From Candidatus Baldrarchaeum yapensis (lineage in GTDB: Archaea; Asgardarchaeota; Baldrarchaeia; Baldrarchaeales; Baldrarchaeaceae): a stretch of 64,000 bases of DNA. The position numbers and the translations under genes are program-made. The notes beneath the pieces are model-generated. The model worked only from the letters and a program-made list of their open reading frames with translations. It had not been told where the DNA came from and did not search any database. Where the stretch lies: assembly GCA_016840465.1 (NCBI GenBank), contig JAEOSH010000002.1, forward strand, positions 1 through 64,000. Reading direction: 5' to 3'. Every line of letters starts with the position of its first letter. The stretch's first letter is position 1. Below are positions 1 to 64,000 of this stretch, one piece after another.

Positions 1-420
1 GGGGCCTTCCGAGGGGTTTCGCGTCTTCACGGGGGACCACGTGCCCCTCTTCCCCTTCAGGCGCTCCCTCTGCCTTTGCAGTTCGGCGCGTACCAGGGAG
101 TCGAGGGTTTCTTCGGACGCGATGCGGGCCACTGTCTCAAGGGGGAGGCGGTTTGTGCACGAGGGCTGCGAACTCAGGCGGGTTGATTTTCCGCGGTAGC
201 CCGGTCGGTACGAGGAGGCGGAGTGCAGTTTTAAAGGAGAGGGGTTTGCGGAGCAGGAGGAGCGCGCTGCGTCATGCGGGATGTCTATATGCTGTTGCCC
301 ACAACAGTAGTATCGGGCGCGGCCGGACATGGCGGACCCTCTGTGTGCCTTGTGTTGGCGATATTACGGTGCCAGCCGCGCCCTTCTACTTTTTCGCACG
401 CTTGTCATAGACAATCGTTG
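1..420 (-). pseudogene. GC-rich remnant, probable decayed transposase, cut by window edge
   Basis: This block is much more GC-rich than the surrounding chromosome. On the minus strand two partly overlapping open stretches in different frames read as one plausible helical, Arg/Leu-rich protein if joined by a frameshift near position 160. The downstream part (about positions 155 to 1) contains ARIASEETLDSLVRAELQR and runs off the left edge. The upstream part (about 290 to 160) contains LLRKPLSFKTALRLL. The composition resembles the decayed transposase at 18.6-19.8 kb, but I could not align the two and the family is not recognised. Mobile-element origin is inferred from composition, frameshifting and context. 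Confidence 0.4.
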
Positions 421-465
421 GCTTGACAAAAGACAACCTTTTGGTGGGCTCGTTATGAGTAAAAG

Positions 466-543
466 TGGTGCCCCGGCCGGGATTTGAACCCGGGTCGCGG
501 GCTCGAGAGGCCCGCATGCTTGACCGGGCTACACCACCGGGGC
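466..543 (-). tRNA. tRNA-Glu (anticodon CUC), CCA encoded
   Basis: On the minus strand a full cloverleaf can be drawn. The acceptor stem GCCCCGG pairs with CCGGGGC (470-476 on the plus strand). The anticodon stem CGGGC/GCCCG closes the loop CUCUCGA, giving anticodon CUC. The T arm is CCCGGGTTCAAATCCCGG. Discriminator A and a genome-encoded CCA follow at 466-469. There is no intron. A TATA-like element lies about 35 nt upstream of the 5' end. Confidence 0.95.
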
Positions 544-571
544 TGAGTGAAGAAGACGATAGTCATCTTAT

Positions 572-584
572 TTATCTTTTTAAA
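572..584 (-). promoter_or_regulatory. TATA-like element of tRNA-Glu
   Basis: On the minus strand the sequence GGCTTTAAAAAGAT lies about 30-40 nt upstream of the tRNA-Glu 5' end. This is the usual distance for an archaeal TATA box. It is assigned by motif and spacing only. Confidence 0.45.
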
Positions 585-904
585 GCCCTTAAGTATTTTT
601 CTAAGCATGCGAGAACACCGACATTTGCGAAATTAAGCATCCTCTATCTCATTTTCCAGAGACTTTATGACGCAGGCATACTTGCGTGTAGGAAATTTGA
701 CATTTAAATGTATTATTTACTTTTCATCGATGTTAAATTTGAAATCAATGTAAATGAAACGAATGACAAATTCGTAGTGAGATGACCTTTTCATTCCATG
801 TTCACTCCTCGATATATTTTTAGTTGGGATAATGAGTGATAATCATATATTGGAAAAAATTGTAATAAGGAAACTTTATTACCGAGATTCGCTCCATGCA
901 AAAA

Positions 905-916
905 TGCTTTTATAGA
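905..916 (+). promoter_or_regulatory. TATA-like element of SAM synthetase gene
   Basis: The sequence TGCTTTTATAGA lies about 45 nt upstream of the mat start codon and is followed by a purine-rich leader. A Shine-Dalgarno-like AGGTGA sits just before the ATG at 957. The assignment rests on motif and spacing. Confidence 0.45.
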
Positions 917-956
917 TCTCCTTTTTAGAGGAGAACGTTGACCTAGGTGAAATGAG

Positions 957-2174
957 ATGGTGAATGTTAGAGTCGACATGCTGAAGACTCTGCCAATAGA
1001 GGAGCAACCAATTGAGATGGTAGAGAGAAAGGGTCTGGGGCATCCTGACACCATTTGCGATGCAATAGTTGAGGAGGTCAGTCGTGCACTATGCAAGTAT
1101 TACCTTGAACACTACGGACAGATACTCCATCACAATGTTGATAAAGGAAGTCTCGCGGGAGGACGTGCGGAACCTAGGTTTGGTGGGGGTGAGGTTTTAG
1201 AGCCTATATACATCTTGATAATCGGAAGAGCTACCACTGACGTGCTACACGAGGGAAAATTGGAGAGGGTTCCGATAGGGACATTAACATTAGAGGCCGC
1301 AAGGAGTTTCTTGCACAGGAGTTTTAGATTCCTTGATCCCTGCAAACATGTGCAGATAGACTATAAAATAAGGCCAGGAAGTGTTGATTTGGTTACTTTA
1401 TTTGAGTCTAGAAAGTCCGCACCACTAGCGAATGATACAAGCTTTGGTGTTAGTTTCGCACCGTTTTCGGAGACAGAGAAACTTGTACTGGAATGCGAAC
1501 GTTATTTGAACTCAAGTAAGGTCAAGAAGGAACTGCCTGAGGTTGGTGAGGACATAAAAGTTATGGGACTTCGTGAAGAGAACAAAATAAGGTTAACTAT
1601 AGCGGCTGCCATAATTTCGAGTTTAACGCCCGATCTGGATCATTACATCAGTGTAAAGGAGGAAATAAAGGATAGAATTTTGGACCTAGCCACTAAAATA
1701 ACGACGCGCGAGGTTGAGGTTGAAGTTAATACTGCAGACATCATAGATCGAAATCCCCCATTGGTTTATCTGACAATTACTGGCACGTCAGCTGAAGCAG
1801 GTGACGACGGGCAAGTAGGTCGAGGGAACAGAGTTAATGGTCTTATAACGCCGATGCGTCCGATGTCACTGGAGGCTGCCGCTGGGAAGAATCCCCTATC
1901 ACATGTCGGCAAAATTTACAATGCACTTGCAAATCTCATTGCGAACAGAATTGTGGAAGAGGTGCAGTATGTCAAGGAAGCATATGTGAGAATACTGAGT
2001 CAGATAGGAAAACCAATTACAGACCCCCAGATAGCGAGTGCACAGTTAGTCACGGATAAGGGGGCGCCTTGGAACGTCGTAAAGAGTGATGTGGAGGGAA
2101 TAATAGAGGACGAAGTTAACAAGGTCACCTCGTTAACGCAGAAGTTCGTAGAGGGGAAAATTTCCTTGTACTAG
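957..2174 (+). CDS. mat: Archaeal-type S-adenosylmethionine synthetase
   Basis: Makes S-adenosylmethionine from methionine and ATP in the cytosol. The 405-residue product matches the length of the archaeal MAT family (COG1812), which is distinct from bacterial MetK. Visible hallmarks are the N-terminal [11 protein letters not shown] near residue 25-35, the [12 protein letters not shown] segment, and the glycine-rich [15 protein letters not shown] segment near residue 285. The ATG at 957 follows an AGGTGA ribosome-binding site. The gene stands alone between a long AT-rich leader and a small convergent membrane-protein gene. SAM from this enzyme feeds methyltransferases, radical SAM proteins and the SAM-cleaving DUF62 protein encoded further along. 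Confidence 0.95.
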
Positions 2175-2186
2175 ATGCTAACTATT

Positions 2187-2411
2187 TTAGATGCCAAATA
2201 GTGATAATAGTACGTGAATTCCGACCCCTATTGTTATAGATGCTATGAATATGTTTACTAAGAGGCGAGATATCGAGAGTTTCTCACCGCTCTCGACATA
2301 AAGAATAAGTGCAATTATGGAAATCACGCCTATTACTAATAGGGTTATTGAGATAGCGAGGGCAAAGTCCCACAATTTTATCGTGAAAGAGGGTGCTTGC
2401 ATTGTTGGCAC
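2187..2411 (-). CDS. Small two-helix membrane protein of unknown function
   Basis: Encodes 74 residues with two strongly hydrophobic segments, at about residues 13-38 and 50-72, joined by a short polar linker. I do not recognise a family. It is divergent from the signal peptidase gene, with a 64-nt shared upstream region, and convergent with the SAM synthetase gene. Its hydrophobic pattern and the clean intergenic spacing support a real gene, but the function is unknown. Confidence 0.5.
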   Translation of the reverse strand: MPTMQAPSFTIKLWDFALAISITLLVIGVISIIALILYVESGEKLSISRLLVNIFIASITIGVGIHVLLSLFGI

Positions 2412-2475
2412 CTCTTAATATGAGAAACGGACTTGGATATCAGAATATCCAAAAAGAGTATTTGAGGGTTTTCTG

Positions 2476-3195
2476 ATGAAAGGGGGACATAAATCGTTCG
2501 TACTATTAGTTATCATATTAGGCTTCGTTATTAGTACACACATATTTTTCACAATCGGCCTGAGAATTCTCCTTAACACGAATGAGCCAATTGTTGTTGT
2601 AACATCGGGAAGTATGGAGCCCTCAATCAAGGTTGGTGATATTTTAGTGCTGAGAGGTGCCACTCCTGATGAGATACACATTGGTGATGTAATATTATAC
2701 AGCGGAAGTGTACACGGACCGGATACTTTAATTGTACATAGAGTAGTAAAAAAATACAGTGTTGGAGACGAGATCTTTTTCATAACAAAGGGTGATGCAA
2801 ATCCGGCTGTCGACCCGGTGCCTGTTCCCTATTCAAAGGTTTTTGGTAAAGTTGTTTTGAGGATCCCCGTGCTGGGCTTTATATTGTTATGGTTAAAGGC
2901 GGGTGGTATAATCATATATGCGATTATTGTGCTTCTCATCATTGTCGCACTATGGGGTATTTATTCAAGTGAGACTGATGATATTTCTAATATTCATGTT
3001 CCTTCTCCAAATACTGAACTATTTTCCGATAATCTTCTCTTTCAATCCAGTTATTCCTTAAATACTCTTTCAGAAGTTCGGAAATTGTCAATATGCTATA
3101 GAGGGGTATTCCCTCCTTCTCCAAGATTCTTCTACCTCCTTGTTCTCTATCTAAGAGAACCACTGCACCTACGACTATTCCTCCTTCCTTTTTGA
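2476..3195 (+). CDS. Signal peptidase I, archaeal/ER (Sec11) type, with abnormal 3' extension
   Basis: Cleaves signal peptides from proteins exported through Sec. An N-terminal membrane helix (about residues 7-33) precedes the catalytic box VTSGSMEPS with Ser46. IVHRVV carries His88, the general base in Sec11-type enzymes in place of bacterial Lys. GDANPAVDP carries the conserved Asp residues. A second hydrophobic helix spans about residues 134-162. The family normally ends near here (about 165 residues). In this sequence the frame stays open for a further 70 codons that run antisense through the 3' end of pyrE. The last 70 residues are therefore probably read-through caused by a lost stop codon or small frameshift near 2975. 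Confidence 0.85.
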   Translation: MKGGHKSFVLLVIILGFVISTHIFFTIGLRILLNTNEPIVVVTSGSMEPSIKVGDILVLRGATPDEIHIGDVILYSGSVHGPDTLIVHRVVKKYSVGDEIFFITKGDANPAVDPVPVPYSKVFGKVVLRIPVLGFILLWLKAGGIIIYAIIVLLIIVALWGIYSSETDDISNIHVPSPNTELFSDNLLFQSSYSLNTLSEVRKLSICYRGVFPPSPRFFYLLVLYLREPLHLRLFLLPF

Positions 3196-3628
3196 TGCTT
3201 TTTGCAGCATTGAGTATGTTCCCACCTGTTGTTATCAAATCGTCAACTATTATTACCTTTTCTCCCTCGTTTAGTATTCCTTCAACTTGTTTCCTCATAC
3301 CATAGTCCTTCGCTTCTTTTCTAACATAAATCAGCGGCTTTTTGAGTTTGTAGCTCACAAGTGTTGCGATTACGAGACCCATTGTTGGGATTCCAGCTAT
3401 TTTATCGTAGTTTTCTTTAAAGGTGCTTTTTATCAGCATGACATATGCGTCACAGATTCTTGAGAAATATTCGGGGAAGCTTGGTAAAACCCTCAAATCG
3501 ATGTAATATGGACTATATTTTCCGGAACTGAGTACGAATTTTCCTATTTTTAGTGCGGAAATTTCGTACAATATTCTGCAGATATAATTTTTGTCAAACG
3601 ATTCTTGAAACTCTTTGTTTTTCATCAA
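2987..3628 (-). CDS. pyrE: Orotate phosphoribosyltransferase
   Basis: Converts orotate and PRPP to orotidine monophosphate in pyrimidine synthesis. The product has 213 residues, a normal family length. The PRPP-binding loop VIIVDDLITTGG is near residue 125, and the flexible loop RKEAKDYG is near residue 103. The 5' end overlaps the upstream hydrolase gene by about 35 nt on the same strand, which suggests co-transcription. The 3' end is overlapped antisense by the signal peptidase reading frame. Confidence 0.93.
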   Translation of the reverse strand: MMKNKEFQESFDKNYICRILYEISALKIGKFVLSSGKYSPYYIDLRVLPSFPEYFSRICDAYVMLIKSTFKENYDKIAGIPTMGLVIATLVSYKLKKPLIYVRKEAKDYGMRKQVEGILNEGEKVIIVDDLITTGGNILNAAKSIKKEGGIVVGAVVLLDREQGGRRILEKEGIPLYSILTISELLKEYLRNNWIEREDYRKIVQYLEKEHEY

Positions 3629-4331
3629 ATTCTACCCTCACTACCTCTAATATTTCACATTGGTGAGCGATCACCTGCGGTAAATATCTACTCACGAGCG
3701 ACGAAAACTCCTCTAAAGATTTTCTTTTGTCGGTATGAATTGGTATCGCAACTTTGGGATCGGTCAGTTTGACGATTTCGAATCCAGATCGTGGAGAGAG
3801 ATTTCTTGAGATGCCAACCGGGCAGAATGTTATTAATGGTTTGTATTTCTCTCCTATTACTTTCATTTCCGAATGAGGAACACTATCACCAGCATGAAAA
3901 ATTGAGAAATCTTTAAAGGACAACAAATAGGCAAGTGAATGAATTGCAGGGTGAATAGCTTCAATTGCAACTATTCTTATTCCACAAACTTCTTCACACC
4001 GTTTTGCGTTCATAGTAACCAAATAATCATTTTTTACATACTTTCTAAGCATATACGCTATTTTTTCTGGGATAACAACAGTAGCCTTCTTCTTCTCATG
4101 AAGCTTTCTGACGGTTAAGGGATCTAAATGATTCTTGTGCTCATGAGTTATTAGTATGAGGTCCACTTCACCTACTTCCTGCGCATCCATTCTTATCGGA
4201 TCAATGAATACCGTAAACTCCGAGGTTCTTATGATAACACTCCCATATCTGTTTATCCATGAGAAAAGTACAGCTCTATCGCTTGGTATTTCCTTGTAGA
4301 TCTCCATGTACATGCTCGGCAATTTTGACAC
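3594..4331 (-). CDS. Metallo-beta-lactamase-fold hydrolase (UlaG-like)
   Basis: Encodes 245 residues with the metal-binding signature THEHKNHLD at residues 62-70 (His63, His65, His68, Asp70). Further histidines lie in IEAIHPAIHS, IFHAGDS and IPIHTDK. This pattern fits the COG2220 group of metal-dependent hydrolases. The substrate is unknown. It lies immediately upstream of pyrE on the same strand and overlaps it, so the two are probably transcribed together. Confidence 0.8.
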   Translation of the reverse strand: MSKLPSMYMEIYKEIPSDRAVLFSWINRYGSVIIRTSEFTVFIDPIRMDAQEVGEVDLILITHEHKNHLDPLTVRKLHEKKKATVVIPEKIAYMLRKYVKNDYLVTMNAKRCEEVCGIRIVAIEAIHPAIHSLAYLLSFKDFSIFHAGDSVPHSEMKVIGEKYKPLITFCPVGISRNLSPRSGFEIVKLTDPKVAIPIHTDKRKSLEEFSSLVSRYLPQVIAHQCEILEVVRVEFDEKQRVSRIV

Positions 4332-4374
4332 CTATGACTATCGACAGAAAATCGGAGTTATCAGGATCTCCTTG

Positions 4375-4905
4375 TCACTTTTCGTCATCATCCTCCTCTA
4401 ATTCCTTGGCCATAAGATAGGCATCTTCTCCGTCGGAATAGTATCTTTTCAGAACTTTTACCTCTTTATATCCCAACTTCTTGTAGAGAGAGATTGCCGG
4501 AGTGTTGCTCACTCGCACCTCGAGCATCATTTCTTTTGCTCCATACTCCTTAAGGGCCTTTTCTGCCGCGCGTAGGAGAGCAGTTGCAATACCTTTTCTT
4601 CTATGTCCTGGCATGACCGCAATTGAGACCACATGCCCCTTTCTAGTAAGTTTTATGCCCATATTTGATAGACCATATTCGACCCTACACATGATATAAC
4701 CGACGACCTCGCCGTCTTTTTCCGCGATTAAAAACGCCTTAGGGAAATTCTGATGCAGGTATATGAAAAATGATGAGGGATAGTTTTCGGGAAGACATGT
4801 TTTATTTATTCTCATAACATCAGCTAATTTGTCTGCGGAGAAAACTTTTATTTTATAATCGCCAACTGTAGCGACAACGTCTTCTTCCTTGCTAAGCCTT
4901 TCCAC
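4375..4905 (-). CDS. rimI: GNAT acetyltransferase, RimI/Ard1-type
   Basis: A 176-residue GCN5-related N-acetyltransferase. The acetyl-CoA loop RRKGIA is at residues 102-107, after the beta strand VVSIAVMPGH. The VSNTPAISLYKKLGY motif that follows is typical of RimI and the archaeal N-terminal acetyltransferase Ard1. Archaeal members acetylate protein N-termini, including ribosomal proteins and Alba. The C-terminus is acidic (EEDDDE). The gene reads in the same direction as the hydrolase and pyrE genes. Confidence 0.85.
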   Translation of the reverse strand: MERLSKEEDVVATVGDYKIKVFSADKLADVMRINKTCLPENYPSSFFIYLHQNFPKAFLIAEKDGEVVGYIMCRVEYGLSNMGIKLTRKGHVVSIAVMPGHRRKGIATALLRAAEKALKEYGAKEMMLEVRVSNTPAISLYKKLGYKEVKVLKRYYSDGEDAYLMAKELEEDDDEK

Positions 4906-4989
4906 AGGGACGCACCACCAATGTATTTGGTGGTTCTTATCTAGTATGAGGCTTATAACGTGCTATACATGGACGCTACATTTCGTCTT

Positions 4990-6108
4990 TTATTGATTCA
5001 TTTGCCTTCGGAATTTAAACCATATCCTACACGTACCTTCTTGTGAAACCATGCAAGGACCATAAGGAGACGCGGGTGTACAGACTTTACCGAACAGTTT
5101 GCACTGCGGAGGGTATATTTTTCCTATTAGTACTAGATGACATGAACAACCGGGCAGAATATCACGCGATTGATGTTCTAACCTGATATCGAACTTTTTT
5201 CTCGCGTCAAAGTTTTCATAAGGCTTTCTAAGAGAGAATCCGGACTTTGGAACCCTACCAATTCCTCTCCAATGAGCGCTCACGGGTACGAATACTTCAT
5301 TCATCGTCTCTTGCGCTTTGACGTTTCCCTCATACTTTACACATCTTAAATACTCGTTTTCACACTTTATGTCATTTGTTACTATTTGTTTGAGGATCAT
5401 GAGGACCGCTATAAGGATGTCAGCAGGCTCAAAGCCGGCAATCACTGTTGGCATGTTATAGGCATCTGCAAATATTTCAAACGGCTTTACACCGATTATT
5501 GTGGCTACATGTCCTGGACATATGAAACCATCTATATGTAAGTCGCCAATACCTAGCAACAATTCCATTATCGGCGGTATTAGCCTATGTGAACAGAGTA
5601 TACTGAAGTTCTCGGGTGGGTCATTTAAAATTAAGGATGCAACTCCGGGTGCTGTTGTTTCGAAGCCTACCGAGAAGAATACTACTTCTTTATCCTTATA
5701 CTTCTTAGCAAGCTGGACAGCATCGATAGGACTATACACAATTTTAACATTGGCACCTTCAGCACGTGCTTTCCACAGCGAGCTATATGATGCCGGTACC
5801 CGTGTCATGTCTCCGAACGTTGCTAATATTACATTTTCTTGCTTTGCTAGGAAAATTGCTTCATCGATTTCTTTTGCCGGAACAACACATACAGGACACC
5901 CAGGACCTGGCAACAACTCCACATTTTCGGGAAGAAGATCCCGTATACCATGCTGTGTTATCGATTGTTCATGTGTCGGTGCCGGTCACTGACCGGCAGT
6001 CCCGCACACGTGCATGATTTTTATTTTTCCGTGTACTTCTCCTGACAATATTTTTAATTTCCTTCTAACATTCTTAATGAATTCCTTATCTCTACCGAGA
6101 CCTAGCAA
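4990..6108 (-). CDS. hypD: Hydrogenase maturation protein HypD, interrupted by a 24-nt intron
   Basis: HypD is the iron-sulfur scaffold on which the Fe(CN)2CO unit of [NiFe]-hydrogenases is assembled. Exon 1 is 6108-5999 (TTG start, overlapping the end of mobA) and encodes a family-typical N-terminus ending at MHVCGT. Exon 2 is 5974-4990 and begins within THEQSITQHG. It contains LLPGPGCPVC, SVGFETTAPG, ICPGHVATIIG and the C-terminal cysteines PGCSCHLVL. Joined, the exons give 364 residues, the normal HypD length. Unspliced, the frame meets a UGA inside the insert. Translation from the internal ATG at 5922 would lack the essential CGTHE motif. See the separate intron entry. Confidence 0.9.
5975..5998 (-). 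other. 24-nt BHB micro-intron in hypD
   Basis: The insert splits the invariant CGTHE motif and holds an in-frame UGA. On the minus strand the RNA folds as follows. Outer exon helix UGUG/CAUG; central helix CGGG/ACCG, with three pairs and a G-A mismatch at its inner end; 3-nt bulges ACU and ACA; inner intron helix GCCGGU/ACCGGC closing a 5-nt loop. Cleavage after the second base of each bulge (AC|U, AC|A) joins codons to read Cys-Gly-Thr-His-Glu. This is a slightly relaxed bulge-helix-bulge, the substrate of the archaeal splicing endonuclease. Confidence 0.82.
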
Positions 6109-6763
6109 CGTATCCCCCCACGACTCCTTTTAATAATTCTAAATCTCTTTTAGAGTTCACATTTAGGAATGTTGTTAGCTTTGTATCCATGTTTTTTAGT
6201 ACATTTGTTGAAACATAAAGCACCCGCGTCAGCCTCTTAATCGCGCAACTGATTTTAAAGTTATGCTCAGTTGTGATCAGGTCGATGCATGCTTTATACA
6301 TCGCATCTGTTTTGTAAGCTGCATGAAGCGGTTCTAAATATCCATTCGGCCAGCGCGGTACTACTGCATCAGTGTCATTTAGGAGGCAGAGCCTTACTAG
6401 AAATGATACTACGTCCCTATTTGGGAACGGAGAATCACATGGTAACACTAATGTTACTTTCGTTTTTGAATACTTTAACGCCGATATTAACCCTATTATT
6501 GGAGCGTGAATGTCAGAGAATTCTTCATCGAACACTATTTTTACGTCCTCATATATTTCCTTAGAGAAAATTTTGTACTCCTCTGCCTGTCTGGAATCTT
6601 TAAACACTATGAAAATAGGATAGCCGAGAGAACGGCATGCCTCAATTATCCAGGAAATCATGCTTTTCCCGCGTATTTTATGGAGACACTTATTACCATG
6701 TCCGAATCTGCTCGACCTGCCGCCAGCTAGTATGGCTATGGATGCTCCTGTCATGAAGACCAC
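6092..6763 (-). CDS. mobA: Molybdenum cofactor guanylyltransferase-like nucleotidyltransferase
   Basis: A 223-residue member of the MobA family, which transfers GMP to molybdopterin. The N-terminal nucleotide-binding loop LAGGRSSRFG is at about residues 12-21, followed by a Lys in GNKCLHKI. PCDSPFPN, carrying the metal-binding Asp, is near residue 110. The 3' end overlaps the TTG start of hypD by about 17 nt, so the two are probably transcribed together. Related nucleotidyltransferases (CofC, GlmU N-domains) share the fold, but motif spacing favours MobA. Confidence 0.75.
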   Translation of the reverse strand: MVFMTGASIAILAGGRSSRFGHGNKCLHKIRGKSMISWIIEACRSLGYPIFIVFKDSRQAEEYKIFSKEIYEDVKIVFDEEFSDIHAPIIGLISALKYSKTKVTLVLPCDSPFPNRDVVSFLVRLCLLNDTDAVVPRWPNGYLEPLHAAYKTDAMYKACIDLITTEHNFKISCAIKRLTRVLYVSTNVLKNMDTKLTTFLNVNSKRDLELLKGVVGGYVARSR

Positions 6764-6766
6764 GTA

Positions 6767-7666
6767 TTACTTTCTGAGAAGGGCGGACGCTAAGTAACCC
6801 ACTATTGCGGTCGCGTCGTCATTTCTTATGTCATAGCTTGTTAGGTACTTAAGTGTGCGCACCTCCAAGTTTCCGTATTCCTTTGCAAATTCTATTAATG
6901 TGGCTATAGCACCCGGTCCACACATTGTTAATTGTTCGCTCATTACTGTTTCTAAGAGACCTTCAGCGTCTAATTTTTCTATTTTTTCGATAACTTTTTT
7001 ATCGGTTTCATAGATCCATTTGAGAATTCTCGTCAGCGGAGATGTTCCAACAGGGGTGTAACCGTAAATGGTTCCGTAGTGAGTCATATCAGTAGTTGCT
7101 ATTACAACAACCTTCCTTTCGGTTTCTTTTACTGCGTTAGCAAGTGCAACTCCAACTTCCTTACATGTGTCATAGTCCATAGTTGCGATCACTATTGGTA
7201 CTATCTTGAAGTTCTCTTGCAAGAAGTACTGCAAGAAGGGCAATTGCACCTCTATGGAGTGTTCACCCTCATGAGCTTCCGGAGCATCAAGTAGCACGTC
7301 ACAATAGGATATTATTTTGTTTGCAAGTTTCTCATCTATTTTCACAACCCCGAGAGGGGTATGCCACTCGCCTTCCATCATGATGCTTGCGCCCACAAAG
7401 CCCGTGTGACTCGGGCCTAGGAGTATTGCGGTATCGAAGATCCCATCTTTGAACAAATATGAGTAAAAGTGAGCTGCAACGGGACCTGAGTATATATACC
7501 CGGCATGTGGCACAATCCCCCCAATAACCTTTTTCAAGTACTCATTTTTTATTTGTGGAATTTCTTGAGGTCCATATTTGCTCAAAAAACAGTCTTCGAT
7601 ACATTTTTTCAATTCGGAAGGTTCAAACGGATAAAATCCTATTGCGGCTGGATATCTTATCGTCAT
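6767..7666 (-). CDS. MEMO1-family protein (AmmeMemoRadiSam system protein B)
   Basis: A 299-residue protein of the MEMO family, related in fold to class III extradiol dioxygenases. The family-typical blocks are VPHAGYIYSGPVAAH near residue 53, LLGPSHTGF near residue 83, EHSIEVQLPFLQY near residue 138, and DMTHYG near residue 197. The histidines in these blocks form the putative metal site. Biochemical function in archaea is unknown. It lies just upstream of mobA with only 3 nt between them, so co-transcription is likely. Confidence 0.9.
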   Translation of the reverse strand: MTIRYPAAIGFYPFEPSELKKCIEDCFLSKYGPQEIPQIKNEYLKKVIGGIVPHAGYIYSGPVAAHFYSYLFKDGIFDTAILLGPSHTGFVGASIMMEGEWHTPLGVVKIDEKLANKIISYCDVLLDAPEAHEGEHSIEVQLPFLQYFLQENFKIVPIVIATMDYDTCKEVGVALANAVKETERKVVVIATTDMTHYGTIYGYTPVGTSPLTRILKWIYETDKKVIEKIEKLDAEGLLETVMSEQLTMCGPGAIATLIEFAKEYGNLEVRTLKYLTSYDIRNDDATAIVGYLASALLRK

Positions 7667-7828
7667 TTTATGACCACCATTTTCTGCTTCTTAAATAGTC
7701 TCAAAAAAGGTAACGATAAGAGAGCGTGAATACTTTAACTCATCTCCCTCTGATATGTAACATCTATCGTAAAATTACCAAAAATGTTATAAGGTTGATT
7801 AAATTAGGAATCTCATTGGTGATAAGGA
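7667..7828. promoter_or_regulatory. Divergent intergenic region upstream of orc1/cdc6-like gene
   Basis: This 162-nt AT-rich region separates the divergent MEMO and Orc1/Cdc6-like genes. AT-rich DNA beside an initiator gene is the classic location of an archaeal origin. However, I found no convincing origin recognition box or repeated motif, so only promoter function is supported. A ribosome-binding sequence AAGGAG lies just before the GTG at 7829. Confidence 0.3.
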
Positions 7829-9037
7829 GTGACGCTTGATATTATAGAGAGTGAGTTGCAGAAACCATCAATATTTAAGGATGAGAGCAAATTATCGATC
7901 GATTATGTTCCACCCAAACTTCCTCACAGAGAGCAGGAAATCAGGAAACTGATAAGTATCTTTCGAGCAGTCTTGGAAAATCCCATGAGCATAAGCAGAA
8001 AGGTCGTAATTACGGGTGATATTGGTACAGGTAAAACGGCAATTTCGAAGTTTTTTGGAGAAAAAATTTTAGAATACGCAAAAAAGCGGGGATTACCATT
8101 AAAATATATACATTTGAATTGTAGAAAACACAGATCAACTTTTGTGCTATTAAATACTCTCATAAGGGCTCTCTCACCCAAATTCCCCGAGAGAGGATAC
8201 TCACATGACGAGTTATTGTCAATACTCAGGGGAATTCTTGCAGAAAAGAATGTTCACGTGATACTCACACTAGATGAGATAGAGTATTTGATACAATTCA
8301 ACAGACAGGATGCACAAGAGTTGATATATAGTCTTACGCGCTTATATGAGGAGGAGATGAATGCCCCTCAGAGGATATCTCTAATTTTAATTTCTCGTAG
8401 TGATGCTTTTCTATCGGCGTTCGATGAGAGTGTGTTAAGCACTCTACAACCAAGTAAGATACATTTGGAAAAGTACACCGAAGAACAACTGTTTGATATA
8501 CTTAAAGATCGGCGGGATATGGCGTTTTACGAGAGAGTAGTTCCGGATGATATTTTACAAATGATTGCGGAAATTGCTGCTCCACGCGGGGATGCAAGGT
8601 ATGCAATTGAATTGCTGTTAAAGGCAGGAAAGTATGCAGAACAAGAGGGTAAAACAAAAGTAATACCTGAGCACGTTAGAAAGGCCAAATCTGAAACTCA
8701 TCCGGCCGTCAGGAAAGAGGTTCTTAGGGATCTATCAAAACATGAAAAATTGTTACTATTAGCTCTTGCGCGTAAATTGAGAAAGAGCGAGCAGGTATAT
8801 CTAACTATGGGAGAATTAGAAGAGCTTTACAGGATACTTTGTGAAGAACTTGGCGAAAAGGCGCGAACGCATACGCAAATATGGGAATATGTACAAAATC
8901 TTGAGAAATTTGGAATTATTTCAAAGAGATTATCTGGTAGAGGTATGCGCGGAAAAACAACTCTTATTAGCCTTCCTGAGGTTCCTGCTGAGATATTGGA
9001 GAGGGAACTTATGAGAGAACTGGGAATCTCGGAGTAG
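7829..9037 (+). CDS. Orc1/Cdc6-like AAA+ ATPase
   Basis: A 402-residue AAA+ protein of the archaeal Orc1/Cdc6 family, which binds replication origins and loads MCM. Walker A GDIGTGKT is at residues 63-70, and Walker B ILTLDEIEY has Asp149/Glu150. A sensor-1-like LILISRSD follows, then a sensor-2 region around APRGDARYA. The C-terminal 120 residues form a winged-helix region ending in KRLSGRGMRGKTTLI. Start is GTG with AAGGAG upstream. Immediately followed by an HTH gene and truA. Whether it is an active initiator or a paralogue cannot be judged here. Confidence 0.88.
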   Translation: MTLDIIESELQKPSIFKDESKLSIDYVPPKLPHREQEIRKLISIFRAVLENPMSISRKVVITGDIGTGKTAISKFFGEKILEYAKKRGLPLKYIHLNCRKHRSTFVLLNTLIRALSPKFPERGYSHDELLSILRGILAEKNVHVILTLDEIEYLIQFNRQDAQELIYSLTRLYEEEMNAPQRISLILISRSDAFLSAFDESVLSTLQPSKIHLEKYTEEQLFDILKDRRDMAFYERVVPDDILQMIAEIAAPRGDARYAIELLLKAGKYAEQEGKTKVIPEHVRKAKSETHPAVRKEVLRDLSKHEKLLLLALARKLRKSEQVYLTMGELEELYRILCEELGEKARTHTQIWEYVQNLEKFGIISKRLSGRGMRGKTTLISLPEVPAEILERELMRELGISE

Positions 9038-9334
9038 GTGATTTATTTGAAAAAGGTGCCTATAGAGGCGTTATTTTCATCAAGGGGGCGTGTAAAGATC
9101 ATAAAAATACTTGCAAAAGAGGGAGAGTTAAACATCTCCGAGATAGTACGTAGAACTAAGCTTAATCATAGTACTGTATATCAACATCTCATGTTTTTAG
9201 AGAGTATAGGAATAGTTCAGGAGAAAACTTTCGGTAGGATAAAAATATACAGATTTAAAGACGAAAATATTAAGGCAAGAGCCCTTAAGAAGTTCATAGA
9301 AGTTTGGGAGGAGTGGGACAAAAACGAATATTGA
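9038..9334 (+). CDS. Small winged-helix DNA-binding protein (ArsR-like)
   Basis: A 98-residue protein with a classic winged helix-turn-helix: ISEIVRRTKLNHSTVYQHLMFLE is the helix-turn-helix (residues about 34-55) and EKTFGRIKIYRF the wing. It probably acts as a transcriptional regulator. The GTG start directly abuts the stop of the Orc1/Cdc6-like gene, so the two are almost certainly co-transcribed. Target genes are unknown. Confidence 0.75.
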   Translation: MIYLKKVPIEALFSSRGRVKIIKILAKEGELNISEIVRRTKLNHSTVYQHLMFLESIGIVQEKTFGRIKIYRFKDENIKARALKKFIEVWEEWDKNEY

Positions 9335-9343
9335 GGTAAAATA

Positions 9344-10132
9344 ATGAGCAAAAAGATTGCGCTTTTGGTGTCATACTTGGGGTGTGGCTACTTCGGTTTT
9401 CAATTACAAAAGGAAAAGATGACTGTTGAGAGGGTTCTACTTAATGTATTAAGCGAAGCAAAACTACTCAATGAAAATCAGAGGTTGGAATTTGCCAGCA
9501 GAACTGATACAGGAGTACACGCGTTATGCCAAGTAGTGTCATTTCTTCCGAGGAAATCATTTGAGCCTTCCGATATAGACAATTTGAATTCCCTATTACC
9601 TGATAATATCAAAATTTGGGGATATTCTTATGTTGACAAATCCTTTAATCCACGATATGACGCTTTATATCGTCATTATGTCTTTTTAAAACCATATGAA
9701 GGCGAAAATGTGCTCTTAATGAACGCATTTGCTAAATTTTTTCTTGGTCAACATGATTTTAGAAAGTTCATTATAAGACCCGTACCTAAGAATACCTTCA
9801 GGAGAGTTTATCAAATAACATGTAATGTATGGCGTGACTTTTTGAGAATAGACGTTGTCGGAAGAAGTTTCGCGCGAGGAATGATAAAATCGATAGTATC
9901 GGCACTGCTGATATCTTCGATAAACAAAAATTTTATTTATAAGTTCAGGTACTTGGCTAGTCCGATATCTAGGACAATTTTTCCCATTCCCAAAAAGAAG
10001 TATGGAACTGGACTCATATTATTTGATGTATGTTATCCGTCCGATGTTTCGTTTATAAAGATAGAAAATATCAGAAATTATATGTTTAGAAAAATTGTCG
10101 AGTATATTAGTGGGTATATTGAGGGGTGTTAG
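9344..10132 (+). CDS. truA: tRNA pseudouridine synthase TruA family
   Basis: Encodes 262 residues of the TruA family, which makes pseudouridine at tRNA positions 38-40 in the anticodon arm. The catalytic Asp is in FASRTDTGVHAL (Asp55). The second family block is FARGMIKSIVSALL near residue 178, in place of the more usual FLRNMVR. The ATG start at 9344 is 9 nt after the HTH gene. The 3' end overlaps the convergent rfcL gene by a few nucleotides. Confidence 0.85.
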   Translation: MSKKIALLVSYLGCGYFGFQLQKEKMTVERVLLNVLSEAKLLNENQRLEFASRTDTGVHALCQVVSFLPRKSFEPSDIDNLNSLLPDNIKIWGYSYVDKSFNPRYDALYRHYVFLKPYEGENVLLMNAFAKFFLGQHDFRKFIIRPVPKNTFRRVYQITCNVWRDFLRIDVVGRSFARGMIKSIVSALLISSINKNFIYKFRYLASPISRTIFPIPKKKYGTGLILFDVCYPSDVSFIKIENIRNYMFRKIVEYISGYIEGC

Positions 10133-11358
10133 ACTCTACTTGCCTTTTTTATGTATTCTATCTCATTCTTGTTAAAGTCGAACCATTTAAGCAATTTTTC
10201 GCCTATACTTGGATTTACTCTGTTTATGATCACTATATAAGGTAGATACTCCGTAATTGCACGCTTAACGGATACATGACATCTTCTTTTTATTTTCTCA
10301 CCAATGGAGTTGAGAATTTCACGTTCCTCCTTTGTTTTGCTCATCTCTTTTATCAACGAGGGAAAATTATATTTCACAAATTTGAATCTCGATCTTGTTC
10401 TTGCGAGAGCAACTCCAGCGGTCATGAGATCCATAGCGTATGATAGCAATTTCCAGTTCTGCTCCCTATGAATTCTCCCGAGATAGACATCAGCCCTTGA
10501 TAAAGCGTCATAAGCATTTGCCAGTTCGAGGGGATCCTCCATGTGATGTGGAATATTTTCGTTTATCCATTGCAATAGCATTTCATAGTCAACATCGGCC
10601 ATACCCGCCGCAATTATTGCTCTCCGTGCGCTCTGAGATGCGAATATCATACGTAAAACTTCGAATATATTCTGTTCTCTATCACGTTTTGCTAAAAGCA
10701 TAAGGTCCTCCTTTGTAATGGTTTTCTTTCCCCTTGCAATGGCCTCAAGATCGTTAATTGCAGATCGCAAGTCGCCCTCGGCATTTTTCGCTATCATTTT
10801 TAGAATTTCAGGAGATACCGTAATGCCCTCTTTTGCGCAAATGGCCTTTAAGATTCTAATAATTTCTGTTTCACGCACCTTTTTGTACTCTATCAATTCA
10901 CAAACACTACGGAGTGAACTTAGTTTCGGATCCCACGCATCATTTGCTGTTAGAACAACAGGTGCTTGTGTAGACTTTATTACATCAATTATGGCTTTAA
11001 GTCCTCCTCTATCTTCACGCGCAGATACGCCATCAACTTCATCGATTAATATGATTTTTCCCTTTTTCCCGAAAAGGGACATTTGCATTGCGGCAGAGCC
11101 AGCAATTCTCATTATGGATTTTGCATCTCTCACGTCGCTTGCATTCATTTCTACAACTTCGTAACCCAGTTCTCTAGCAATAACATATACACTAATGGTC
11201 TTTCCAGTGCCTGGTGGGCCGTAAATTAATGCCACCTTTCCACCAGGCTTCCAAGTTTTTATAAAATTTAGCAACTTCAAGACAGCATCTTTATTTACAA
11301 GCTCGTCTATCCTCTTAGGTGCATGTTTTATCGTCCAAGGAGCTTCATTCTTTTCCAT
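10129..11358 (-). CDS. rfcL: Replication factor C large subunit
   Basis: Large subunit of the clamp loader that opens PCNA and loads it on DNA. Walker [10 protein letters not shown] is at residues 46-54, Walker B KIILIDEVDGV near residue 105, and the sensor region PVVLTAND near residue 133. The helical C-terminal collar follows. The last residues show no obvious PIP box. The start codon overlaps the stop of rfcS, so the two subunits are translationally coupled. Confidence 0.95.
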   Translation of the reverse strand: MEKNEAPWTIKHAPKRIDELVNKDAVLKLLNFIKTWKPGGKVALIYGPPGTGKTISVYVIARELGYEVVEMNASDVRDAKSIMRIAGSAAMQMSLFGKKGKIILIDEVDGVSAREDRGGLKAIIDVIKSTQAPVVLTANDAWDPKLSSLRSVCELIEYKKVRETEIIRILKAICAKEGITVSPEILKMIAKNAEGDLRSAINDLEAIARGKKTITKEDLMLLAKRDREQNIFEVLRMIFASQSARRAIIAAGMADVDYEMLLQWINENIPHHMEDPLELANAYDALSRADVYLGRIHREQNWKLLSYAMDLMTAGVALARTRSRFKFVKYNFPSLIKEMSKTKEEREILNSIGEKIKRRCHVSVKRAITEYLPYIVIINRVNPSIGEKLLKWFDFNKNEIEYIKKASRV

Positions 11359-12332
11359 TAAAGTCCCCTCTTTATCTGACTGCCTGCGAGAGCAAATTGA
11401 GCAAGTAATGCACTTAACTGGATTTCTTCATGTGCACCCTCACTTATTCTAAAGTCTATTTCGCCCGTTACGTCAGCAAGTCTTACTTTCCATGCTTCTG
11501 GGAGGTCCAAATTGAATATTTCCCTATGGATCTGCCTTATGATGTCTATACCTGACAGACCATACCTTATTAACAACTCTCTCAACTTTGCTCTAGCGTC
11601 CAGGAACTTTCCATCGAGAGCCATTTTTAACATTTCACGAACTTCCTCTGGGCGTGCCCTTCCCGTTACCTTATATACGGTTTCCGCATCTATAACCTTG
11701 CCCAGCGCCGCCGCTGCCTGTAAGGTGTTTATTGCTCGTCTCATATCCCCCTCTGCGATGTAAAGAATAGCGTTGATAGCGTCATCCGTTACCTCAATTC
11801 CCTCCTGTTCTGCAATCCATCTTAGTCTTTTTGCGATGTCTTCATCTTTTAATGGTGCGAAACGAAATATTGCACACCTACTCTGAATAGGTTCTATTAT
11901 TTTCGAGGAGTAGTTACATATGAGGATGAACCTGCATGTTCTTGTGTATCTCTCCATGGTCCTACGAAGGGCTTGTTGTGCGTCAGCCGTCATGTTATCG
12001 GCCTCATCCAACGCTATGATTTTAAAGGGAGCACCACCATAAGGTGCCGTTCGCGCAAATTCCTTCACAGTGGTTCTAATAACATCAATACCACGTGCAT
12101 CACTTGCATTTAACTCCATGAAGTTCGCGTCCATAGTATCTTGGAATAGTTCTCTTGCTAAGCAGAGAGCAGCAGTCGTTTTCCCAGTTCCTGGTGGACC
12201 CGCGAACAGACAATGAGGCATCGACCTCTGCTCTACAAAACTCTTAAGTCTCTTCACAATCTCCTCTTGATTCACTATATCATCAAGCACTCTTGGCCTG
12301 TACTTTTCTGTCCACATGATTTCCTCGGCCAT
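11358..12332 (-). CDS. rfcS: Replication factor C small subunit
   Basis: Encodes 324 residues, the standard size. RFC boxes are easy to see: WTEKYRP at the N-terminus, [11 protein letters not shown] (residues about 43-53), [16 protein letters not shown] (near 110), and the SRC arginine-finger motif in [10 protein letters not shown] (near 150). Four copies assemble with one large subunit. It is the first gene of the rfcS-rfcL pair. Confidence 0.97.
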
Positions 12333-12470
12333 CTTTAAACTTCCCCCGCTACACGTTCCTAGAACTCTGAGGATATATATGATGTTGTTCTCGCAGAATT
12401 ACCATTTCGATAGAGTTATCCGTTATTAGGAAAGCCATTTGTGTTATAAAGATTTTTAGAACGGAAAATG

Positions 12471-12899
12471 TTAGATGTCAAGAACAAATCTAATAACATA
12501 ACGGTCTTTCTCCTTTTTTATCTCCATTTGCGCATAGGTTACCGCTTTTACCTCGGTCCCCCTTGTATGCTTCTTTTCATCAAATCTTTCGCCCGTAACC
12601 TCAGCCTCTAACTCATACTCTTTACCGACCTTTCTTATTCTTTTGACATTAAATTTTGAAAACAACAACAATTCTGTATTAAATATGAACAGCAATTCTT
12701 CAAGCCACATGTACAGCAATGCGTAAAGATCTTCCGCTCTCACATGTACTTCTCTCGTTTCTCTCGGCTCCACCTTCGCCGTGTCGGTCATCACTTCGAA
12801 CATTCCATGTGCGGCCCATCCAAAAGCCTCTTCTAACGTTTCACCCCAAGCCTCTATAAGCACGTCTGCTGTATGGTCAAGAAATCTAAAACCACCCAT
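12471..12899 (-). CDS. Archease (RtcB RNA-ligase activator)
   Basis: A 142-residue protein of the archease family. Typical features are HTADVLIEAWGETLEEAF at the N-terminus, LYALLYMWLEELLFIFNTE in the centre, and the C-terminal VKAVTYAQMEIKKE strand. Archease is known to promote guanylylation and turnover of the RNA ligase RtcB, which joins tRNA exons after splicing-endonuclease cleavage. Its presence fits a genome with BHB introns. It lies between tRNA-Ser and the rfc genes. Confidence 0.92.
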   Translation of the reverse strand: MGGFRFLDHTADVLIEAWGETLEEAFGWAAHGMFEVMTDTAKVEPRETREVHVRAEDLYALLYMWLEELLFIFNTELLLFSKFNVKRIRKVGKEYELEAEVTGERFDEKKHTRGTEVKAVTYAQMEIKKEKDRYVIRFVLDI

Positions 12900-12930
12900 T
12901 TAAACCACGCTCAAAGCATTAAATAATAAA

Positions 12931-13020
12931 TGGCGCCGGGGGCGGGATTCGAACCCGCGCGGCCCCCGAGGGGCCACGGGCTCTCAAGGCCCGCGCCGTG
13001 GTCCACTTGGCTACCCCGGC
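12931..13020 (-). tRNA. tRNA-Ser (anticodon UGA), CCA encoded
   Basis: On the minus strand the acceptor stem GCCGGGG pairs with CCCCGGC. The anticodon stem CGGGC/GCCCG holds loop CUUGAGA with anticodon UGA. A long class II variable arm (GGCCCCTCGGGGGGCC region) confirms serine identity. The T arm is GCGGGTTCGAATCCCGC, and discriminator G and CCA are encoded. There is no intron. A TATA-like AGATATATTTATC lies about 35 nt upstream (13055-13068). Confidence 0.95.
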
Positions 13021-13054
13021 AACCTCCGCTCTTTTTTCTTTACATTAACACTCA

Positions 13055-13068
13055 GATAAATATATCTC
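13055..13068 (-). promoter_or_regulatory. TATA-like element of tRNA-Ser
   Basis: On the minus strand AGAGATATATTTAT sits about 35-48 nt before the tRNA 5' end, a normal archaeal promoter distance. Motif-based call. Confidence 0.45.
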
Positions 13069-13125
13069 TTTGATAAACACTTAAGTCCGTTAGTACACAT
13101 TGCCATACGGATAAGATGAAAATCG

Positions 13126-14016
13126 GTGCTGGCCGTGTTCCCACCACCAAAGAGGAAGACATCGATTGAAGTTTTTATCCCAGCGTCGCTCTTAGAGGAC
13201 TCTCCTGATCTTAAAATGAAGACCATGAAACTTGGTTTTATTGCACGTGCCTTTGCGATCTATCGTGTTGACAAAGTAGTGATATATCCTGATAGGAGTT
13301 TTGATGAACAATATGATGATATGAACTTCATAGAGTTGATATTAAGTTATATGAAAACGCCACAATATCTCAGAAAGCACGTATATCCGTTAATGCCAGA
13401 ATTGAGATATGTGGGATTATTGCCGCCACTTGCAACGCCCAACCATCCATTAGCAAGATCTTCTAGGGACATTTCGGAGGAATATAGGGAGGGATTTGTC
13501 CTTAAGATAAAAGGAGGTGCCGCAATTATAGATGCGGGGCTTGAAAGATACATTACATTAAAACTCTCGTATGTGCCGTCACGGATAAAAGTTGGAGATT
13601 TTGTGCTTCTAAGAGTTTATAGGGATAATGATCGCATTTCTTGCGAGGTTGTAGATAAGAACTCTGTGAGCACTTTCCTTTGCTATGATGTGCAAAAAAT
13701 TCGACATACTATTGGAAAATACTTGCAGAGAAAAAGAAATTATTACGATCTAATAATTGCGACATCGCGCTACGGAGTTCACATTACAAAAATCATGAAT
13801 GAGATAAAAGGGAAACTTAAGAATGCCAGAACAATTGCAGTGCTATTTGGTGGACCATATGAGGGGTTATTTGAGATTCTCAAACGAGAAGGTTTAAGAC
13901 TTGATGAAGTTACCGATTTTATAATCAATACGATACCGTACCAAGGTACTAGGACTGTGAGAACCGAAGAGGCTATACACGCTACACTTGCAATCCTTAA
14001 TATCATCATGCAATAA
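13126..14016 (+). CDS. SPOUT-fold RNA methyltransferase (COG2106 family)
   Basis: A 296-residue protein that resembles the archaeal/eukaryotic SPOUT methyltransferase family with an inserted OB-like domain (DUF171). The N-terminal strand TSIEVFIPASLL and the ARAFAIYRVDKVVIYPDR segment lead the fold. The C-terminal knot region contains IAVLFGGPYEGL, DFIINTIPYQGTRTVRTEEAIHATL. It is expected to bind SAM and modify rRNA or another structured RNA. The GTG at 13126 is the first plausible start. It lies directly upstream of the ribosomal protein operon, a frequent arrangement in archaea. Confidence 0.85.
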   Translation: MLAVFPPPKRKTSIEVFIPASLLEDSPDLKMKTMKLGFIARAFAIYRVDKVVIYPDRSFDEQYDDMNFIELILSYMKTPQYLRKHVYPLMPELRYVGLLPPLATPNHPLARSSRDISEEYREGFVLKIKGGAAIIDAGLERYITLKLSYVPSRIKVGDFVLLRVYRDNDRISCEVVDKNSVSTFLCYDVQKIRHTIGKYLQRKRNYYDLIIATSRYGVHITKIMNEIKGKLKNARTIAVLFGGPYEGLFEILKREGLRLDEVTDFIINTIPYQGTRTVRTEEAIHATLAILNIIMQ

Positions 14017-14026
14017 CTTTTTATCA
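14015..14026 (+). promoter_or_regulatory. TATA-like element of uL3 operon
   Basis: AACTTTTTATCA lies about 60 nt before the TTG start of the uL3 gene, in the short gap after the methyltransferase gene. Assigned by motif and position. Confidence 0.35.
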
Positions 14027-14081
14027 ACGTGTAAGTTAGGATAGGAACGTTCAGATGAATGCAGTAGAAGGGTGAAGATCA

Positions 14082-15101
14082 TTGGGTCATCGCCGGACAC
14101 ATGCACCTAAGCGCGGATCGCTCGCATATCTACCTAGAGGAAGGGCTGCCCGGCCAATTGGCAGAATCAGAAATTGGCCCGAATACGATGGAAAACCGAC
14201 AATATTGGGATTTGCAGCATATAAGGCTGGAATGACACACGCTATTATTGTTGATACAACAAATGAAAAAAGTCCACTTTATGGCCAAGAAGTTGCAAAG
14301 GCGGTCACGATTTTAGATGCACCACCACTCGTAGCGTGTGGGATACGGGCTTATGTTGAAACACCATACGGGTTGAGGACGTTTTCTGAAGTTTGGGCAC
14401 CGGAACTTTATGAAGATCTTTCGAGAGTTTTTCCTCTACCGAAAAAGTATGATTTTGACGCTGCATTGCAAAAGATAGAGGATAACTTGGGGAACATTTC
14501 TGAACTTAGAATGATAGTCCACACACTCCCACGTCTTGCAGCAGGAGTTCCTAAGAAGAAACCTGATATCATGGAATACAAGATAGGAGGAGGGACAATC
14601 GAGGAGCAATGGGAGTATGCAAAGAGTATTCTAGGCTCGGAGATAAGAACTAAGGATGTTCTCAAGGAGGGACAGTACGTAGATGTTATAGCTATCACTA
14701 AGGGTAAAGGATTCGAGGGGCCCGTTAAAAGATGGGGCGTGAAAATACTTCCACGTAAGAAAAGGAAAGGTAGGAGAAAAGTTGGTTCCATAGGTCCCTG
14801 GCATCCAGCGCGTGTTAGTTACACGGTACCCAGAGCAGGACAGCTGGGGTACCACCAGCGTACAGAATACAACAAGTTAATACTTAAGATTGGAGAGTGT
14901 GGAGAGGAGGTTGTTCCCAGCGGTGGTTTTCCGCATTATGGTGTGATAAAAGGAGATTACATAATATTACTTGGGTCAGTACCGGGGCCCGCGAAGAGAC
15001 TTATAAGGTTGCGTTACGCAATAAGGCCACCAGACAACAATCCGTTCATTACACCTCCTAAGATTGTGTATCTCAGTTTATCATCAAAAATTGCAAAATG
15101 A
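14082..15101 (+). CDS. rpl3: Ribosomal protein uL3
   Basis: Large-subunit protein near the peptidyl transferase centre. The 339-residue product begins [21 protein letters not shown], the conserved archaeal start, read from a TTG codon. The conserved [13 protein letters not shown] and [17 protein letters not shown] segments are present. It overlaps the next gene by a few bases (ATGATGG region) and is the first gene of a four-gene operon. Confidence 0.97.
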
Positions 15102-15889
15102 TGGTGTTAACAATGAAGGTTCATGTATATTCGCTAGAAGGGGAACCCATTAAAGAAATAACGTTACCGGAGGTTTTTAACACACCTCTTCGCCCAGACC
15201 TCATAAGAAGAGCTGTCATATCTGCGATAACAGCCAGAATACAGCCTTACGGCGTCGACAAAATGGCCGGAAAGAGAAAGACCGCTGAAAGTTGGGGGGC
15301 AGGATACGGTCTTGCAAGAGTCCCCCGCATCAAAGGTTGGGGTTATCCGGCTGCTGGAAGGGCTGCCATTGCCCCTATGACTGTCGGGGGAAGAAGAGCA
15401 CATCCACCAGTTCCAGAAAAGAAAATATGGGAGAGAATAAACAAAAAGGAGAGACTCTTAGCGCTAAAATCGGCAATTGCAGCAACTGCAAATATAGATC
15501 TTGTGAGGCGAAGAGGGCATATTGTGGACGAAGTGCCCGAATTGCCTTTAGTGATCTCGGATGAGTTTCAGAAAATCAAAAAGACTAGGGAGGCTCGTGA
15601 GATTTTTATGAAATTGGGATTATGGCCGGATCTTGTCCGTGCAAAAGAGGGTGTCAGAATACGTGCGGGAATAGGGAAGATGCGAGGGCGAAAGTACAAG
15701 AAACCCAAAGGACCTTTGATTGTGGTATACGAGGATAATGGTATTGTTAAGGCGATAAGAAACTTTCCTGGAGTTGATGTGGTGACTGTCAACTTATTAA
15801 ACGTGGAGATATTGGCACCAGGGGCTCATCCAGGACGACTCACTCTTTGGACGGAATCTGCAATTAATTACCTCAATCACTGGCCTTAA
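15098..15889 (+). CDS. rpl4: Ribosomal protein uL4
   Basis: Encodes 263 residues. Family signatures include the [19 protein letters not shown] loop and the [19 protein letters not shown] segment. The C-terminal domain is archaeal/eukaryotic type. It overlaps rpl3 by 4 nt, and 12 nt separate it from rpl23, consistent with one transcript. A second in-frame ATG a few codons in could also serve as the start. Confidence 0.97.
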
Positions 15890-15901
15890 AGGTGATAATG
15901 C

Positions 15902-16171
15902 ATGAAATTCGACCCATATAGTATCATACTTGGGATTGTGATGACCGAGAAAACACACAGATTGATGGAGATGGAAAACAAATTGACATTTATCGTCAGA
16001 AGAGATGCAAATAAAACTATGATTAAGCGTGCTGTTGAGGAGTTGTTTGGCGTTAAGGTGGAGAAGGTAAATACTTTGATAATGCCGGATGGTAAGAAAA
16101 AGGCTTACGTTAAGCTGAAACCTGAGTATAGCGCCGTCGATGTTGCGTCAAAAATGGGCGTGTTAATATAA
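15902..16171 (+). CDS. rpl23: Ribosomal protein uL23
   Basis: An 89-residue uL23. The conserved [16 protein letters not shown] and [20 protein letters not shown] segments are visible. The protein sits at the exit tunnel and docks SRP and Sec translocon. It is in the uL3-uL4-uL23-uL2 operon with short spacers. Confidence 0.97.
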
Positions 16172-16192
16172 TAATCACATGAGGGGTTAGAA

Positions 16193-16912
16193 ATGGGTAA
16201 AAGGATACTAGTCCAGAGGAAAGGAAGAGGAGGACCAACATTCAGAGCGCCTTCACACAAGAGAATAGCACCTGTGAAATATCCGCCGCTCGATCCAAAT
16301 GTTACGATAAAGGGCAAAGTCGTCGATCTGGTTCACGAGCCTGGAAGATGCATGCCTGTTGCATTTATCAAATTGGAAAACGGACAGGAATGCGTATTAT
16401 TGCCGCATGAGGGATGTTATATAGGAGAGGAGATAGTGATAGGAGCAAATGCGCCCATCAAGATGGGCAATATACTCCCCTTGAAGGCAATTCCTGAAGG
16501 AACCCCCATATTCAATATTGAGAGCGAGCCAGGGGACGGCGGGAAATTTGTAAGGGCCTCAGGCACCTATGCTGTAATAACGACAAAAACTGCAACTAGC
16601 GTTTATGTGCAATTGCCATCGGGAAAAGTTAGAGAATTTCATCCTAACTGTCGTGCAACAATTGGTGTAGTCGCTGGTGGTGGAAGAACTGAGAAGCCAT
16701 TTGTGAAAGCGGGTAAAGTTTACCATCTATCTAAGGCCAAAAGTTGGAAATGGCCAGTGGTCAGGGGCGTTGCCATGAACCCTGTAGCGCACCCACACGG
16801 TGGTGGTAGTCATCAATCGCCTAGAAAACCCACCACAGTTTCGAGGAATGCTCCTCCGGGAAGAAAAGTTGGTCACATTGCTGCTAGGAGAACTGGACGC
16901 AAGAAGAAATAA
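16193..16912 (+). CDS. rpl2: Ribosomal protein uL2
   Basis: A 239-residue uL2 that shapes the peptidyl transferase centre. The invariant loop RGVAMNPVAHPHGGG near residue 192 includes the essential histidine. It is the last gene of the ribosomal run here. The uS19, uL22 and later genes that usually follow in archaea are absent downstream. Confidence 0.97.
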   Translation: MGKRILVQRKGRGGPTFRAPSHKRIAPVKYPPLDPNVTIKGKVVDLVHEPGRCMPVAFIKLENGQECVLLPHEGCYIGEEIVIGANAPIKMGNILPLKAIPEGTPIFNIESEPGDGGKFVRASGTYAVITTKTATSVYVQLPSGKVREFHPNCRATIGVVAGGGRTEKPFVKAGKVYHLSKAKSWKWPVVRGVAMNPVAHPHGGGSHQSPRKPTTVSRNAPPGRKVGHIAARRTGRKKK

Positions 16913-17176
16913 CCATCCATTTTTGTCTTGTTATTAGAAATTTATACCGTCAAAAATTTTCCGATTATCAAAAATTTGCAATTTTTACATTGGATCATCA
17001 TTTCTAACTCATTATTGTCTACAACATTTATGATTCGATTATAACGTATGCGACGATTCTTTCCTATAGAGGTACTACTTTATCTTTACCGATATTCCCT
17101 TGCTATTCCTAAACTATTTATACAAACGTCACTGCTAACTTATTGTACCATATTGCGGAGAATGGAGGTTATGAAA
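16913..17176 (+). promoter_or_regulatory. AT-rich intergenic region with promoter of the RHH-ftsZ pair
   Basis: About 260 nt without a convincing gene. A TATA-like CTATTTATAC near 17112-17121 lies about 60 nt before the ribbon-helix-helix start codon. Another TATA-like stretch, AATTTATACC, is near 16939. GGAGGT at 17164-17169 is the ribosome-binding site that decides the downstream start. Confidence 0.4.
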
Positions 17177-17341
17177 ATGAAATTAATAACAGTGCACATA
17201 CCCGAGGCCTATCTCAAAGGGCTTGATGAACTTGTCAAGAATAAAATGTACCCCAACAGAAGTGAGGCAATTCGTGTAGCAATTAGGGATTTGCTGAAAA
17301 GGGAACTTTGGAGGAACAATATCGATGTCTGTGAGGTGTGA
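17177..17341 (+). CDS. Ribbon-helix-helix DNA-binding protein upstream of ftsZ (CdrS-like)
   Basis: The 54-residue product starts MKLITVHIPEAYLKGLDELV, a typical RHH beta-strand and first helix. YPNRSEAIRVAIRDLLKRELW follows as the second helix. I chose the ATG at 17177 because GGAGGT lies 7 nt upstream; ATG codons at 17162 and 17171 are in frame but too close to it or upstream of it. Only 6 nt separate it from ftsZ. In haloarchaea an RHH protein of this type (CdrS) sits beside and regulates an ftsZ gene, so a role in cell-division control is a reasonable inference. Confidence 0.8.
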   Translation: MKLITVHIPEAYLKGLDELVKNKMYPNRSEAIRVAIRDLLKRELWRNNIDVCEV

Positions 17342-17347
17342 TCGCCG

Positions 17348-18553
17348 TTGAAATTCCTCATAAAAGACGCAGTTTCGCATTCAAAACTCGAGGGGCATAG
17401 ATCTTATAGCAGGGAACCTGGAAGAGCGCGAATAGTCGTAATAGGTACAGGAGGGGCTGGAAACAACACAATTAACAGATTAATGACGATAGGAATCCAA
17501 GGGGCTGAGTGCATAGCCGTTAATACCGACAAACAGCATCTAGACAGCATAAAAGCTCACAGGAAGATCCTAATTGGGGAAAATTTGACACATGGGCTCG
17601 GAACTGGAGGTTTTCCGGAGATTGGTGCAGCGGCTGCGGAGGAAAGTAGAGACGTGCTGGAGGACGTATTAAGAGATGCGGATCTCGTATTTATAGCTGC
17701 AGGAATGGGTGGAGGAACCGGAACCGGAAGTGCGCCTGTTATTGCAGAAATTGCTAAAGAGGCCGGCGCAATTGTAGTGGGAGTTGTCACAATGCCGTTT
17801 CATATAGAGAAGGCACGGATAAAGAAAGCAAAGGAAGGTCTTAAAAGACTGTTGCAACGAGCCGATACGGTGGTTGTGATAGACAATAATAGACTGCTCG
17901 ATCTGGTACCTGACTTGCCGATTGAGGAGGCATTTAGTGTTGCTGACGAAATACTTGCAAATATGGTGAAGGGGATCACTGAGACAATAGCCTTACCATC
18001 ATTGATAAATTTAGACTTCGCGGATGTACGGGCAATAATGTCAAATGGCGGCGTTGCAATGGTAGGGATAGGAGAAGGAGAGGGTAAGGATAGGGGCAGA
18101 GAGGCTGTGAAAAATGCAATATTTAACCCGTTACTCGACGTTGACATAACAGGTGCAAAGGGCGCGCTTGTTCACGTGAGCGGCAGCCTTAATATGACCC
18201 TGAAGGAGGCAGCCATGTGCGCAGAGTTCGTCGCAGAAAAAATGGATGATAACGCACGTATAATTTGGGGTGCACGTATAGATCCAACTTTGGATCCCGA
18301 TGTGCTGAGATGCATATTGATAGTAACTGGTGTAAAGAGTCCGCACATACTTGGAAGGAACAGTAATGACAATGAGGAATTATTTAAGGAAAGGTATGGA
18401 AGCTTGGATGAGGAGGATGATTCATTAGATTTGCTGGATGCAGGATTTCAGCCGCCTAACTATTTAAAGGCGGTACTTAAGGGAAAGAGATTCCAGAAAA
18501 GACAACCAAGGTTCGAACTCGAGAAATACATAACTCCATTAAAATCAAAATGA
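17348..18553 (+). CDS. ftsZ: Cell division GTPase FtsZ
   Basis: Tubulin-fold GTPase that forms the division ring. The 401-residue protein has [13 protein letters not shown] (near residue 33), AVNTDKQHL (near 57), the tubulin signature [10 protein letters not shown] at 121-130, and [10 protein letters not shown] (near 179). An N-terminal extension of about 25 residues and a charged C-terminal tail flank the core. It starts with TTG and is coupled to the upstream RHH gene. An FtsZ gene argues against a lineage dividing only by Cdv/ESCRT. Confidence 0.96.
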
Positions 18554-18599
18554 TTACTGCAATGTGTTTCCTAACTACACTACCATTGTATTAGTACCT

Positions 18600-19755
18600 C
18601 TGGACCTTTCTGAAGAATGAACATTTATAGTTTATTCCTCCATTCACGCCACCTCCCATCGTGCGGCGAAACGCGCACCGGCGAGCGACCGAAATGCGGT
18701 ACGGTGGGCGCGACACTAAGCAATATCATGCAAACTCTAAACATCAGCCGGAGGCGGACCCGCATCGACCTCCCACTAGAAGAAGAGCAAAATAAGCGCA
18801 TCAAGAAAACATGTGTGGCTCGTCGGGGCCGGATCACAGCGCGAAATCAGGTAAACATATGAAAAATAAATGACCGCAGAAACAAGTAACCAAAAACCAT
18901 CTAAGCGCAACGCTGCGCGAGCACGTCCGCGCCCTTTGCACCTTCACCATTCTATTACGCGTCTCAACGCCCACCTCCGCCAGTACTCCAAAGCATCGCC
19001 CAACGATAAGTCACGGCACACAATCACAATCCGCTTCCCCGCGCCGGTAAACAACGAGATCGACCCTTATCTGCCTCCTTCCGCCGCTCGCGCTCACAAC
19101 GTACGGAACAACGTGCGGACCGTCGCCGCTCAGACCCTTCAGAACCCTCTTTATGCCCGCCGTCCTCCTGGCGGCGATTGCAAATGAAGTATTCCTTCTC
19201 GCGAGAACCTCCATGACCTCCACGGAGAAAAAGCCGCAATCCGTGTAGACCCTCTTGATTCCGAACCCCAGCCTCTCGATGTCATGAAGCACCGTCTCCA
19301 CGGCGTCGGCGTGATTGTCGAACATGGAGAGGGGCCGTCGATGGCGGCCGCCACAACATACCTGTGCACGTAGCACCTCCTGGTAGGTGAGTGGTGGACC
19401 CACTCGTCGCGCGTGCCGAAGTAGGGAACTTCAATTATGTCGATCGTGATCGACCCTTCTGCGGCACAGCACTCCGGCGGCGATCTCCCCGAGGGTCTCG
19501 TTGATCTTCTCGGCGTCGCGCATTCCTATTTTCCTCAGTTGGAACGCCACTGAGTCGGGATGCACATGAAGTGGCCACGCGGCGGGTGTCACGAAGTCGT
19601 CGGAGACAGTAGCCTTCGTCAGGAACCAGGAGAGAGCCTCCCGATGGGGCTTGTAGCCACGTATGGAGCACGAGAGCACCCTTGCGATCGCCGATGCGCG
19701 TTTTGCCTTTTCGATGTTGTACCGGGCTCTCATACTTTTAAGTGCCAATGAGCAG
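18600..19755 (-). mobile_element. Decayed GC-rich insertion sequence with fragmented DDE transposase
   Basis: This block is strikingly GC-rich compared with the flanking genes. On the minus strand, transposase fragments continue each other in different frames. The N-terminal part is at about 19748-19460, with HVHPDSVAFQLRKIGMRDA. The IEVPYFGTRDEWVHHSP segment with the first acidic residue is near 19430-19390. RLGFGIKRVYTDCGFFSVEV, carrying a second Asp, is near 19290-19220, and SVALRWFLV-like C-terminal remains are near 18920-18880. At least three frameshifts make it non-functional. The pattern suggests an IS4/ISH3-like DDE transposase, but the family is tentative. I could not define terminal repeats. 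Confidence 0.75.
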
Positions 19756-19849
19756 CCGCATAACCCCTTCGCATTCTCCGAGAAGAAGCTTCAGAAGTAC
19801 TATTGTATATCAAATTTCTCATCAGTCTAAACCGGTTGTTTAATTTGTT

Positions 19850-20230
19850 TCATTCTAACTTAAGCCCAATAGTGACTTTTTCGTATAATTTCAGTTCAGG
19901 GTCGGCTTCCTTCTTGCATTCTAGTTTAAACATAAGCCCGCCTAAAGATATGTAATATGTTTTTGTATCGTTACTGGAGATTATTCTAAAGACTTCGCCA
20001 ACGCCTTCTATATCGAGATCCTCTGACACGTTTTCGTCCTTTATTATCATTATTTTGAGTTGTGAACCCTCCGAGATCAAACGTCCTCTTTCTTTTAATT
20101 TTTCTTCAACTACACTAGGGATATCGAGAGTAACCTTGCTTTTTTTATCGAGGGATTCCGCATGCAAGATTCTTAAGTTCTCAAATATCGTCTCTTCCAA
20201 CTTGACAATTGTTGCATCGATAGTTATCAT
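19850..20230 (-). CDS. rpo8: Probable RNA polymerase subunit Rpo8 (RpoG)
   Basis: A 126-residue protein that looks like the archaeal Rpb8 homologue. The C-terminal FRIISSNDTKTYYISLGGLMFKLE region matches the conserved GGL block of that family, and the length fits. Rpo8 is known from TACK and some other archaea and is absent from Euryarchaeota, so it helps place the organism. It lies between the decayed insertion sequence and a divergent Sm-like gene. Confidence is moderate because Rpb8 proteins are poorly conserved. Confidence 0.6.
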   Translation of the reverse strand: MITIDATIVKLEETIFENLRILHAESLDKKSKVTLDIPSVVEEKLKERGRLISEGSQLKIMIIKDENVSEDLDIEGVGEVFRIISSNDTKTYYISLGGLMFKLECKKEADPELKLYEKVTIGLKLE

Positions 20231-20289
20231 TTCAATTTGCCCCCAGTTATGACTAGAATGATAACTGCTCCTTACCGAGTTAAAAACCT

Positions 20290-20304
20290 TAAGTTTTTAT
20301 AAAC
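20290..20304. promoter_or_regulatory. Shared TATA-like element between rpo8 and Sm-like gene
   Basis: The nearly symmetrical run AAGTTTTTATAAACA can serve as a TATA box on either strand. It lies about 60 nt from the rpo8 start on the minus strand and about 100 nt from the Sm-like gene start on the plus strand. Confidence 0.35.
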
Positions 20305-20398
20305 ACATAGCGATTGACTTATATTGTCAGTACTGATGATGAGTAAAAAGCATCTGGTGTTTCGGTAATTGATACGTACTAGAATGGAGGGAATATCT

Positions 20399-20848
20399 TT
20401 GATAGATAGTGCCGCAGCAAGGCGTTTTTTTAGAGAATTAACGACCTCTCTGGGAGCATATGTTCATGTGATTACCGATCAGGGTAGAAAATATACAGGA
20501 AGGCTTGAAGGATTTGATCCAAATACGCTCAGTATATGCCTTCTTGACGCTCGTGAGGACGACTCCCAGAAGACATTTCCGAAGGTTTTCATCCTAGGAT
20601 CACACATAGTGGAAATAATACAAGTAGAAGAGCCTTTTGACATAAAGGCTCTTGCACAGGAATTAGAGAAACTCTTTCCACAAAAGGGAGCCATTAAAGT
20701 GTATGAAGATGCAGGATTGATAATGATCCTCGATAAGATCAAGGTTACTGCAAAAGGAGTCGAGGGTTCCGGTCCTATTGCCGAAAGGGTGAAGAGGGTC
20801 TATGAAAAATTTGTCGAAGAGAGAAAGGGAAAGTCGACGACCACGTAA
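20399..20848 (+). CDS. Two-domain Sm-like archaeal protein (SmAP3-like)
   Basis: About 149 residues. The N-terminal Sm fold covers roughly the first 75 residues (LGAYVHVITDQGRKYTGRLEGFDPN then VFILGSHIVEIIQVEE). A second C-terminal alpha/beta domain follows. This two-domain layout is that of SmAP3, an RNA-associated archaeal Lsm. I chose the TTG at 20399 because GGAGGG lies 7 nt upstream; an ATG at 20384 and a TTG at 20369 are in frame upstream. Confidence 0.8.
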   Translation: MIDSAAARRFFRELTTSLGAYVHVITDQGRKYTGRLEGFDPNTLSICLLDAREDDSQKTFPKVFILGSHIVEIIQVEEPFDIKALAQELEKLFPQKGAIKVYEDAGLIMILDKIKVTAKGVEGSGPIAERVKRVYEKFVEERKGKSTTT

Positions 20849-21054
20849 CTTCGGTTACTACATACCTTTAATGACTCCTTTATTTTTGAAATCCTAAAAA
20901 ATACTTTCATTTAACTCTCCATCTCTTGGGTCATATGCTCCTTTTGAAATTACTGAACAAATCTTCCCGCGAATTCGATAATGCTATTAATCGTACGCGC
21001 ATTGCACGAAGAAAATAAATAATGTTGCTCCGTTTTCTCGTTGAGGCGATAACT

Positions 21055-22044
21055 ATGAAATGTCCCGAATGCAATGGAGATGTTGTTCTCCATAACGGAG
21101 AATATGTTTGCTCTAAATGCGGACTTGTAGTAGATCAGGAATTCTTATCACCAATAATAGAATTCCACACAAACGATATCGATTCGCCCGCAGTCTCAAA
21201 GCAATACGCCTCTCTCGGCGAGCGGCACCACATAGTTGACGGCATCGGCAGTTACATCGACTATTATGAGAGTTACGTTTTCAAAGATAGCAGAGGAACA
21301 GTACTTAATAAAGATAAGCAGTCGCTCTTTCGCAGGCTGAAATTTCTTTATGACTCCAAATACAAAATTTTCAGAAATGAAACCCCCTATAGAGCCCTTA
21401 GAACACTGAACCACGCATGTGCAAATCTTCAGGTACCAGTCCACATACGTGATAGAGCCGCTTACTATTATCACAAGTTGCTAACTCTAGCAAAGACCGC
21501 GAAACTATCATTAACAAATCACATATTAGCAGTTGCGGCATGTCTTGTCATCGCCTTACACGAGGGACATGGAAGCCCGCCTATAACTATTAGGGAAGTG
21601 ATAGAAGTTTTCAGAAAAATGGGACATAGAGTTAACCATCGCAATTTGATGAAAAAAGTATTTGAACTAAAAAAACTGCTTAGAGTAAGGTATACTGCCA
21701 AAAATTGTGAGGATTTTGTTCCGAGAATAGTGTCGAAGATGTTGTCATCGAAAGACGTAAAGAGAATCTTAAACAAACTGCGTATTGATGTTTTATGGTT
21801 TAAAAATGCTTTGGAGAAAGAAACCTATGAACTTCTTAAGATGGTTCCGAAGAAGGAGAGAGGTGGGCGCCACCCTTATACTTTAGCTGCGGCTGCCGTC
21901 TATGCTGCCAGTAGAGTTATTGCGAAGAAGCTAGGAAGAAAAAACTTATTAACGCAGAAGATCGTGGCTAAAGCCGCGGGTGTGAGAGAATATGGATTGA
22001 GAGATCACTTCTGTGCGATCTTTAGGAGATTCTGCGAGCAATAA
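21055..22044 (+). CDS. Divergent transcription factor B (TFB/TFIIB-like)
   Basis: Encodes about 329 residues. The N-terminal zinc ribbon has CPEC and CSKCGLVVD. Two cyclin-like repeats follow, at about 110-190 and 240-329; the second contains GGRHPYTLAAAAVYAASRVIAKK. Linker and first repeat are atypical for a housekeeping TFB. It may be a specialised paralogue. The ATG at 21055 directly precedes the zinc ribbon; an upstream ATG at 21022 would add 11 residues. It is followed after 23 nt by a secretion ATPase gene. Confidence 0.8.
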   Translation: MKCPECNGDVVLHNGEYVCSKCGLVVDQEFLSPIIEFHTNDIDSPAVSKQYASLGERHHIVDGIGSYIDYYESYVFKDSRGTVLNKDKQSLFRRLKFLYDSKYKIFRNETPYRALRTLNHACANLQVPVHIRDRAAYYYHKLLTLAKTAKLSLTNHILAVAACLVIALHEGHGSPPITIREVIEVFRKMGHRVNHRNLMKKVFELKKLLRVRYTAKNCEDFVPRIVSKMLSSKDVKRILNKLRIDVLWFKNALEKETYELLKMVPKKERGGRHPYTLAAAAVYAASRVIAKKLGRKNLLTQKIVAKAAGVREYGLRDHFCAIFRRFCEQ

Positions 22045-22067
22045 CGGCAAAAACGAGTGTAAATAAC

Positions 22068-23645
22068 ATGAAACCTAAGCAATTTTCAAAAAGAGTTATG
22101 AGAGATCTCTATGAGGTAGGACCGTTTAGAATAATAATATTTGAGGATATTCATGAACCTGGTGCTCTTTGCTCATCACTGGAATACATCTATCACGTTC
22201 TTGACATAACACATAACGATCCTCCACTCAAACATCTTGTAGACCTAATCTGCAAAAGAATCACACCTGACACAAAGTTACTGGAGACCAGTTCCCTAGA
22301 TCTGTTATTAAACCAAGTAATGGAAAAAGCCACCTGTGAACTCGACAAAGTCGAGGCTAAGATTGCAGAGAATATCAAGAGGAAAGTTTGCGAACTCGCA
22401 ACATTTAAATACTTAAAGCTCGATGCATTTGCTCCCTTCCTCTTAGACGATAACGTTTGCGAGTTTTATTTGGATGGCGTAGGAGAACCAATATACGTGG
22501 ATCACGAAAAGTGGGGACGTTGCGTTTCGACAATTACACCCACGTTAGATGATGTTGAGAGCCTCATTACTCATGTAAGATTAGATAGCGGTTTTAGACT
22601 TGATAAGAATAAACCTTCACTAAAAACAGAAGTTAAGACAAGGATGTTTCATCTAAGAGTTTCTATAGACTCCGAACCCCTCGTTATGAAGAAATATCAC
22701 CTTGATGTTAGAAAAGTAAAAAGAAAAGTCTTCACACTGCCGGTTTTAGTAAGTAATGGTACTTTATCCTCGGAAATGGCAGCATACCTGTATCTTTGTT
22801 TGATTTTTAAGAGAAACATTTCAATAATCGGAGAACCCGCGGCAGGAAAAAGTACTCTTCTGAATTCACTCGATATGTTAACACCATTACATTGGCGGAA
22901 AATATACGTTGAGGATGTTATTGAAAGTGCTGATCTTTCCCAGTACGGGATGCATCAAGTAAAACTCAAAGTTGAACCCTTTGAGGAATGTGTGAGGAAA
23001 AGTACTAAAGAAATGGAATTGGTAAAGATGCTGCACAGGTCTCCGGACTACATATACTTTGGAGAAATACAAACAGATGAACATAGCAGGGCATTGTTTC
23101 AAGCGCTATCGGCAGGTTTAAGGGGATTCCATACTTTTCACGCCAATGATCCCATGGCGGCAATCATACGGTGGCATTATTATCACAAGATTCCGTTAAC
23201 ATCCATTTCCATGATAGACCTATTTGTCCTGATAAAAAGATTACAAAAGGGATTTCTTGTCGTAAGAAGAGTGGCCAAAATATACGAAACATATATCAGC
23301 AGTTTCAGCAACTCTATTGATAGTATCGAGGTTTTTGAAAGTTTTTCGTGGAATTTGCGAGAAGATAGGCATGTTAGGAATTTTTCAAGCATATCCGAAA
23401 CTCCTGTTATGAAGAAAATACGCGACGAGTACCATATCGATGAGGATTCTCTTGAGACGTTATTTATGTTATTACAAGAGGTCTTCGAGATAATTGTAAA
23501 AGCAGAGATCTTCGATGTAAAATCCGTTATAAGGATCTTTAATGACTTCTATACTATTTTTGTCCACAATATCGATAAATTGACAAGAATGTCGGTCTAT
23601 GACCTTAAATACTCAGTTAAGGAACTTTTAAAGGGATACGTATGA
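22068..23645 (+). CDS. Type II/IV secretion ATPase (GspE/ArlI/TadA family)
   Basis: A 525-residue ATPase for assembly of pili or archaella-like filaments. Walker A IIGEPAAGKST is at residues 253-263. The Asp box is VEDVIESADL, and Walker B is YIYFGEIQT. The His box is FHTFHANDPM. The C-terminal 120 residues are helical and not family-typical. No membrane-platform (TadC/ArlJ) gene follows. Instead, a 55-residue membrane protein overlaps its stop codon. A divergent TFB lies immediately upstream. Confidence 0.9.
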   Translation: MKPKQFSKRVMRDLYEVGPFRIIIFEDIHEPGALCSSLEYIYHVLDITHNDPPLKHLVDLICKRITPDTKLLETSSLDLLLNQVMEKATCELDKVEAKIAENIKRKVCELATFKYLKLDAFAPFLLDDNVCEFYLDGVGEPIYVDHEKWGRCVSTITPTLDDVESLITHVRLDSGFRLDKNKPSLKTEVKTRMFHLRVSIDSEPLVMKKYHLDVRKVKRKVFTLPVLVSNGTLSSEMAAYLYLCLIFKRNISIIGEPAAGKSTLLNSLDMLTPLHWRKIYVEDVIESADLSQYGMHQVKLKVEPFEECVRKSTKEMELVKMLHRSPDYIYFGEIQTDEHSRALFQALSAGLRGFHTFHANDPMAAIIRWHYYHKIPLTSISMIDLFVLIKRLQKGFLVVRRVAKIYETYISSFSNSIDSIEVFESFSWNLREDRHVRNFSSISETPVMKKIRDEYHIDEDSLETLFMLLQEVFEIIVKAEIFDVKSVIRIFNDFYTIFVHNIDKLTRMSVYDLKYSVKELLKGYV

Positions 23646-23809
23646 GAATTGCCAAGAGGAGAGCCTCACCTATAGTTGAAGAGGGACTCCTAATAGGGCT
23701 GTCCCTCATTGCACTTGCATTACTGATACAGCTTATAATGAAAGTTATCGACTGGTCGGGGTCTTCCTTAGACCAAGTGCTAAATAACTTATCTTCGATT
23801 TTCGGCTAA
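23642..23809 (+). CDS. Small membrane protein coupled to the secretion ATPase; possible pilin-like subunit
   Basis: A 55-residue product overlapping the ATPase stop codon by ATGA, so it is translationally coupled. A basic N-terminus (MRIAKRRASPIVEEG) is followed by one hydrophobic helix, LLIGLSLIALALLIQLIM, and a polar tail. A charged N-terminus, then Glu just inside a hydrophobic helix, recalls type IV pilin-like (class III signal peptide) proteins. No clear processing site is visible. The 3' end overlaps the convergent FAD-enzyme gene by 4 nt. Confidence 0.7.
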   Translation: MRIAKRRASPIVEEGLLIGLSLIALALLIQLIMKVIDWSGSSLDQVLNNLSSIFG

Positions 23810-25188
23810 CTAATGAGCCCCTCCTTGCGTAAAATCCCACGCGCTGCCAGAATCCCGGTAGCCGCTGCAGTTACGAGCCCTCGTGATAGACCTGCACCAT
23901 CACCCGCAACAAAGATCCCCCCGATCGATGTTTCAAGATTTTTATCAACTTCTATCCTATTTGCATAAAACTTTACTTCAGGAGCGTATAGGAGAGTTGA
24001 GGAACTGGCAACACCTGGAATTACAGAATCTAGTTTCTCAAGTCCCTCAAGTATGTCAGTTACTATCCTATGAGGAAGGGCCATTGCTATATCGCCCGGT
24101 GTCACATGCCTTAAAGTTGGTTTTACAATACTTCTCTCTATCCTCGCCCATGTTGATCTCCTACCTCTTTTCAGATCTCCTAACCTCTGTATTAACGGTC
24201 TGCCACCACCTAAGGTTGTTGTCTGCCTCATTATCGAAAAGCCATACGCAGTAGTATCTTCAAGTGGTTCTGTCAGTTCTATTCTCACAAGCAAGGCGAA
24301 ATTTGCATTTTCCGATTTCTCTGCCTGTAGCGTATGCCCATTGACCCCCACAGCGTCCTTTCCATAGACCTCTTGTACAACAAATCCCCTGTAATTAACG
24401 CAAAAAGTGCGCACAAAATCGTCATACGTTTCGGTATAAATATGGAATTTTGGATCAAAAGCTACTTTTATTACGGGTTCCATGACTATTGCGGGAACCT
24501 CCACACGTACCCCCACATCTATAGGCCCAGGTCTCGATGCTATGCCGAGTCTCCTTGCTTGTTCTAGTAACCATCTTGCACCACTCCTTCCGGGTGCTAT
24601 GATCAAGTACTTCGCTTCAAGCACTGTACCATCGTCTAGAACTACCTTCCCCTTATCGAATTTCTCAACTCGATGCTTTAAGAGAAATCTTACGCCCTTA
24701 CGTTCGAGATCGTTTTTAAAATTCTGAATTACTCTGGGAGCCAAATCACTCCCTATATGACGTTGCCTTATTGGAATAAACTTTATTCCCGCAGCGGCTG
24801 CTCTCCTTGACAACTCCTCTATTGCTCCCTGATCCCCACCATAAACGGTATTGGGGGCACCATACTTGACAAAAATACTATCAACTTCATTTACAAGTTC
24901 CCAAGCAACCCTTTCGCTTCCGGTGAGTTCCTCTAAATCTCCACCTACCTGAGGATGCAGATTTAAGAGCCCACTTGATAGTGTGCCAGCACCACCAACA
25001 CCACAAATAATCTTGCACGGGTTACACTTCTTGCAAAAGGATACGTTTAATGCGGGGCATATCCTCTCCTTAACATCGGGTCCCCAATCTATTACGAGAA
25101 TCTTCATGTCAGATTTCGAGGATAACTCGTTTGCCGCGAAGAGCCCAGCAGGTCCTGCTCCCACAATTATCACATCATAAAATTTCAT
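23806..25188 (-). CDS. FAD-dependent dehydrogenase (COG2509-like)
   Basis: A 460-residue flavoprotein. The N-terminal dinucleotide-binding motif VIIVGAGPAGLFAANEL is at residues 7-23. A cysteine cluster, CKKCNPCKIICGVGGAGTLSSG, follows near residue 52. The C-terminal FAD motif is GGIFVAGDGAGLSRGLVTAAATG. This layout fits the uncharacterised FAD-dependent dehydrogenases of COG2509. Substrate is unknown. The start overlaps the upstream phosphoesterase gene by a few bases. Confidence 0.8.
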   Translation of the reverse strand: MKFYDVIIVGAGPAGLFAANELSSKSDMKILVIDWGPDVKERICPALNVSFCKKCNPCKIICGVGGAGTLSSGLLNLHPQVGGDLEELTGSERVAWELVNEVDSIFVKYGAPNTVYGGDQGAIEELSRRAAAAGIKFIPIRQRHIGSDLAPRVIQNFKNDLERKGVRFLLKHRVEKFDKGKVVLDDGTVLEAKYLIIAPGRSGARWLLEQARRLGIASRPGPIDVGVRVEVPAIVMEPVIKVAFDPKFHIYTETYDDFVRTFCVNYRGFVVQEVYGKDAVGVNGHTLQAEKSENANFALLVRIELTEPLEDTTAYGFSIMRQTTTLGGGRPLIQRLGDLKRGRRSTWARIERSIVKPTLRHVTPGDIAMALPHRIVTDILEGLEKLDSVIPGVASSSTLLYAPEVKFYANRIEVDKNLETSIGGIFVAGDGAGLSRGLVTAAATGILAARGILRKEGLIS

Positions 25189-26093
25189 GTATTCACCCCG
25201 TTTTCGAAGACACGACCAATGTATGTTCCATCCAATAAGTATATTTCTATCGTATCAAGTCTGAGGAATTTTTTATCAAAAATCGGGCATAGAAGTCTTT
25301 TTGATTCTTTCTCTTCGATAAAAAGCTTATTTACTATAAAACCACCGCACAATCTGTTAAATGCGGGCAGAACTATAAATTGACGTAAATGTATAGTATC
25401 AATTAATAAGTCGGGATCACATATTCCCTCTTTGGTTTTTCTCGCAACGAATCTTCTTCTATACTCGGCCTCCAAGGATGATTTGACAAATTTTCCTCTC
25501 AGCCAGCATCTTTCTACAAATGAGCGTCCTCCACCCGGCGTTAACATATATAGTGGATGTATGTGCGCAAAGATGAGCAAATCACATGACAATAGTGGAA
25601 TATCCGGCCACGTATGTCCATGAAACACCCCTATAGATTTTCCGCCCTCTAATTTCAGGACAAGACTCTTAACAACCTGGATGCCTAACGGCGATAAAAA
25701 CCTCTCTATAACCCCGTCATGGTTCCCCTTTATTACGATTATAGATAACCCCTTTTCCAGTAATCCCCTCATTAGGCTCATCACTTCGTAAAAAGTCCTT
25801 TTTTGAAACCCTATTTCATGTTTCAAATCCCCGACTATAACCAGAATATCCGGATTTAAATCACTTATTAATTTCTTTAAATCAAACATTAGAAGATTTA
25901 CCGCCTTTTGTGGAATATAGATCCCTTTTGCTCGAAAATCTGCCTCTATACCTATATGCAAATCCGCTATAAACACGTATCTGCGACTCTCAAACTCTAA
26001 TATTAGTGCCGGGTATCCGACGGCAAAGTTTAGATGACTTCTCATGAATTTCACCTTTAGGAGCCCTGCTATGTCCTTTAAGATCTCTGTCAT
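25185..26093 (-). CDS. Calcineurin-like metallophosphoesterase (COG1407-type)
   Basis: Encodes 302 residues. Metal-binding motifs in order: FIADLHIGIE (D-x-H), VIVGDLKHE (GD), IIVIKGNHDGV (GNHD), and GVFHGHTWP and IFAHIHP (GH and H-x-H). The N-terminal layout is that of the archaeal COG1407 family, often linked to DNA repair helicases. The Lhr-type helicase gene lies divergently just upstream, as reported for this family elsewhere. Confidence 0.85.
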   Translation of the reverse strand: MTEILKDIAGLLKVKFMRSHLNFAVGYPALILEFESRRYVFIADLHIGIEADFRAKGIYIPQKAVNLLMFDLKKLISDLNPDILVIVGDLKHEIGFQKRTFYEVMSLMRGLLEKGLSIIVIKGNHDGVIERFLSPLGIQVVKSLVLKLEGGKSIGVFHGHTWPDIPLLSCDLLIFAHIHPLYMLTPGGGRSFVERCWLRGKFVKSSLEAEYRRRFVARKTKEGICDPDLLIDTIHLRQFIVLPAFNRLCGGFIVNKLFIEEKESKRLLCPIFDKKFLRLDTIEIYLLDGTYIGRVFENGVNT

Positions 26094-26115
26094 TTAACAC
26101 TATGAGGTGTGGCGA

Positions 26116-26211
26116 ATGATCTCAGTGATGGATCTAGCGACTATAATTGCCTTACTCTCGATATTTGCCCTTCTGTTAATAATCCTTTACCAAATATTCG
26201 CTGAGGAATAG
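26116..26211 (+). CDS. Tiny single-helix membrane peptide
   Basis: A 31-residue reading frame with a single hydrophobic helix, LATIIALLSIFALLLIILYQIF, and an acidic C-terminus. GAGGTG lies 6 nt before the ATG at 26116, and a 75-residue gene starts 2 nt after its stop. Spacing and ribosome-binding site support translation. Function is unknown. Confidence 0.5.
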   Translation: MISVMDLATIIALLSIFALLLIILYQIFAEE

Positions 26212-26213
26212 CC

Positions 26214-26441
26214 ATGCCGTGGAAGGATGTCATTCTTGAAGCGTACACCGAGGCGAGACCTTACATCGTAAATGTCAAATGGTTTAAGGAGTTATTAAAT
26301 AAGATACTTAATGAGGCGAAAAACCTAAATGATGTGATAAAAACCGTGCAAAATTTATTAGAAAGCGAAGATGTCGTAAAACAAACAGACTTGAAGATAT
26401 TCCTGATGTTCCTCGAAAAAGTCATGAAGGGACAGCGTTAA
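26214..26441 (+). CDS. Small helical protein of unknown function upstream of helicase gene
   Basis: A 75-residue, predicted all-helical, charged protein without a recognised family. It sits 2 nt after the tiny membrane peptide and 1 nt before the Lhr-type helicase. The three are probably one operon. Confidence 0.6.
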   Translation: MPWKDVILEAYTEARPYIVNVKWFKELLNKILNEAKNLNDVIKTVQNLLESEDVVKQTDLKIFLMFLEKVMKGQR

Positions 26442-26442
26442 A

Positions 26443-29310
26443 ATGAACTCCTTTGACCTCTTAGATCAGCAGATAAAAAACGTTCTTGAAAAATTGAACT
26501 TCAGAAAACCTACAGAAATACAGCAGATTGCCATTCCACTAATCCTAGAGGGTCATAATGTCATAATAATTTCCCCCACAGGAACGGGAAAGACAGAGGC
26601 TGCTCTACTTCCTGTTCTCTCAATGTTATTGCGCTTAAAGAAATCCTCTCATGTGAACGGCATATTAGTTCTTTATATAACGCCTTTGAGAGCACTGAAT
26701 AGAGATCTTCTTCACAGAATTTCACAACTGTGCGATCCCCTCGGAATAAAAATATATGTTAGACATGGCGACACCAGTAGAAAAGAAAGAACGCAACAAA
26801 TAAGAGATCCGCCGGATATTTTAATAACAACTCCTGAAACGCTCCAGGCAATACTTCCAGGTCTATATTTTAGATATTTCCTGAGAAACGTACGATGGGT
26901 AATTATAGACGAAATACACGAATTGGCCGAGGATAAGCGAGGATCTCAGCTCTCTCTTGCACTTGAAAGATTACAATTACTAACTTCACATGACTTCCAA
27001 AGGATCGGACTCTCGGCAACCATCGGAAACCCTGAGGAAATAGGAAAATTTTTGGTCGGAGTTAGCAGGCCCTTTAAGGTAGCAGTATCGTCGACGGGCA
27101 GACGATACCATATAGTCGTTGATGCTCCGCAACCATCATCAGAAGATTCGGAAATTGCCGAACACTTATATGTTTCGCCTGAAGCCGTTGCAAGAATCAG
27201 GAGAATAATTGAATTGATGCGGTCATCGACCTCCTGTATAACATTTGTAAACACACGTGAAATGGCCGAAATTCTGACATCACGCATAAAGGCCTTAGAA
27301 GGCAAATTTGAAGTGGGAATTCATCATAGTTCTCTGGATAAAGAAGTAAGGGTTGATGCAGAACATCAATTTAAGGATAAAAAAATCAAAATGCTCGTAA
27401 GTACAAGCTCGCTTGAAATGGGAATAGATATCGGGCATGTAGATCTTGTGATACAATATATGTCTCCAAGGCAAGTTACCAGACTTATCCAGCGCGTAGG
27501 CAGAAGTCTGCATAAGGAGGGGATGCCAGCACGAGGAGTAATAATTACTGCCATTGAGAACTTAGATGACATTTTGGAGGCCGCAGTAATAGCAAAGCTT
27601 GCAATAATGGGGAAAATAGAGCCTATAAAAATACCCGAGAAACCCTTAGATGTTCTCGCCCATCAGATAGTCGGCTTTCTATTGGACTTTAAGTCCATGG
27701 ACCTGCAGAATCTGTATAATGCCATAATTAAGGCGTATCCCTATAGAAACTTGTCAAAGGAGGAATTTCTATCGGTAATGAGGTTCTTAGAAGGCTTAGG
27801 ACTTGTAAAGATAAGAGGTTCACAAGTGCAAAGAACAAGAAGAACGTGGCAATATTATTACGAAAATTTATCAATGATTCCAGATACTCGAAAGTATGAT
27901 GTCATAGATACGACTTCAGGGAGAAAAATCGGCACACTTGATGAAGAATTTGTAGCTGAATACGGAATACCTGGAAGATCAATAATAATGAGGGGATCTT
28001 CCTGGAAAATAGAGGATATTTCCGAGAATTGCGTTTATGTATGCCCAATTAAAGATATTTCCGCAGCCGTACCCTCATGGATAGGTGAAGAAATACCAGT
28101 GCCATTTGATGTTGCTGTGCGAGTTGGCGCGCTTAGAAGACTTCTCGCGGACGCGAAGAACCCTATGGACGCAAAAAAGTTATTAAGGTCACTGATGCTA
28201 TCGGAGAAAACTGCTGACCTTGTTATTGAAAAAATTAATAATATTCGTAAAGCAGAACTGCCGATACCATCGGAGAAGCTAATAGTCATAGAATGTCCCA
28301 CCAATTACGGGGATGAGAATGCTTATGTAATAGTAATTCATTCGTGCTTTGGCTCACTCGTAAATGAAGCCCTAGGAAGAATTTTAGCGGCACTTCTAAG
28401 CGTGCGTTATAACACTTCCATAATGCTGAGCACAGACCCCTACAGAGTAGTTTTGAAAAGTACGAGAAAAATAAATCCTCATCACGTTGCCGAGATGTTG
28501 CAAGAATTAAAGCCCGATCACGTACCTCATCTTATAAAAATCTCAGTTAAAAACTCAGGTATGCTTATTTGGAGGTTATTGCACGTAGCTAGAAGGTTCG
28601 GCGCGATTTCGCGTAATGCTGAAATAACTCCAGGAGTTTACGAAAAATTGCCTGAAATTTATAGCGGCACTCCCGTATATGAAGAGGCCCTCCGAGAAGT
28701 AACTTCCCAAAAACTTGATGTTACCAATTTATGCAAAATATTACATTTTCTTCGTGACGGAAAGATTGGGATTGAAGTTATTACGCCTCAAGAGCCTTCT
28801 TTCTTCGCAAAACTCGCACTAGAACCCTTATTTCTCCGTGATTACGTAAGTACAGGTAAGCCTATCGCTGAAATTATAGAGTACGTCAAAAAACGTCTTT
28901 TGAATGAACGATTAAAAGTTTTATGTATAAATTGCCTAAAATGGGAAATAGAGACTTCGGTCTCTGCAATTCCGGAGAATATGAAATGCCCGGTGTGTGG
29001 CTCAGTACTATTAGCGATGACTTCTGTCTACGATGACGAGACGAGAAGAGTATTGATGAAGGTAAAAAGAGGAGAAGAGCTTAGCGATAAGGAATTAAAG
29101 ACTTTTAGGAGTGCCCAGTTGTCAGCAAGTTTATTCGCAGAGTATGGAAAACGCGCAGCAATTGTCATGGCAGGACGTGGAATAGGTCCAAAAACCGCGG
29201 CCCATATCCTAAGTATGTGCCACAATTGCGATATAGACGAACTTATTAAAGAAGTAATTAATGCTGAACGCACATTTTTAAGAACTCGAAGATTTTGGAG
29301 CAACGATTAA
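26443..29310 (+). CDS. Lhr-type large DEAD/DEAH-box DNA helicase
   Basis: A 955-residue superfamily 2 helicase of the Lhr family. Motif Ia region PTEIQQIAIP, Walker A SPTGTGKTEAA (near residue 43), Walker B DEIHEL (near 157), SAT in GLSATIG, and motif VI QRVGRSLH are all present. The long Lhr C-terminal region follows, including a zinc site CINC...CPVCG (near residue 830-850) and a C-terminal helix-hairpin segment. Lhr proteins act in DNA repair and possibly RNA metabolism. Its 3' end overlaps the convergent polB gene by 33 nt. Confidence 0.92.
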   Translation: MNSFDLLDQQIKNVLEKLNFRKPTEIQQIAIPLILEGHNVIIISPTGTGKTEAALLPVLSMLLRLKKSSHVNGILVLYITPLRALNRDLLHRISQLCDPLGIKIYVRHGDTSRKERTQQIRDPPDILITTPETLQAILPGLYFRYFLRNVRWVIIDEIHELAEDKRGSQLSLALERLQLLTSHDFQRIGLSATIGNPEEIGKFLVGVSRPFKVAVSSTGRRYHIVVDAPQPSSEDSEIAEHLYVSPEAVARIRRIIELMRSSTSCITFVNTREMAEILTSRIKALEGKFEVGIHHSSLDKEVRVDAEHQFKDKKIKMLVSTSSLEMGIDIGHVDLVIQYMSPRQVTRLIQRVGRSLHKEGMPARGVIITAIENLDDILEAAVIAKLAIMGKIEPIKIPEKPLDVLAHQIVGFLLDFKSMDLQNLYNAIIKAYPYRNLSKEEFLSVMRFLEGLGLVKIRGSQVQRTRRTWQYYYENLSMIPDTRKYDVIDTTSGRKIGTLDEEFVAEYGIPGRSIIMRGSSWKIEDISENCVYVCPIKDISAAVPSWIGEEIPVPFDVAVRVGALRRLLADAKNPMDAKKLLRSLMLSEKTADLVIEKINNIRKAELPIPSEKLIVIECPTNYGDENAYVIVIHSCFGSLVNEALGRILAALLSVRYNTSIMLSTDPYRVVLKSTRKINPHHVAEMLQELKPDHVPHLIKISVKNSGMLIWRLLHVARRFGAISRNAEITPGVYEKLPEIYSGTPVYEEALREVTSQKLDVTNLCKILHFLRDGKIGIEVITPQEPSFFAKLALEPLFLRDYVSTGKPIAEIIEYVKKRLLNERLKVLCINCLKWEIETSVSAIPENMKCPVCGSVLLAMTSVYDDETRRVLMKVKRGEELSDKELKTFRSAQLSASLFAEYGKRAAIVMAGRGIGPKTAAHILSMCHNCDIDELIKEVINAERTFLRTRRFWSND

Positions 29311-32301
29311 ATCTGCAAGTTTAAGGACCTCATCTATGGCCTCTCTATGCTCAGGTGTGAGCATCGATGAAACTGCGGGTTTAACTTTGCGAATTTTTTC
29401 ATACGATTCTTTTATCGATATTTCACTCACAAGCCGGCCACCGCACATGCATCTCTGTGTTAAAGTTGGGCGAGAGTAGCTTCGGCCGCATTTTTCACAA
29501 GAATATTTTACTGAAATGAGTTCCCTCATACCGCTCAAAATTGCCCTTAAAATTGCGTTATAAATGGCCTCCTCACTTATTTGGCTGAAGCACTTTGGAC
29601 AGAAGCGACCTTTAAGCTTCAAGATATCCAACGTTGTATTGCACCTCTCACATACGACTTGAATATTGTCATCAAATATCATTTCCATCGAAGATCTTAC
29701 TGACATAACACCACTATTACCATTAGTCTCGAGGAAACTCTGCAGTGTGACACCTACATTAACATTGAGCAGTTCCTTCTTGGAAATTCCTAACGGTTTA
29801 AAGAGCCGTTCAGCAGGTTGAAGCAATTGCTTTTCCAAATAATATTCATCATCAATTTCCAAGCCATTTTCCATGACATATTCTGGATCTTCTGCCCGCT
29901 CAGCTATCGACCCTTTACCTTTTACTATTACAAATGCTATGCGTTCACCGACGCTAGGCGCCATCTTACCCTGTCTCTTACGCAGTTTTTCCGCTAAAAC
30001 GACATGTGGTTGTTTTGCCTTATATTCTTTAGGCAGCTTCGAAAGAGATCTTGTTAATATAAGTTTTTCCAGCGGTATCTTGCCCTCCTTTAAGTCTTTA
30101 ACTACTGTTCTGAAATAGTTAACAGCCTTTTCGACGTTATTCTCTCTGAGAAGAATGTCAAGTATCGTTTCCATAACTTCACTAACAAGATCACACCATT
30201 CTCTCCTTACAGTCTCTATACCCTTCATGTCAATTACGTCCTCATGCCACTTACCATCATCTCCTCTTGTAACCCTTAAGCCGGCATACCGCTTCTTACT
30301 CAATATTAGGAACGATTTGTAGATTTTTTCGAACTCTAACAGAAGCGGCTCAGGCAACAATCTGGATATTTCGATCGATATTTTTCTTCCTATTTCCTCA
30401 GCTTCGTCGAAATTCCTCGTCTTGATCCTCACCATAATGCTATCAGTATCTCCATATATCACCTCATATCCATAGGTCTCTTCGACTTTCTGCTTCGTAA
30501 ACTCAATGGTTTGTCTGCCAAAACCAGTAATCGCATTTGCAACATCCAAGGAATATATACGGGCCTTTAAATACCCCGTATAACCGTAAAAGCTGTTCAT
30601 CATTATTTTTATCGCAAGTTGCCGAGCATCGAGTTGCCGATATCTTTCAGGATCCTTCTCCTCCTTCATCATTTTCTTAACCTTAACACGAAACTCCATC
30701 AACTCCCTAAGTATTTCGGGCATTAAACCTTCTCTTACCTCCTTAGATACAAACTTTGCCCCTGTTGGTGCAGTTATATGCGATACTTCACTATCTCCAT
30801 CTTCTAGTAGCAACGTGGTAAAACAAATATTGTAAGCGATAATTATCGACGGATACAGACTTCTGAAGTCTAAAACAAGAATTTTATCATCGCCAGAATA
30901 TATTCCAACCTTTGGTTCAAGTACTGTTGCACCCTTTAGTTCCTTTTTCTCTCGCTCTTTCCTCCGTCTCTCGATCTCCTGATCATCGGGTTTGCACGGA
31001 AGTATTATATCTCTTTTCTTTCCGTAACGAAGAAGTAAACTTTCCACCTTTGCTGATTGCCCGCCATAAATGACATCTTGAGGTAATAATCCGCACACGC
31101 GCGACAATTCCAAATATTTATCAAGTAATCGCTTCTCTAAGAGTATCTTCAGGGGAAGTATAGCATCCTTCCGTGCGTATTCTATTAACTTCTTTATCTC
31201 GTTTGAGTTCCCGTTCCAAAGCTTGGGAATATCCTTATAATCCAACTCGACCTTCTTCTCATTAATTAGCTTCTCGGCAACGTGATCAAGCGTATAGCGC
31301 TTCAAATGGAACTCCGATTTTACAAGTTCCTGAACATCCGCAACTATCCTTCCAGGAATTAAAATTCTCGTTTCCCTTTCACCTTTCTTCAACTGAACTC
31401 CTTTATCCAAAACTCGACCCATCTTTGATGGTATATTATACTCTTTTAACCTCCTCAGCAAATACGGTAGGTCAAAATTCAAAATGTTATACCCTGTTAT
31501 GAGATCCGGATCGTATGCATCAATGATTTCAAGAAACCTCCTTAACATCTCCTCCTCTCCATTAAAACACTCTATGTTGTCTATCTTCGCATTCACTGGC
31601 CTTGATACCAGTACTAGTGTATCCTTCCCATCAAATGAGGGGTAGAAGGCTATGCTTATGATTATTATCGGGTCTTTTGACGGATCCGGTAATAACTTAT
31701 CGTTCGACGGTAAACACTCTATGTCGAAGCTCATCATCTTGAGTTCAACCTTTGGCGCTACCTCATCCTCGACAACACGAACTTCATGTGCTTTCATCTC
31801 CATACTTGTCTTTCCTAGTGAAGTTTTTATGACCTCACCTTTCACTCTGAGCAAAGAATACCCGTAAATTCCATTATCTATCATATACCTGTATCTAAAC
31901 GGTATATCCGCCTCAAAAACCTCAATAACTCCTTCCATTTTCCTAACTTTATCCCTAATCTCCTTAACTTGAGTCGGAACCCTAACCTCGACCCTTAAAA
32001 CTTCTCTCTTTGACCTCTGATACCCCAACGGCAGGAATTTTCTCTCAAACGATACCCCCGTGACTATACCTTGAAACCTCTCAGCTATCCTCTCCGCAAC
32101 CCTCCTCTCATCCCCCTCTCTAGCTAAAACATAAAAGTAAGGCTTAAATCCCTCAACATAAACAGTACACGTCCGTCCGTCAGTCCCCTTCCCTATTAAC
32201 CTGATAACCGGCCTGTTGCTCGAATCCACAATGTAATCGCAGTCCAGTAATATCATTTCCCTCGTTATCACGCAAGTTCCCCCTTTATACTCACTACCCA
32301 C
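29278..32301 (-). CDS. polB: Family-B DNA polymerase with C-terminal zinc domain
   Basis: A 1007-residue replicative polymerase. Exonuclease motifs SFDIECLP, YNILNFDLPYL and YARKDAILPL are intact, so proofreading is expected. Polymerase motifs LVLDFRSLYPSII, KIMMNSFYGY and YGDTDSIMV are intact. It is about 200 residues longer than typical archaeal PolB. The extra C-terminal part has two four-cysteine-type clusters, CERC...CPKC and CEKC...CMC, recalling the C-terminal zinc modules of eukaryotic replicative polymerases. GTG 32301 is the first start; a GTG at 32271 after GGGGGAA or an ATG at 32256 would also fit the family N-terminus. Confidence 0.95.
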   Translation of the reverse strand: MGSEYKGGTCVITREMILLDCDYIVDSSNRPVIRLIGKGTDGRTCTVYVEGFKPYFYVLAREGDERRVAERIAERFQGIVTGVSFERKFLPLGYQRSKREVLRVEVRVPTQVKEIRDKVRKMEGVIEVFEADIPFRYRYMIDNGIYGYSLLRVKGEVIKTSLGKTSMEMKAHEVRVVEDEVAPKVELKMMSFDIECLPSNDKLLPDPSKDPIIIISIAFYPSFDGKDTLVLVSRPVNAKIDNIECFNGEEEMLRRFLEIIDAYDPDLITGYNILNFDLPYLLRRLKEYNIPSKMGRVLDKGVQLKKGERETRILIPGRIVADVQELVKSEFHLKRYTLDHVAEKLINEKKVELDYKDIPKLWNGNSNEIKKLIEYARKDAILPLKILLEKRLLDKYLELSRVCGLLPQDVIYGGQSAKVESLLLRYGKKRDIILPCKPDDQEIERRRKEREKKELKGATVLEPKVGIYSGDDKILVLDFRSLYPSIIIAYNICFTTLLLEDGDSEVSHITAPTGAKFVSKEVREGLMPEILRELMEFRVKVKKMMKEEKDPERYRQLDARQLAIKIMMNSFYGYTGYLKARIYSLDVANAITGFGRQTIEFTKQKVEETYGYEVIYGDTDSIMVRIKTRNFDEAEEIGRKISIEISRLLPEPLLLEFEKIYKSFLILSKKRYAGLRVTRGDDGKWHEDVIDMKGIETVRREWCDLVSEVMETILDILLRENNVEKAVNYFRTVVKDLKEGKIPLEKLILTRSLSKLPKEYKAKQPHVVLAEKLRKRQGKMAPSVGERIAFVIVKGKGSIAERAEDPEYVMENGLEIDDEYYLEKQLLQPAERLFKPLGISKKELLNVNVGVTLQSFLETNGNSGVMSVRSSMEMIFDDNIQVVCERCNTTLDILKLKGRFCPKCFSQISEEAIYNAILRAILSGMRELISVKYSCEKCGRSYSRPTLTQRCMCGGRLVSEISIKESYEKIRKVKPAVSSMLTPEHREAIDEVLKLADLIVAPKSSSS

Positions 32302-32443
32302 TCCATCCTTATAAAGATAGACCCACCACAGAAAAAATCAGACATATAACACGCCCTTGCGTCCCTATCAACAAAAAACATCGATGACAGTACCGTACCT
32401 GGTCATCTAGTGACTGATACCTTGGAAAGACAAAAGAAGAAGA
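32302..32443. other. Intergenic region between polB and tRNA-Gln
   Basis: About 140 nt that serve as polB leader and tRNA-Gln trailer on the minus strand. I see no gene in it. Confidence 0.4.
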
Positions 32444-32531
32444 TGGTAGCCCGGCCGGGATTCGAACCCGGGTCCCCAGCTTTCTTCGGGGCTCCAAAGG
32501 CTGGGAGGCTTGGCCGCTACCCCACCGGGCT
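32444..32531 (-). tRNA. tRNA-Gln (anticodon UUG) with a 12-nt intron, CCA encoded
   Basis: On the minus strand the acceptor stem AGCCCGG pairs with CCGGGCU, with discriminator A and encoded CCA. The anticodon stem CCAGC/GCUGG encloses loop CUUUGGA (anticodon UUG) only after a 12-nt insertion at position 37/38 is removed. The T arm is CCCGGGTTCGAATCCCGG. A TATA-like GTTTATTTAG lies about 50 nt upstream. The intron is described separately. Confidence 0.93.
32482..32493 (-). other. 12-nt BHB intron in tRNA-Gln at position 37/38
   Basis: The anticodon stem forms the outer helix. Anticodon-loop bases CUUU pair with intron bases GAAG as the central four-pair helix, and the two 3-nt bulges are GGA and AAA. 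Cuts after the second base of each bulge remove AGCCCCGAAGAA and leave a 7-nt anticodon loop. It lacks an inner helix (hBH form), which is common for very short archaeal tRNA introns. Confidence 0.9.
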
Positions 32532-32711
32532 TTGACAATGTCCGTATTTGGTTACCTAATGACTGCTAGACTCGAGTTGCTAAATAAACCTTTCTCTCTG
32601 ATGCAGTATTTTTGGATCTATTAATATGTTATTTCTCACCAATACGGACCCTTTAGGAGAACATTTACTATTTTGTCGGCGTACCTTTCTAGAGATAGAA
32701 TTGAATTTGTG
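32532..32711. other. Intergenic region holding tRNA-Gln promoter
   Basis: About 180 nt between tRNA-Gln and the convergent end of the membrane-protein gene. On the minus strand GGTTTATTTAGC near 32579-32591 is the likely TATA element. No gene is seen. Confidence 0.35.
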
Positions 32712-34445
32712 TCACTTTGATTCTGCGGGTGCACCTTTCATCATATCACGGAGTTCTTTGAGTATTTGGTCCATGCGAGCATATATTCTTCTCAATCTCT
32801 TTTCATTTTCGCTTTGAAGTTTAAAGAATATGTCACGTGTTACCTTACCTTCTAAGAAGTGCCTTTGGAGCCTGTGAAGACTTGCCTTCAACGTTTCCCT
32901 TTCAGTTTCAAGGATCTCCATTTCAGTGATGAGATCTCTTACTCTCTTAGGTGCCGCCTTAAGACGTGTTTCCAACTTTTTCAGCTTATCATTAATGGAG
33001 GATATCCTGTTTTCTAGAGTTGCCCTTCGTTCTCGGTATCTTTTTCTCTTAATTCTTCGCTCAACAAACGATTTATCCAGATTATCTATCTCCATGTGAG
33101 TTGCGAGGCGTTCTTCAACGAGGTCGCAGTATTTATTGAGGTCATCTATCATTTCGATGGGTATGAGCGCAGGTGGTACCACCTTTACCGCGTAACGTCT
33201 AGAGATTACGTAAATCGCGAGGAGTGATGCGATTACTATCGAAAAGATGTAAGGTCGAAATGGTATTAGAAGATACATGTAAAAGTTTATGTCGGCATAA
33301 ATCGGATCATGTATGCAAGTAAAGTTCGTGAGGGTAATTTTCACCTCAGATCCGCCACTTTTTTCAATAGTTAATGCACGATTATGGAGGCGCACTATGG
33401 AGTGAGCAGTTCCATCGGGGAATTTGAATTTGAGGTCTAGTGCTACGATCGCCATAGAGGTGTTTACGATTAAAGGCATGGAAAGCCTGTAGAGATTATT
33501 TATGCTCCTGAGGTACTCATCGACGGGTATCGTGTAACTAATTATAAACTCATAGCTGGAGTTTTCAGGAATCGCGTACCTTGATTCTTCAATTTTTACA
33601 GTAACTTTAATTCCGCTACTCGTCTCCTCTTTGTCTATTTTGAGTTTACCAACTATGTCTCTAACCTCAACATCCCTGCTGTTCCGATCGATGTATACAT
33701 ATAACTCGCTCACATCTGCTGGACCGTAATTCTCCACTTTAATGGTACTTTTTACCGTAATGAGGCCAATTTCCCGAATTATGATTTCCGAAGATACATT
33801 TGCCTCACAAAGGCGAACCGTGTGAGCGGGGAGAGAAACCTCACGATATGTAATGTTGAAAGGAGAAACGTCGTTGTACGTTTCTTCCACATCATGGAAC
33901 TTGAATGTTGCTCTTTTAATTAGGTAGGGGAGCATAGGATAGGTTGATATGTTGAATGTTATGGATCCGAGGGTCATATTCCCGTAGATGACAATGTATT
34001 TCGGTCTGTATACCGTTTTTATCCGAATTGTGCAATCATCTCCGGGCTTCAAATATTTGTTCAGATAAATTTCGTACATGGTGTAATTTTGATACTCCTC
34101 AAAGTCGTAAGAGAGAGGACCAATATCATCGAAGGCGTAGAATTCTGTGCAGTAATCAGCAAGAGGTTTAGGAATGTAGTATTTAAAAGATGTGACCATG
34201 TGAGTGTCATTGTTCAGTATTGTTAATTCGTCGGTTATTACCATGAGGCCAAAATTATCAAGATCGACTTCTCTGCTGGAAGTTACCAATAGGGAGTAAC
34301 CTCCTCCGTTATCGTTGCTCGTTAAGCATACCGCTGAGTGTATATGAAGAAAGGCAAGTATTACGATTGCGAGGAGTAACAGCGAAGTCAGCATTTGGAT
34401 AAGAGAAGAGTGAGTTGGGGCATTTTCTCGATATGATTTTTTCAT
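32712..34445 (-). CDS. Membrane-anchored protein with large extracytoplasmic domain and cytoplasmic coiled coil
   Basis: About 577 residues. An N-terminal hydrophobic signal-anchor segment (LTSLLLLAIVILAFLHI) is followed by about 350 residues of beta-rich, Asn-x-Ser/Thr-rich ectodomain. A transmembrane helix at about 390-415 (YIFSIVIASLLAIYVISRRY) and a long charged coiled-coil tail follow. Topology, and segments such as VKVENYGPADVSELYVYI, recall ribophorin I (an oligosaccharyltransferase subunit), but this is only a resemblance. ATG 34445 is chosen because GGAGGC lies 9 nt upstream; an in-frame ATG at 34478 would add 11 residues. Confidence 0.65.
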   Translation of the reverse strand: MKKSYRENAPTHSSLIQMLTSLLLLAIVILAFLHIHSAVCLTSNDNGGGYSLLVTSSREVDLDNFGLMVITDELTILNNDTHMVTSFKYYIPKPLADYCTEFYAFDDIGPLSYDFEEYQNYTMYEIYLNKYLKPGDDCTIRIKTVYRPKYIVIYGNMTLGSITFNISTYPMLPYLIKRATFKFHDVEETYNDVSPFNITYREVSLPAHTVRLCEANVSSEIIIREIGLITVKSTIKVENYGPADVSELYVYIDRNSRDVEVRDIVGKLKIDKEETSSGIKVTVKIEESRYAIPENSSYEFIISYTIPVDEYLRSINNLYRLSMPLIVNTSMAIVALDLKFKFPDGTAHSIVRLHNRALTIEKSGGSEVKITLTNFTCIHDPIYADINFYMYLLIPFRPYIFSIVIASLLAIYVISRRYAVKVVPPALIPIEMIDDLNKYCDLVEERLATHMEIDNLDKSFVERRIKRKRYRERRATLENRISSINDKLKKLETRLKAAPKRVRDLITEMEILETERETLKASLHRLQRHFLEGKVTRDIFFKLQSENEKRLRRIYARMDQILKELRDMMKGAPAESK

Positions 34446-34633
34446 ATGTCGGACGCCTCCATGAGGATAACTTTGCACCTCAAGAAAATTTTGAATACCT
34501 TAATGATCGAACCATTAATAAAAGTACTCCGAGCCCTTAACTTTCAACTTAAAAAGAAGTAGGGTCTCTGGTTCGAAGCACCTAATCGAGATCTTGTTAT
34601 GGTCGATCTGAATACAACATAAGATTGGGGTTG

Positions 34634-35206
34634 ATGAGGGTGAAAAAGATCCTAGTGATTGGGGACTTCCACATTCCAGATCGGGCCAAAAGCATCCCCG
34701 AGCAGATTTCTGCAATAATTAACAGGGAGAACTTCGATCTTGTAATTTCTACTGGCGACTTTACGACAAGAGATACGCTTAAGATGCTGGAAAAAATAGC
34801 CCCCGTGAAATGGGTTATTGGAAACATGGATTATATAACGGGACCGGAGACCGAGAGAGTTGAGATTGATGGAATAAAAATAGGAATCACCCACGGTACA
34901 TACGTATATCCTCGCGGAAATCCGTACCAGCTTAGGCAGATCGCTCTCAAGATGAAAGTTAATGTATTGATATCCGGCCATACACATGCTCTATCGATAC
35001 ACAAATTCGATGATGTTTTGCTTTTGAACCCAGGGAGCGCTACTGGTGTGTGGGGTGGAGGACCCGCGTCTATGAAGCCCAGTTTCATGATCCTCGAAAT
35101 AGAGGGAAACAGCATTAGGGTGAGAGCGTACGAACTCGAGAAATCAGGACTAAAGGAAATAGTAAAAACGTATAGGATTGAGGGCAATAAGATAGTCGAG
35201 GGCTAA
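34634..35206 (+). CDS. YfcE/MJ0936-type metallophosphodiesterase
   Basis: About 190 residues of the calcineurin-like fold. Motifs in order: VIGDFHIPD, ISTGDFTT, VIGNMD, THGTYVYP and SGHTHAL. This is the pattern of YfcE/MJ0936 phosphodiesterases. I prefer the ATG at 34634; TTG 34625 upstream and GTG 34640 downstream are alternatives. Physiological substrate is unknown. Confidence 0.85.
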   Translation: MRVKKILVIGDFHIPDRAKSIPEQISAIINRENFDLVISTGDFTTRDTLKMLEKIAPVKWVIGNMDYITGPETERVEIDGIKIGITHGTYVYPRGNPYQLRQIALKMKVNVLISGHTHALSIHKFDDVLLLNPGSATGVWGGGPASMKPSFMILEIEGNSIRVRAYELEKSGLKEIVKTYRIEGNKIVEG

Positions 35207-35215
35207 CCGTTCCAG

Positions 35216-37399
35216 TTACGAGGGCGTTTTGAAGAGAGATAATAGCTTTTCGTAGAATGAGCGCTCGCTTTCGTCTTTAGACAACACGTATAATCTTTCT
35301 ATTATCAACTCGGGCGTTGACTTTGCAAGATAATTAAATCTGGGGGATCGATTTACTATTAAGTTGTAGTTTTCATCCAAGCCTTCCGCCTCTATTCCAT
35401 CAACTCTAATCTTTGCTTTCGTAAGTTTTTTGATTTCCTGTGCTAAGTGGCTAACGAACACCGCGCATGCGTTTTTATTTTCCCAGAGCATATCCATGAT
35501 CCCCGCAATTATCCTAGCAGCCGCGGAGGTTTCCGTCATAGCTTCCAACTCGTCGAAGAGTGCAAGCTTCGACTCCTCGGATGAAATTATTTTTGAAAAT
35601 CTTTTTAGGGTTGTTTCTAGAGCACCGGCGTCAACCATTCCTTTTGCCTTTGCGTAAAAGTGTATTTCATCGAAAACACGAAGATGGGCTTTCTCAGCTG
35701 GGACAGGGAACCCCATTTGTGCAAGAATCACAACTTGCGCCAAGGTTTGTAATAGACATGTCTTTCCTCCGCTATTTGCTCCTGAAAGTATTATTATGCG
35801 TTCACCATTTGTGTTAGGTGGTTTAAATGGCGTTTCTCCGACAACATAAGTCACCGGTTCCACTTTTATCTCGCCTTTTAGTTCCTTCTCCTTAAGGAAA
35901 ACATTTTTTGCGTTTATTATTGCTATGCCATTATATTCCATATTTATATCGGGCGGATTAAGTTCATAATCCCGTGCAAACCTCCCTATTGCAAAGAATA
36001 CGTCAAAATCGAGGAATATCTTTATTGCACGCTCTACTACATCTTGGTACCTAAGAAACTCCTTTGCTATGCGTTTGTACAGTTTATATTTTCGTATACT
36101 ATAGCGTTTCCTTAAGAGGTCCTCTAACATTCGAACCTTATTGCGGTCCGCCTGTACCGGTAATGTCGTTTCTTGAGGGAATAATCCCTCGATTACTTGT
36201 AATTCGTCTATCGAGAGATTCAATTCCTTGGAGAGTTTCTCCTCAGCCTCCTTCACGGTGCTTATAAACAGGTCATAAATATCATCAGGTATCCATCTCC
36301 TTATTGCATCAATTGAGGCCTCTGCTTCGGATATTTCCAAAAGCTTAACCAATTGTTCACCACTTATCACAGCCTTTCTTGAAGTGATTTCTCTTCTCAG
36401 CTTATTATTCACCTCGGCCTCTATCTCGCTAATTACAATGTCCAGATTTTTAAGGGCCTGATTTAGCCTATCGTACTCCTCATCAAGACCCTCTAAGAGT
36501 TCTCCATTTTCGTCGATGTGCTCGAGTAATGACTTCACCTTACGTAGTCCCTCTATCTCGATTTCCTGCCTCATGCGATCTATGAACGCTCCTTCGCCGA
36601 TTCCGAGCAACAAATCCGCAAGTTCACATGCTGCAATTATTGTTTGCCTATTAGAGGCAAATACATAAACTATTTTCTCCGGTATTATCTCCTCTTCTGA
36701 CAAGTCCTCCTCGGTTATAACCTCCAGATTTTCCGCGCCTTCAAGTTCCATCGCAATTTCAGGATTCCTAGTTACCAATATAACGTAGTCATTCTCCCTC
36801 AGAAAATCCATTATTTCGGAAGGTGTGTTTACGAGATATACACTACAATAGGCCCCTAATCCGCGCCTCTCGATTTCCTGTAATAATTCTTCGCTATCGA
36901 CCAGTACAATCCTCCCGCTTATATATTTCTTGAAAACTGCCTTCTTTAACGACCTCATCTGAGATAAAAGATTGCTAATCTTTGTAATCACCTGTTCGTC
37001 CAAGGACAACACAAAATTTCGCGCATCTGTAAAGTATTTAAGTCTACTAAGTATTTCATTCACTTTGCTCGACGGAAGAGGGAAATAAAGGAGCAATTTT
37101 TCTTTCCCATAGTCAGTTCTCGCATAGGATCTTATGATTCTCAAAATGTTCTCGTAAATTTCAAAGGCATCCCTTGTTTTTAGCACGGTATCCGGAGATA
37201 CACCTTCACGCATCTCATATGCTTTCATTACTATCTTCACTGCGAGTTTTCTTCCGATACCGGGTATGGACGCTATATCTGCGATTCTTCCATCAAATAT
37301 CGCAGATAAGGCGGACTCTTCTGATCCGAAATGGTCTATTAACTTCTCAGCAACCTTGGGTCCTACACCTGGGATGTCAGTAAGCTTCTTCACTTCCAT
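35216..37399 (-). CDS. MutS2-like ATPase with N-terminal helix-hairpin-helix domain
   Basis: About 727 residues. Two helix-hairpin-helix motifs open the protein (LTDIPGVGPKVAEKLI and IASIPGIGRKLAVKI). A coiled-coil clamp region follows, then a MutS-type ATPase with Walker A LSGANSGGKTCLLQ (near residue 545), Walker B SKLALFDELEAMT and FVSHLAQEI. No Smr nuclease domain is visible. This layout matches the archaeal MutS-related proteins with HhH (COG1193 relatives), thought to act on recombination or branched DNA. ATG 37399 has GAGGT upstream; a TTG at 37447 would add 16 residues. Confidence 0.85.
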   Translation of the reverse strand: MEVKKLTDIPGVGPKVAEKLIDHFGSEESALSAIFDGRIADIASIPGIGRKLAVKIVMKAYEMREGVSPDTVLKTRDAFEIYENILRIIRSYARTDYGKEKLLLYFPLPSSKVNEILSRLKYFTDARNFVLSLDEQVITKISNLLSQMRSLKKAVFKKYISGRIVLVDSEELLQEIERRGLGAYCSVYLVNTPSEIMDFLRENDYVILVTRNPEIAMELEGAENLEVITEEDLSEEEIIPEKIVYVFASNRQTIIAACELADLLLGIGEGAFIDRMRQEIEIEGLRKVKSLLEHIDENGELLEGLDEEYDRLNQALKNLDIVISEIEAEVNNKLRREITSRKAVISGEQLVKLLEISEAEASIDAIRRWIPDDIYDLFISTVKEAEEKLSKELNLSIDELQVIEGLFPQETTLPVQADRNKVRMLEDLLRKRYSIRKYKLYKRIAKEFLRYQDVVERAIKIFLDFDVFFAIGRFARDYELNPPDINMEYNGIAIINAKNVFLKEKELKGEIKVEPVTYVVGETPFKPPNTNGERIIILSGANSGGKTCLLQTLAQVVILAQMGFPVPAEKAHLRVFDEIHFYAKAKGMVDAGALETTLKRFSKIISSEESKLALFDELEAMTETSAAARIIAGIMDMLWENKNACAVFVSHLAQEIKKLTKAKIRVDGIEAEGLDENYNLIVNRSPRFNYLAKSTPELIIERLYVLSKDESERSFYEKLLSLFKTPS

Positions 37400-37611
37400 T
37401 CCGATTGTTACCTCGTGTCTCTTTAGATTCTGTGGTTTTTGATTCAAAACCTACTGAGTATTTTATCCAAGTTATTGTTTTAATTATTGTTGCGGCAGTC
37501 ATCTCGAACTATTACCCTTATCGGCTAGGGCTTAAACTTGTGATCTTTGTTCGTAAAATTTTTCTGTAAGCAGATCAAAGAAGATGAGAAAAAGCATTCG
37601 AGGATGAAACT

Positions 37612-38778
37612 ATGCAATCTGGCAGAAAAACTCCATTACTAATGCTACCTGGACCAACAAACGTTCCTGATGAGGTATTAAAGGCAATGCAGATGGGAAT
37701 TATAAACCATAGAGGGGATGACTTCCATAAACTGTATGAGGAGATAACTGAAGGGTTGAAGTATGTTTTTCAAACGGAGCAGGAGGTCTTTACACTCACG
37801 GCCTCAGGAACTGGTGCGGTTGAGACGGCGATCTCCAACGTCATAAAGCCAGGAGATAACGTTTTGGTGTTGGTAAATGGAGAGTTCGGGGAAAGAGCAG
37901 CAAAAATGGCCGAGATATTTGGAGGAAAAGTGTATAAGCTAACCGCTGATTACGGGTACGCCATTCTTCCGGGCATGCTTGAGGATTTTCTAGAGAGAAA
38001 TAAAAACATGGATGTTATGGTATTTGTGTACAACGAGACTTCCACTGGTGTCAGAAATCCAGCAAGAGAGTTAGTTTCTATTGCGAAAGATCATGGATTG
38101 CTGACCATATGCGATGCAATTTCTAACTTGGGCGGAGATTATTTGTATATGGACAAATGGGGCATAGATGTCGTTGTTTCAGGTTCGCAGAAGTGCATAG
38201 CCGCACCTCCTGGGCTTTCATTTATAGCCTTAAGCGATGATGCATGGAAAAAAGTGGAGAGGAACGATTCTCGCAGAAACTACTACTTTGACCTCATAAG
38301 AATAAGAGAATTCCATGAAAGGAGGGAAACTCCTTTTACACCGGCAATCTCATTGTTTTATGCTTTGAAAGTCGCATTAGAATTAATTAGGGAAGAGGGG
38401 CTGGAAAATCGAATAAAAAGACACATCGTATGTTCAAAAGCCCTCAGAGAAGGGTTACGGTCGTTGAATTTGAAACTACTTGTAAAGGACGAAGAATTTG
38501 CATCACGAACAGTAACCGCGGTAATAAATCCCGATAATATTTTAGATTCTGAAATACGCAAACTTATGCTTGACAAATACAACATTGCAATTGCAGGGGG
38601 CATGGGGAAACTTAAAGGGAAAATATTTAGAGTTGGCACAATGGGAATAATCAATAGAGACCTTGTAATTAGGTTTCTCGAGGCACTTGAAAACGTTCTC
38701 AGAGAATTAGGGTATAATATTACTGAGATGGGAAAATCACTTGTGGTGGCAAATAATGTGTTCGAAAGAAACTCCTAG
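37612..38778 (+). CDS. Class V aminotransferase (alanine-glyoxylate/serine-pyruvate type)
   Basis: A 388-residue PLP enzyme. LMLPGPTNVPDEVL opens the protein, TASGTGAVE binds the cofactor phosphate, and CDAISNLGG carries the Asp that contacts PLP nitrogen. The PLP lysine is in VSGSQKCIAAPPG (near residue 194). The family includes alanine-glyoxylate and serine-pyruvate aminotransferases; in archaea it can serve in serine/glycine metabolism. The 3' end overlaps the DUF62 gene. Confidence 0.88.
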   Translation: MQSGRKTPLLMLPGPTNVPDEVLKAMQMGIINHRGDDFHKLYEEITEGLKYVFQTEQEVFTLTASGTGAVETAISNVIKPGDNVLVLVNGEFGERAAKMAEIFGGKVYKLTADYGYAILPGMLEDFLERNKNMDVMVFVYNETSTGVRNPARELVSIAKDHGLLTICDAISNLGGDYLYMDKWGIDVVVSGSQKCIAAPPGLSFIALSDDAWKKVERNDSRRNYYFDLIRIREFHERRETPFTPAISLFYALKVALELIREEGLENRIKRHIVCSKALREGLRSLNLKLLVKDEEFASRTVTAVINPDNILDSEIRKLMLDKYNIAIAGGMGKLKGKIFRVGTMGIINRDLVIRFLEALENVLRELGYNITEMGKSLVVANNVFERNS

Positions 38779-39589
38779 TGTTGAACGACCAATAATAGCA
38801 ATACTTACGGATTTTGGTACCAATACCTGGTATCCAGCTGCAATGAAGGGTGTAATTTTATCAATATGCCCTGATGTTAACATCGTAGATATCTCTCATG
38901 AGGCACCAAGTTACGACGTTATTTCTTCCTCCTTTATATTATTGCAGACGATAAAATATTTTCCTAAGGGAACAATATTTTTAGTCGTTGTAGATCCTGG
39001 TGTCGGAACGAGGAGAAGAAGAATTGCAATAAAGACAAAAAATTACTATTTTGTCGGGCCAGATAATGGCGTGATGATTCCCGCGGCCAGATGGGATGGA
39101 ATTGTGAAAATAGTCGAGATAAGCAACAAGAGGTATATGCTTCCTAAAGTTTCTAAGACTTTTGAAGGACGTGACGTGTTTGCACCCGCGGCAGCATATT
39201 TGGCCCGTGGAGTAAAGATAGAGGATTTTGGGGATGAAATTTCCGATCCGGTCGATTTACACATACCAAGACCTGTGCTTAGGGAAGATGCTATAGAAGC
39301 CGAGGTAATTTACATAGATAAATTTGGAAACATCATAACAAACGTGCATGCTGATCTCTTACAAAAATTAAAGATTAACGTCGGATCTGTATTTACCGTC
39401 GAAATCAAAGGAAGAAGGTACGAAATTCCATTCGCATCCACATATGGTGATGTGAGCAAGGGAGAGCCGTTGTTGTTAATTGATAGCTCTGATTACCTCG
39501 AATTGTCAATAAACATGGGAAACGCCGCTGAAACCTTCGGTTTGAAGCGAGGAGATAAAGTATTATTGAGGGTTGCTGAGAAGAAGTAG
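38756..39589 (+). CDS. SAM hydroxide adenosyltransferase (DUF62 family)
   Basis: About 277 residues. The N-terminal block IAILTDFGTNTWYPAAMKGV, the VDPGVGTRRR block, and the FVGPDNGV block are those of the DUF62 enzymes that cleave S-adenosylmethionine with water to adenosine and methionine. ATG 38756 precedes the conserved N-terminus; the TTG at 38741 is a less likely start. It overlaps the aminotransferase gene by about 23 nt. Confidence 0.9.
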   Translation: MCSKETPSVERPIIAILTDFGTNTWYPAAMKGVILSICPDVNIVDISHEAPSYDVISSSFILLQTIKYFPKGTIFLVVVDPGVGTRRRRIAIKTKNYYFVGPDNGVMIPAARWDGIVKIVEISNKRYMLPKVSKTFEGRDVFAPAAAYLARGVKIEDFGDEISDPVDLHIPRPVLREDAIEAEVIYIDKFGNIITNVHADLLQKLKINVGSVFTVEIKGRRYEIPFASTYGDVSKGEPLLLIDSSDYLELSINMGNAAETFGLKRGDKVLLRVAEKK

Positions 39590-40270
39590 TAGTTCTTCCG
39601 CTCTAATGATATACTCATTTGGTACGAGCCCCTTCTCACTTATGGGTATACCTTCTCTAGTCAATAGGTTCCACTTGTGCTGTACTCCATAACTATACCC
39701 ACCTAAACTTCTGTCCTTCATGATCACGCGATGGCAGGGAATCACCAACGGCAGCGGGTTCCTAGCCAATATGCGCGCCACTTTTCTTGCATACCTGTTA
39801 GTTCCTGCAATAACCTTAGAAATTTCGCCGTACGTTGTTACAAATCCTCTAGGAATTTTCATAGTTATTGATAACACTTCCTTGTCAAATCGAGGTATCT
39901 TGTCCATAATGTATACCTCTCTTTCGGAAAATTTTACCCCTCCACTTGTCCACGCCGACCATAGTTTGTAAATGTATTTTTCAGATCTTCTACGCAGATT
40001 TCGAGGAAGCTTAGAAATGGGAACAAAGTGTACATCCCTCGAATTTTTTATTGTTTTAAAGTATCTGTCTCTTATGTCTCTAAAGGCCAACATTGAAACA
40101 TTTAGCGGCCTCTGTATTCTGAATTTCTGCAAAACATTGAGAATGCACACGAGAGTGTCTTTTAAATCCAACATTGGTATAGTACTACACACGAGCCTTC
40201 CATCATCCGAGATACAAATTCCAATCCATGAGTTTTCTTTCCTTCCCGCTATGATGAACAGTTCATCCAT
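39563..40270 (-). CDS. ogt: Methylated-DNA--protein-cysteine methyltransferase
   Basis: A 235-residue suicide DNA repair protein that removes O6-alkyl groups from guanine. The active site is LVIPCHRVI (near residue 175). IPRGFVTTYGEISKVIAGTNRYARKVARILARNP is the DNA-binding helix-turn-helix with its arginine finger. The N-terminal domain is divergent. The 3' end overlaps the convergent DUF62 gene by 27 nt. Confidence 0.92.
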   Translation of the reverse strand: MDELFIIAGRKENSWIGICISDDGRLVCSTIPMLDLKDTLVCILNVLQKFRIQRPLNVSMLAFRDIRDRYFKTIKNSRDVHFVPISKLPRNLRRRSEKYIYKLWSAWTSGGVKFSEREVYIMDKIPRFDKEVLSITMKIPRGFVTTYGEISKVIAGTNRYARKVARILARNPLPLVIPCHRVIMKDRSLGGYSYGVQHKWNLLTREGIPISEKGLVPNEYIIRAEELLLLLSNPQ

Positions 40271-40335
40271 TTACGTCCCCGACCTTTAAAGAGATAAGTG
40301 TGAACTTGTTAATCATAGGTCGGAGTGTGCATCAA

Positions 40336-41385
40336 ATGATAAAGATAGATGGGAGTCAAAAAGAAGGTGGCGGGCAAATTTTAAGATATAGCTGTGCACT
40401 TTCGGCAATATTAAGTCAGCCAATAGAAGTTTTTAACATAAGGGCCAAGCGTTCAAACCCAGGACTCAGAGCACAGCACATAACTGCGGTTAAACTAATA
40501 GGAGAAATGGTCGATGCACAGATAACGGGACTCAGCGTAGGATCCATGAAAATTCAATTCATACCGCGATCCAAACCTAAGGGAAAAAGTTATTTCTTAG
40601 ATGTTGGAACCGCCGGATCTACAGCATTAGTGTTACAGGCAGCGCTTCCCGTTGCGACATTTGCGGACAATAATGTGAAACTGCGGCTGATTGGGGGCAC
40701 ATCGGTTCGTTGGGCACCCCCGATGCTCTACTTTAAAGAGGTCTTACTTCCTCTTCTGGAGAAATTTGGTGTTAAAGCCGAAATTAATATCGAGCGCGAA
40801 GGGTACTACCCTAAGGGAGGAGGAATTATTGAGGCGCTCATTAGTCCTAGTGATAGGCTGTCTGCGATCTCTTTAGACGAATACAGCGAGGTTATCGCAA
40901 TTAGAGGAGTATCCTATTGTACTAACCTGCCTGCACATGTTGCGGAAAGACAGGCAAGAAGCGCAGAAGAGATTCTAAAATCTTCCGGATTTGAAAATGT
41001 AGAGATAATAGTCGACCCGAGAAGGAGGGGTGTTGGAACGGGTTCAGGTATAGTTCTGTGGGCAGTTACTGACCAGGGCATAGTCGGCGGCGACGCACTT
41101 GGAGAAAAGGGGAAGCGGGCAGAAGTCGTCGGAAGAGAGGCCGCTGAGAAGTTAATAAAAGCTTTAAAGACAAAATCTCCAATAGATGAGCATGCTCTTG
41201 ACAATTTAATAATTTACATGGCACTTGCAGACGGAGAATCTAGAGTTGTTGCGCCCGAGTTGACATTACATGCAGATACCGCAATCGATCTATGTAAAAT
41301 GATAGTAGGCGCGGAATTCAAAGTTATAAAACGCCCCCAAAACGTCGAGGTTGTATGCAAAGGCATAGGCTTCTCACGTGACTAA
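40336..41385 (+). CDS. rtcA: RNA 3'-terminal phosphate cyclase
   Basis: About 349 residues. Converts RNA 3'-phosphates to 2',3'-cyclic phosphates using ATP. The N-terminal IDGSQKEGGGQILR, the ALVLQAALPVATF segment and the RRRGVGTGSGIVLWA block are hallmarks of RtcA. ATG 40336 places the conserved start correctly; a TTG-type start at 40300 would add 12 residues. Cyclic phosphate ends are what the splicing endonuclease leaves and what RtcB uses, so the gene fits an RNA-end repair or splicing context. Confidence 0.93.
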   Translation: MIKIDGSQKEGGGQILRYSCALSAILSQPIEVFNIRAKRSNPGLRAQHITAVKLIGEMVDAQITGLSVGSMKIQFIPRSKPKGKSYFLDVGTAGSTALVLQAALPVATFADNNVKLRLIGGTSVRWAPPMLYFKEVLLPLLEKFGVKAEINIEREGYYPKGGGIIEALISPSDRLSAISLDEYSEVIAIRGVSYCTNLPAHVAERQARSAEEILKSSGFENVEIIVDPRRRGVGTGSGIVLWAVTDQGIVGGDALGEKGKRAEVVGREAAEKLIKALKTKSPIDEHALDNLIIYMALADGESRVVAPELTLHADTAIDLCKMIVGAEFKVIKRPQNVEVVCKGIGFSRD

Positions 41386-42402
41386 TCAGGTAGTCTTTTC
41401 TTTAAAGTAATACGATAATGCTCTATCTAACGCCTCCTTAACGCCTATCCCTTCTATCGCCACCATCTCAATCGCATCTTCTCCAAAGTACTTCTTCGCT
41501 TCCTTCACCTTATCAGGAGGAGAGATGTCGATTTTGTTGATGGCAACGATCTTCGGTATCTCCTTAAATGCTTCGCAGAATTCTTTGAAGAGCGCGACTT
41601 GCTCATCAAGAGTATATCCGCATGATGCAGAGGGATCCACTATGAATATCATCACATTTGCCAAGTGACGCAAAGCCAGTATCGCTTGCATCTCAGCTTT
41701 ATTTCTTTTGGATATAGGCCTATCAAGAACCCCCGGCAAGTCTAAGATCTGGCAACGCTCTTCATTGAGTTCTATGTGCCCAACAATGATATTTTTTGTT
41801 GTAAAGGGATATGGTGCTATTTCCGGCTTTGCTGACGATACTTGCTTCACGAAGGTGCTTTTGCCGACGTTTGGATAACCCGTTACGACAATTGTAAAGA
41901 GGGAGGGGTCTATGGATGGTATCCTCATCATTTTCTCGCGCGCACTCCTAAGAAATTCAAATTTATCATCTAATTCTTTGACAAAACTTGCAATTCTTCC
42001 ATATGCGGCCCTTCTTTCAAACGCTGCCTCTCTAGGTGTTGCGGATAGCCTTATCCTTAAAATGTGTTCTCTTGCTATTTTTTCAACAACCTCTGTTGCT
42101 TTATTTATGGCCCCTAAATATTTCCTGAGCGTATCCACGCCCACAAGAAGGTCTATTAGATCTCTATAAAAGGGATGTAAATCCCTTATAAAGGGAAAAC
42201 TGTCGACAATCTTCTTTAATCTATCTCTTATCACTTGCATAACCGTTCTTACTCTTGCCTCTTCCCGTCTTCTCGCTTTCACTATCGGGGGGAGTTTTTC
42301 CTTAAGCCCTACGGAAACCTTCGATGCCCTCCTGAAAGCCACATCTATTAACTGCGCAGCTGTTGGTATTTCTGGGATTTTGCTGAAGTCGATGACGGTC
42401 AT
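41386..42402 (-). CDS. NOG1-family GTPase
   Basis: About 338 residues. The OBG/NOG GTPase core has G1 TGYPNVGKST (near residue 175), G2 YPFTTKNIIVGH, G3 DLPGVLDRP and G4 NKID. The helical N-terminal domain is that of NOG1, a factor in large-subunit ribosome assembly. ATG 42402 is favoured because GAGGT lies upstream with good spacing; an upstream in-frame ATG at 42423 lies inside the previous gene's end. Confidence 0.92.
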   Translation of the reverse strand: MTVIDFSKIPEIPTAAQLIDVAFRRASKVSVGLKEKLPPIVKARRREEARVRTVMQVIRDRLKKIVDSFPFIRDLHPFYRDLIDLLVGVDTLRKYLGAINKATEVVEKIAREHILRIRLSATPREAAFERRAAYGRIASFVKELDDKFEFLRSAREKMMRIPSIDPSLFTIVVTGYPNVGKSTFVKQVSSAKPEIAPYPFTTKNIIVGHIELNEERCQILDLPGVLDRPISKRNKAEMQAILALRHLANVMIFIVDPSASCGYTLDEQVALFKEFCEAFKEIPKIVAINKIDISPPDKVKEAKKYFGEDAIEMVAIEGIGVKEALDRALSYYFKEKTT

Positions 42403-42404
42403 TT

Positions 42405-42659
42405 TTAATACCTCTTTGACCATTTTACCTCTCCAGTGTCTCTCCTTCGTACCTCAAGCACTCTATGTAATGGTATATACACCTCTTCACCCTTTTCATC
42501 GGTGTAAATGAGAAACTGCGCGTCAACTCTCTTAATTAACGATGCTGAAATTATCTTTCTTGCTCGGTATGCTCCCCGATGCAAAATCACAACCTCATAA
42601 TTTTCGGGATCCTCACGCGGATCCCAGAGGATCTTGTTGAGAACATCTCTAATCCACAT
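42405..42659 (-). CDS. MJ1316-domain protein (DUF504)
   Basis: About 84 residues. WIRDVLNKILWDPREDPENYEVVILHRGA is the diagnostic start of DUF504, the MJ1316 domain proposed to recognise RNA cyclic-phosphate ends. ATG 42659 follows GAGG and overlaps the previous gene by 11 nt; ATG 42707 would add 16 atypical residues. The neighbourhood includes RtcA and, further away, archease, which supports an RNA-end role. Confidence 0.85.
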   Translation of the reverse strand: MWIRDVLNKILWDPREDPENYEVVILHRGAYRARKIISASLIKRVDAQFLIYTDEKGEEVYIPLHRVLEVRRRDTGEVKWSKRY

Positions 42660-43620
42660 ACCTTTTCCTCGCTTGATCATGACCAACAGCTTCCAGTTCG
42701 TAGTCATACTCCGTTTTTATTCCTAACCTATGTAATGCCTCGACTGCCTCCATAAAGGATTCCGTATGCGCCACTGCTTGCGCCAATGGACTTATACTGT
42801 ATAAAACGTTAGGAGATAATAGAAATACCAATGTCGATAAAATGGAAACATGCGCATATCTTCTGCCTCTCCTTATTATTTTAAGTCCTAAGTTGCCATC
42901 AAACACCAATACAGGCAATCTGCTTGCCTCTGTCTCGATAATTGTTAAAGCTTCCTTCATGATGACATACTCGTCGCGCAACATGCCAATCGCACCTAGA
43001 TATCCTCCCATTCGAGCGACCTCCTCTATCCTTGACAATGCCTCATCTACTGTAAGTTCACCATCACATCCCACGCCAAACACACCTATTATTGTCGGGA
43101 CATCCATCTGCGCAAGAGCCGCCAGCATCATCGAATCCGCGAGAGGACTCTGAAGGCCCGGTTCTTTTCCCTCGGCTAATACATCACCGCCCACGTCTAT
43201 ACCTATAATTGCTCCAATATTCACTCGCTTTGCCAGGTCTTTAAGCCCTCTAATTATTCCTTTCACACCCTTGTTTATGTCGACTAAAATGACACCTCTC
43301 CCAAGTATTTTTGAGAGCTTGCTTGCCTGAAAAACCACACCACTTTTCGTTTTTGTTTGCGGACCTGCTAGTGCCACTGTTTCACTAATCCTCACGATGC
43401 CGTCTATTTCATCTAAAGCTCTAGGTCCAGGTTTTCCACTGACCTCTATCCTCTCCCACGTCAATGAACCCAACACGACGGGGACGCCGAGCCTTTCAAG
43501 AAAGAACATCATTGGGAGGCAACCTAAGATGTCACCACCACCTCCAATTCCTATGACTAAGCACATACTTCCCGATTGCTTTAAGTCTGCTAATAATGAC
43601 ATTAACATTTTAGACACCAT
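42649..43620 (-). CDS. DUF1152-family protein
   Basis: A 323-residue archaeal protein. The glycine-rich VIGIGGGGDILGCLPM at residues 22-37 and IGIDVGGDVLAEGKEPGLQSPLADSMML near residue 140-168 are the conserved blocks of DUF1152. It looks like a nucleotide- or metal-binding enzyme of unknown reaction. It is first in a tight group with the MJ1316-domain and NOG1 genes. Confidence 0.82.
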   Translation of the reverse strand: MVSKMLMSLLADLKQSGSMCLVIGIGGGGDILGCLPMMFFLERLGVPVVLGSLTWERIEVSGKPGPRALDEIDGIVRISETVALAGPQTKTKSGVVFQASKLSKILGRGVILVDINKGVKGIIRGLKDLAKRVNIGAIIGIDVGGDVLAEGKEPGLQSPLADSMMLAALAQMDVPTIIGVFGVGCDGELTVDEALSRIEEVARMGGYLGAIGMLRDEYVIMKEALTIIETEASRLPVLVFDGNLGLKIIRRGRRYAHVSILSTLVFLLSPNVLYSISPLAQAVAHTESFMEAVEALHRLGIKTEYDYELEAVGHDQARKRYVD

Positions 43621-43644
43621 CTCCTAGGAACTTCAGGGGTCCTT

Positions 43645-45039
43645 ATGCACAAAGACGTAACGATAGATAAACATGCTCATAAAGCTTTAACAATAGTTTT
43701 AGCATTAGATGAGAATTGGTACAGTTTTGCACCGTTACTGGCGTCTCTGGAGAAAAATGCAGACGTACTGAGGTTAACAGACGTTGTTATTTGTAAAACT
43801 CTTAAAGAGTATATGATGGAAATTCGTCGAAGGGGGAATCTCTACGATAAGATTTTAGTGCTACTATCTTTCTTTACAACTCAAATTTCCGAAATTACGC
43901 TCATTTTCAGGGAAACCAACCTCATGAGACGACATTTAAACGAAAATATCCTGCTTATATGTGGAGGGCCTCATCCGAGTGGTGATCCAATAAAAACATT
44001 AAAACTGGGAGCGGATGTTGTTGTAAGGGGAGAAGGAGAGTACATTCTCCCGCCTTTACTTAGGGCTATTATAATAGGAGAGCCATTAAGGGAGAGCCTA
44101 AGGAATATTGCAGAGGTTATTTGCATTGATAACAGTAACAAATTTGTGATATCGCCGAGTGTGATGGTCAACCTTGATGAGGTTTCTCCATATTCCAGCA
44201 AATGGAATCTTCATCCGCCCATAGAGATAAGTAGAGGATGCCCCTTTGGCTGCAAGTACTGCGAAGTTTCATATATTTTTGGAAAGAAAATGCGCCATAG
44301 AAGCGTTGATTCCATAGAAAGGATAGCAAAACATTACATCGCTCGTGGGCTGACAGATCTCAGATTCATATCATCGAACTCGTTTGCTTATGGTTCGAGG
44401 AATGGTGTTCGGCCGAATCCTCAAAAGGTTATAAAGTTGTTGCGACGATTGCATGCGCTTAATGGAGAAAAAAGAATATTTTTTGGAACATTCCCGTCGG
44501 AGGTACGTCCAGACTTTGTAATGCCAGAGCTCGTGGATGCCGTCGTGAAATACTGTAACAATAGAAAAATAGCGGTAGGAGCGCAGTCGGGTAGTGAAAG
44601 AGTGTTAAGGGCTATAGGTAGGGGGCATGATGTGGATTGCGTATATTCGGCCGTTGATATTATCAGGGAGAGAGGACTCATTCCGGTAGTCGACGTAATA
44701 TTTGGGCTTCCACCTGAGAGTCCAGAAGACCAAATGGCCACTCTTGATCTCGTCAAAAACTTAATATCATCAGGAGCGGAGGTTCGTGTTCATTACTTCA
44801 TGCCTCTCGCCGGTACGCCATATGCATATGCCACACCCAAACCTCTATTAGATGCTGTGCGAAAAGAGTTAAGGAGGTTAACTGGATCAGGTAAAGTGAG
44901 AGGTGCCTGGGAATTACAAGAAAGAATTTCCTGGTACTTAGTGCGATGGCGAGAACACACGTCTTCAGAGGGTGTCAACGGTGGAGCGCATACTGAGCAA
45001 GTTACAATTAGTTTTCACGAGAGCAAGAGAAATGCTTGA
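43645..45039 (+). CDS. B12-binding-domain radical SAM protein
   Basis: A 464-residue protein. An N-terminal cobalamin-binding-like domain (ILLICGGPHPSGDP, GEGEYILPPLL) precedes the radical SAM cluster ISRGCPFGCKYCEV (near residue 197). The later GAQSGSERVLRAIGRGHD and FGLPPESPEDQ blocks fit the COG1032 family. Members methylate or rearrange diverse substrates or modify RNA; the substrate here is unknown. Confidence 0.88.
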   Translation: MHKDVTIDKHAHKALTIVLALDENWYSFAPLLASLEKNADVLRLTDVVICKTLKEYMMEIRRRGNLYDKILVLLSFFTTQISEITLIFRETNLMRRHLNENILLICGGPHPSGDPIKTLKLGADVVVRGEGEYILPPLLRAIIIGEPLRESLRNIAEVICIDNSNKFVISPSVMVNLDEVSPYSSKWNLHPPIEISRGCPFGCKYCEVSYIFGKKMRHRSVDSIERIAKHYIARGLTDLRFISSNSFAYGSRNGVRPNPQKVIKLLRRLHALNGEKRIFFGTFPSEVRPDFVMPELVDAVVKYCNNRKIAVGAQSGSERVLRAIGRGHDVDCVYSAVDIIRERGLIPVVDVIFGLPPESPEDQMATLDLVKNLISSGAEVRVHYFMPLAGTPYAYATPKPLLDAVRKELRRLTGSGKVRGAWELQERISWYLVRWREHTSSEGVNGGAHTEQVTISFHESKRNA

Positions 45040-45625
45040 CGAGAAAGATAAAGTGCGAGAGGAGGCCCTAAGAACGACCAGAGAAATCATTAGATTGTGT
45101 GGAGAGGCTGTGAGAAGGATGCATCGTGGGGAGTTTGACGAGGCTTTCAAGAACGTTACCGATGCATCACGAAAAATGAGAGATCTCGAGCAAATCCTTT
45201 CATCACATAAAGATATCCTTCATGAGGGATATGTGCAGGCAGCATACCAGGAACTAGCTGAGGCATATATACTCTATCACCTCTTGAAAAGTAAGGACCT
45301 GCCATTGCCGGAGGAAATAGGAGTACCCTACGTGCCTTACATATTGGCTTTAGGAGATGTTATAGGCGAGCTTAGGCGGGTTATTTTAGACAGATTGAGA
45401 AGTGGCGACTTTTCATCGAGTGAAACTTACTTCAGGATAATGGAGGAAATTTTCTCTTATCTAATCACGTTAGATTATCCTGATGCGCTAATACCCGGTC
45501 ATAGACGCAAGTGCGATATTGCACGCGGGATTCTTGAAAAGATGCGCGGAGACCTATTTCTTGCTGTACATAGAGAGAAGTCTATAGAACTCATGAAAAG
45601 GCTTTTGGAGAGGTTAAAGAGTTGA
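44981..45625 (+). CDS. Translin-family RNA-binding protein
   Basis: About 214 residues, all helical. It matches archaeal translin/TRAX-like proteins (COG2178), for example in REEALRTTREIIRLCGEAVRRMHRGEFDEAFKN taken in parts, and YQELAEAYILYHLLKS. In eukaryotes translin-TRAX binds RNA and trims tRNA 5' leaders. The GTG at 44981 has GAGGGTG upstream; a GTG at 44972 is an alternative. It overlaps the radical SAM gene by about 59 nt and endonuclease V by 4 nt. Confidence 0.85.
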   Translation: MERILSKLQLVFTRAREMLDEKDKVREEALRTTREIIRLCGEAVRRMHRGEFDEAFKNVTDASRKMRDLEQILSSHKDILHEGYVQAAYQELAEAYILYHLLKSKDLPLPEEIGVPYVPYILALGDVIGELRRVILDRLRSGDFSSSETYFRIMEEIFSYLITLDYPDALIPGHRRKCDIARGILEKMRGDLFLAVHREKSIELMKRLLERLKS

Positions 45626-46290
45626 AACGAAATCTACAAACTTATGGCAAAATATCAATCGAAAAAGCTAGAAGAGCACAAAGACTGCTTGCAGAAATGG
45701 TAATCGAGCATGATGATTTCAAGAACCCACCAGATATAATCGGCGGGGTTGATGTTTCCTACCTTGGCAATAGAGCCGTTGGGGTTGCAGTGCTGCTCGA
45801 TTTTAGGACACTTGAACTCGTAGAATATGCAACCGCAGTTGTAGATGTCAAATTCCCATATGTCCCGACATTACTCGCATTTAGAGAATTCTTCCCAATG
45901 GCAAAAGCAATACTGTCTTTAAAACGGAATGCGGACATCTATATGATAGATGCTCAAGGCAGACTTCATCCCTACGGACTGGGAGCCGCATGTCACATTG
46001 GAGTCGTATTAGATATTCCGACCATAGGTGTCGCAAAACGCTTGCTTTGCGGCACGATCGGTGCGCGCTCAGATGATGTCGCCCCCGTTGTTCTAGATGA
46101 TAAAATCATAGGTGCTGCTGTCTGGACCGGACGTTCCAAAAAGCCCATATTTGTTAGTGTTGGACATAAAGTATCGCTGAATACAGCCATTCGTTTAGTT
46201 AAGCAGACCACGAGAAAGGGACGAAAGTTGCCAGAACCTATAAGGTTAGCGCATTCGATTGCCACAAGATATAGGTCGAGAATTCGGTGA
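45622..46290 (+). CDS. nfi: Endonuclease V
   Basis: A 222-residue nuclease acting on deaminated (inosine-containing) nucleic acids. Catalytic residues are recognisable: Asp in GGVDVSY, Tyr and Glu in FPYVPTLLAFRE, Asp in IDAQGRLHP with its His, and Lys in GVAKRL. Two positions differ from the bacterial consensus (DAQG for DGQG, HPY for HPR), a variation also expected in archaeal forms. TTG start, overlapping the translin gene by 4 nt. Confidence 0.92.
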   Translation: MKRNLQTYGKISIEKARRAQRLLAEMVIEHDDFKNPPDIIGGVDVSYLGNRAVGVAVLLDFRTLELVEYATAVVDVKFPYVPTLLAFREFFPMAKAILSLKRNADIYMIDAQGRLHPYGLGAACHIGVVLDIPTIGVAKRLLCGTIGARSDDVAPVVLDDKIIGAAVWTGRSKKPIFVSVGHKVSLNTAIRLVKQTTRKGRKLPEPIRLAHSIATRYRSRIR

Positions 46291-46973
46291 GGTTTATGAT
46301 AAAAGACAGATTATTCACGACATTATATGTACTAGCAAAACTAGGTGCATGCAACAGAGCGGTGGAAATATCTACGGTGAAATTGGGGAAAGAATTGGGA
46401 ATAAGTCAGCAGAGTGCCTCCCGCAGGCTACAAGAACTTGAAAAGTTGGGATTGATAGTGAGAGAAATAAGCAGACGTGGACAACTGGTCAGAATTACCG
46501 AAAGGGGGTTGGATATGCTAAGAGATTTTTATTATGGCTTACGAGAAATCCTAGAGGGCATATCTCCTGTAATAAGGATTAGAGGAAAGCTATTTACCGG
46601 TCTTGGAGAGGGACGCTTTTATGTGTCACTAGAGGGGTATAGGAGGCAATTTATTGAAAAGTTGGGGTTCGATCCGTATCCTGGAACATTAAACCTCAAG
46701 CTTGTGAGCAAGGAGGACGTTGACGCCTACAGGTCACTATTATCCTCGAGGAATGGAATAAGAATAGAGGGATTCAGCGATGAGAAGCGAACCTATGGAG
46801 ATGCTATCTGCTATCCGGTGCTTATAAATGGGAAAATCCACGGCGCTATTGTGAAAGCCAGACGGACTCATTATGGAGACGACGTTGTCGAGGTAATAGC
46901 ACCAGTTTGTTTGCGAGATTACTTAAAACTAAAGGATGGAGATATCATAGAACTTATTTTCGAGAGATATTAG
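46287..46973 (+). CDS. ribK: CTP-dependent riboflavin kinase with N-terminal HTH
   Basis: A 228-residue archaeal riboflavin kinase, which uses CTP to make FMN. Residues 1-90 form a winged HTH (LGISQQSASRRLQELEKLGLI). The kinase barrel begins with IRGKLFTGLGEGRFYVSLEGY and contains LGFDPYPGTLNLKL. The fusion suggests a flavin-responsive regulator (RbkR-like). It is convergent, with a 4-nt overlap, with the FAD synthase gene. Confidence 0.92.
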   Translation: MRFMIKDRLFTTLYVLAKLGACNRAVEISTVKLGKELGISQQSASRRLQELEKLGLIVREISRRGQLVRITERGLDMLRDFYYGLREILEGISPVIRIRGKLFTGLGEGRFYVSLEGYRRQFIEKLGFDPYPGTLNLKLVSKEDVDAYRSLLSSRNGIRIEGFSDEKRTYGDAICYPVLINGKIHGAIVKARRTHYGDDVVEVIAPVCLRDYLKLKDGDIIELIFERY

Positions 46974-47626
46974 GCGTTTTCACGCTCCATAAGTTTGTTT
47001 GCCTTTTCTAATATTTTTGAAGTTTTTGCCAGCGGGGAGTCGTCCCATACATCAAGTCTCACTATTTCTGTGACAATTCCCCGTTTTTTGAGATTCTTTC
47101 TCAGGACTTCTTCGTCAACCTTTTGATCTCTGCCCAACGCTATGATGTCTGGTTTTATTTTCTCGATGGGGGTTAAAATGTCGTCTTCAGATCCGAGTAT
47201 TGCGATATCTACGGGCTTTAGTGATTCGACTACCTGTCTTCTTTGCTCTTCCGGAACCACCGGTGGTCTTGATTTTAAACGTAAAACGTTCTTGTCCCGA
47301 GCGACGATTACGATTAAGACATCGCCTAACTCCTTAGCGGCCTTTAATGTTCTTATATGGCCTGTATGAATTATGTCAAATGTACCTGCAGTCACTATGA
47401 CTTTTATAAGGGAGCGTCCCTTCTCTGTTACTATGAATTCTCGGTTATTGTCGTTAGATACGGGTTTCACGAGTCCGTACTTATATGCTCTTTCCAAGGC
47501 ATTACGTATGCTATTTTCATCGATGTCCATAATCTTTAACAACTCTTCTACCGAAAATCGCCCTTTCTTGAATTGCAACACAAAGGCCCACTTTAGTATT
47601 TTCTTAAGGAGCATATCTGTCCTCAT
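46970..47626 (-). CDS. ribL: FAD synthase, archaeal RibL type, with N-terminal HTH
   Basis: A 218-residue cytidylyltransferase-fold protein. VTAGTFDIIHTGHIRTLKAAKELGD contains the HxGH motif. ALGRDQKV and the ISSTKI-like segment (here LAKTSKI) follow. It adenylates FMN to FAD. About 70 residues before the catalytic domain form a small winged helix, not typical of stand-alone RibL. It lies beside RibK, so FMN and FAD formation are encoded back to back. Confidence 0.88.
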   Translation of the reverse strand: MRTDMLLKKILKWAFVLQFKKGRFSVEELLKIMDIDENSIRNALERAYKYGLVKPVSNDNNREFIVTEKGRSLIKVIVTAGTFDIIHTGHIRTLKAAKELGDVLIVIVARDKNVLRLKSRPPVVPEEQRRQVVESLKPVDIAILGSEDDILTPIEKIKPDIIALGRDQKVDEEVLRKNLKKRGIVTEIVRLDVWDDSPLAKTSKILEKANKLMERENA

Positions 47627-47711
47627 TAACCTATCATCTCTTCCTATGCGTACATTATCATATAGATGGCATGCTCTTTATACCTAAGGATCACCATTAA
47701 CACATAGCATA

Positions 47712-48302
47712 TTACTTTATGCCGAGAAACCATCTAGCAAACTTTTCTGCCGCTCTTGCTCTGTGGGAAAGCTTATTCTTTTCATGTAAGATCATTTCTC
47801 CGAAAGTTCGACCATCACCCTCTTCTGGGCAAAAAATGGGATCGTAGCCAAATCCGTGAGATCCTCTAATTTCCTCCGAAATGACTCCGTACACGTACCC
47901 ATCGAATGTGATAGGGTTATTACCTGGCTCGCAATATGCAATCACACTTTTAAAATATGCCCGCCGATTTTTTACTCCCTTTAGGAGTTTTAGTATGCCC
48001 TCATTTCCTATAGTTTTAAATACGTATGAGGAATAAGGACCAGGGAATCCCTTTAATTCCTCTATGAACAGTCCAGCGTCTTCCACTATGACCGGGACAC
48101 CATACTCGTTTGCCGCGACTCTTGCAGAGAAACTTGCAATCGTTTCGAGGTCATCTGCCTGTATTTCAATTATCTTGCTCTTAAGCCACTCGACATTTAT
48201 TCCGAATCTTGATAAAATCTCCCTTAACTCCATAAATTTATGCTTATTTCCGGTGGCAACATGTAATTTCCTTTTATCCTTGTCTTTTGCGTTCTTTAAC
48301 AT
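47712..48302 (-). CDS. XTP/dITP diphosphatase (HAM1/RdgB)
   Basis: A 196-residue house-cleaning enzyme that hydrolyses non-canonical purine NTPs. VATGNKHKFMELREIL at the N-terminus (near residue 15), VIVEDAGLFIEELKGFPGPYSSYVF (in parts) and HGFGYDPIFCPEE are diagnostic. The start overlaps the end of the Bud32 gene by 29 nt; a later start would remove this but shorten the N-terminus. Confidence 0.93.
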   Translation of the reverse strand: MLKNAKDKDKRKLHVATGNKHKFMELREILSRFGINVEWLKSKIIEIQADDLETIASFSARVAANEYGVPVIVEDAGLFIEELKGFPGPYSSYVFKTIGNEGILKLLKGVKNRRAYFKSVIAYCEPGNNPITFDGYVYGVISEEIRGSHGFGYDPIFCPEEGDGRTFGEMILHEKNKLSHRARAAEKFARWFLGIK

Positions 48303-48921
48303 ATCTTCCCCTCCTTCTTATCTCCTCAACCCTTTCTAGAACCTCTTTTCCGGCACTCTCTCCCACAATTTCGAAATATCCTTCCATGATCCACTTAAAG
48401 TACAGATCATCCTTCTCGTAATGGGTACTTTCCAATGCACGGCGCATGAGGTGTATATCCACGGCCCGATCCTCCAGTTCTTTCGAATACTCCGCCAATC
48501 CGAAGTCTATGAACACTATTCTTCCATCAGGGGAGAGTATCATATTAGAGGTTGTTAGATCACCGTGTATTATCCCGTTGTTATGAAGTTTTCCTACAAG
48601 TCTGCCGATTTCCCTGCATATTTCTCGTGCCCTATCTTCTGAAAGTTTATCAAGAATGTCCTTGAGAACTTGACCCTCTATACGTTCCATGATTATAGAT
48701 CCGCTTTCGAGATCTATGAAGTAGAGGGCCGGGGTTGGAACTCCCGCCTTCTTTGCATCAAGGAGTATGCGCGCTTCATGTCGAGTTCTCGACATTCTTA
48801 ATTTCATGTCGAGTTCAGGGATACGATATCTTTTAGGTATGCGCATTTTCCTTATCGCGTCAAATCCGTACCATTCTTCTCTGATAATCCAGGCCTCCGC
48901 GCCCTTCTTTATGATCTCCAT
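48274..48921 (-). CDS. bud32: KEOPS complex kinase/ATPase Bud32
   Basis: A 215-residue minimal protein kinase needed for t6A modification of tRNA. GAEAWIIREEW marks the ATP-binding start. IIHGDLTTSNMIL is the catalytic loop, and FIDFGLAEYSKELEDRAVD the DFG region and activation segment. It stands alone, not fused to Kae1. It overlaps the downstream HAM1 gene, so the two are probably co-transcribed. Confidence 0.94.
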   Translation of the reverse strand: MEIIKKGAEAWIIREEWYGFDAIRKMRIPKRYRIPELDMKLRMSRTRHEARILLDAKKAGVPTPALYFIDLESGSIIMERIEGQVLKDILDKLSEDRAREICREIGRLVGKLHNNGIIHGDLTTSNMILSPDGRIVFIDFGLAEYSKELEDRAVDIHLMRRALESTHYEKDDLYFKWIMEGYFEIVGESAGKEVLERVEEIRRRGRYVKERKRQG

Positions 48922-49048
48922 GATGTTTCACTCCATAGAAATCCTTTATAGATCGTATCCTTAAAACCTATAGCAACTGCTTAAGCGTAACTATTCCGGG
49001 TGCTCGAGAAGGTCTTTCATTCCAAAGAAGATAACGGAGGTATAGGAT

Positions 49049-49246
49049 TTGAGTTCAAAGAAAAAGAAGAAGCTAGAGATTGCTATTTACAAATACTATG
49101 AGGTAGTGAACGGAAAACTTGTGAGAAAAAGGAAGTTCTGCCCTAGATGTGGGCCGGGTGTTTACCTTGCGGATCACCCAGACAGATACGCATGTGGAAA
49201 ATGCGGATATACAGAATTCAAAAAGCAGCCAGAAAAACGCAGTTAG
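49049..49246 (+). CDS. rps27ae: Ribosomal protein eS31 (S27ae)
   Basis: A 65-residue zinc ribosomal protein. The lysine-rich start precedes [25 protein letters not shown], parts of which form the zinc ribbon (CPRC and CGKC). TTG start after GGAGGT. It is convergent with eS24, whereas these two genes are commonly co-directional in archaea. Confidence 0.95.
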
Positions 49247-49248
49247 GA

Positions 49249-49557
49249 TTACTCTTTCTCTTTCGTCTCCTCAGGCAGTTTATTCCTCTCAATTATGTAT
49301 TTTGGCTCTATTGCTAGTGCATCCTCCTTCGTGTTATATATGTGTATGACTCCTCGCGTCCTTGCTATACCAAATTCCGATAGCAAACTCTTGACATAAA
49401 CCCTATCTATATCTGCCGCATACATTGCTGCTATTTTCTTTCTTATTTCTACCCTTCTAGGAGTCCCCTGTCCGGGGTGTTCTATTATTACTTCTATTTC
49501 CTTCCTATGCAATAACGGGTTATCTCTCTCCTTCACAACCTTTATTTCTAAAGACAT
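49249..49557 (-). CDS. rps24e: Ribosomal protein eS24
   Basis: A 102-residue eS24. EIKVVKERDNPLLHRKEIEV, RKKIAAMYAADIDRVYV and the GVIHIYNTKEDA segment match the family. It is the last gene of the long minus-strand translation cluster and overlaps the DUF359 gene by 38 nt. Confidence 0.95.
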   Translation of the reverse strand: MSLEIKVVKERDNPLLHRKEIEVIIEHPGQGTPRRVEIRKKIAAMYAADIDRVYVKSLLSEFGIARTRGVIHIYNTKEDALAIEPKYIIERNKLPEETKEKE

Positions 49558-50092
49558 GCGTAGGTCCCTCCATTCGTGATATTATATCTAAAGCCTTCTT
49601 CTTGATATCCTCATTTACCTTTATCACCACGAGACCCTCATTTGGTTGTCCATATATTATAACTGCCCCAAGCGGGGCATGTATTACTGCAGGAAGGGTT
49701 AATAAGTCCTCCTCTCCTTCCACAAATATCCTGATGCGTTGACCGGAGTTAATTGCTCTCTTTATGGCAAGCCACGCATCCAAAGTTATCGTACCCGCTG
49801 GATTTTTTGTCTTTATATCAATGGCATCACATACCCTTGGGCTTTGATATTCCTTTCTAAGAGTCTTCATATCCACTATGGAAACATCCGGAACGAGTCC
49901 CACATCGAGTAATGACTCTGTAACCACATCACCTACGGCTACTATTAGGTTTGGCGAAAAGCTTTTTATTATTTTTACAGCCTCAATTGTCGATTTTGGA
50001 TGTTTGCCACGGATCAGTATTCCGATTGGCTTCTTTAGTTCATCACGCAGAGATTCCGGCAACACTAGGCGTTCGCTTTCTTCACTCATCAT
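49520..50092 (-). CDS. GTP-dependent dephospho-CoA kinase (DUF359)
   Basis: A 190-residue protein of the archaeal DUF359 family, shown to phosphorylate dephospho-CoA with GTP in the last step of CoA synthesis. Conserved blocks include VGDVVTESLLDVGLVPDVSIVD (in parts), VEGEEDLLTLPAV and YGQPNEGLVVIKV. It sits between spt4 and rps24e, its usual archaeal neighbourhood, and overlaps both. Confidence 0.93.
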   Translation of the reverse strand: MMSEESERLVLPESLRDELKKPIGILIRGKHPKSTIEAVKIIKSFSPNLIVAVGDVVTESLLDVGLVPDVSIVDMKTLRKEYQSPRVCDAIDIKTKNPAGTITLDAWLAIKRAINSGQRIRIFVEGEEDLLTLPAVIHAPLGAVIIYGQPNEGLVVIKVNEDIKKKALDIISRMEGPTHVFRNKGCEGER

Positions 50093-50277
50093 CTTACCCT
50101 CAAGGCATATCTCCCTTCCTTATTTATTTTCAGCCTTTTCGCAATTTCAGAGTTTTCTGGATCGATTATGATAACTATACCTGAGAAATTTGCGGAAAGA
50201 TTTCTGGAGCCGCATTTTGGACAAACATCTTTTCCTCTAACTATAAAGTGGCATTTTTTGCATGCTTTTTCCTTCAA
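50089..50277 (-). CDS. spt4: Transcription elongation factor Spt4
   Basis: A 62-residue zinc protein. ACKKCHFIV and CPKCGSRNLS form the zinc site, and SGIVIIIDPENSEIAKRL is the Spt4 core. It partners Spt5 on RNA polymerase. The gene is directly after rpoE (no spacer) and overlaps DUF359 by 4 nt, the conserved archaeal order. Confidence 0.95.
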   Translation of the reverse strand: MKEKACKKCHFIVRGKDVCPKCGSRNLSANFSGIVIIIDPENSEIAKRLKINKEGRYALRVR

Positions 50278-50844
50278 TTACTCTCCCTCTTTACGTTCTT
50301 CTATTCTTTTAACTTCCTCTTTTATCCACTCCAGCTTTCCTAGGAAGGGTTGACGCATGGTTAGACCTATTCTCCCACCTTTACCTCCCTTCAGGCTTAT
50401 GGCTGTTATTCTAGCTCTAACTCTATCTCCTTCCGATAGAACTCTCCCGGACTCCTTTCCGAGGAGAGATGAACGTTTCGGATCATATGATATGAAATCA
50501 TCCGTTATTTGGCTGATATGGCATAATCCGTCCATGGGACCTAAGCGCACGAAAACGCCAAAACTGACTACCTCTATGACCTCACCCTCGATAACTTCGT
50601 ACATTTCGGGCTTAAACGTCAAGGCTTCAAATACAACTTCATGGTATGTGGCGCCATCACCCGGAATTATCTTCCCCAGCCCGACCTCGTCAACTTTTAG
50701 AACCATTATGACAAACCCGAGTTCTGAATCTAGGGTTCCCTCGTATTTTTCCTTAAGCGCGGAAAGAGCCGCCTCGTCGATGGGTTTATTGAGAAGGTTC
50801 GGTGGAATCCGCACAATATCTTTAACCTTAACCAATTTGTACAT
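50278..50844 (-). CDS. rpoE: RNA polymerase subunit Rpo7 (RpoE)
   Basis: A 188-residue stalk subunit. YKLVKVKDIVRIPP at the N-terminus is the tip domain. VVSFGVFVRLGPMDGLCHISQITDD is the S1 RNA-binding domain. With Rpo4 it forms the polymerase stalk. Followed directly by spt4. Confidence 0.96.
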   Translation of the reverse strand: MYKLVKVKDIVRIPPNLLNKPIDEAALSALKEKYEGTLDSELGFVIMVLKVDEVGLGKIIPGDGATYHEVVFEALTFKPEMYEVIEGEVIEVVSFGVFVRLGPMDGLCHISQITDDFISYDPKRSSLLGKESGRVLSEGDRVRARITAISLKGGKGGRIGLTMRQPFLGKLEWIKEEVKRIEERKEGE

Positions 50845-50877
50845 AACCGCACCTCCGGTTTTCTCAATAGAGTCTCT

Positions 50878-51306
50878 CTATATGATGGTTCCCTCCAGTT
50901 CGAAATGCGATAATTGTCTGAGAAAGATTACGGGAACACCATTTTTTCGAAGTTCTCTTCTTAACTTGTTATCGCAGGTCGCAACGCACCATTTATACTT
51001 TTTGGCGGTTTTTAATATTGTCTCATCGACCGTCTTGCCTCGACATTCGTCCGGAACCTTAATAAGCTTGTACTTCCTCGCAAGCGCAAGCGCAAAAGAC
51101 GCCTCTCTTTTTGTTTTAGGAGACGCCGTTTGGCGCAGTTTCTCCAATTCTTCCAGTATGCAGTCCAATATTACAGGTTCAAACGCTCGCTCAACTACAC
51201 GTGCTATTTCATGTTCTAGATTTATGTGCATTTTGGACGGAAGCATTAACATATTCGTATCCAGTATAACACCTACCTTTTGAGACCTTTCACTTGATGA
51301 TCCCAT
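50878..51306 (-). CDS. PIN-domain protein (Fcf1/Utp24-like, COG1412)
   Basis: A 142-residue PIN-fold nuclease-like protein. Acidic residues typical of the site are in [28 protein letters not shown] and [10 protein letters not shown]. The family relates to eukaryotic Fcf1, which cleaves pre-rRNA. Its location between aIF2-gamma and rpoE is conserved in archaea. The start overlaps the aIF2-gamma stop by 17 nt. Confidence 0.9.
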
Positions 51307-52552
51307 ACCCTATTAGCCTCCATCGTCCGCTTATTTGCCTACTTATTGCAACTCTTGCTCCCTCCTCTGCACATACTGGTCTTCTGAGCACCACCTCGAT
51401 TTCATCTCCCCTCACAGAAGTAACAGTACCGACGGTCGCAGCAGTTCCGACGTTAAGCATCAAGTTCTCTCTCACTCTTATTTTCTCAACTTTTTTCATG
51501 TCTGCTGTTCCAACCGCGCGCTCAAGCAGGCGGGCCTCCAATATTAACGTATCCAGAACTGGTGGCAATGTACCCGGTTTTCCAGCAACGTTTCCGACCA
51601 TTCCATCAGCTTTTGTTAATGAGGGATCTAAAGTCGTTTCTATGCCTATTAATCCCCCTGGTCCTGCTTCTTTTAATGGTATATTCCCCCCAGCCATCAA
51701 GTTTACGACTTCCGTAAATATTGGCTCATACACATTCCTCTTCACTGGTAATCCTGGCCTTATCTCAACTTCGTCTCCTAATCTGATTTTTCCTTGAATT
51801 ATCGTTCCGCCCAGAACTCCTCCCTTCAGTTTATCAGGTCTCGTACCGGGCTTATTGATATCGAAAGATCTTGCAACGTAGAATCGTGCTGGTTTTGAGA
51901 AATCGCGTGTTGGCGTTGGTATGAACTCCTCAATTGCCTGTACAACTACATCTATATTGGCACCAAATACTGCCGACGTTGGTATAATGGGAGCGTCTTC
52001 TGCGACGGTTCCCTCAACGAATTTTTTTATTTGCTCATAGTTCTTTATTGCTTCCTCCTTCGACACTAGTTCCACTTTATTTTGAACTATAATTATATTC
52101 TTAACGCCAATTATTTGGAGAGCAACAAAATGTTCCCTTGTTTGCGGTTGGGGACATGGTTCATTTGCCGCAATGACGAGGATGGCTCCATCCATGATAG
52201 CTGCTCCGGATAACATCGTTGCCATTAATATCTCGTGACCTGGACTGTCAACAAACGATATCCTTCGAAGAACCTGAAGTTTTTCACCGCAGTGGGGGCA
52301 TGTGTCTCCCTTTGCCATAAATGTCGTCATATAACATTGAGGTGGGGGACAATTCGGGCATTTCCTTATTGTGGCATCCGCGTATCCAAGTTTTATTGAT
52401 ATTCCACGACGAATTTCCTCACTATGCCTGTCAGTCCATTCACCGGACAAAGCCTGCACTAGGGTTGTCTTCCCGTGATCTACATGCCCTACAACTCCTA
52501 TATTTATTTCACTTTGGCGTTTTTCGTCTTCCAGTATCAATTCACTCCTCAC
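51290..52552 (-). CDS. eif2g: Translation initiation factor aIF2 gamma
   Basis: A 420-residue GTPase that delivers initiator Met-tRNA. G1 [17 protein letters not shown] (near residue 20), zinc-binding CPNC...CPHCGEK, G3 DSPGHE, G4 QNKVEL. Domains II and III follow. GTG 52552 overlaps the eS6 stop by 11 nt; a TTG four codons downstream is an alternative start. Confidence 0.97.
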
Positions 52553-52949
52553 CCTCCTCCTTTTCTTTTGTCGCGCCCACTAACTCCTCTATGGGCTTAG
52601 GACCTTCTTTTATGACTTTTACGTTTACCTGCACAATGTCCTCTGTAATGGTGTTTCCTCTAACAGTCTTCTTTCTCCGCTCGCCTTTTCTCTTAGGATG
52701 AAAGCCTGGCGGGCCAGAGAGTAATACTCTTCTCCTAACACCACCATGAATATCTGGTCTCATCGGAAAGCCATCTTTGTCCGTGCCACCACGGATCTCA
52801 AACTCGTAACCTGGGAAGCCAAGAGGATCTCCTGGGACGATATCGCCTATCTTCTTGCCTATGAGGACCCGACATTTACTTTCGTCTAGAGTCACTTGGT
52901 AAGCTCTTCCGGTTTTGGGTACTGAAATTACGAGTTTCATTTCCACCAT
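52542..52949 (-). CDS. rps6e: Ribosomal protein eS6
   Basis: About 135 residues. [32 protein letters not shown] and [20 protein letters not shown] are family hallmarks. ATG 52949 is favoured by the AGGTGATC sequence 4-7 nt upstream; a GTG at 52958 is in frame. Confidence 0.95.
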
Positions 52950-52974
52950 TGTGATCACCTTCCTCCATCTGGCG

Positions 52975-54771
52975 TTATTTCCGAGAACTCCTTTTTATTT
53001 TCATTATCTCGTTGAGTAACTCCAGTTCTTCGGATGATAATTCCTCAGAGAACTTTAATTTTAACGTTCTGATGTGTGGCTCCGGCACGTCGACATAAAT
53101 TATATCTCCTTCTTTTATGTGCCTACCGACTATGGCTTCCCTTATAGATATTGCAACTTCCATACCCGCGGTTGCTTCCCGAAGACTCTGACCTGCCTGT
53201 TGAATTTGCATTATTTGACCTATATATTTTCCACTTGATGTCATAAGGGGATACCTAGGTCGTATTCTTCCGACGAGTACCTTAACCCCCACGATTGCCG
53301 GCTTACTTCTCCTAAACACATAACCCGGCAGTATCATTATTTTTGCCGGCATTATTATCTTTTCTAATGTCAATTTCTTTTCTTCTTCTCGCTTCTTCGT
53401 AACCCAATTATCGTAATCCTCAAGTAGTTTGTAGATTATGTTGCTCCAAAATATTGGAATGTCATATTTTTTAGCTTCCTCTTCGGCGTCCGGCAAAATT
53501 TTTACGTTAAAAGCTAGTATTGCTGCTCGATATGGATCCTTTTCCATGACAACTACCGCTTCCATGACATCACGCTTTGATACATCGCCAATACCTGCAA
53601 GTCTTATTGGAACATCATGTCTCCGTAAGTAATTTACTAGCGCTTCTAGAGATCCCAAGGTATCCGCTTTTAAAACAACACCAACCTTATCTGTCGAAAT
53701 TATGATCTTCTTGACTTCCTTCTCAATCTCGTCAACTACGGATTGTAACTCTGATTCATCCCAGACCGCACGCATTGGAGAGCCAGCAACAGCGCCTTCG
53801 AGATTTGGAGCGACAAGTTTTACTCCTGCGGCTGCCACCACTTCATCTACCGGTGTGAACTTCTCACGAGGATCCCTTATTTCATCTAAAGGCTTTGGTA
53901 AAAGTATAGCACGAAGTTTTGTGACAATAGGTCCCTCTATTCCTCCTATTACGATGATATCATCCTTTCTCAGTACTCCATCGTAGATTATCGCATTCAC
54001 TGTTAAACCGAGTCCGAGTTCTTCCTTTACCTCGAGAATAACTCCTTTTGCCGGCCCTTCCTTAAATTCGAGTTGTTTTTTCATGTAGCGCTGAGTCAGA
54101 CCGGCGAGTACAAGTAAAAGTTCAGGTATCCCCTCCCCCGTTTTTGCACTTGTTGGGACGATGGCAACTGTTTTTGAGAAATCAGTAACTCTATCAAACC
54201 TTTCAGCGCTGAACCCGACGGCACTCAAGGACCCGACTATTTGGTATATTTTTTCGTCTAAGTACCTCCTGACGGCTGGATCTTGCAGTTTTATTGATTC
54301 TGTAAAGTATTGTGTGGGTCCGGGTCTCCACCCGGGGATCCTGTCTATTTTGTTTGCGGCAACTAAAAATGGAACTCGCCTTTCCTTCAAGATGTCTATG
54401 CATTCCCATGTTTGAGCTTGGAATCCCTCCATTATATCAACTACTAGTATTGCGAAGTCTGCAGCGGCTCCGCCCCTAACTCTAAGGTTGTAAAATGCCT
54501 CATGCCCTGGAGTATCTATGACTAGGATTCCTGGGATTGTCAACTTCACTTTATACATTTCCATGAGTTTGCCACAAATTTTCTCAATTACGGGGGATGG
54601 AAAGAAGGATGCACCAATGTGCTGGGTCTAGCATCAGGCCGTGGAAAACGGCCTGATTATGCCCCCAGCCTCTCTTTGTTGGACGGCCGTCCCACGGATT
54701 TTATCAAGCAATGAGGTCTTTCCATGATCTATATGTCCCAAAACAACGCATATGGGCTGCCTTAGACGCAT
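52975..54771 (-). CDS. infB: Translation initiation factor aIF5B, interrupted by a 30-nt intron
   Basis: Ribosome-dependent GTPase for subunit joining. Exon 1 is 54771-54658: ATG after the strong site GAGGTGATC, encoding [23 protein letters not shown] (in parts) up to EAGGI. Exon 2 is 54627-52975 and begins TQHIGASFF. It includes G3 [10 protein letters not shown]4 AANKIDR, and the full C-terminal domains. The joined protein has 588 residues, normal for aIF5B. Unspliced, the insert brings in-frame UGA and UAG codons, and translation from the internal ATG at 54564 would have no P-loop. It lies between ndk and rps6e, the usual archaeal order. The gene is essential in all archaea studied, so the insert must be tolerated or removed. 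Confidence 0.95.
54628..54657 (-). other. 30-nt BHB micro-intron in infB (aIF5B)
   Basis: A textbook hBHBh' structure on the minus strand. Outer exon helix GCUGGG/CCCAGC (6 pairs), central helix GGCA/UGCU (4 pairs, one G-U), bulges UAA and AGA, and inner intron helix UCAGGCCG/CGGCCUGA (8 pairs) with a short loop. Cutting after the second base of each bulge (UA|A and AG|A) joins GGC AUA to ACC CAG and restores Gly-Ile-Thr-Gln. This is the switch-I sequence with the Mg-binding threonine. The insert holds UGA and UAG stops in frame. Confidence 0.92.
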
Positions 54772-54862
54772 AAGATCACCTCACCAATTAGCGTTAAGAA
54801 AACAAAGAGTACTTAGGCAAGCAAAAATATTTTTGGCTTAGGAAAAGAAGAAGAAATGACGT

Positions 54863-55315
54863 TTAATAAACCATTCTATCACTGCATCTCTCATACTCGT
54901 ATAGTTCATCATCGCTAAAGAATATTGACATTTCGTACTTTGCTCTCTCTACAGAGTCTGCAGCGTGAATTATGTTCTTCGTTAGATTTAGTCCAAAGTC
55001 CCCCCTTATAGTGCCGGGGCTTGCCTCTCTAGGATTTGTCGCTCCAATAAGTCTTCTAACGACCGATACTGCCTCCTCGCCTTCTATGACCATCGCAACT
55101 ACGGGACCTGAAGTAACAAATGAAACTAACTCATCGAAGAAATGCTTACCCTTATGTATATCGTAAAGACGTTCGGCTCTCTCTTTATCCAGCCAAACCA
55201 TTTTGAGAGCTACTACCTTAAGACCCTTGCGCTCGATTCTTGAAATTATCTCCCCTATGAGACCTCGTTGTACACCGTCAGGCTTTATCATTACAAAGGT
55301 TCTTTGTATTGCCAT
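54863..55315 (-). CDS. ndk: Nucleoside diphosphate kinase
   Basis: A 150-residue [22 protein letters not shown] and the active-site histidine segment [15 protein letters not shown] are clear. It is within the L7Ae-S28e-L24e-Ndk-IF5B cluster common to many archaea. Confidence 0.97.
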
Positions 55316-55319
55316 TTAT

Positions 55320-55526
55320 TCACCCTCGTTTCTTCTCCTGTTCCCTTCCTCTCCAGAACTTCGTCCATTTGAATTTTCTAGGGTCTCTGCCCATCTCTAT
55401 CATGGATATCCTACATTTGCTACTGCAGAACCAGAGAACCCTGCCATCATTTTTTACGTACATCATCCCTGTCCCAGGCTCTATTTCCTTTCCACAGAAT
55501 GAACATTTTTGCCCACGTAACATCAC
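55320..55526 (-). CDS. rpl24e: Ribosomal protein eL24
   Basis: A 68-residue zinc protein. [21 protein letters not shown] (in parts) and [11 protein letters not shown] provide the four cysteines. [12 protein letters not shown] is the family C-terminal block. The gene is 4 nt before ndk. Confidence 0.95.
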
Positions 55527-55553
55527 GATTACCTCTTAGCCTCGCTACTCAGT

Positions 55554-55769
55554 TCACCTTACTGTGATCTTTCGTGCTTCACGTTCGGTTTCTCTTAACA
55601 TTAATATATCGCCAAGTCTAACCGGACCCTTCACATTCCGGGTGAGAATCCTACCTTTATCCTTTCCTTCTAATATCCTTACACGTACCTGTATGACCTC
55701 ACCAGCAACTCCCGTTCTTCCGATGATTTGTATTACTTCCGCTGGCGTTCCTCTGTCCTCGCTGCTCAT
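55554..55769 (-). CDS. rps28e: Ribosomal protein eS28
   Basis: A 71-residue eS28. [21 protein letters not shown] and the C-terminal [11 protein letters not shown] are diagnostic. Lies between L7Ae and L24e genes on the same strand. Confidence 0.96.
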
Positions 55770-55788
55770 GAAATACCACCTACTTCTC

Positions 55789-56160
55789 CTACTTCTTCAG
55801 CTCTTTTAATTTTCTTATTATGTCCTCTACGAGTTCTTTCGCATCTCCCGGATCTATTATGCACGCAGATGCTGCCTTTACATCTATGCCCGCAGCGGCA
55901 CCCAGCCTTTCCTTACTTGGCACGTAGATATATGGGATGTTCTTTTCCTCAGCTAGTGGTGGGAGATGCATGACTATTTCAGGAGGATCTACATCCTCCG
56001 CTATCAGTACAAGTTTTGCCTGACCTCTTTCTATAGCTTTTGTTGTCTCATTAGTCCCCTTCTTTATCTTACCCGTGTTTCTTGCTATTTCAAGCGCCTG
56101 ATACGCCTTTTCTGCAAGTTCCTTCGGGACCTCAAATTTTACATATGGGGGTTTTGCCAT
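55789..56160 (-). CDS. rpl7ae: Ribosomal protein eL8 (L7Ae), kink-turn RNA-binding protein
   Basis: A 123-residue L7Ae. [25 protein letters not shown] is the RNA-binding core, taken in parts, and [18 protein letters not shown] the following block. It serves in the ribosome, in box C/D and H/ACA particles, and in RNase P. It starts the translation cluster that runs to rps24e. Confidence 0.97.
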
Positions 56161-56330
56161 TTTCTTCCTCCCTCCGGCGCCTTATGCCTTCATGAGTCAG
56201 CAGTGAAAAAAGGTAATCCATTAGTGTTTAAGAAAATTTCGTTGAGTGAACAGAATTTCGCATTTAATAGGTTCAAACTGAGGAAAAACTCTCCCTCTCT
56301 TCTTACCTTCACGTATTTAACTGATAGTTA
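56161..56330. other. Intergenic leader between ipk and rpl7ae
   Basis: About 170 nt with no gene seen. On the minus strand it ends in a purine-rich CGGAGGGAGGAAG just before the L7Ae ATG. L7Ae is known to autoregulate through kink-turns in some archaea, but I could not draw a convincing kink-turn here. Confidence 0.3.
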
Positions 56331-57119
56331 TCAGATGATTATACGTGTGCCTTTAACACTTTCTCCGATCAATGCCTTTCTCAACAGGTCCGGTACGCCT
56401 CCATTTATGATTAACACCTCTTTGCATGATGTTCCTTTCAGTAACATGAGCGATTGTAACTTCCCAATGATCCCACCAGTTGCGTCACTCGGCTCCTGTC
56501 TTAGCAGTTTTACTAGGTCTCTAAGTTCATCAATTGAAATATTATCTATTAAGATCCGGCGCCTCTCGTCTTCCTTATACAAAAATATACCATCAACATC
56601 TGTCACAAAGATCGCTCGCTTGATGTTAAGATCTCTTACCACATTTACTAAGATTTTATCGCCAGATATTATCGAGAAACCATATGATACGTCTAAAACG
56701 ACATCACCAAATAGTACGGGCGTTAGTCCCATCTCTAACACACGCTTAATAACTGTGACATCAAAGTAGGTAACTTCGCCTTTGTCCATTACAACAAACG
56801 ACGATGGTTGCAACGAAAAAACATTAATTCCAGCATTTTCCAACGCTTTGACGACAATATCGTTAAGAATCAGCATCGCCTTACGAACTTCATGAACCAT
56901 GCCACTCCATTCTTTCCCTTTCACTATTTTTTCGGCTAATTGATATTTGATTGCAAGAGGATGACCAAATGATCCTCCGCCATGTATCACAATTACCCTC
57001 TTACCAGATTCTGCAAGTTCGGAACAAAGTCTTTCAAGGACTTCTTTGTTTACGCTCCACGGCTTCCTTTTATTAGTTATTATACTTCCACCGAGTTTTA
57101 CTGCTATGATGTCCTTCAA
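56331..57119 (-). CDS. Isopentenyl phosphate kinase
   Basis: A 262-residue amino-acid-kinase-fold enzyme of the archaeal mevalonate pathway, making isopentenyl diphosphate for ether lipids. VKLGGSIITNK (near residue 7), IHGGGSFGHPLA with the catalytic His, and SDATGGIIGKL near residue 215 are diagnostic. The gene follows rps2 on the same strand, a frequent archaeal arrangement. Confidence 0.93.
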   Translation of the reverse strand: MKDIIAVKLGGSIITNKRKPWSVNKEVLERLCSELAESGKRVIVIHGGGSFGHPLAIKYQLAEKIVKGKEWSGMVHEVRKAMLILNDIVVKALENAGINVFSLQPSSFVVMDKGEVTYFDVTVIKRVLEMGLTPVLFGDVVLDVSYGFSIISGDKILVNVVRDLNIKRAIFVTDVDGIFLYKEDERRRILIDNISIDELRDLVKLLRQEPSDATGGIIGKLQSLMLLKGTSCKEVLIINGGVPDLLRKALIGESVKGTRIII

Positions 57120-57146
57120 GAAACTTCTCCCTAGTTTTTAGTTCTA

Positions 57147-57773
57147 TTACGTTTGCACAGGCTTTTGAGGTATTATTTTCGTCTCAAATTCCTCTACTGG
57201 GATTGGAAGATCTCCATCGGGTGGTATTGCTCCACGTTCGCGTAGGATTTGTCTCGCAAGTAACCAATAGATGAGAGACAACGCTTTTCTTCCCTTATTA
57301 TTCGTGGGAATCACAAGATCTATGTATGCAGTATTCGCATCCGTGTCGCAGAGGGCAACTATTGGGATTCTGGCATCAACGGCTTCTTGAACTGCTTGCC
57401 TATCTGCTCTCGGATCCGTAATTATTATCACGTCTGCCTCAACGTAATATTTGGAAGACGGGTTTGTTAAAGTCCCCGGAATAAACCTTCCGGGGATGGC
57501 TATTGCCCCGACAACTTCAGCGAACTTTTTAACCGGTCTTTGTCCATACTGCCTTGCAGACACTGCAAGAATCTTTGATGGCTCAAATCTTGATAGGAAT
57601 TTCGCTGCAATACGGATTCTTTCATCGGTTTTTCTGACATCAAGCACATACAGACCGTCTGGACGTGTTCGATATATGTACTGTGCCATATATCCGGTCT
57701 TTATTTTCGTCCCTATGTGGACTCCTGCTGCAAGATATTGATCCAAAGGAACTAACAGAGTATCGCTACTCAT
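57147..57773 (-). CDS. rps2: Ribosomal protein uS2
   Basis: A 208-residue uS2. [37 protein letters not shown] (in parts) and [11 protein letters not shown] are clear archaeal/eukaryotic uS2 features. The start overlaps the rpoN stop by 8 nt, so translation is probably coupled to rpoN. Confidence 0.97.
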
Positions 57774-58036
57774 ATTCCATCTCCTCTTCAGCTTCTTCCT
57801 CCCTGGCAGGCGGGAAACTGAACTTCAATACTTCATCTATCAACTCCACATGGCTCAATAACATTCTTCTACAACAATATCTTTTTAATCCTAAATCATC
57901 AAGGACTTTTTTCGGGTCTTCACCACTTTCAACTCTTTTCTTGAACTCTTCCCATTTATCAGCAATAACCTTACCACATGTAAAGCTTCCCGCCACCGAC
58001 GGAAATTCGTCGGTGGTATCGGACCGGGATTATCAT
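57766..58036 (-). CDS. rpoN: RNA polymerase subunit RpoN (Rpo10), interrupted by a 31-nt intron
   Basis: Small zinc subunit of RNA polymerase. Exon 1 is 58036-58018, encoding MIIPVR plus the first base of a Cys codon. Exon 2 is 57986-57766, starting with the last two bases of that codon and continuing [18 protein letters not shown] to the conserved [16 protein letters not shown]. Joined length is 79 residues, and the N-terminus MIIPVRCFTCGK is then the invariant RpoN start. Without removal, the 31-nt insert shifts the frame and destroys the first zinc ligand. A ribosome-binding GGGTGA lies 8 nt before the ATG at 58036. An acidic C-terminal tail is present. Precedes rps2. Confidence 0.94.
57987..58017 (-). 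other. 31-nt BHB micro-intron in rpoN
   Basis: On the minus strand the central helix UCCG/CGGG (4 pairs, one U-G) is flanked by bulges AUA and AAG. The inner intron helix CCACCGACG/CGUCGGUGG (9 pairs) closes a 6-nt loop. The outer exon helix is weak, with only two pairs, so this is a relaxed HBh' form. Cuts AU|A and AA|G join CGA U to GC UUU and restore Arg-Cys-Phe. The 31-nt length cannot be read in frame. Confidence 0.9.
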
Positions 58037-58191
58037 ATCAGAGTCACCCTAACACCGTCGATGCATCTGATTCACCTCGATATTCAGCATTGATGTTTTC
58101 AAAATTCCCTCTTTTAATCTTCCTTTTGAGTTCATGCATCTGGAATACTGATATCAGGTTCGGGAAATTAAATGAGCATGGTGGTGAGTTA

Positions 58192-58800
58192 ATGCAAAGG
58201 GATTTGAGAGCCATAGTTGCACGTGAGGCCGCGCGATTGCTATACTTTGGCGTTGTAGAAGAATATTATGCTGCAAAAAGGTTAGCTGCAGAAAATTTGG
58301 GAGTTAACGTTCTTCCAAGTAATAGAGAAATTGCACTTGCGTTGGACGAGTTTGCAGATTTGATAGAGGGAGAGGATAGAGCCAAGAGACTTGTCAAAAT
58401 GCGAGAAGACGCCCTAGAATTGATGTTAATCCTGAAGGATTATCGTCCAAGGCTGATAGGGAGTGTTTGGAGGGGGACCATTACCAGAAATAGTGACATT
58501 GATATTGAGGTTTTTTCGGAGAATGTGGATGACGTTGTAGAGACGCTGATCAAGAATGGCATAAAGGAAATAAGAGTGGAGGAGGTCAAGAAGCACACAG
58601 ATGATCTGAAGAGAGTATTTATTCATATAAAAACAAAATCTAGAAGGGGATTTGAAGTGGATATAGCCGTTAGGGATTCGAATGACCACGATAAATATGA
58701 AATTTGCGAAATATTTGGAGATCTTAAGAAAGGACTTTCTATAAAGGAGCTTAAAAGGGTTTTAAGGGAAAATCCTGTGCAGAAATTCGTCCCTATATGA
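58192..58800 (+). CDS. Minimal-type nucleotidyltransferase
   Basis: About 202 residues. LIGSVWRGTITRNSDIDIEVF (in parts) is the GS...D-x-D signature of polymerase-beta-type nucleotidyltransferases, and RRGFEVDIAVRD carries a third acidic residue. An N-terminal helical segment of about 75 residues precedes the catalytic core. The fold resembles archaeal CCA-adding enzymes only in this core. ATG 58192 after GGTGAG is chosen; an in-frame ATG at 58090 would extend it by 34 atypical residues. Substrate unknown. Confidence 0.75.
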   Translation: MQRDLRAIVAREAARLLYFGVVEEYYAAKRLAAENLGVNVLPSNREIALALDEFADLIEGEDRAKRLVKMREDALELMLILKDYRPRLIGSVWRGTITRNSDIDIEVFSENVDDVVETLIKNGIKEIRVEEVKKHTDDLKRVFIHIKTKSRRGFEVDIAVRDSNDHDKYEICEIFGDLKKGLSIKELKRVLRENPVQKFVPI

Positions 58801-58809
58801 GGGATTGAT

Positions 58810-60054
58810 ATGTTGGCGGTTGTACTCGCGGCGGGAGAAGGACAGCGCTTACGCCCACTCACCTTCTCGAGACCAAAGCACATGCTACCAGTGGCAGGAA
58901 AACCGCTATTGGAGCACATCATTAGATTTCTTGTTTCTGCAGGACTGAAACGAATAATTTTAGTTGTTAGCTATATGAAGGAAAAAATTCAAAACTTTTT
59001 TGGCGACGGAAGACGTTTTAATGCCAAAATAATGTACGCTTTCCAGGAGAAACCATTGGGAACCGCTCATGCTCTACTTACCGCCGCCGAATACGTAGAT
59101 TCTGACAAATTCCTCTTAATTTATGGAGATGTACTTACAAAAAATGACAACATCATAAATCTATTAAGATTTTACGAAAAAAGTTGTGCAGATGCTGTGA
59201 TTTCGACATATTATGTTCAGGACATCTCAAAATATGGGCTTTTGGAAATAAAAAATGGAAATGTAACAAATATTATCGAGAAACCAGAAAATAAGAGTTC
59301 CGGCTACATAAATGCTGGAATATACGTATTTAACTCTGCAATTTTGGATACTATAGAGAAAGTAAAACTTTCTGTTCGTGGCGAATACGAACTCACAGAC
59401 GCCATTCGGGAAATGATTACACGCGGTTATACGGTTAAAGCGTACGAGTTAAAAGATTGGTGGATTGATGTGGGGTATCCGTGGGATCTCCTGAGAGCAA
59501 ACGAGTTACTGATGCGTGATCTCCAGACTGATATAAGAGGGATTGTAGAGGAATATGCTGTAATAAAGGGTCCTGTTGTGGTGGGGAGGGATGCCGTTAT
59601 TAGGGCAGGAGCTTACATTGAGGGGCCTGTAATAATAGGAGAAGAGAGCGACATTGGGCCAAACTGTTACATACGCCCGTATACGTATATAGGGAGGCGA
59701 TGCCGAATAGGTAACGCGTGTGAGGTGAAAAACAGCATAATAATGGACGGAACACACATTGCTCATCTATCTTACGTGGGTGATAGCATAATTGGCGAGA
59801 ATGTGAATTTCGGTGCCGGCACAATAGTAGCAAATCTTAGATTTGACGATAAACCTGTGAAGGTTACTATTAAAGGTGAGAAAATTAGTAGCGGAAGAAG
59901 GAAACTTGGTGCGATAATTGGAGACAACGTAAAAACTGGTATCGGGTGCACAATAATGCCCGGAGTTACTGTAGGTCCAAACAGCATCCTTGGACCGAAC
60001 GCCCTAATATTACATGATGTCCCACCGAATACTGTTGTTAAGGATAAGTGGTAA
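58810..60054 (+). CDS. Bifunctional sugar-1-phosphate nucleotidylyltransferase/acetyltransferase (GlmU-like)
   Basis: A 414-residue protein. The N-terminal Rossmann domain starts VVLAAGEGQRLRPLTFSRPK, the nucleotide-binding loop. LIYGDVLTKN carries the metal-binding Asp. About residues 245-414 form hexapeptide repeats of a left-handed beta helix (VIGEESDIGPNCYIRPYTYIG, in parts). Archaeal homologues make UDP-GlcNAc or dTDP/UDP-glucose from the sugar phosphate. It follows the nucleotidyltransferase gene by 9 nt. Confidence 0.9.
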   Translation: MLAVVLAAGEGQRLRPLTFSRPKHMLPVAGKPLLEHIIRFLVSAGLKRIILVVSYMKEKIQNFFGDGRRFNAKIMYAFQEKPLGTAHALLTAAEYVDSDKFLLIYGDVLTKNDNIINLLRFYEKSCADAVISTYYVQDISKYGLLEIKNGNVTNIIEKPENKSSGYINAGIYVFNSAILDTIEKVKLSVRGEYELTDAIREMITRGYTVKAYELKDWWIDVGYPWDLLRANELLMRDLQTDIRGIVEEYAVIKGPVVVGRDAVIRAGAYIEGPVIIGEESDIGPNCYIRPYTYIGRRCRIGNACEVKNSIIMDGTHIAHLSYVGDSIIGENVNFGAGTIVANLRFDDKPVKVTIKGEKISSGRRKLGAIIGDNVKTGIGCTIMPGVTVGPNSILGPNALILHDVPPNTVVKDKW

Positions 60055-60123
60055 CTTTTCGAAAAACTTTACACATGAATGAGGGTTTGATATTCATAGA
60101 GAGTTGTCGTTGGGATGTGAAGA

Positions 60124-60642
60124 ATGTCCGGTCGCGATGAGAATTATGAGAGGAAAATTCGACGAGAAATAGACAAGATGCTTGCGAAGTTTGCGGGGAG
60201 GATGTTATCCAGAGCATATGATGCGATCTACCATAAATTGCTTAAAGCGATGCAGGATGGAGTGATAAAGGTTGATGAGTATGGTATAGAAATGGATCCA
60301 GAGACTTTTAGAAAGATTTTCCCCGCACTTGCAGAAGAGGTGTTCTCGGGAGTTGCTAAGTGTTCCATTTCTGGTGTTAGAAGTGAAGGAACGAGTTATG
60401 TCGATGAACTTAGAAATCCGGATGTGATAAGCTTTATAAGAAGGGCAAAGAGCGTAGATGAGGCCCTTGAAGTTATAGATTTTCTTGAAAAGCGTGGTGA
60501 AATTTCAAAAGAGTATGCTGATCGTTTACGGAAGCAGTTACGCGAAAAGGGATTAGAAAGTTTCGGTCCTCGAAAAGAACCTGGTTATTACATAAAGAGA
60601 TATTACAAACCACGTTTTTACGATTTTGAGGAGGAAGATTAA
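60124..60642 (+). CDS. Conserved archaeal protein of unknown function
   Basis: A 172-residue, charged, mostly helical protein. I do not recognise a functional family. The C-terminal tail is rich in aromatic and charged residues (GYYIKRYYKPRFYDFEEED, in parts). ATG start after GATGTGAAGA. It lies between the GlmU-like gene and a large membrane protein, on the same strand. Confidence 0.7.
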   Translation: MSGRDENYERKIRREIDKMLAKFAGRMLSRAYDAIYHKLLKAMQDGVIKVDEYGIEMDPETFRKIFPALAEEVFSGVAKCSISGVRSEGTSYVDELRNPDVISFIRRAKSVDEALEVIDFLEKRGEISKEYADRLRKQLREKGLESFGPRKEPGYYIKRYYKPRFYDFEEED

Positions 60643-60664
60643 AAGATAGTTGCTGGTGAGATGC

Positions 60665-62812
60665 ATGAAGGAGATTCTCATTTCATTGCTAATATCTTTG
60701 TTACCACTATTTGTAGCGCTCACTTTAATGATATGTTTAAAGAAGGCTAAGAGGTCAGAACTTTTAGTGCGCATATGCGCAGCATTTGTTATTTTTTGGA
60801 CAATTTACTGTGTTTTTTCGGCAATGTTCTTTATGTTAATGGGAAGAGAGCCCGAAGTACTAATTACTAGGACAACATTCGATTGGAATGCCGTGTTGTT
60901 GATGTTATCATTGCTGTTAGCCGAGGCTACACATGCCTTCATTGTTGCGGTCGTGTATTATCCGCTCTTCCTTTATCCGTTAATTTACGTTTTAGCGCCG
61001 ATAATTTCCGTCTTAATACTGTGTATTAATGTGGGCACATCACGATTGAAAGAAGTAGATACGTGGATCGACATAAAGTCTTATGAGAGGATGAATTGGA
61101 AGGAAGAAGTGGAATTTCTGAAATTGTCAATTGTAAGCCTTCCAGTATCATTGTACTTCCTAGTAACGATACTGAGACTATTCGGATATGAAGAGAACCC
61201 AATGGCCGTGGGAACTACGGCTCTTGGCTGGATAATTGAAGTGTTCGTAGTAACGCTACTGGCGTTTATTCTCGGAGCGCATATTTTGTATGCGGCAAGA
61301 GTCTATCATCAAGGAGTCTTCTTAGGGGAGGTTTTGAAGGGTAGAATCTTTCGAGGCTTCCTTGTGGTCGGGCTAATAATGTCCATAATGAGCATCTTGA
61401 CGTTTTTGCAGGCACACCCGATCGCCATTTACACGATACTCTACTTTTCCGCATACTACATTATGGTTGTAGGAATATTTCTTCTCTTTTTTAGATTCTT
61501 TGAACCGATCTCGGTCTACATATTTGTGAAATTGATTGCTTTCCTGAAGTCACCACGAGAGCTTAGAATTTCCCCCATCTCTATTGTGATAAGCGTAATG
61601 TGTGCTGTAGTTGCTGTTAGCGTGACATTGCTTTTCATGCGAACATTCCTTATCACTGTTCAACAACCGTTGACATACAGAATATCAGAAGACATTTCTA
61701 AATGCTTGATACGGCAGGTTGCAACGTATAACTCCATATTGAATGTTTGTGCAGTACTAACAATGTCTGCTGTGCAAACTCTCCTAGCTATAGTAGTACT
61801 CTCAGCTACCGCGTTTGTCACGAAGAAGGCCCTCCTGGGACGCGGAATAATCGTTCCGGCAATCTTTACTGGAATCGCCAAGGTTTTCACGGATATCATT
61901 CTTGTCAAGATAGAAAGATCCCTATTCTGGGAAGTGTTTGTATTCTCTGCATTCAAGATCTCTAATGTGATGATCTTTTTGCCACGTTCTGCATTCCTGA
62001 AGATGGATCCTATACTGGAGACATCATTCATTGCATTATTTTATCCGTACGAGATACTAAAAACAATTTCGACTATATTGGTGCTGATAATAGCGTTTTA
62101 TCTGTTCTTTGGAGGCATTCATACGTTTAGAGTCAAACAAGCGCGTGCAAATCTGTTATTCGTATGTGAAAGAGATGGTTTGCTTGATCGCGATACATTA
62201 TTTAAACCAGTGGATGAACTGCCCATACTGATCGATTCTGTAGAATTAAATGATAACGAGAGGAGAATTCTTGACCTTTTGAGTCAGTACAAAGCGATGA
62301 AGTTCGCATCGCTTTTGGAATTGTCAAATATGAACCGAAAAGAATTAATTTCCGTGTTGAAAAGTTTGAAGCGCAAGAAGTTAATAGAGATGTATGCATG
62401 CGATTTGGAAGTGGAAGTTCCGGTACCCTCAATTCTCGGGCTTTATGTCGTTAGTAATGAGGGTCTACCCATATATTCTGAAGAATTTGCAGAAAAAGCT
62501 ATAGATCCGACTTTGATTTCTGGAATGTTCTCCGCAATTTCTAGCTTTTTAAAGGAAACTGTAAGAAGTGCAGAACGGCTAAGAAAAATAGATCACGGGG
62601 ATATAATTATAGTGCTCGAGTATGGATCTAAGTTTTTCGTCGCATTAATAGTCGACCGAGAGACGCCAGAAATCCGTATGCGCCTGAAGAACTTTGTTAC
62701 GATGTTTGAAGTGAAATACGGCCGATTCATTAAAGAGGGGTACGTTGATCTTGGAAGGTTCGCGGACGCAAAAGATCTCGTGAGGGAGGTTTTTGGCGAA
62801 TTCCTACAATAA
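60665..62812 (+). CDS. Large polytopic membrane protein with C-terminal winged-helix and roadblock/longin-like region
   Basis: About 715 residues. Roughly the first 500 residues hold about 12 hydrophobic helices in pairs. The rest is soluble: a winged-helix segment (LNDNERRILDLLSQYKAMKFASLLELSNMNRKELI, in parts), then a domain beginning VPSILGLYVVSNEGLPIYSEEF and continuing IIIVLEYGSKFFVALIVDRE. This second part resembles roadblock/longin-type regulatory domains by strand and helix pattern. Family not recognised. ATG 60665 is chosen because GGTGAG lies just upstream; a TTG at 60650 is in frame. Confidence 0.7.
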   Translation: MKEILISLLISLLPLFVALTLMICLKKAKRSELLVRICAAFVIFWTIYCVFSAMFFMLMGREPEVLITRTTFDWNAVLLMLSLLLAEATHAFIVAVVYYPLFLYPLIYVLAPIISVLILCINVGTSRLKEVDTWIDIKSYERMNWKEEVEFLKLSIVSLPVSLYFLVTILRLFGYEENPMAVGTTALGWIIEVFVVTLLAFILGAHILYAARVYHQGVFLGEVLKGRIFRGFLVVGLIMSIMSILTFLQAHPIAIYTILYFSAYYIMVVGIFLLFFRFFEPISVYIFVKLIAFLKSPRELRISPISIVISVMCAVVAVSVTLLFMRTFLITVQQPLTYRISEDISKCLIRQVATYNSILNVCAVLTMSAVQTLLAIVVLSATAFVTKKALLGRGIIVPAIFTGIAKVFTDIILVKIERSLFWEVFVFSAFKISNVMIFLPRSAFLKMDPILETSFIALFYPYEILKTISTILVLIIAFYLFFGGIHTFRVKQARANLLFVCERDGLLDRDTLFKPVDELPILIDSVELNDNERRILDLLSQYKAMKFASLLELSNMNRKELISVLKSLKRKKLIEMYACDLEVEVPVPSILGLYVVSNEGLPIYSEEFAEKAIDPTLISGMFSAISSFLKETVRSAERLRKIDHGDIIIVLEYGSKFFVALIVDRETPEIRMRLKNFVTMFEVKYGRFIKEGYVDLGRFADAKDLVREVFGEFLQ

Positions 62813-62821
62813 TCAAATTGG

Positions 62822-63784
62822 GTGCTAAAAGTGAGCGAGATAAGGCCTATAAAGATAAGTAAGGGTTTAAAAGTCAGTGATTTGATCCACGAATATGGAA
62901 AAGCCGGGGTTTTCGGGGCAGGTAGGGTCTCACGAGCCGTAGAAATCTTAAGCGAGATGTTTTCTGATGACAAAGCTACTGTCTATTTAGGCTTCTCGGG
63001 TGCGCTCTGTGCAGCTGGTATGCGACAAATATTTGCAGAAATGATAAAAGAGGGGCTTTTGGACGTAATTGTAACTACTGGTGCTAATGTTACTCATGAT
63101 ATAATAGAGGCGCTTGGAGGCAGACATATAAGGAACATTAAGTACTTAGATGATGAGGATCTCCGTAGAAGGCAATTAAATAGAATATTTGATGCATTTA
63201 TAAGCGATGAGGCTTTTATTACCTTTGAAAAGAAAATCCAGATGATACTTTCTGATATAGAGGAAAAAAAGCGTAAAAATGGAATTGCTCCCTTCGAACT
63301 CATCTGGGAAATTGGCTACAGAATAAACGATCCGAATTCCATGGTGCGGCAGGCGGCTCTGAATAATGTTCCGATATTTTGCCCAGCGATAGTAGACTCA
63401 ATACTAGGTCTGCAGATCTATCTCTTTTCTCAGGAAAATACCATCAAGATAGATCCCTTGAAGGACTTAAGGAAGATAATAGATATAACATTCGAATCTG
63501 ACCGTAAGGGTGCAATTATTTTGGGAGGTGGTGTCCCCAAAAACTTCATATTTCAGGCAGCGCTCATTACAGGGAAGGGTTTTGATTATGCAATTCAAAT
63601 AACGATGGACAGGCCTGAGGCCGGGGGTCTTAGTGGAGCCTCGATTGCTGAGGCGATCTCTTGGGGTAAAGTTAAAAGTGATGCGCAGTGGGTTGATGTT
63701 ATAGGTGATGTGACAATAATCTTTCCGTTGATCCTTTCGGCAGCATTGGATAACATGGGAAAGGGCAAAGGTTCTACTCGCTAA
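62822..63784 (+). CDS. dys: Deoxyhypusine synthase
   Basis: A 320-residue enzyme that transfers the aminobutyl group of spermidine to aIF5A. The NAD-binding block YLGFSGALCAAGMRQIFAEMI, VTTGANVTHDIIEALGG, and GGGVPKNFIFQAALI are clear. The catalytic lysine is in AEAISWGKVK (near residue 285). Start is a GTG at 62822. Confidence 0.95.
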   Translation: MLKVSEIRPIKISKGLKVSDLIHEYGKAGVFGAGRVSRAVEILSEMFSDDKATVYLGFSGALCAAGMRQIFAEMIKEGLLDVIVTTGANVTHDIIEALGGRHIRNIKYLDDEDLRRRQLNRIFDAFISDEAFITFEKKIQMILSDIEEKKRKNGIAPFELIWEIGYRINDPNSMVRQAALNNVPIFCPAIVDSILGLQIYLFSQENTIKIDPLKDLRKIIDITFESDRKGAIILGGGVPKNFIFQAALITGKGFDYAIQITMDRPEAGGLSGASIAEAISWGKVKSDAQWVDVIGDVTIIFPLILSAALDNMGKGKGSTR

Positions 63785-64000
63785 AATAGTACCAGGGCTC
63801 ATGCAATTTTATGGTCTCTTTTCTCTTCTTTTCCAGGCCATACCTTTGGTAAGGCTTTGTTAAATGTCTATGTGCACGAGGCGGTGGTATGTAGAGTCCA
63901 TCTTTCAGATCTCGCTTTATTTCTTCTACTTCTTTTTCTGCATCGACCAATTTTAAGCCACACTTTTTACAGCGATAACCACCTGATCTGCCCAATGACT
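63774..64000 (-). CDS. tiaS: 3' end of tRNA-Ile2 agmatidine synthetase TiaS (partial)
   Basis: The visible C-terminal part has a zinc-binding YRCKKCGLKL followed by a helical stretch and IPPPRAHRHLTKPYQRYG. This matches the C-terminal zinc ribbon and tail of TiaS, which modifies C34 of tRNA-Ile2 to agmatidine. The gene continues beyond the right edge of the window. The assignment rests on the tail motif only. It is convergent with the deoxyhypusine synthase gene and overlaps it by 11 nt. Confidence 0.72.
   Translation of the reverse strand, partial: SLGRSGGYRCKKCGLKLVDAEKEVEEIKRDLKDGLYIPPPRAHRHLTKPYQRYGLEKKRKETIKLHEPWYYFSE

Follow-up and report, generated by a model that had tools for sequence, protein, structure and literature searches.

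We confirmed an insertion of 30 nt in the aIF5B gene (infB) of the window (the whole stretch of 64,000 nucleotides analysed here), and with a probability of about 94% we read 54657..54628 as an archaeal bulge-helix-bulge (BHB) intron in the aIF5B mRNA. A first-pass annotation of this DNA had placed an insert with in-frame UGA and UAG codons at 54628-54657, and these coordinates proved exact. On the minus strand, the splice points lie at 54658/54657 within the 5' bulge (UA^A) and at 54628/54627 within the 3' bulge (AG^A). Unspliced, the frame runs into IIRPFSTA*C* at the insert. With the insert excised after the second base of each bulge, GGC AUA is joined to ACC CAG, giving GGITQ, and the protein continues as EAGGI/TQHIGA. 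Cleavage at these bases had been proposed to restore GGITQHIGA, and it does so with a gap-free family match: the spliced product of 588 aa scores 823.5 bits against NCBIfam aIF-2 over model positions 1-584 of 591. Exon 2 by itself, an uninterrupted open reading frame, scores 712.5 bits from model position 60. The locus DNA is single-copy in the host genome, and a search at the protein level shows one infB in this genome among the matches listed.

The predicted minimum free energy structure of the infB region RNA is the full hBHBh' motif itself, in which two 3-nt bulges on opposite strands flank a core of 4 pairs, with an exon helix of 6 pairs on one side and an intron helix of 9 pairs and a 5-nt loop on the other. 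The earlier description of this fold held for the exon helix, the core and the UAA and AGA bulges; its intron helix of 8 pairs was one short, the ninth being a U-A pair that closes the loop. The fold has an energy of -30.9 kcal/mol (z -4.2), and none of 200 shuffled sequences was equally stable. Across 1.87 Mb of the genome on both strands, no strict BHB is more stable than that of infB (-29.5 kcal/mol), and in three dinucleotide-Markov simulations of equal size none reached -25 kcal/mol or below.

Table 1. Interrupted genes of the host genome and their parts; numbers are positions in the window, and a contig is given for introns elsewhere in the genome.
Feature	Position or contig	Strand	Description
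infB (aIF5B) gene	54771..52975	minus	interrupted by 30-nt insert
infB exon 1	54658..54771	minus	38 codons; spliced aIF-2 match begins at model position 1
infB intron	54628..54657	minus	30 nt, phase 0; 9-bp intron helix; stops UGA and UAG in frame
infB exon 2	52975..54627	minus	TQHIGA... to stop
BHB 5' strand	54657..54669	minus	exon helix GCUGGG, core GGCA, bulge UA^A; direct reading and fold
BHB 3' strand	54621..54633	minus	core UGCU, bulge AG^A, exon helix CCCAGC; direct reading and fold
rpoN exon 1	58018..58036	minus	MIIPVR and first base of next codon
rpoN intron	57987..58017	minus	31 nt, strict BHB, phase 1; RNA polymerase subunit N
rpoN exon 2	57766..57986	minus	spliced product matches full RNA_pol_N / PRK04016 models
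hypD exon 1	5999..6108	minus	start codon uncertain; ends ...KIMHVCG and two bases
hypD intron	5975..5998	minus	24 nt, BHB-like, phase 2
hypD exon 2	4990..5974	minus	THEQSITQHGIRDLLPENVE...; TIGR00075, 471.8 bits
porC intron	contig C56		28 nt; restores IPVLNTPMLGAF
pcm intron	contig C78		32 nt; restores GQTISAPHMVA
UPF0147 intron	contig C86		29 nt
glcD-like oxidase intron	contig C55		30 nt; one core mismatch
AmmeMemoRadiSam radical-SAM enzyme intron	contig C66		29 nt; restores CxxxCxxC motif CNFTCPWC

A comparison of infB DNA between relatives, which the first-pass annotation had proposed, bore the intron out. In G001-G003, three genomes from a different family of the same order with an aIF5B 68-69% identical to that of the host, an insertion of 33 nt lies at the identical infB junction. 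In alignment with the host (G000), their intron stem differs, with UCUAGCCAGA/UCUGGCUAGA against UCAGGCCGU/ACGGCCUGA, and their core has G-C where the host has G-U. Over the four sequences, 96% of the cells pair; with the partner slid, the figure drops to 18-39%. Three pairs of the intron helix have changed on both sides. Taken alone, this covariation among four sequences would be modest evidence. A covariance model of the infB intron, run over 392 archaeal genomes, found a filled site in G000-G003 only, while its matches in 29 other genomes are each exactly 48 nt long, which is the model minus the intron and thus an empty site. These relatives were drawn from the genome search; a locus search of the contig collection gave only unrelated bacterial GTPases. 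The host genome is a 100-contig assembly, and most of the relatives are drafts too.

A different infB intron was found in four genomes of family f6. It is 29 nt long, shifts the frame and lies at GGCAAA/ACG, where it separates the last two residues, K and T, of the P-loop GHIDHGKT. A single core mismatch and a weak exon helix make it a relaxed BHB. Despite variation at flanking synonymous sites, the f6 intron (A3 / L009-L012) is near-identical across the four species, whereas the stems of the pcm and rpoN introns diverge between relatives. Among the matches listed in a protein survey of the 392 genomes, there was no further interrupted infB. The aIF5B tree unites families f1, f2, f6 and f12 in a clade (support 0.93), within which the switch-I intron marks f1 and f2 and the P-loop intron marks f6; the P-loop insertion is independent of the switch-I one. 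The pcm intron is present in every member of this clade in which pcm was found, and in one f6 genome (G007:C1:803836-808302) the intron-bearing pcm and infB lie close together on the contig.

We scanned 82% of the host genome (1.87 of 2.27 Mb) for short BHB hairpins whose excision joins open frames, and found seven more introns of 24-32 nt in protein genes (Table 1). Their spliced products were checked against protein family models, and splicing restores a family-wide match in each. In an energy ranking that took introns up to about 60 nt, five of the eight strict BHBs at or below -18 kcal/mol are introns of protein genes, namely infB, the radical-SAM gene, rpoN, UPF0147 and porC. Four of the host introns, those of rpoN, hypD, UPF0147 and the radical-SAM gene, came to light only after a stricter codon-usage filter had been loosened. 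The intron counts are lower bounds, because longer or weaker introns would escape the scan. Two of the eight host introns, hypD and glcD-like, have one core mismatch, and since the motif is imperfect, they rest more on frame repair, as does the f6 infB intron. Many further scan candidates were rejected as gene-boundary or antisense matches, among them L191+8484, which marks the boundary between a FAD-oxidase gene and an Fe-S gene. Also rejected was L049+16074 (G000:C15) in a gene for an AMP-binding enzyme, whose frame seems to be shifted by a 4-nt duplication; there is no BHB here, and an assembly error or recent mutation is the probable cause. A strict 28-nt BHB at L173 minus 1441 (G000:C94) ends at the tRNA T-loop-like gggttcaa and probably marks an unusually placed intron in a tRNA.

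Three of the introns (infB, rpoN and hypD) lie within the 64-kb window. Removal of the 31 nt from rpoN restores MIIPVRCFTCGKV, and the same site is filled in G001-G003 by introns of 41, 42 and 43 nt. All 15 pairs examined form in each of the four genomes, with compensated changes at 7 of the 15 positions. The start given for rpoN in the list of open reading frames is a false internal GTG. Removal of the 24 nt from hypD restores KIMHVCGTHEQSITQHGIR; here the motif has a core with 3 of 4 pairs and a G.A mismatch, a 7-bp intron helix and a 4-bp exon helix.

In pcm, 13 genomes of the phylum and two of another have an intron at one and the same site. An alignment of 12 genomes from five families (f1, f2, f6, f11 and f12) shows pairing in 94.8% of cells, compared with 32-51% when slid. 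All 7 aligned pairs of the intron helix have changed on both sides in some member; a core pair has gone from G-C to A-U in the host genome. In all, 8 pairs have changes on both sides. A pcm covariance model adds G066 (family f16, two copies) as well as G341 and G358 (L235 and L237; family f44, of the other phylum), which have introns of 20 and 23 nt at the same site, and it gave empty-site matches of 42 nt in many other genomes. The site common to two phyla may reflect shared ancestry, transfer or independent gain. Structure is conserved over sequence in infB (four sequences), pcm (twelve) and rpoN (four). In G003, porC has an intron of 33 nt that restores FFGAERRGAP at a site which differs from that of the host, and therefore porC has been hit twice. 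Elsewhere, pcm of G033:C77:3564-4202 and of G042:C44:33712-34356, and porC-like genes in G038:C43, G024:C4 and G031:C197, have a single in-frame UAG or UGA with no obvious insertion; these lone stops may be due to recoding, sequencing error or decay.

The host genome encodes a plausible machinery for excision of these introns. Two proteins have PF02778 and PF01974 domains, on contigs C56 and C53, and by sequence reading the expected catalytic His lies in a region (GPGIDHAPFLVHV) present in the C56 copy and absent from the C53 copy; this two-protein arrangement is that expected of an (alpha-beta)2 heteromeric endonuclease. The ligase RtcB is also encoded. With introns allowed, ARAGORN reported 16 of 40 tRNAs with an intron. 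The tRNA at 32444-32531 of the window (minus strand) was read with anticodon ccc without an intron and tta with one, and probably has an intron or an unusual structure. Yoshinari 2006, cited in PMC12397907, reportedly tied heteromeric endonucleases to archaeal pre-mRNA splicing. Together with the same-site covariation and the empty sites, the endonuclease and ligase genes support the interpretation of the infB insert as a BHB intron.

EndA most likely cuts at the infB intron and its siblings, with RtcB as the ligase. In the aIF5B transcript, intron and flanking exon sequence would fold into hBHBh', the two-subunit tRNA-splicing endonuclease would cut after the second base of each 3-nt bulge, and RtcB would most likely join the exons into an uninterrupted aIF5B message. 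The excised 30-nt intron may itself be closed into a circle by RtcB. Seven or more comparable mini-introns of 24-32 nt in other host mRNAs would be excised by the same machinery. Cleavage, ligation and translation of the spliced mRNA are what we infer.

Short, stable hairpins inserted in coding sequence are also typical of bypass elements, at which ribosomes hop the hairpin and leave the RNA intact; T4 gene 60 and yeast mitochondrial byp are examples. However, matched take-off and landing codons were not found here: the infB triplets are unmatched (ATA/TAG and ATA/CAA), and the other tested genes have no full triplet match save one GGC/GGC in the f6 infB. The insertions also occupy all three codon phases, and bypassing has no use for a strict two-bulge, four-pair geometry in which core and intron helix covary. 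We consider this explanation very unlikely. The frame is preserved by the 30- and 33-nt insertions of G000-G003, as it would be if UGA and UAG were read as amino acids and aIF5B carried an insert of 10 residues in switch I. Such recoding fails on length, since several introns are not divisible by three, those of f6 infB (29 nt) and rpoN (31, 41 and 43 nt) shifting the frame; moreover, the insert would fall in the most conserved GTPase motif, and the stop codons vary among relatives while RNA pairing is what stays conserved. We regard stop-codon recoding as extremely improbable.

Since the source is a 100-contig assembly, an error of assembly or sequencing has also to be weighed, as has decay of infB into a pseudogene. 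Both fail, because three more genomes have an intron of different sequence at the infB site and the essential gene is single-copy, with exon 2 uninterrupted (712.5 bits); the same anatomy recurs in seven other genes. This possibility, too, is exceedingly small. Conserved motifs of essential genes are typical insertion sites of self-splicing group I or II introns and of inteins, of which the insert might be a remnant. Nevertheless, introns of 20-43 nt are far below the size of a ribozyme or an intein, and no Rfam intron family matched in the 64-kb window, where three tRNAs were the only hits at the gathering threshold; ribozyme introns and inteins are thus excluded, their likelihood being vanishingly low.

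Other short insertions have been put forward as introns in archaea. Elements of 12 nt that occur as indels in SIRV1 have reportedly been suggested to behave like introns, and to our knowledge their splicing was never confirmed. Those elements and the ones described here are alike in being very short insertions in archaeal coding sequences, but the former are viral and the latter cellular, 20-43 nt long, and marked by conserved positions and covariation. Peng 2004, on the rudivirus SIRV1, is cited for predicted introns in PMC2738675. In that paper (Yokobori 2009), predictions in Sulfolobus virus and genome papers are mentioned, and no pre-mRNA splicing was confirmed besides that of cbf5. The 2020 study of the Haloferax endonuclease (PMC7714728) states that cbf5 was the one further BHB intron on record, and itself contributes a 5' UTR site. 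That site belongs to HVO_1309 of Haloferax volcanii, whose mRNA is likewise processed by the splicing endonuclease at a BHB but whose coding sequence is uninterrupted. Among papers of 2025-2026 on the topic, we found no added coding-sequence BHB case, in a search that subscription papers and preprints mostly lay outside. A literature search on Asgard archaea with introns and BHB or splicing endonuclease likewise found nothing on such mRNA introns, and an earlier notice elsewhere is possible.

The first-pass annotation had called introns of this type rare, with cbf5 as the classic case. As of 2020, cbf5 alone was accepted (PMC7714728), in keeping with that statement, but the rarity does not extend to the host genome, with at least eight such introns. 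The infB intron would work like that of cbf5 in Desulfurococcales and Sulfolobales (Watanabe 2002; Yokobori 2009, PMC2738675) but is distinct from it. Both are of BHB type, lie inside protein-coding sequence, are linked to a heteromeric tRNA-splicing endonuclease and show lineage-specific gain and loss. The host gene here, however, is aIF5B, not cbf5; other genes are concerned (infB, rpoN, hypD, pcm, porC and others), with many introns per genome instead of one, in another archaeal phylum that is rich in Ras-like GTPases. With archaeal pre-tRNA and pre-rRNA introns, the present ones share the hBHBh' motif, 3-nt bulges, the 4-bp core, the predicted second-base cut, and the EndA and RtcB machinery. 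They differ in that the exon half of the motif is codon-constrained and the host RNA is an mRNA, and splicing must therefore precede or accompany translation.

In conclusion, mRNA splicing of this type looks common in the lineage, with at least eight predicted mini BHB introns in the host genome. The phylum has 227 genomes in the survey set, of up to 7.8 Mb, and Ras-family matches number 12-32 per genome in the seven phylum genomes tested, compared with 2-4 in two outside archaea, counts that would fit Asgardarchaeota. On balance, we favour the view that a deep archaeal clade, probably Asgard, carries actively turning-over mini BHB introns (20-43 nt, at least eight per genome) in the most conserved codons of essential mRNAs, with repeated gain (infB at two positions, porC at two) and perhaps movement between lineages (pcm, two phyla). 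This would be a spliceosome-free mRNA intron system in a group often placed nearest eukaryotes. BHB introns in archaeal coding sequences have so far been treated as a single curiosity. If the introns described here are spliced, gene expression in this lineage would routinely involve mRNA splicing by the tRNA machinery, and many genes in such genomes must stand annotated as broken or missing. The gain and loss of mRNA introns in prokaryotes would also become measurable over hundreds of genomes through exact empty sites. Should the phylum be Asgard, the finding would bear on the kinds of intron present near the origin of eukaryotes.
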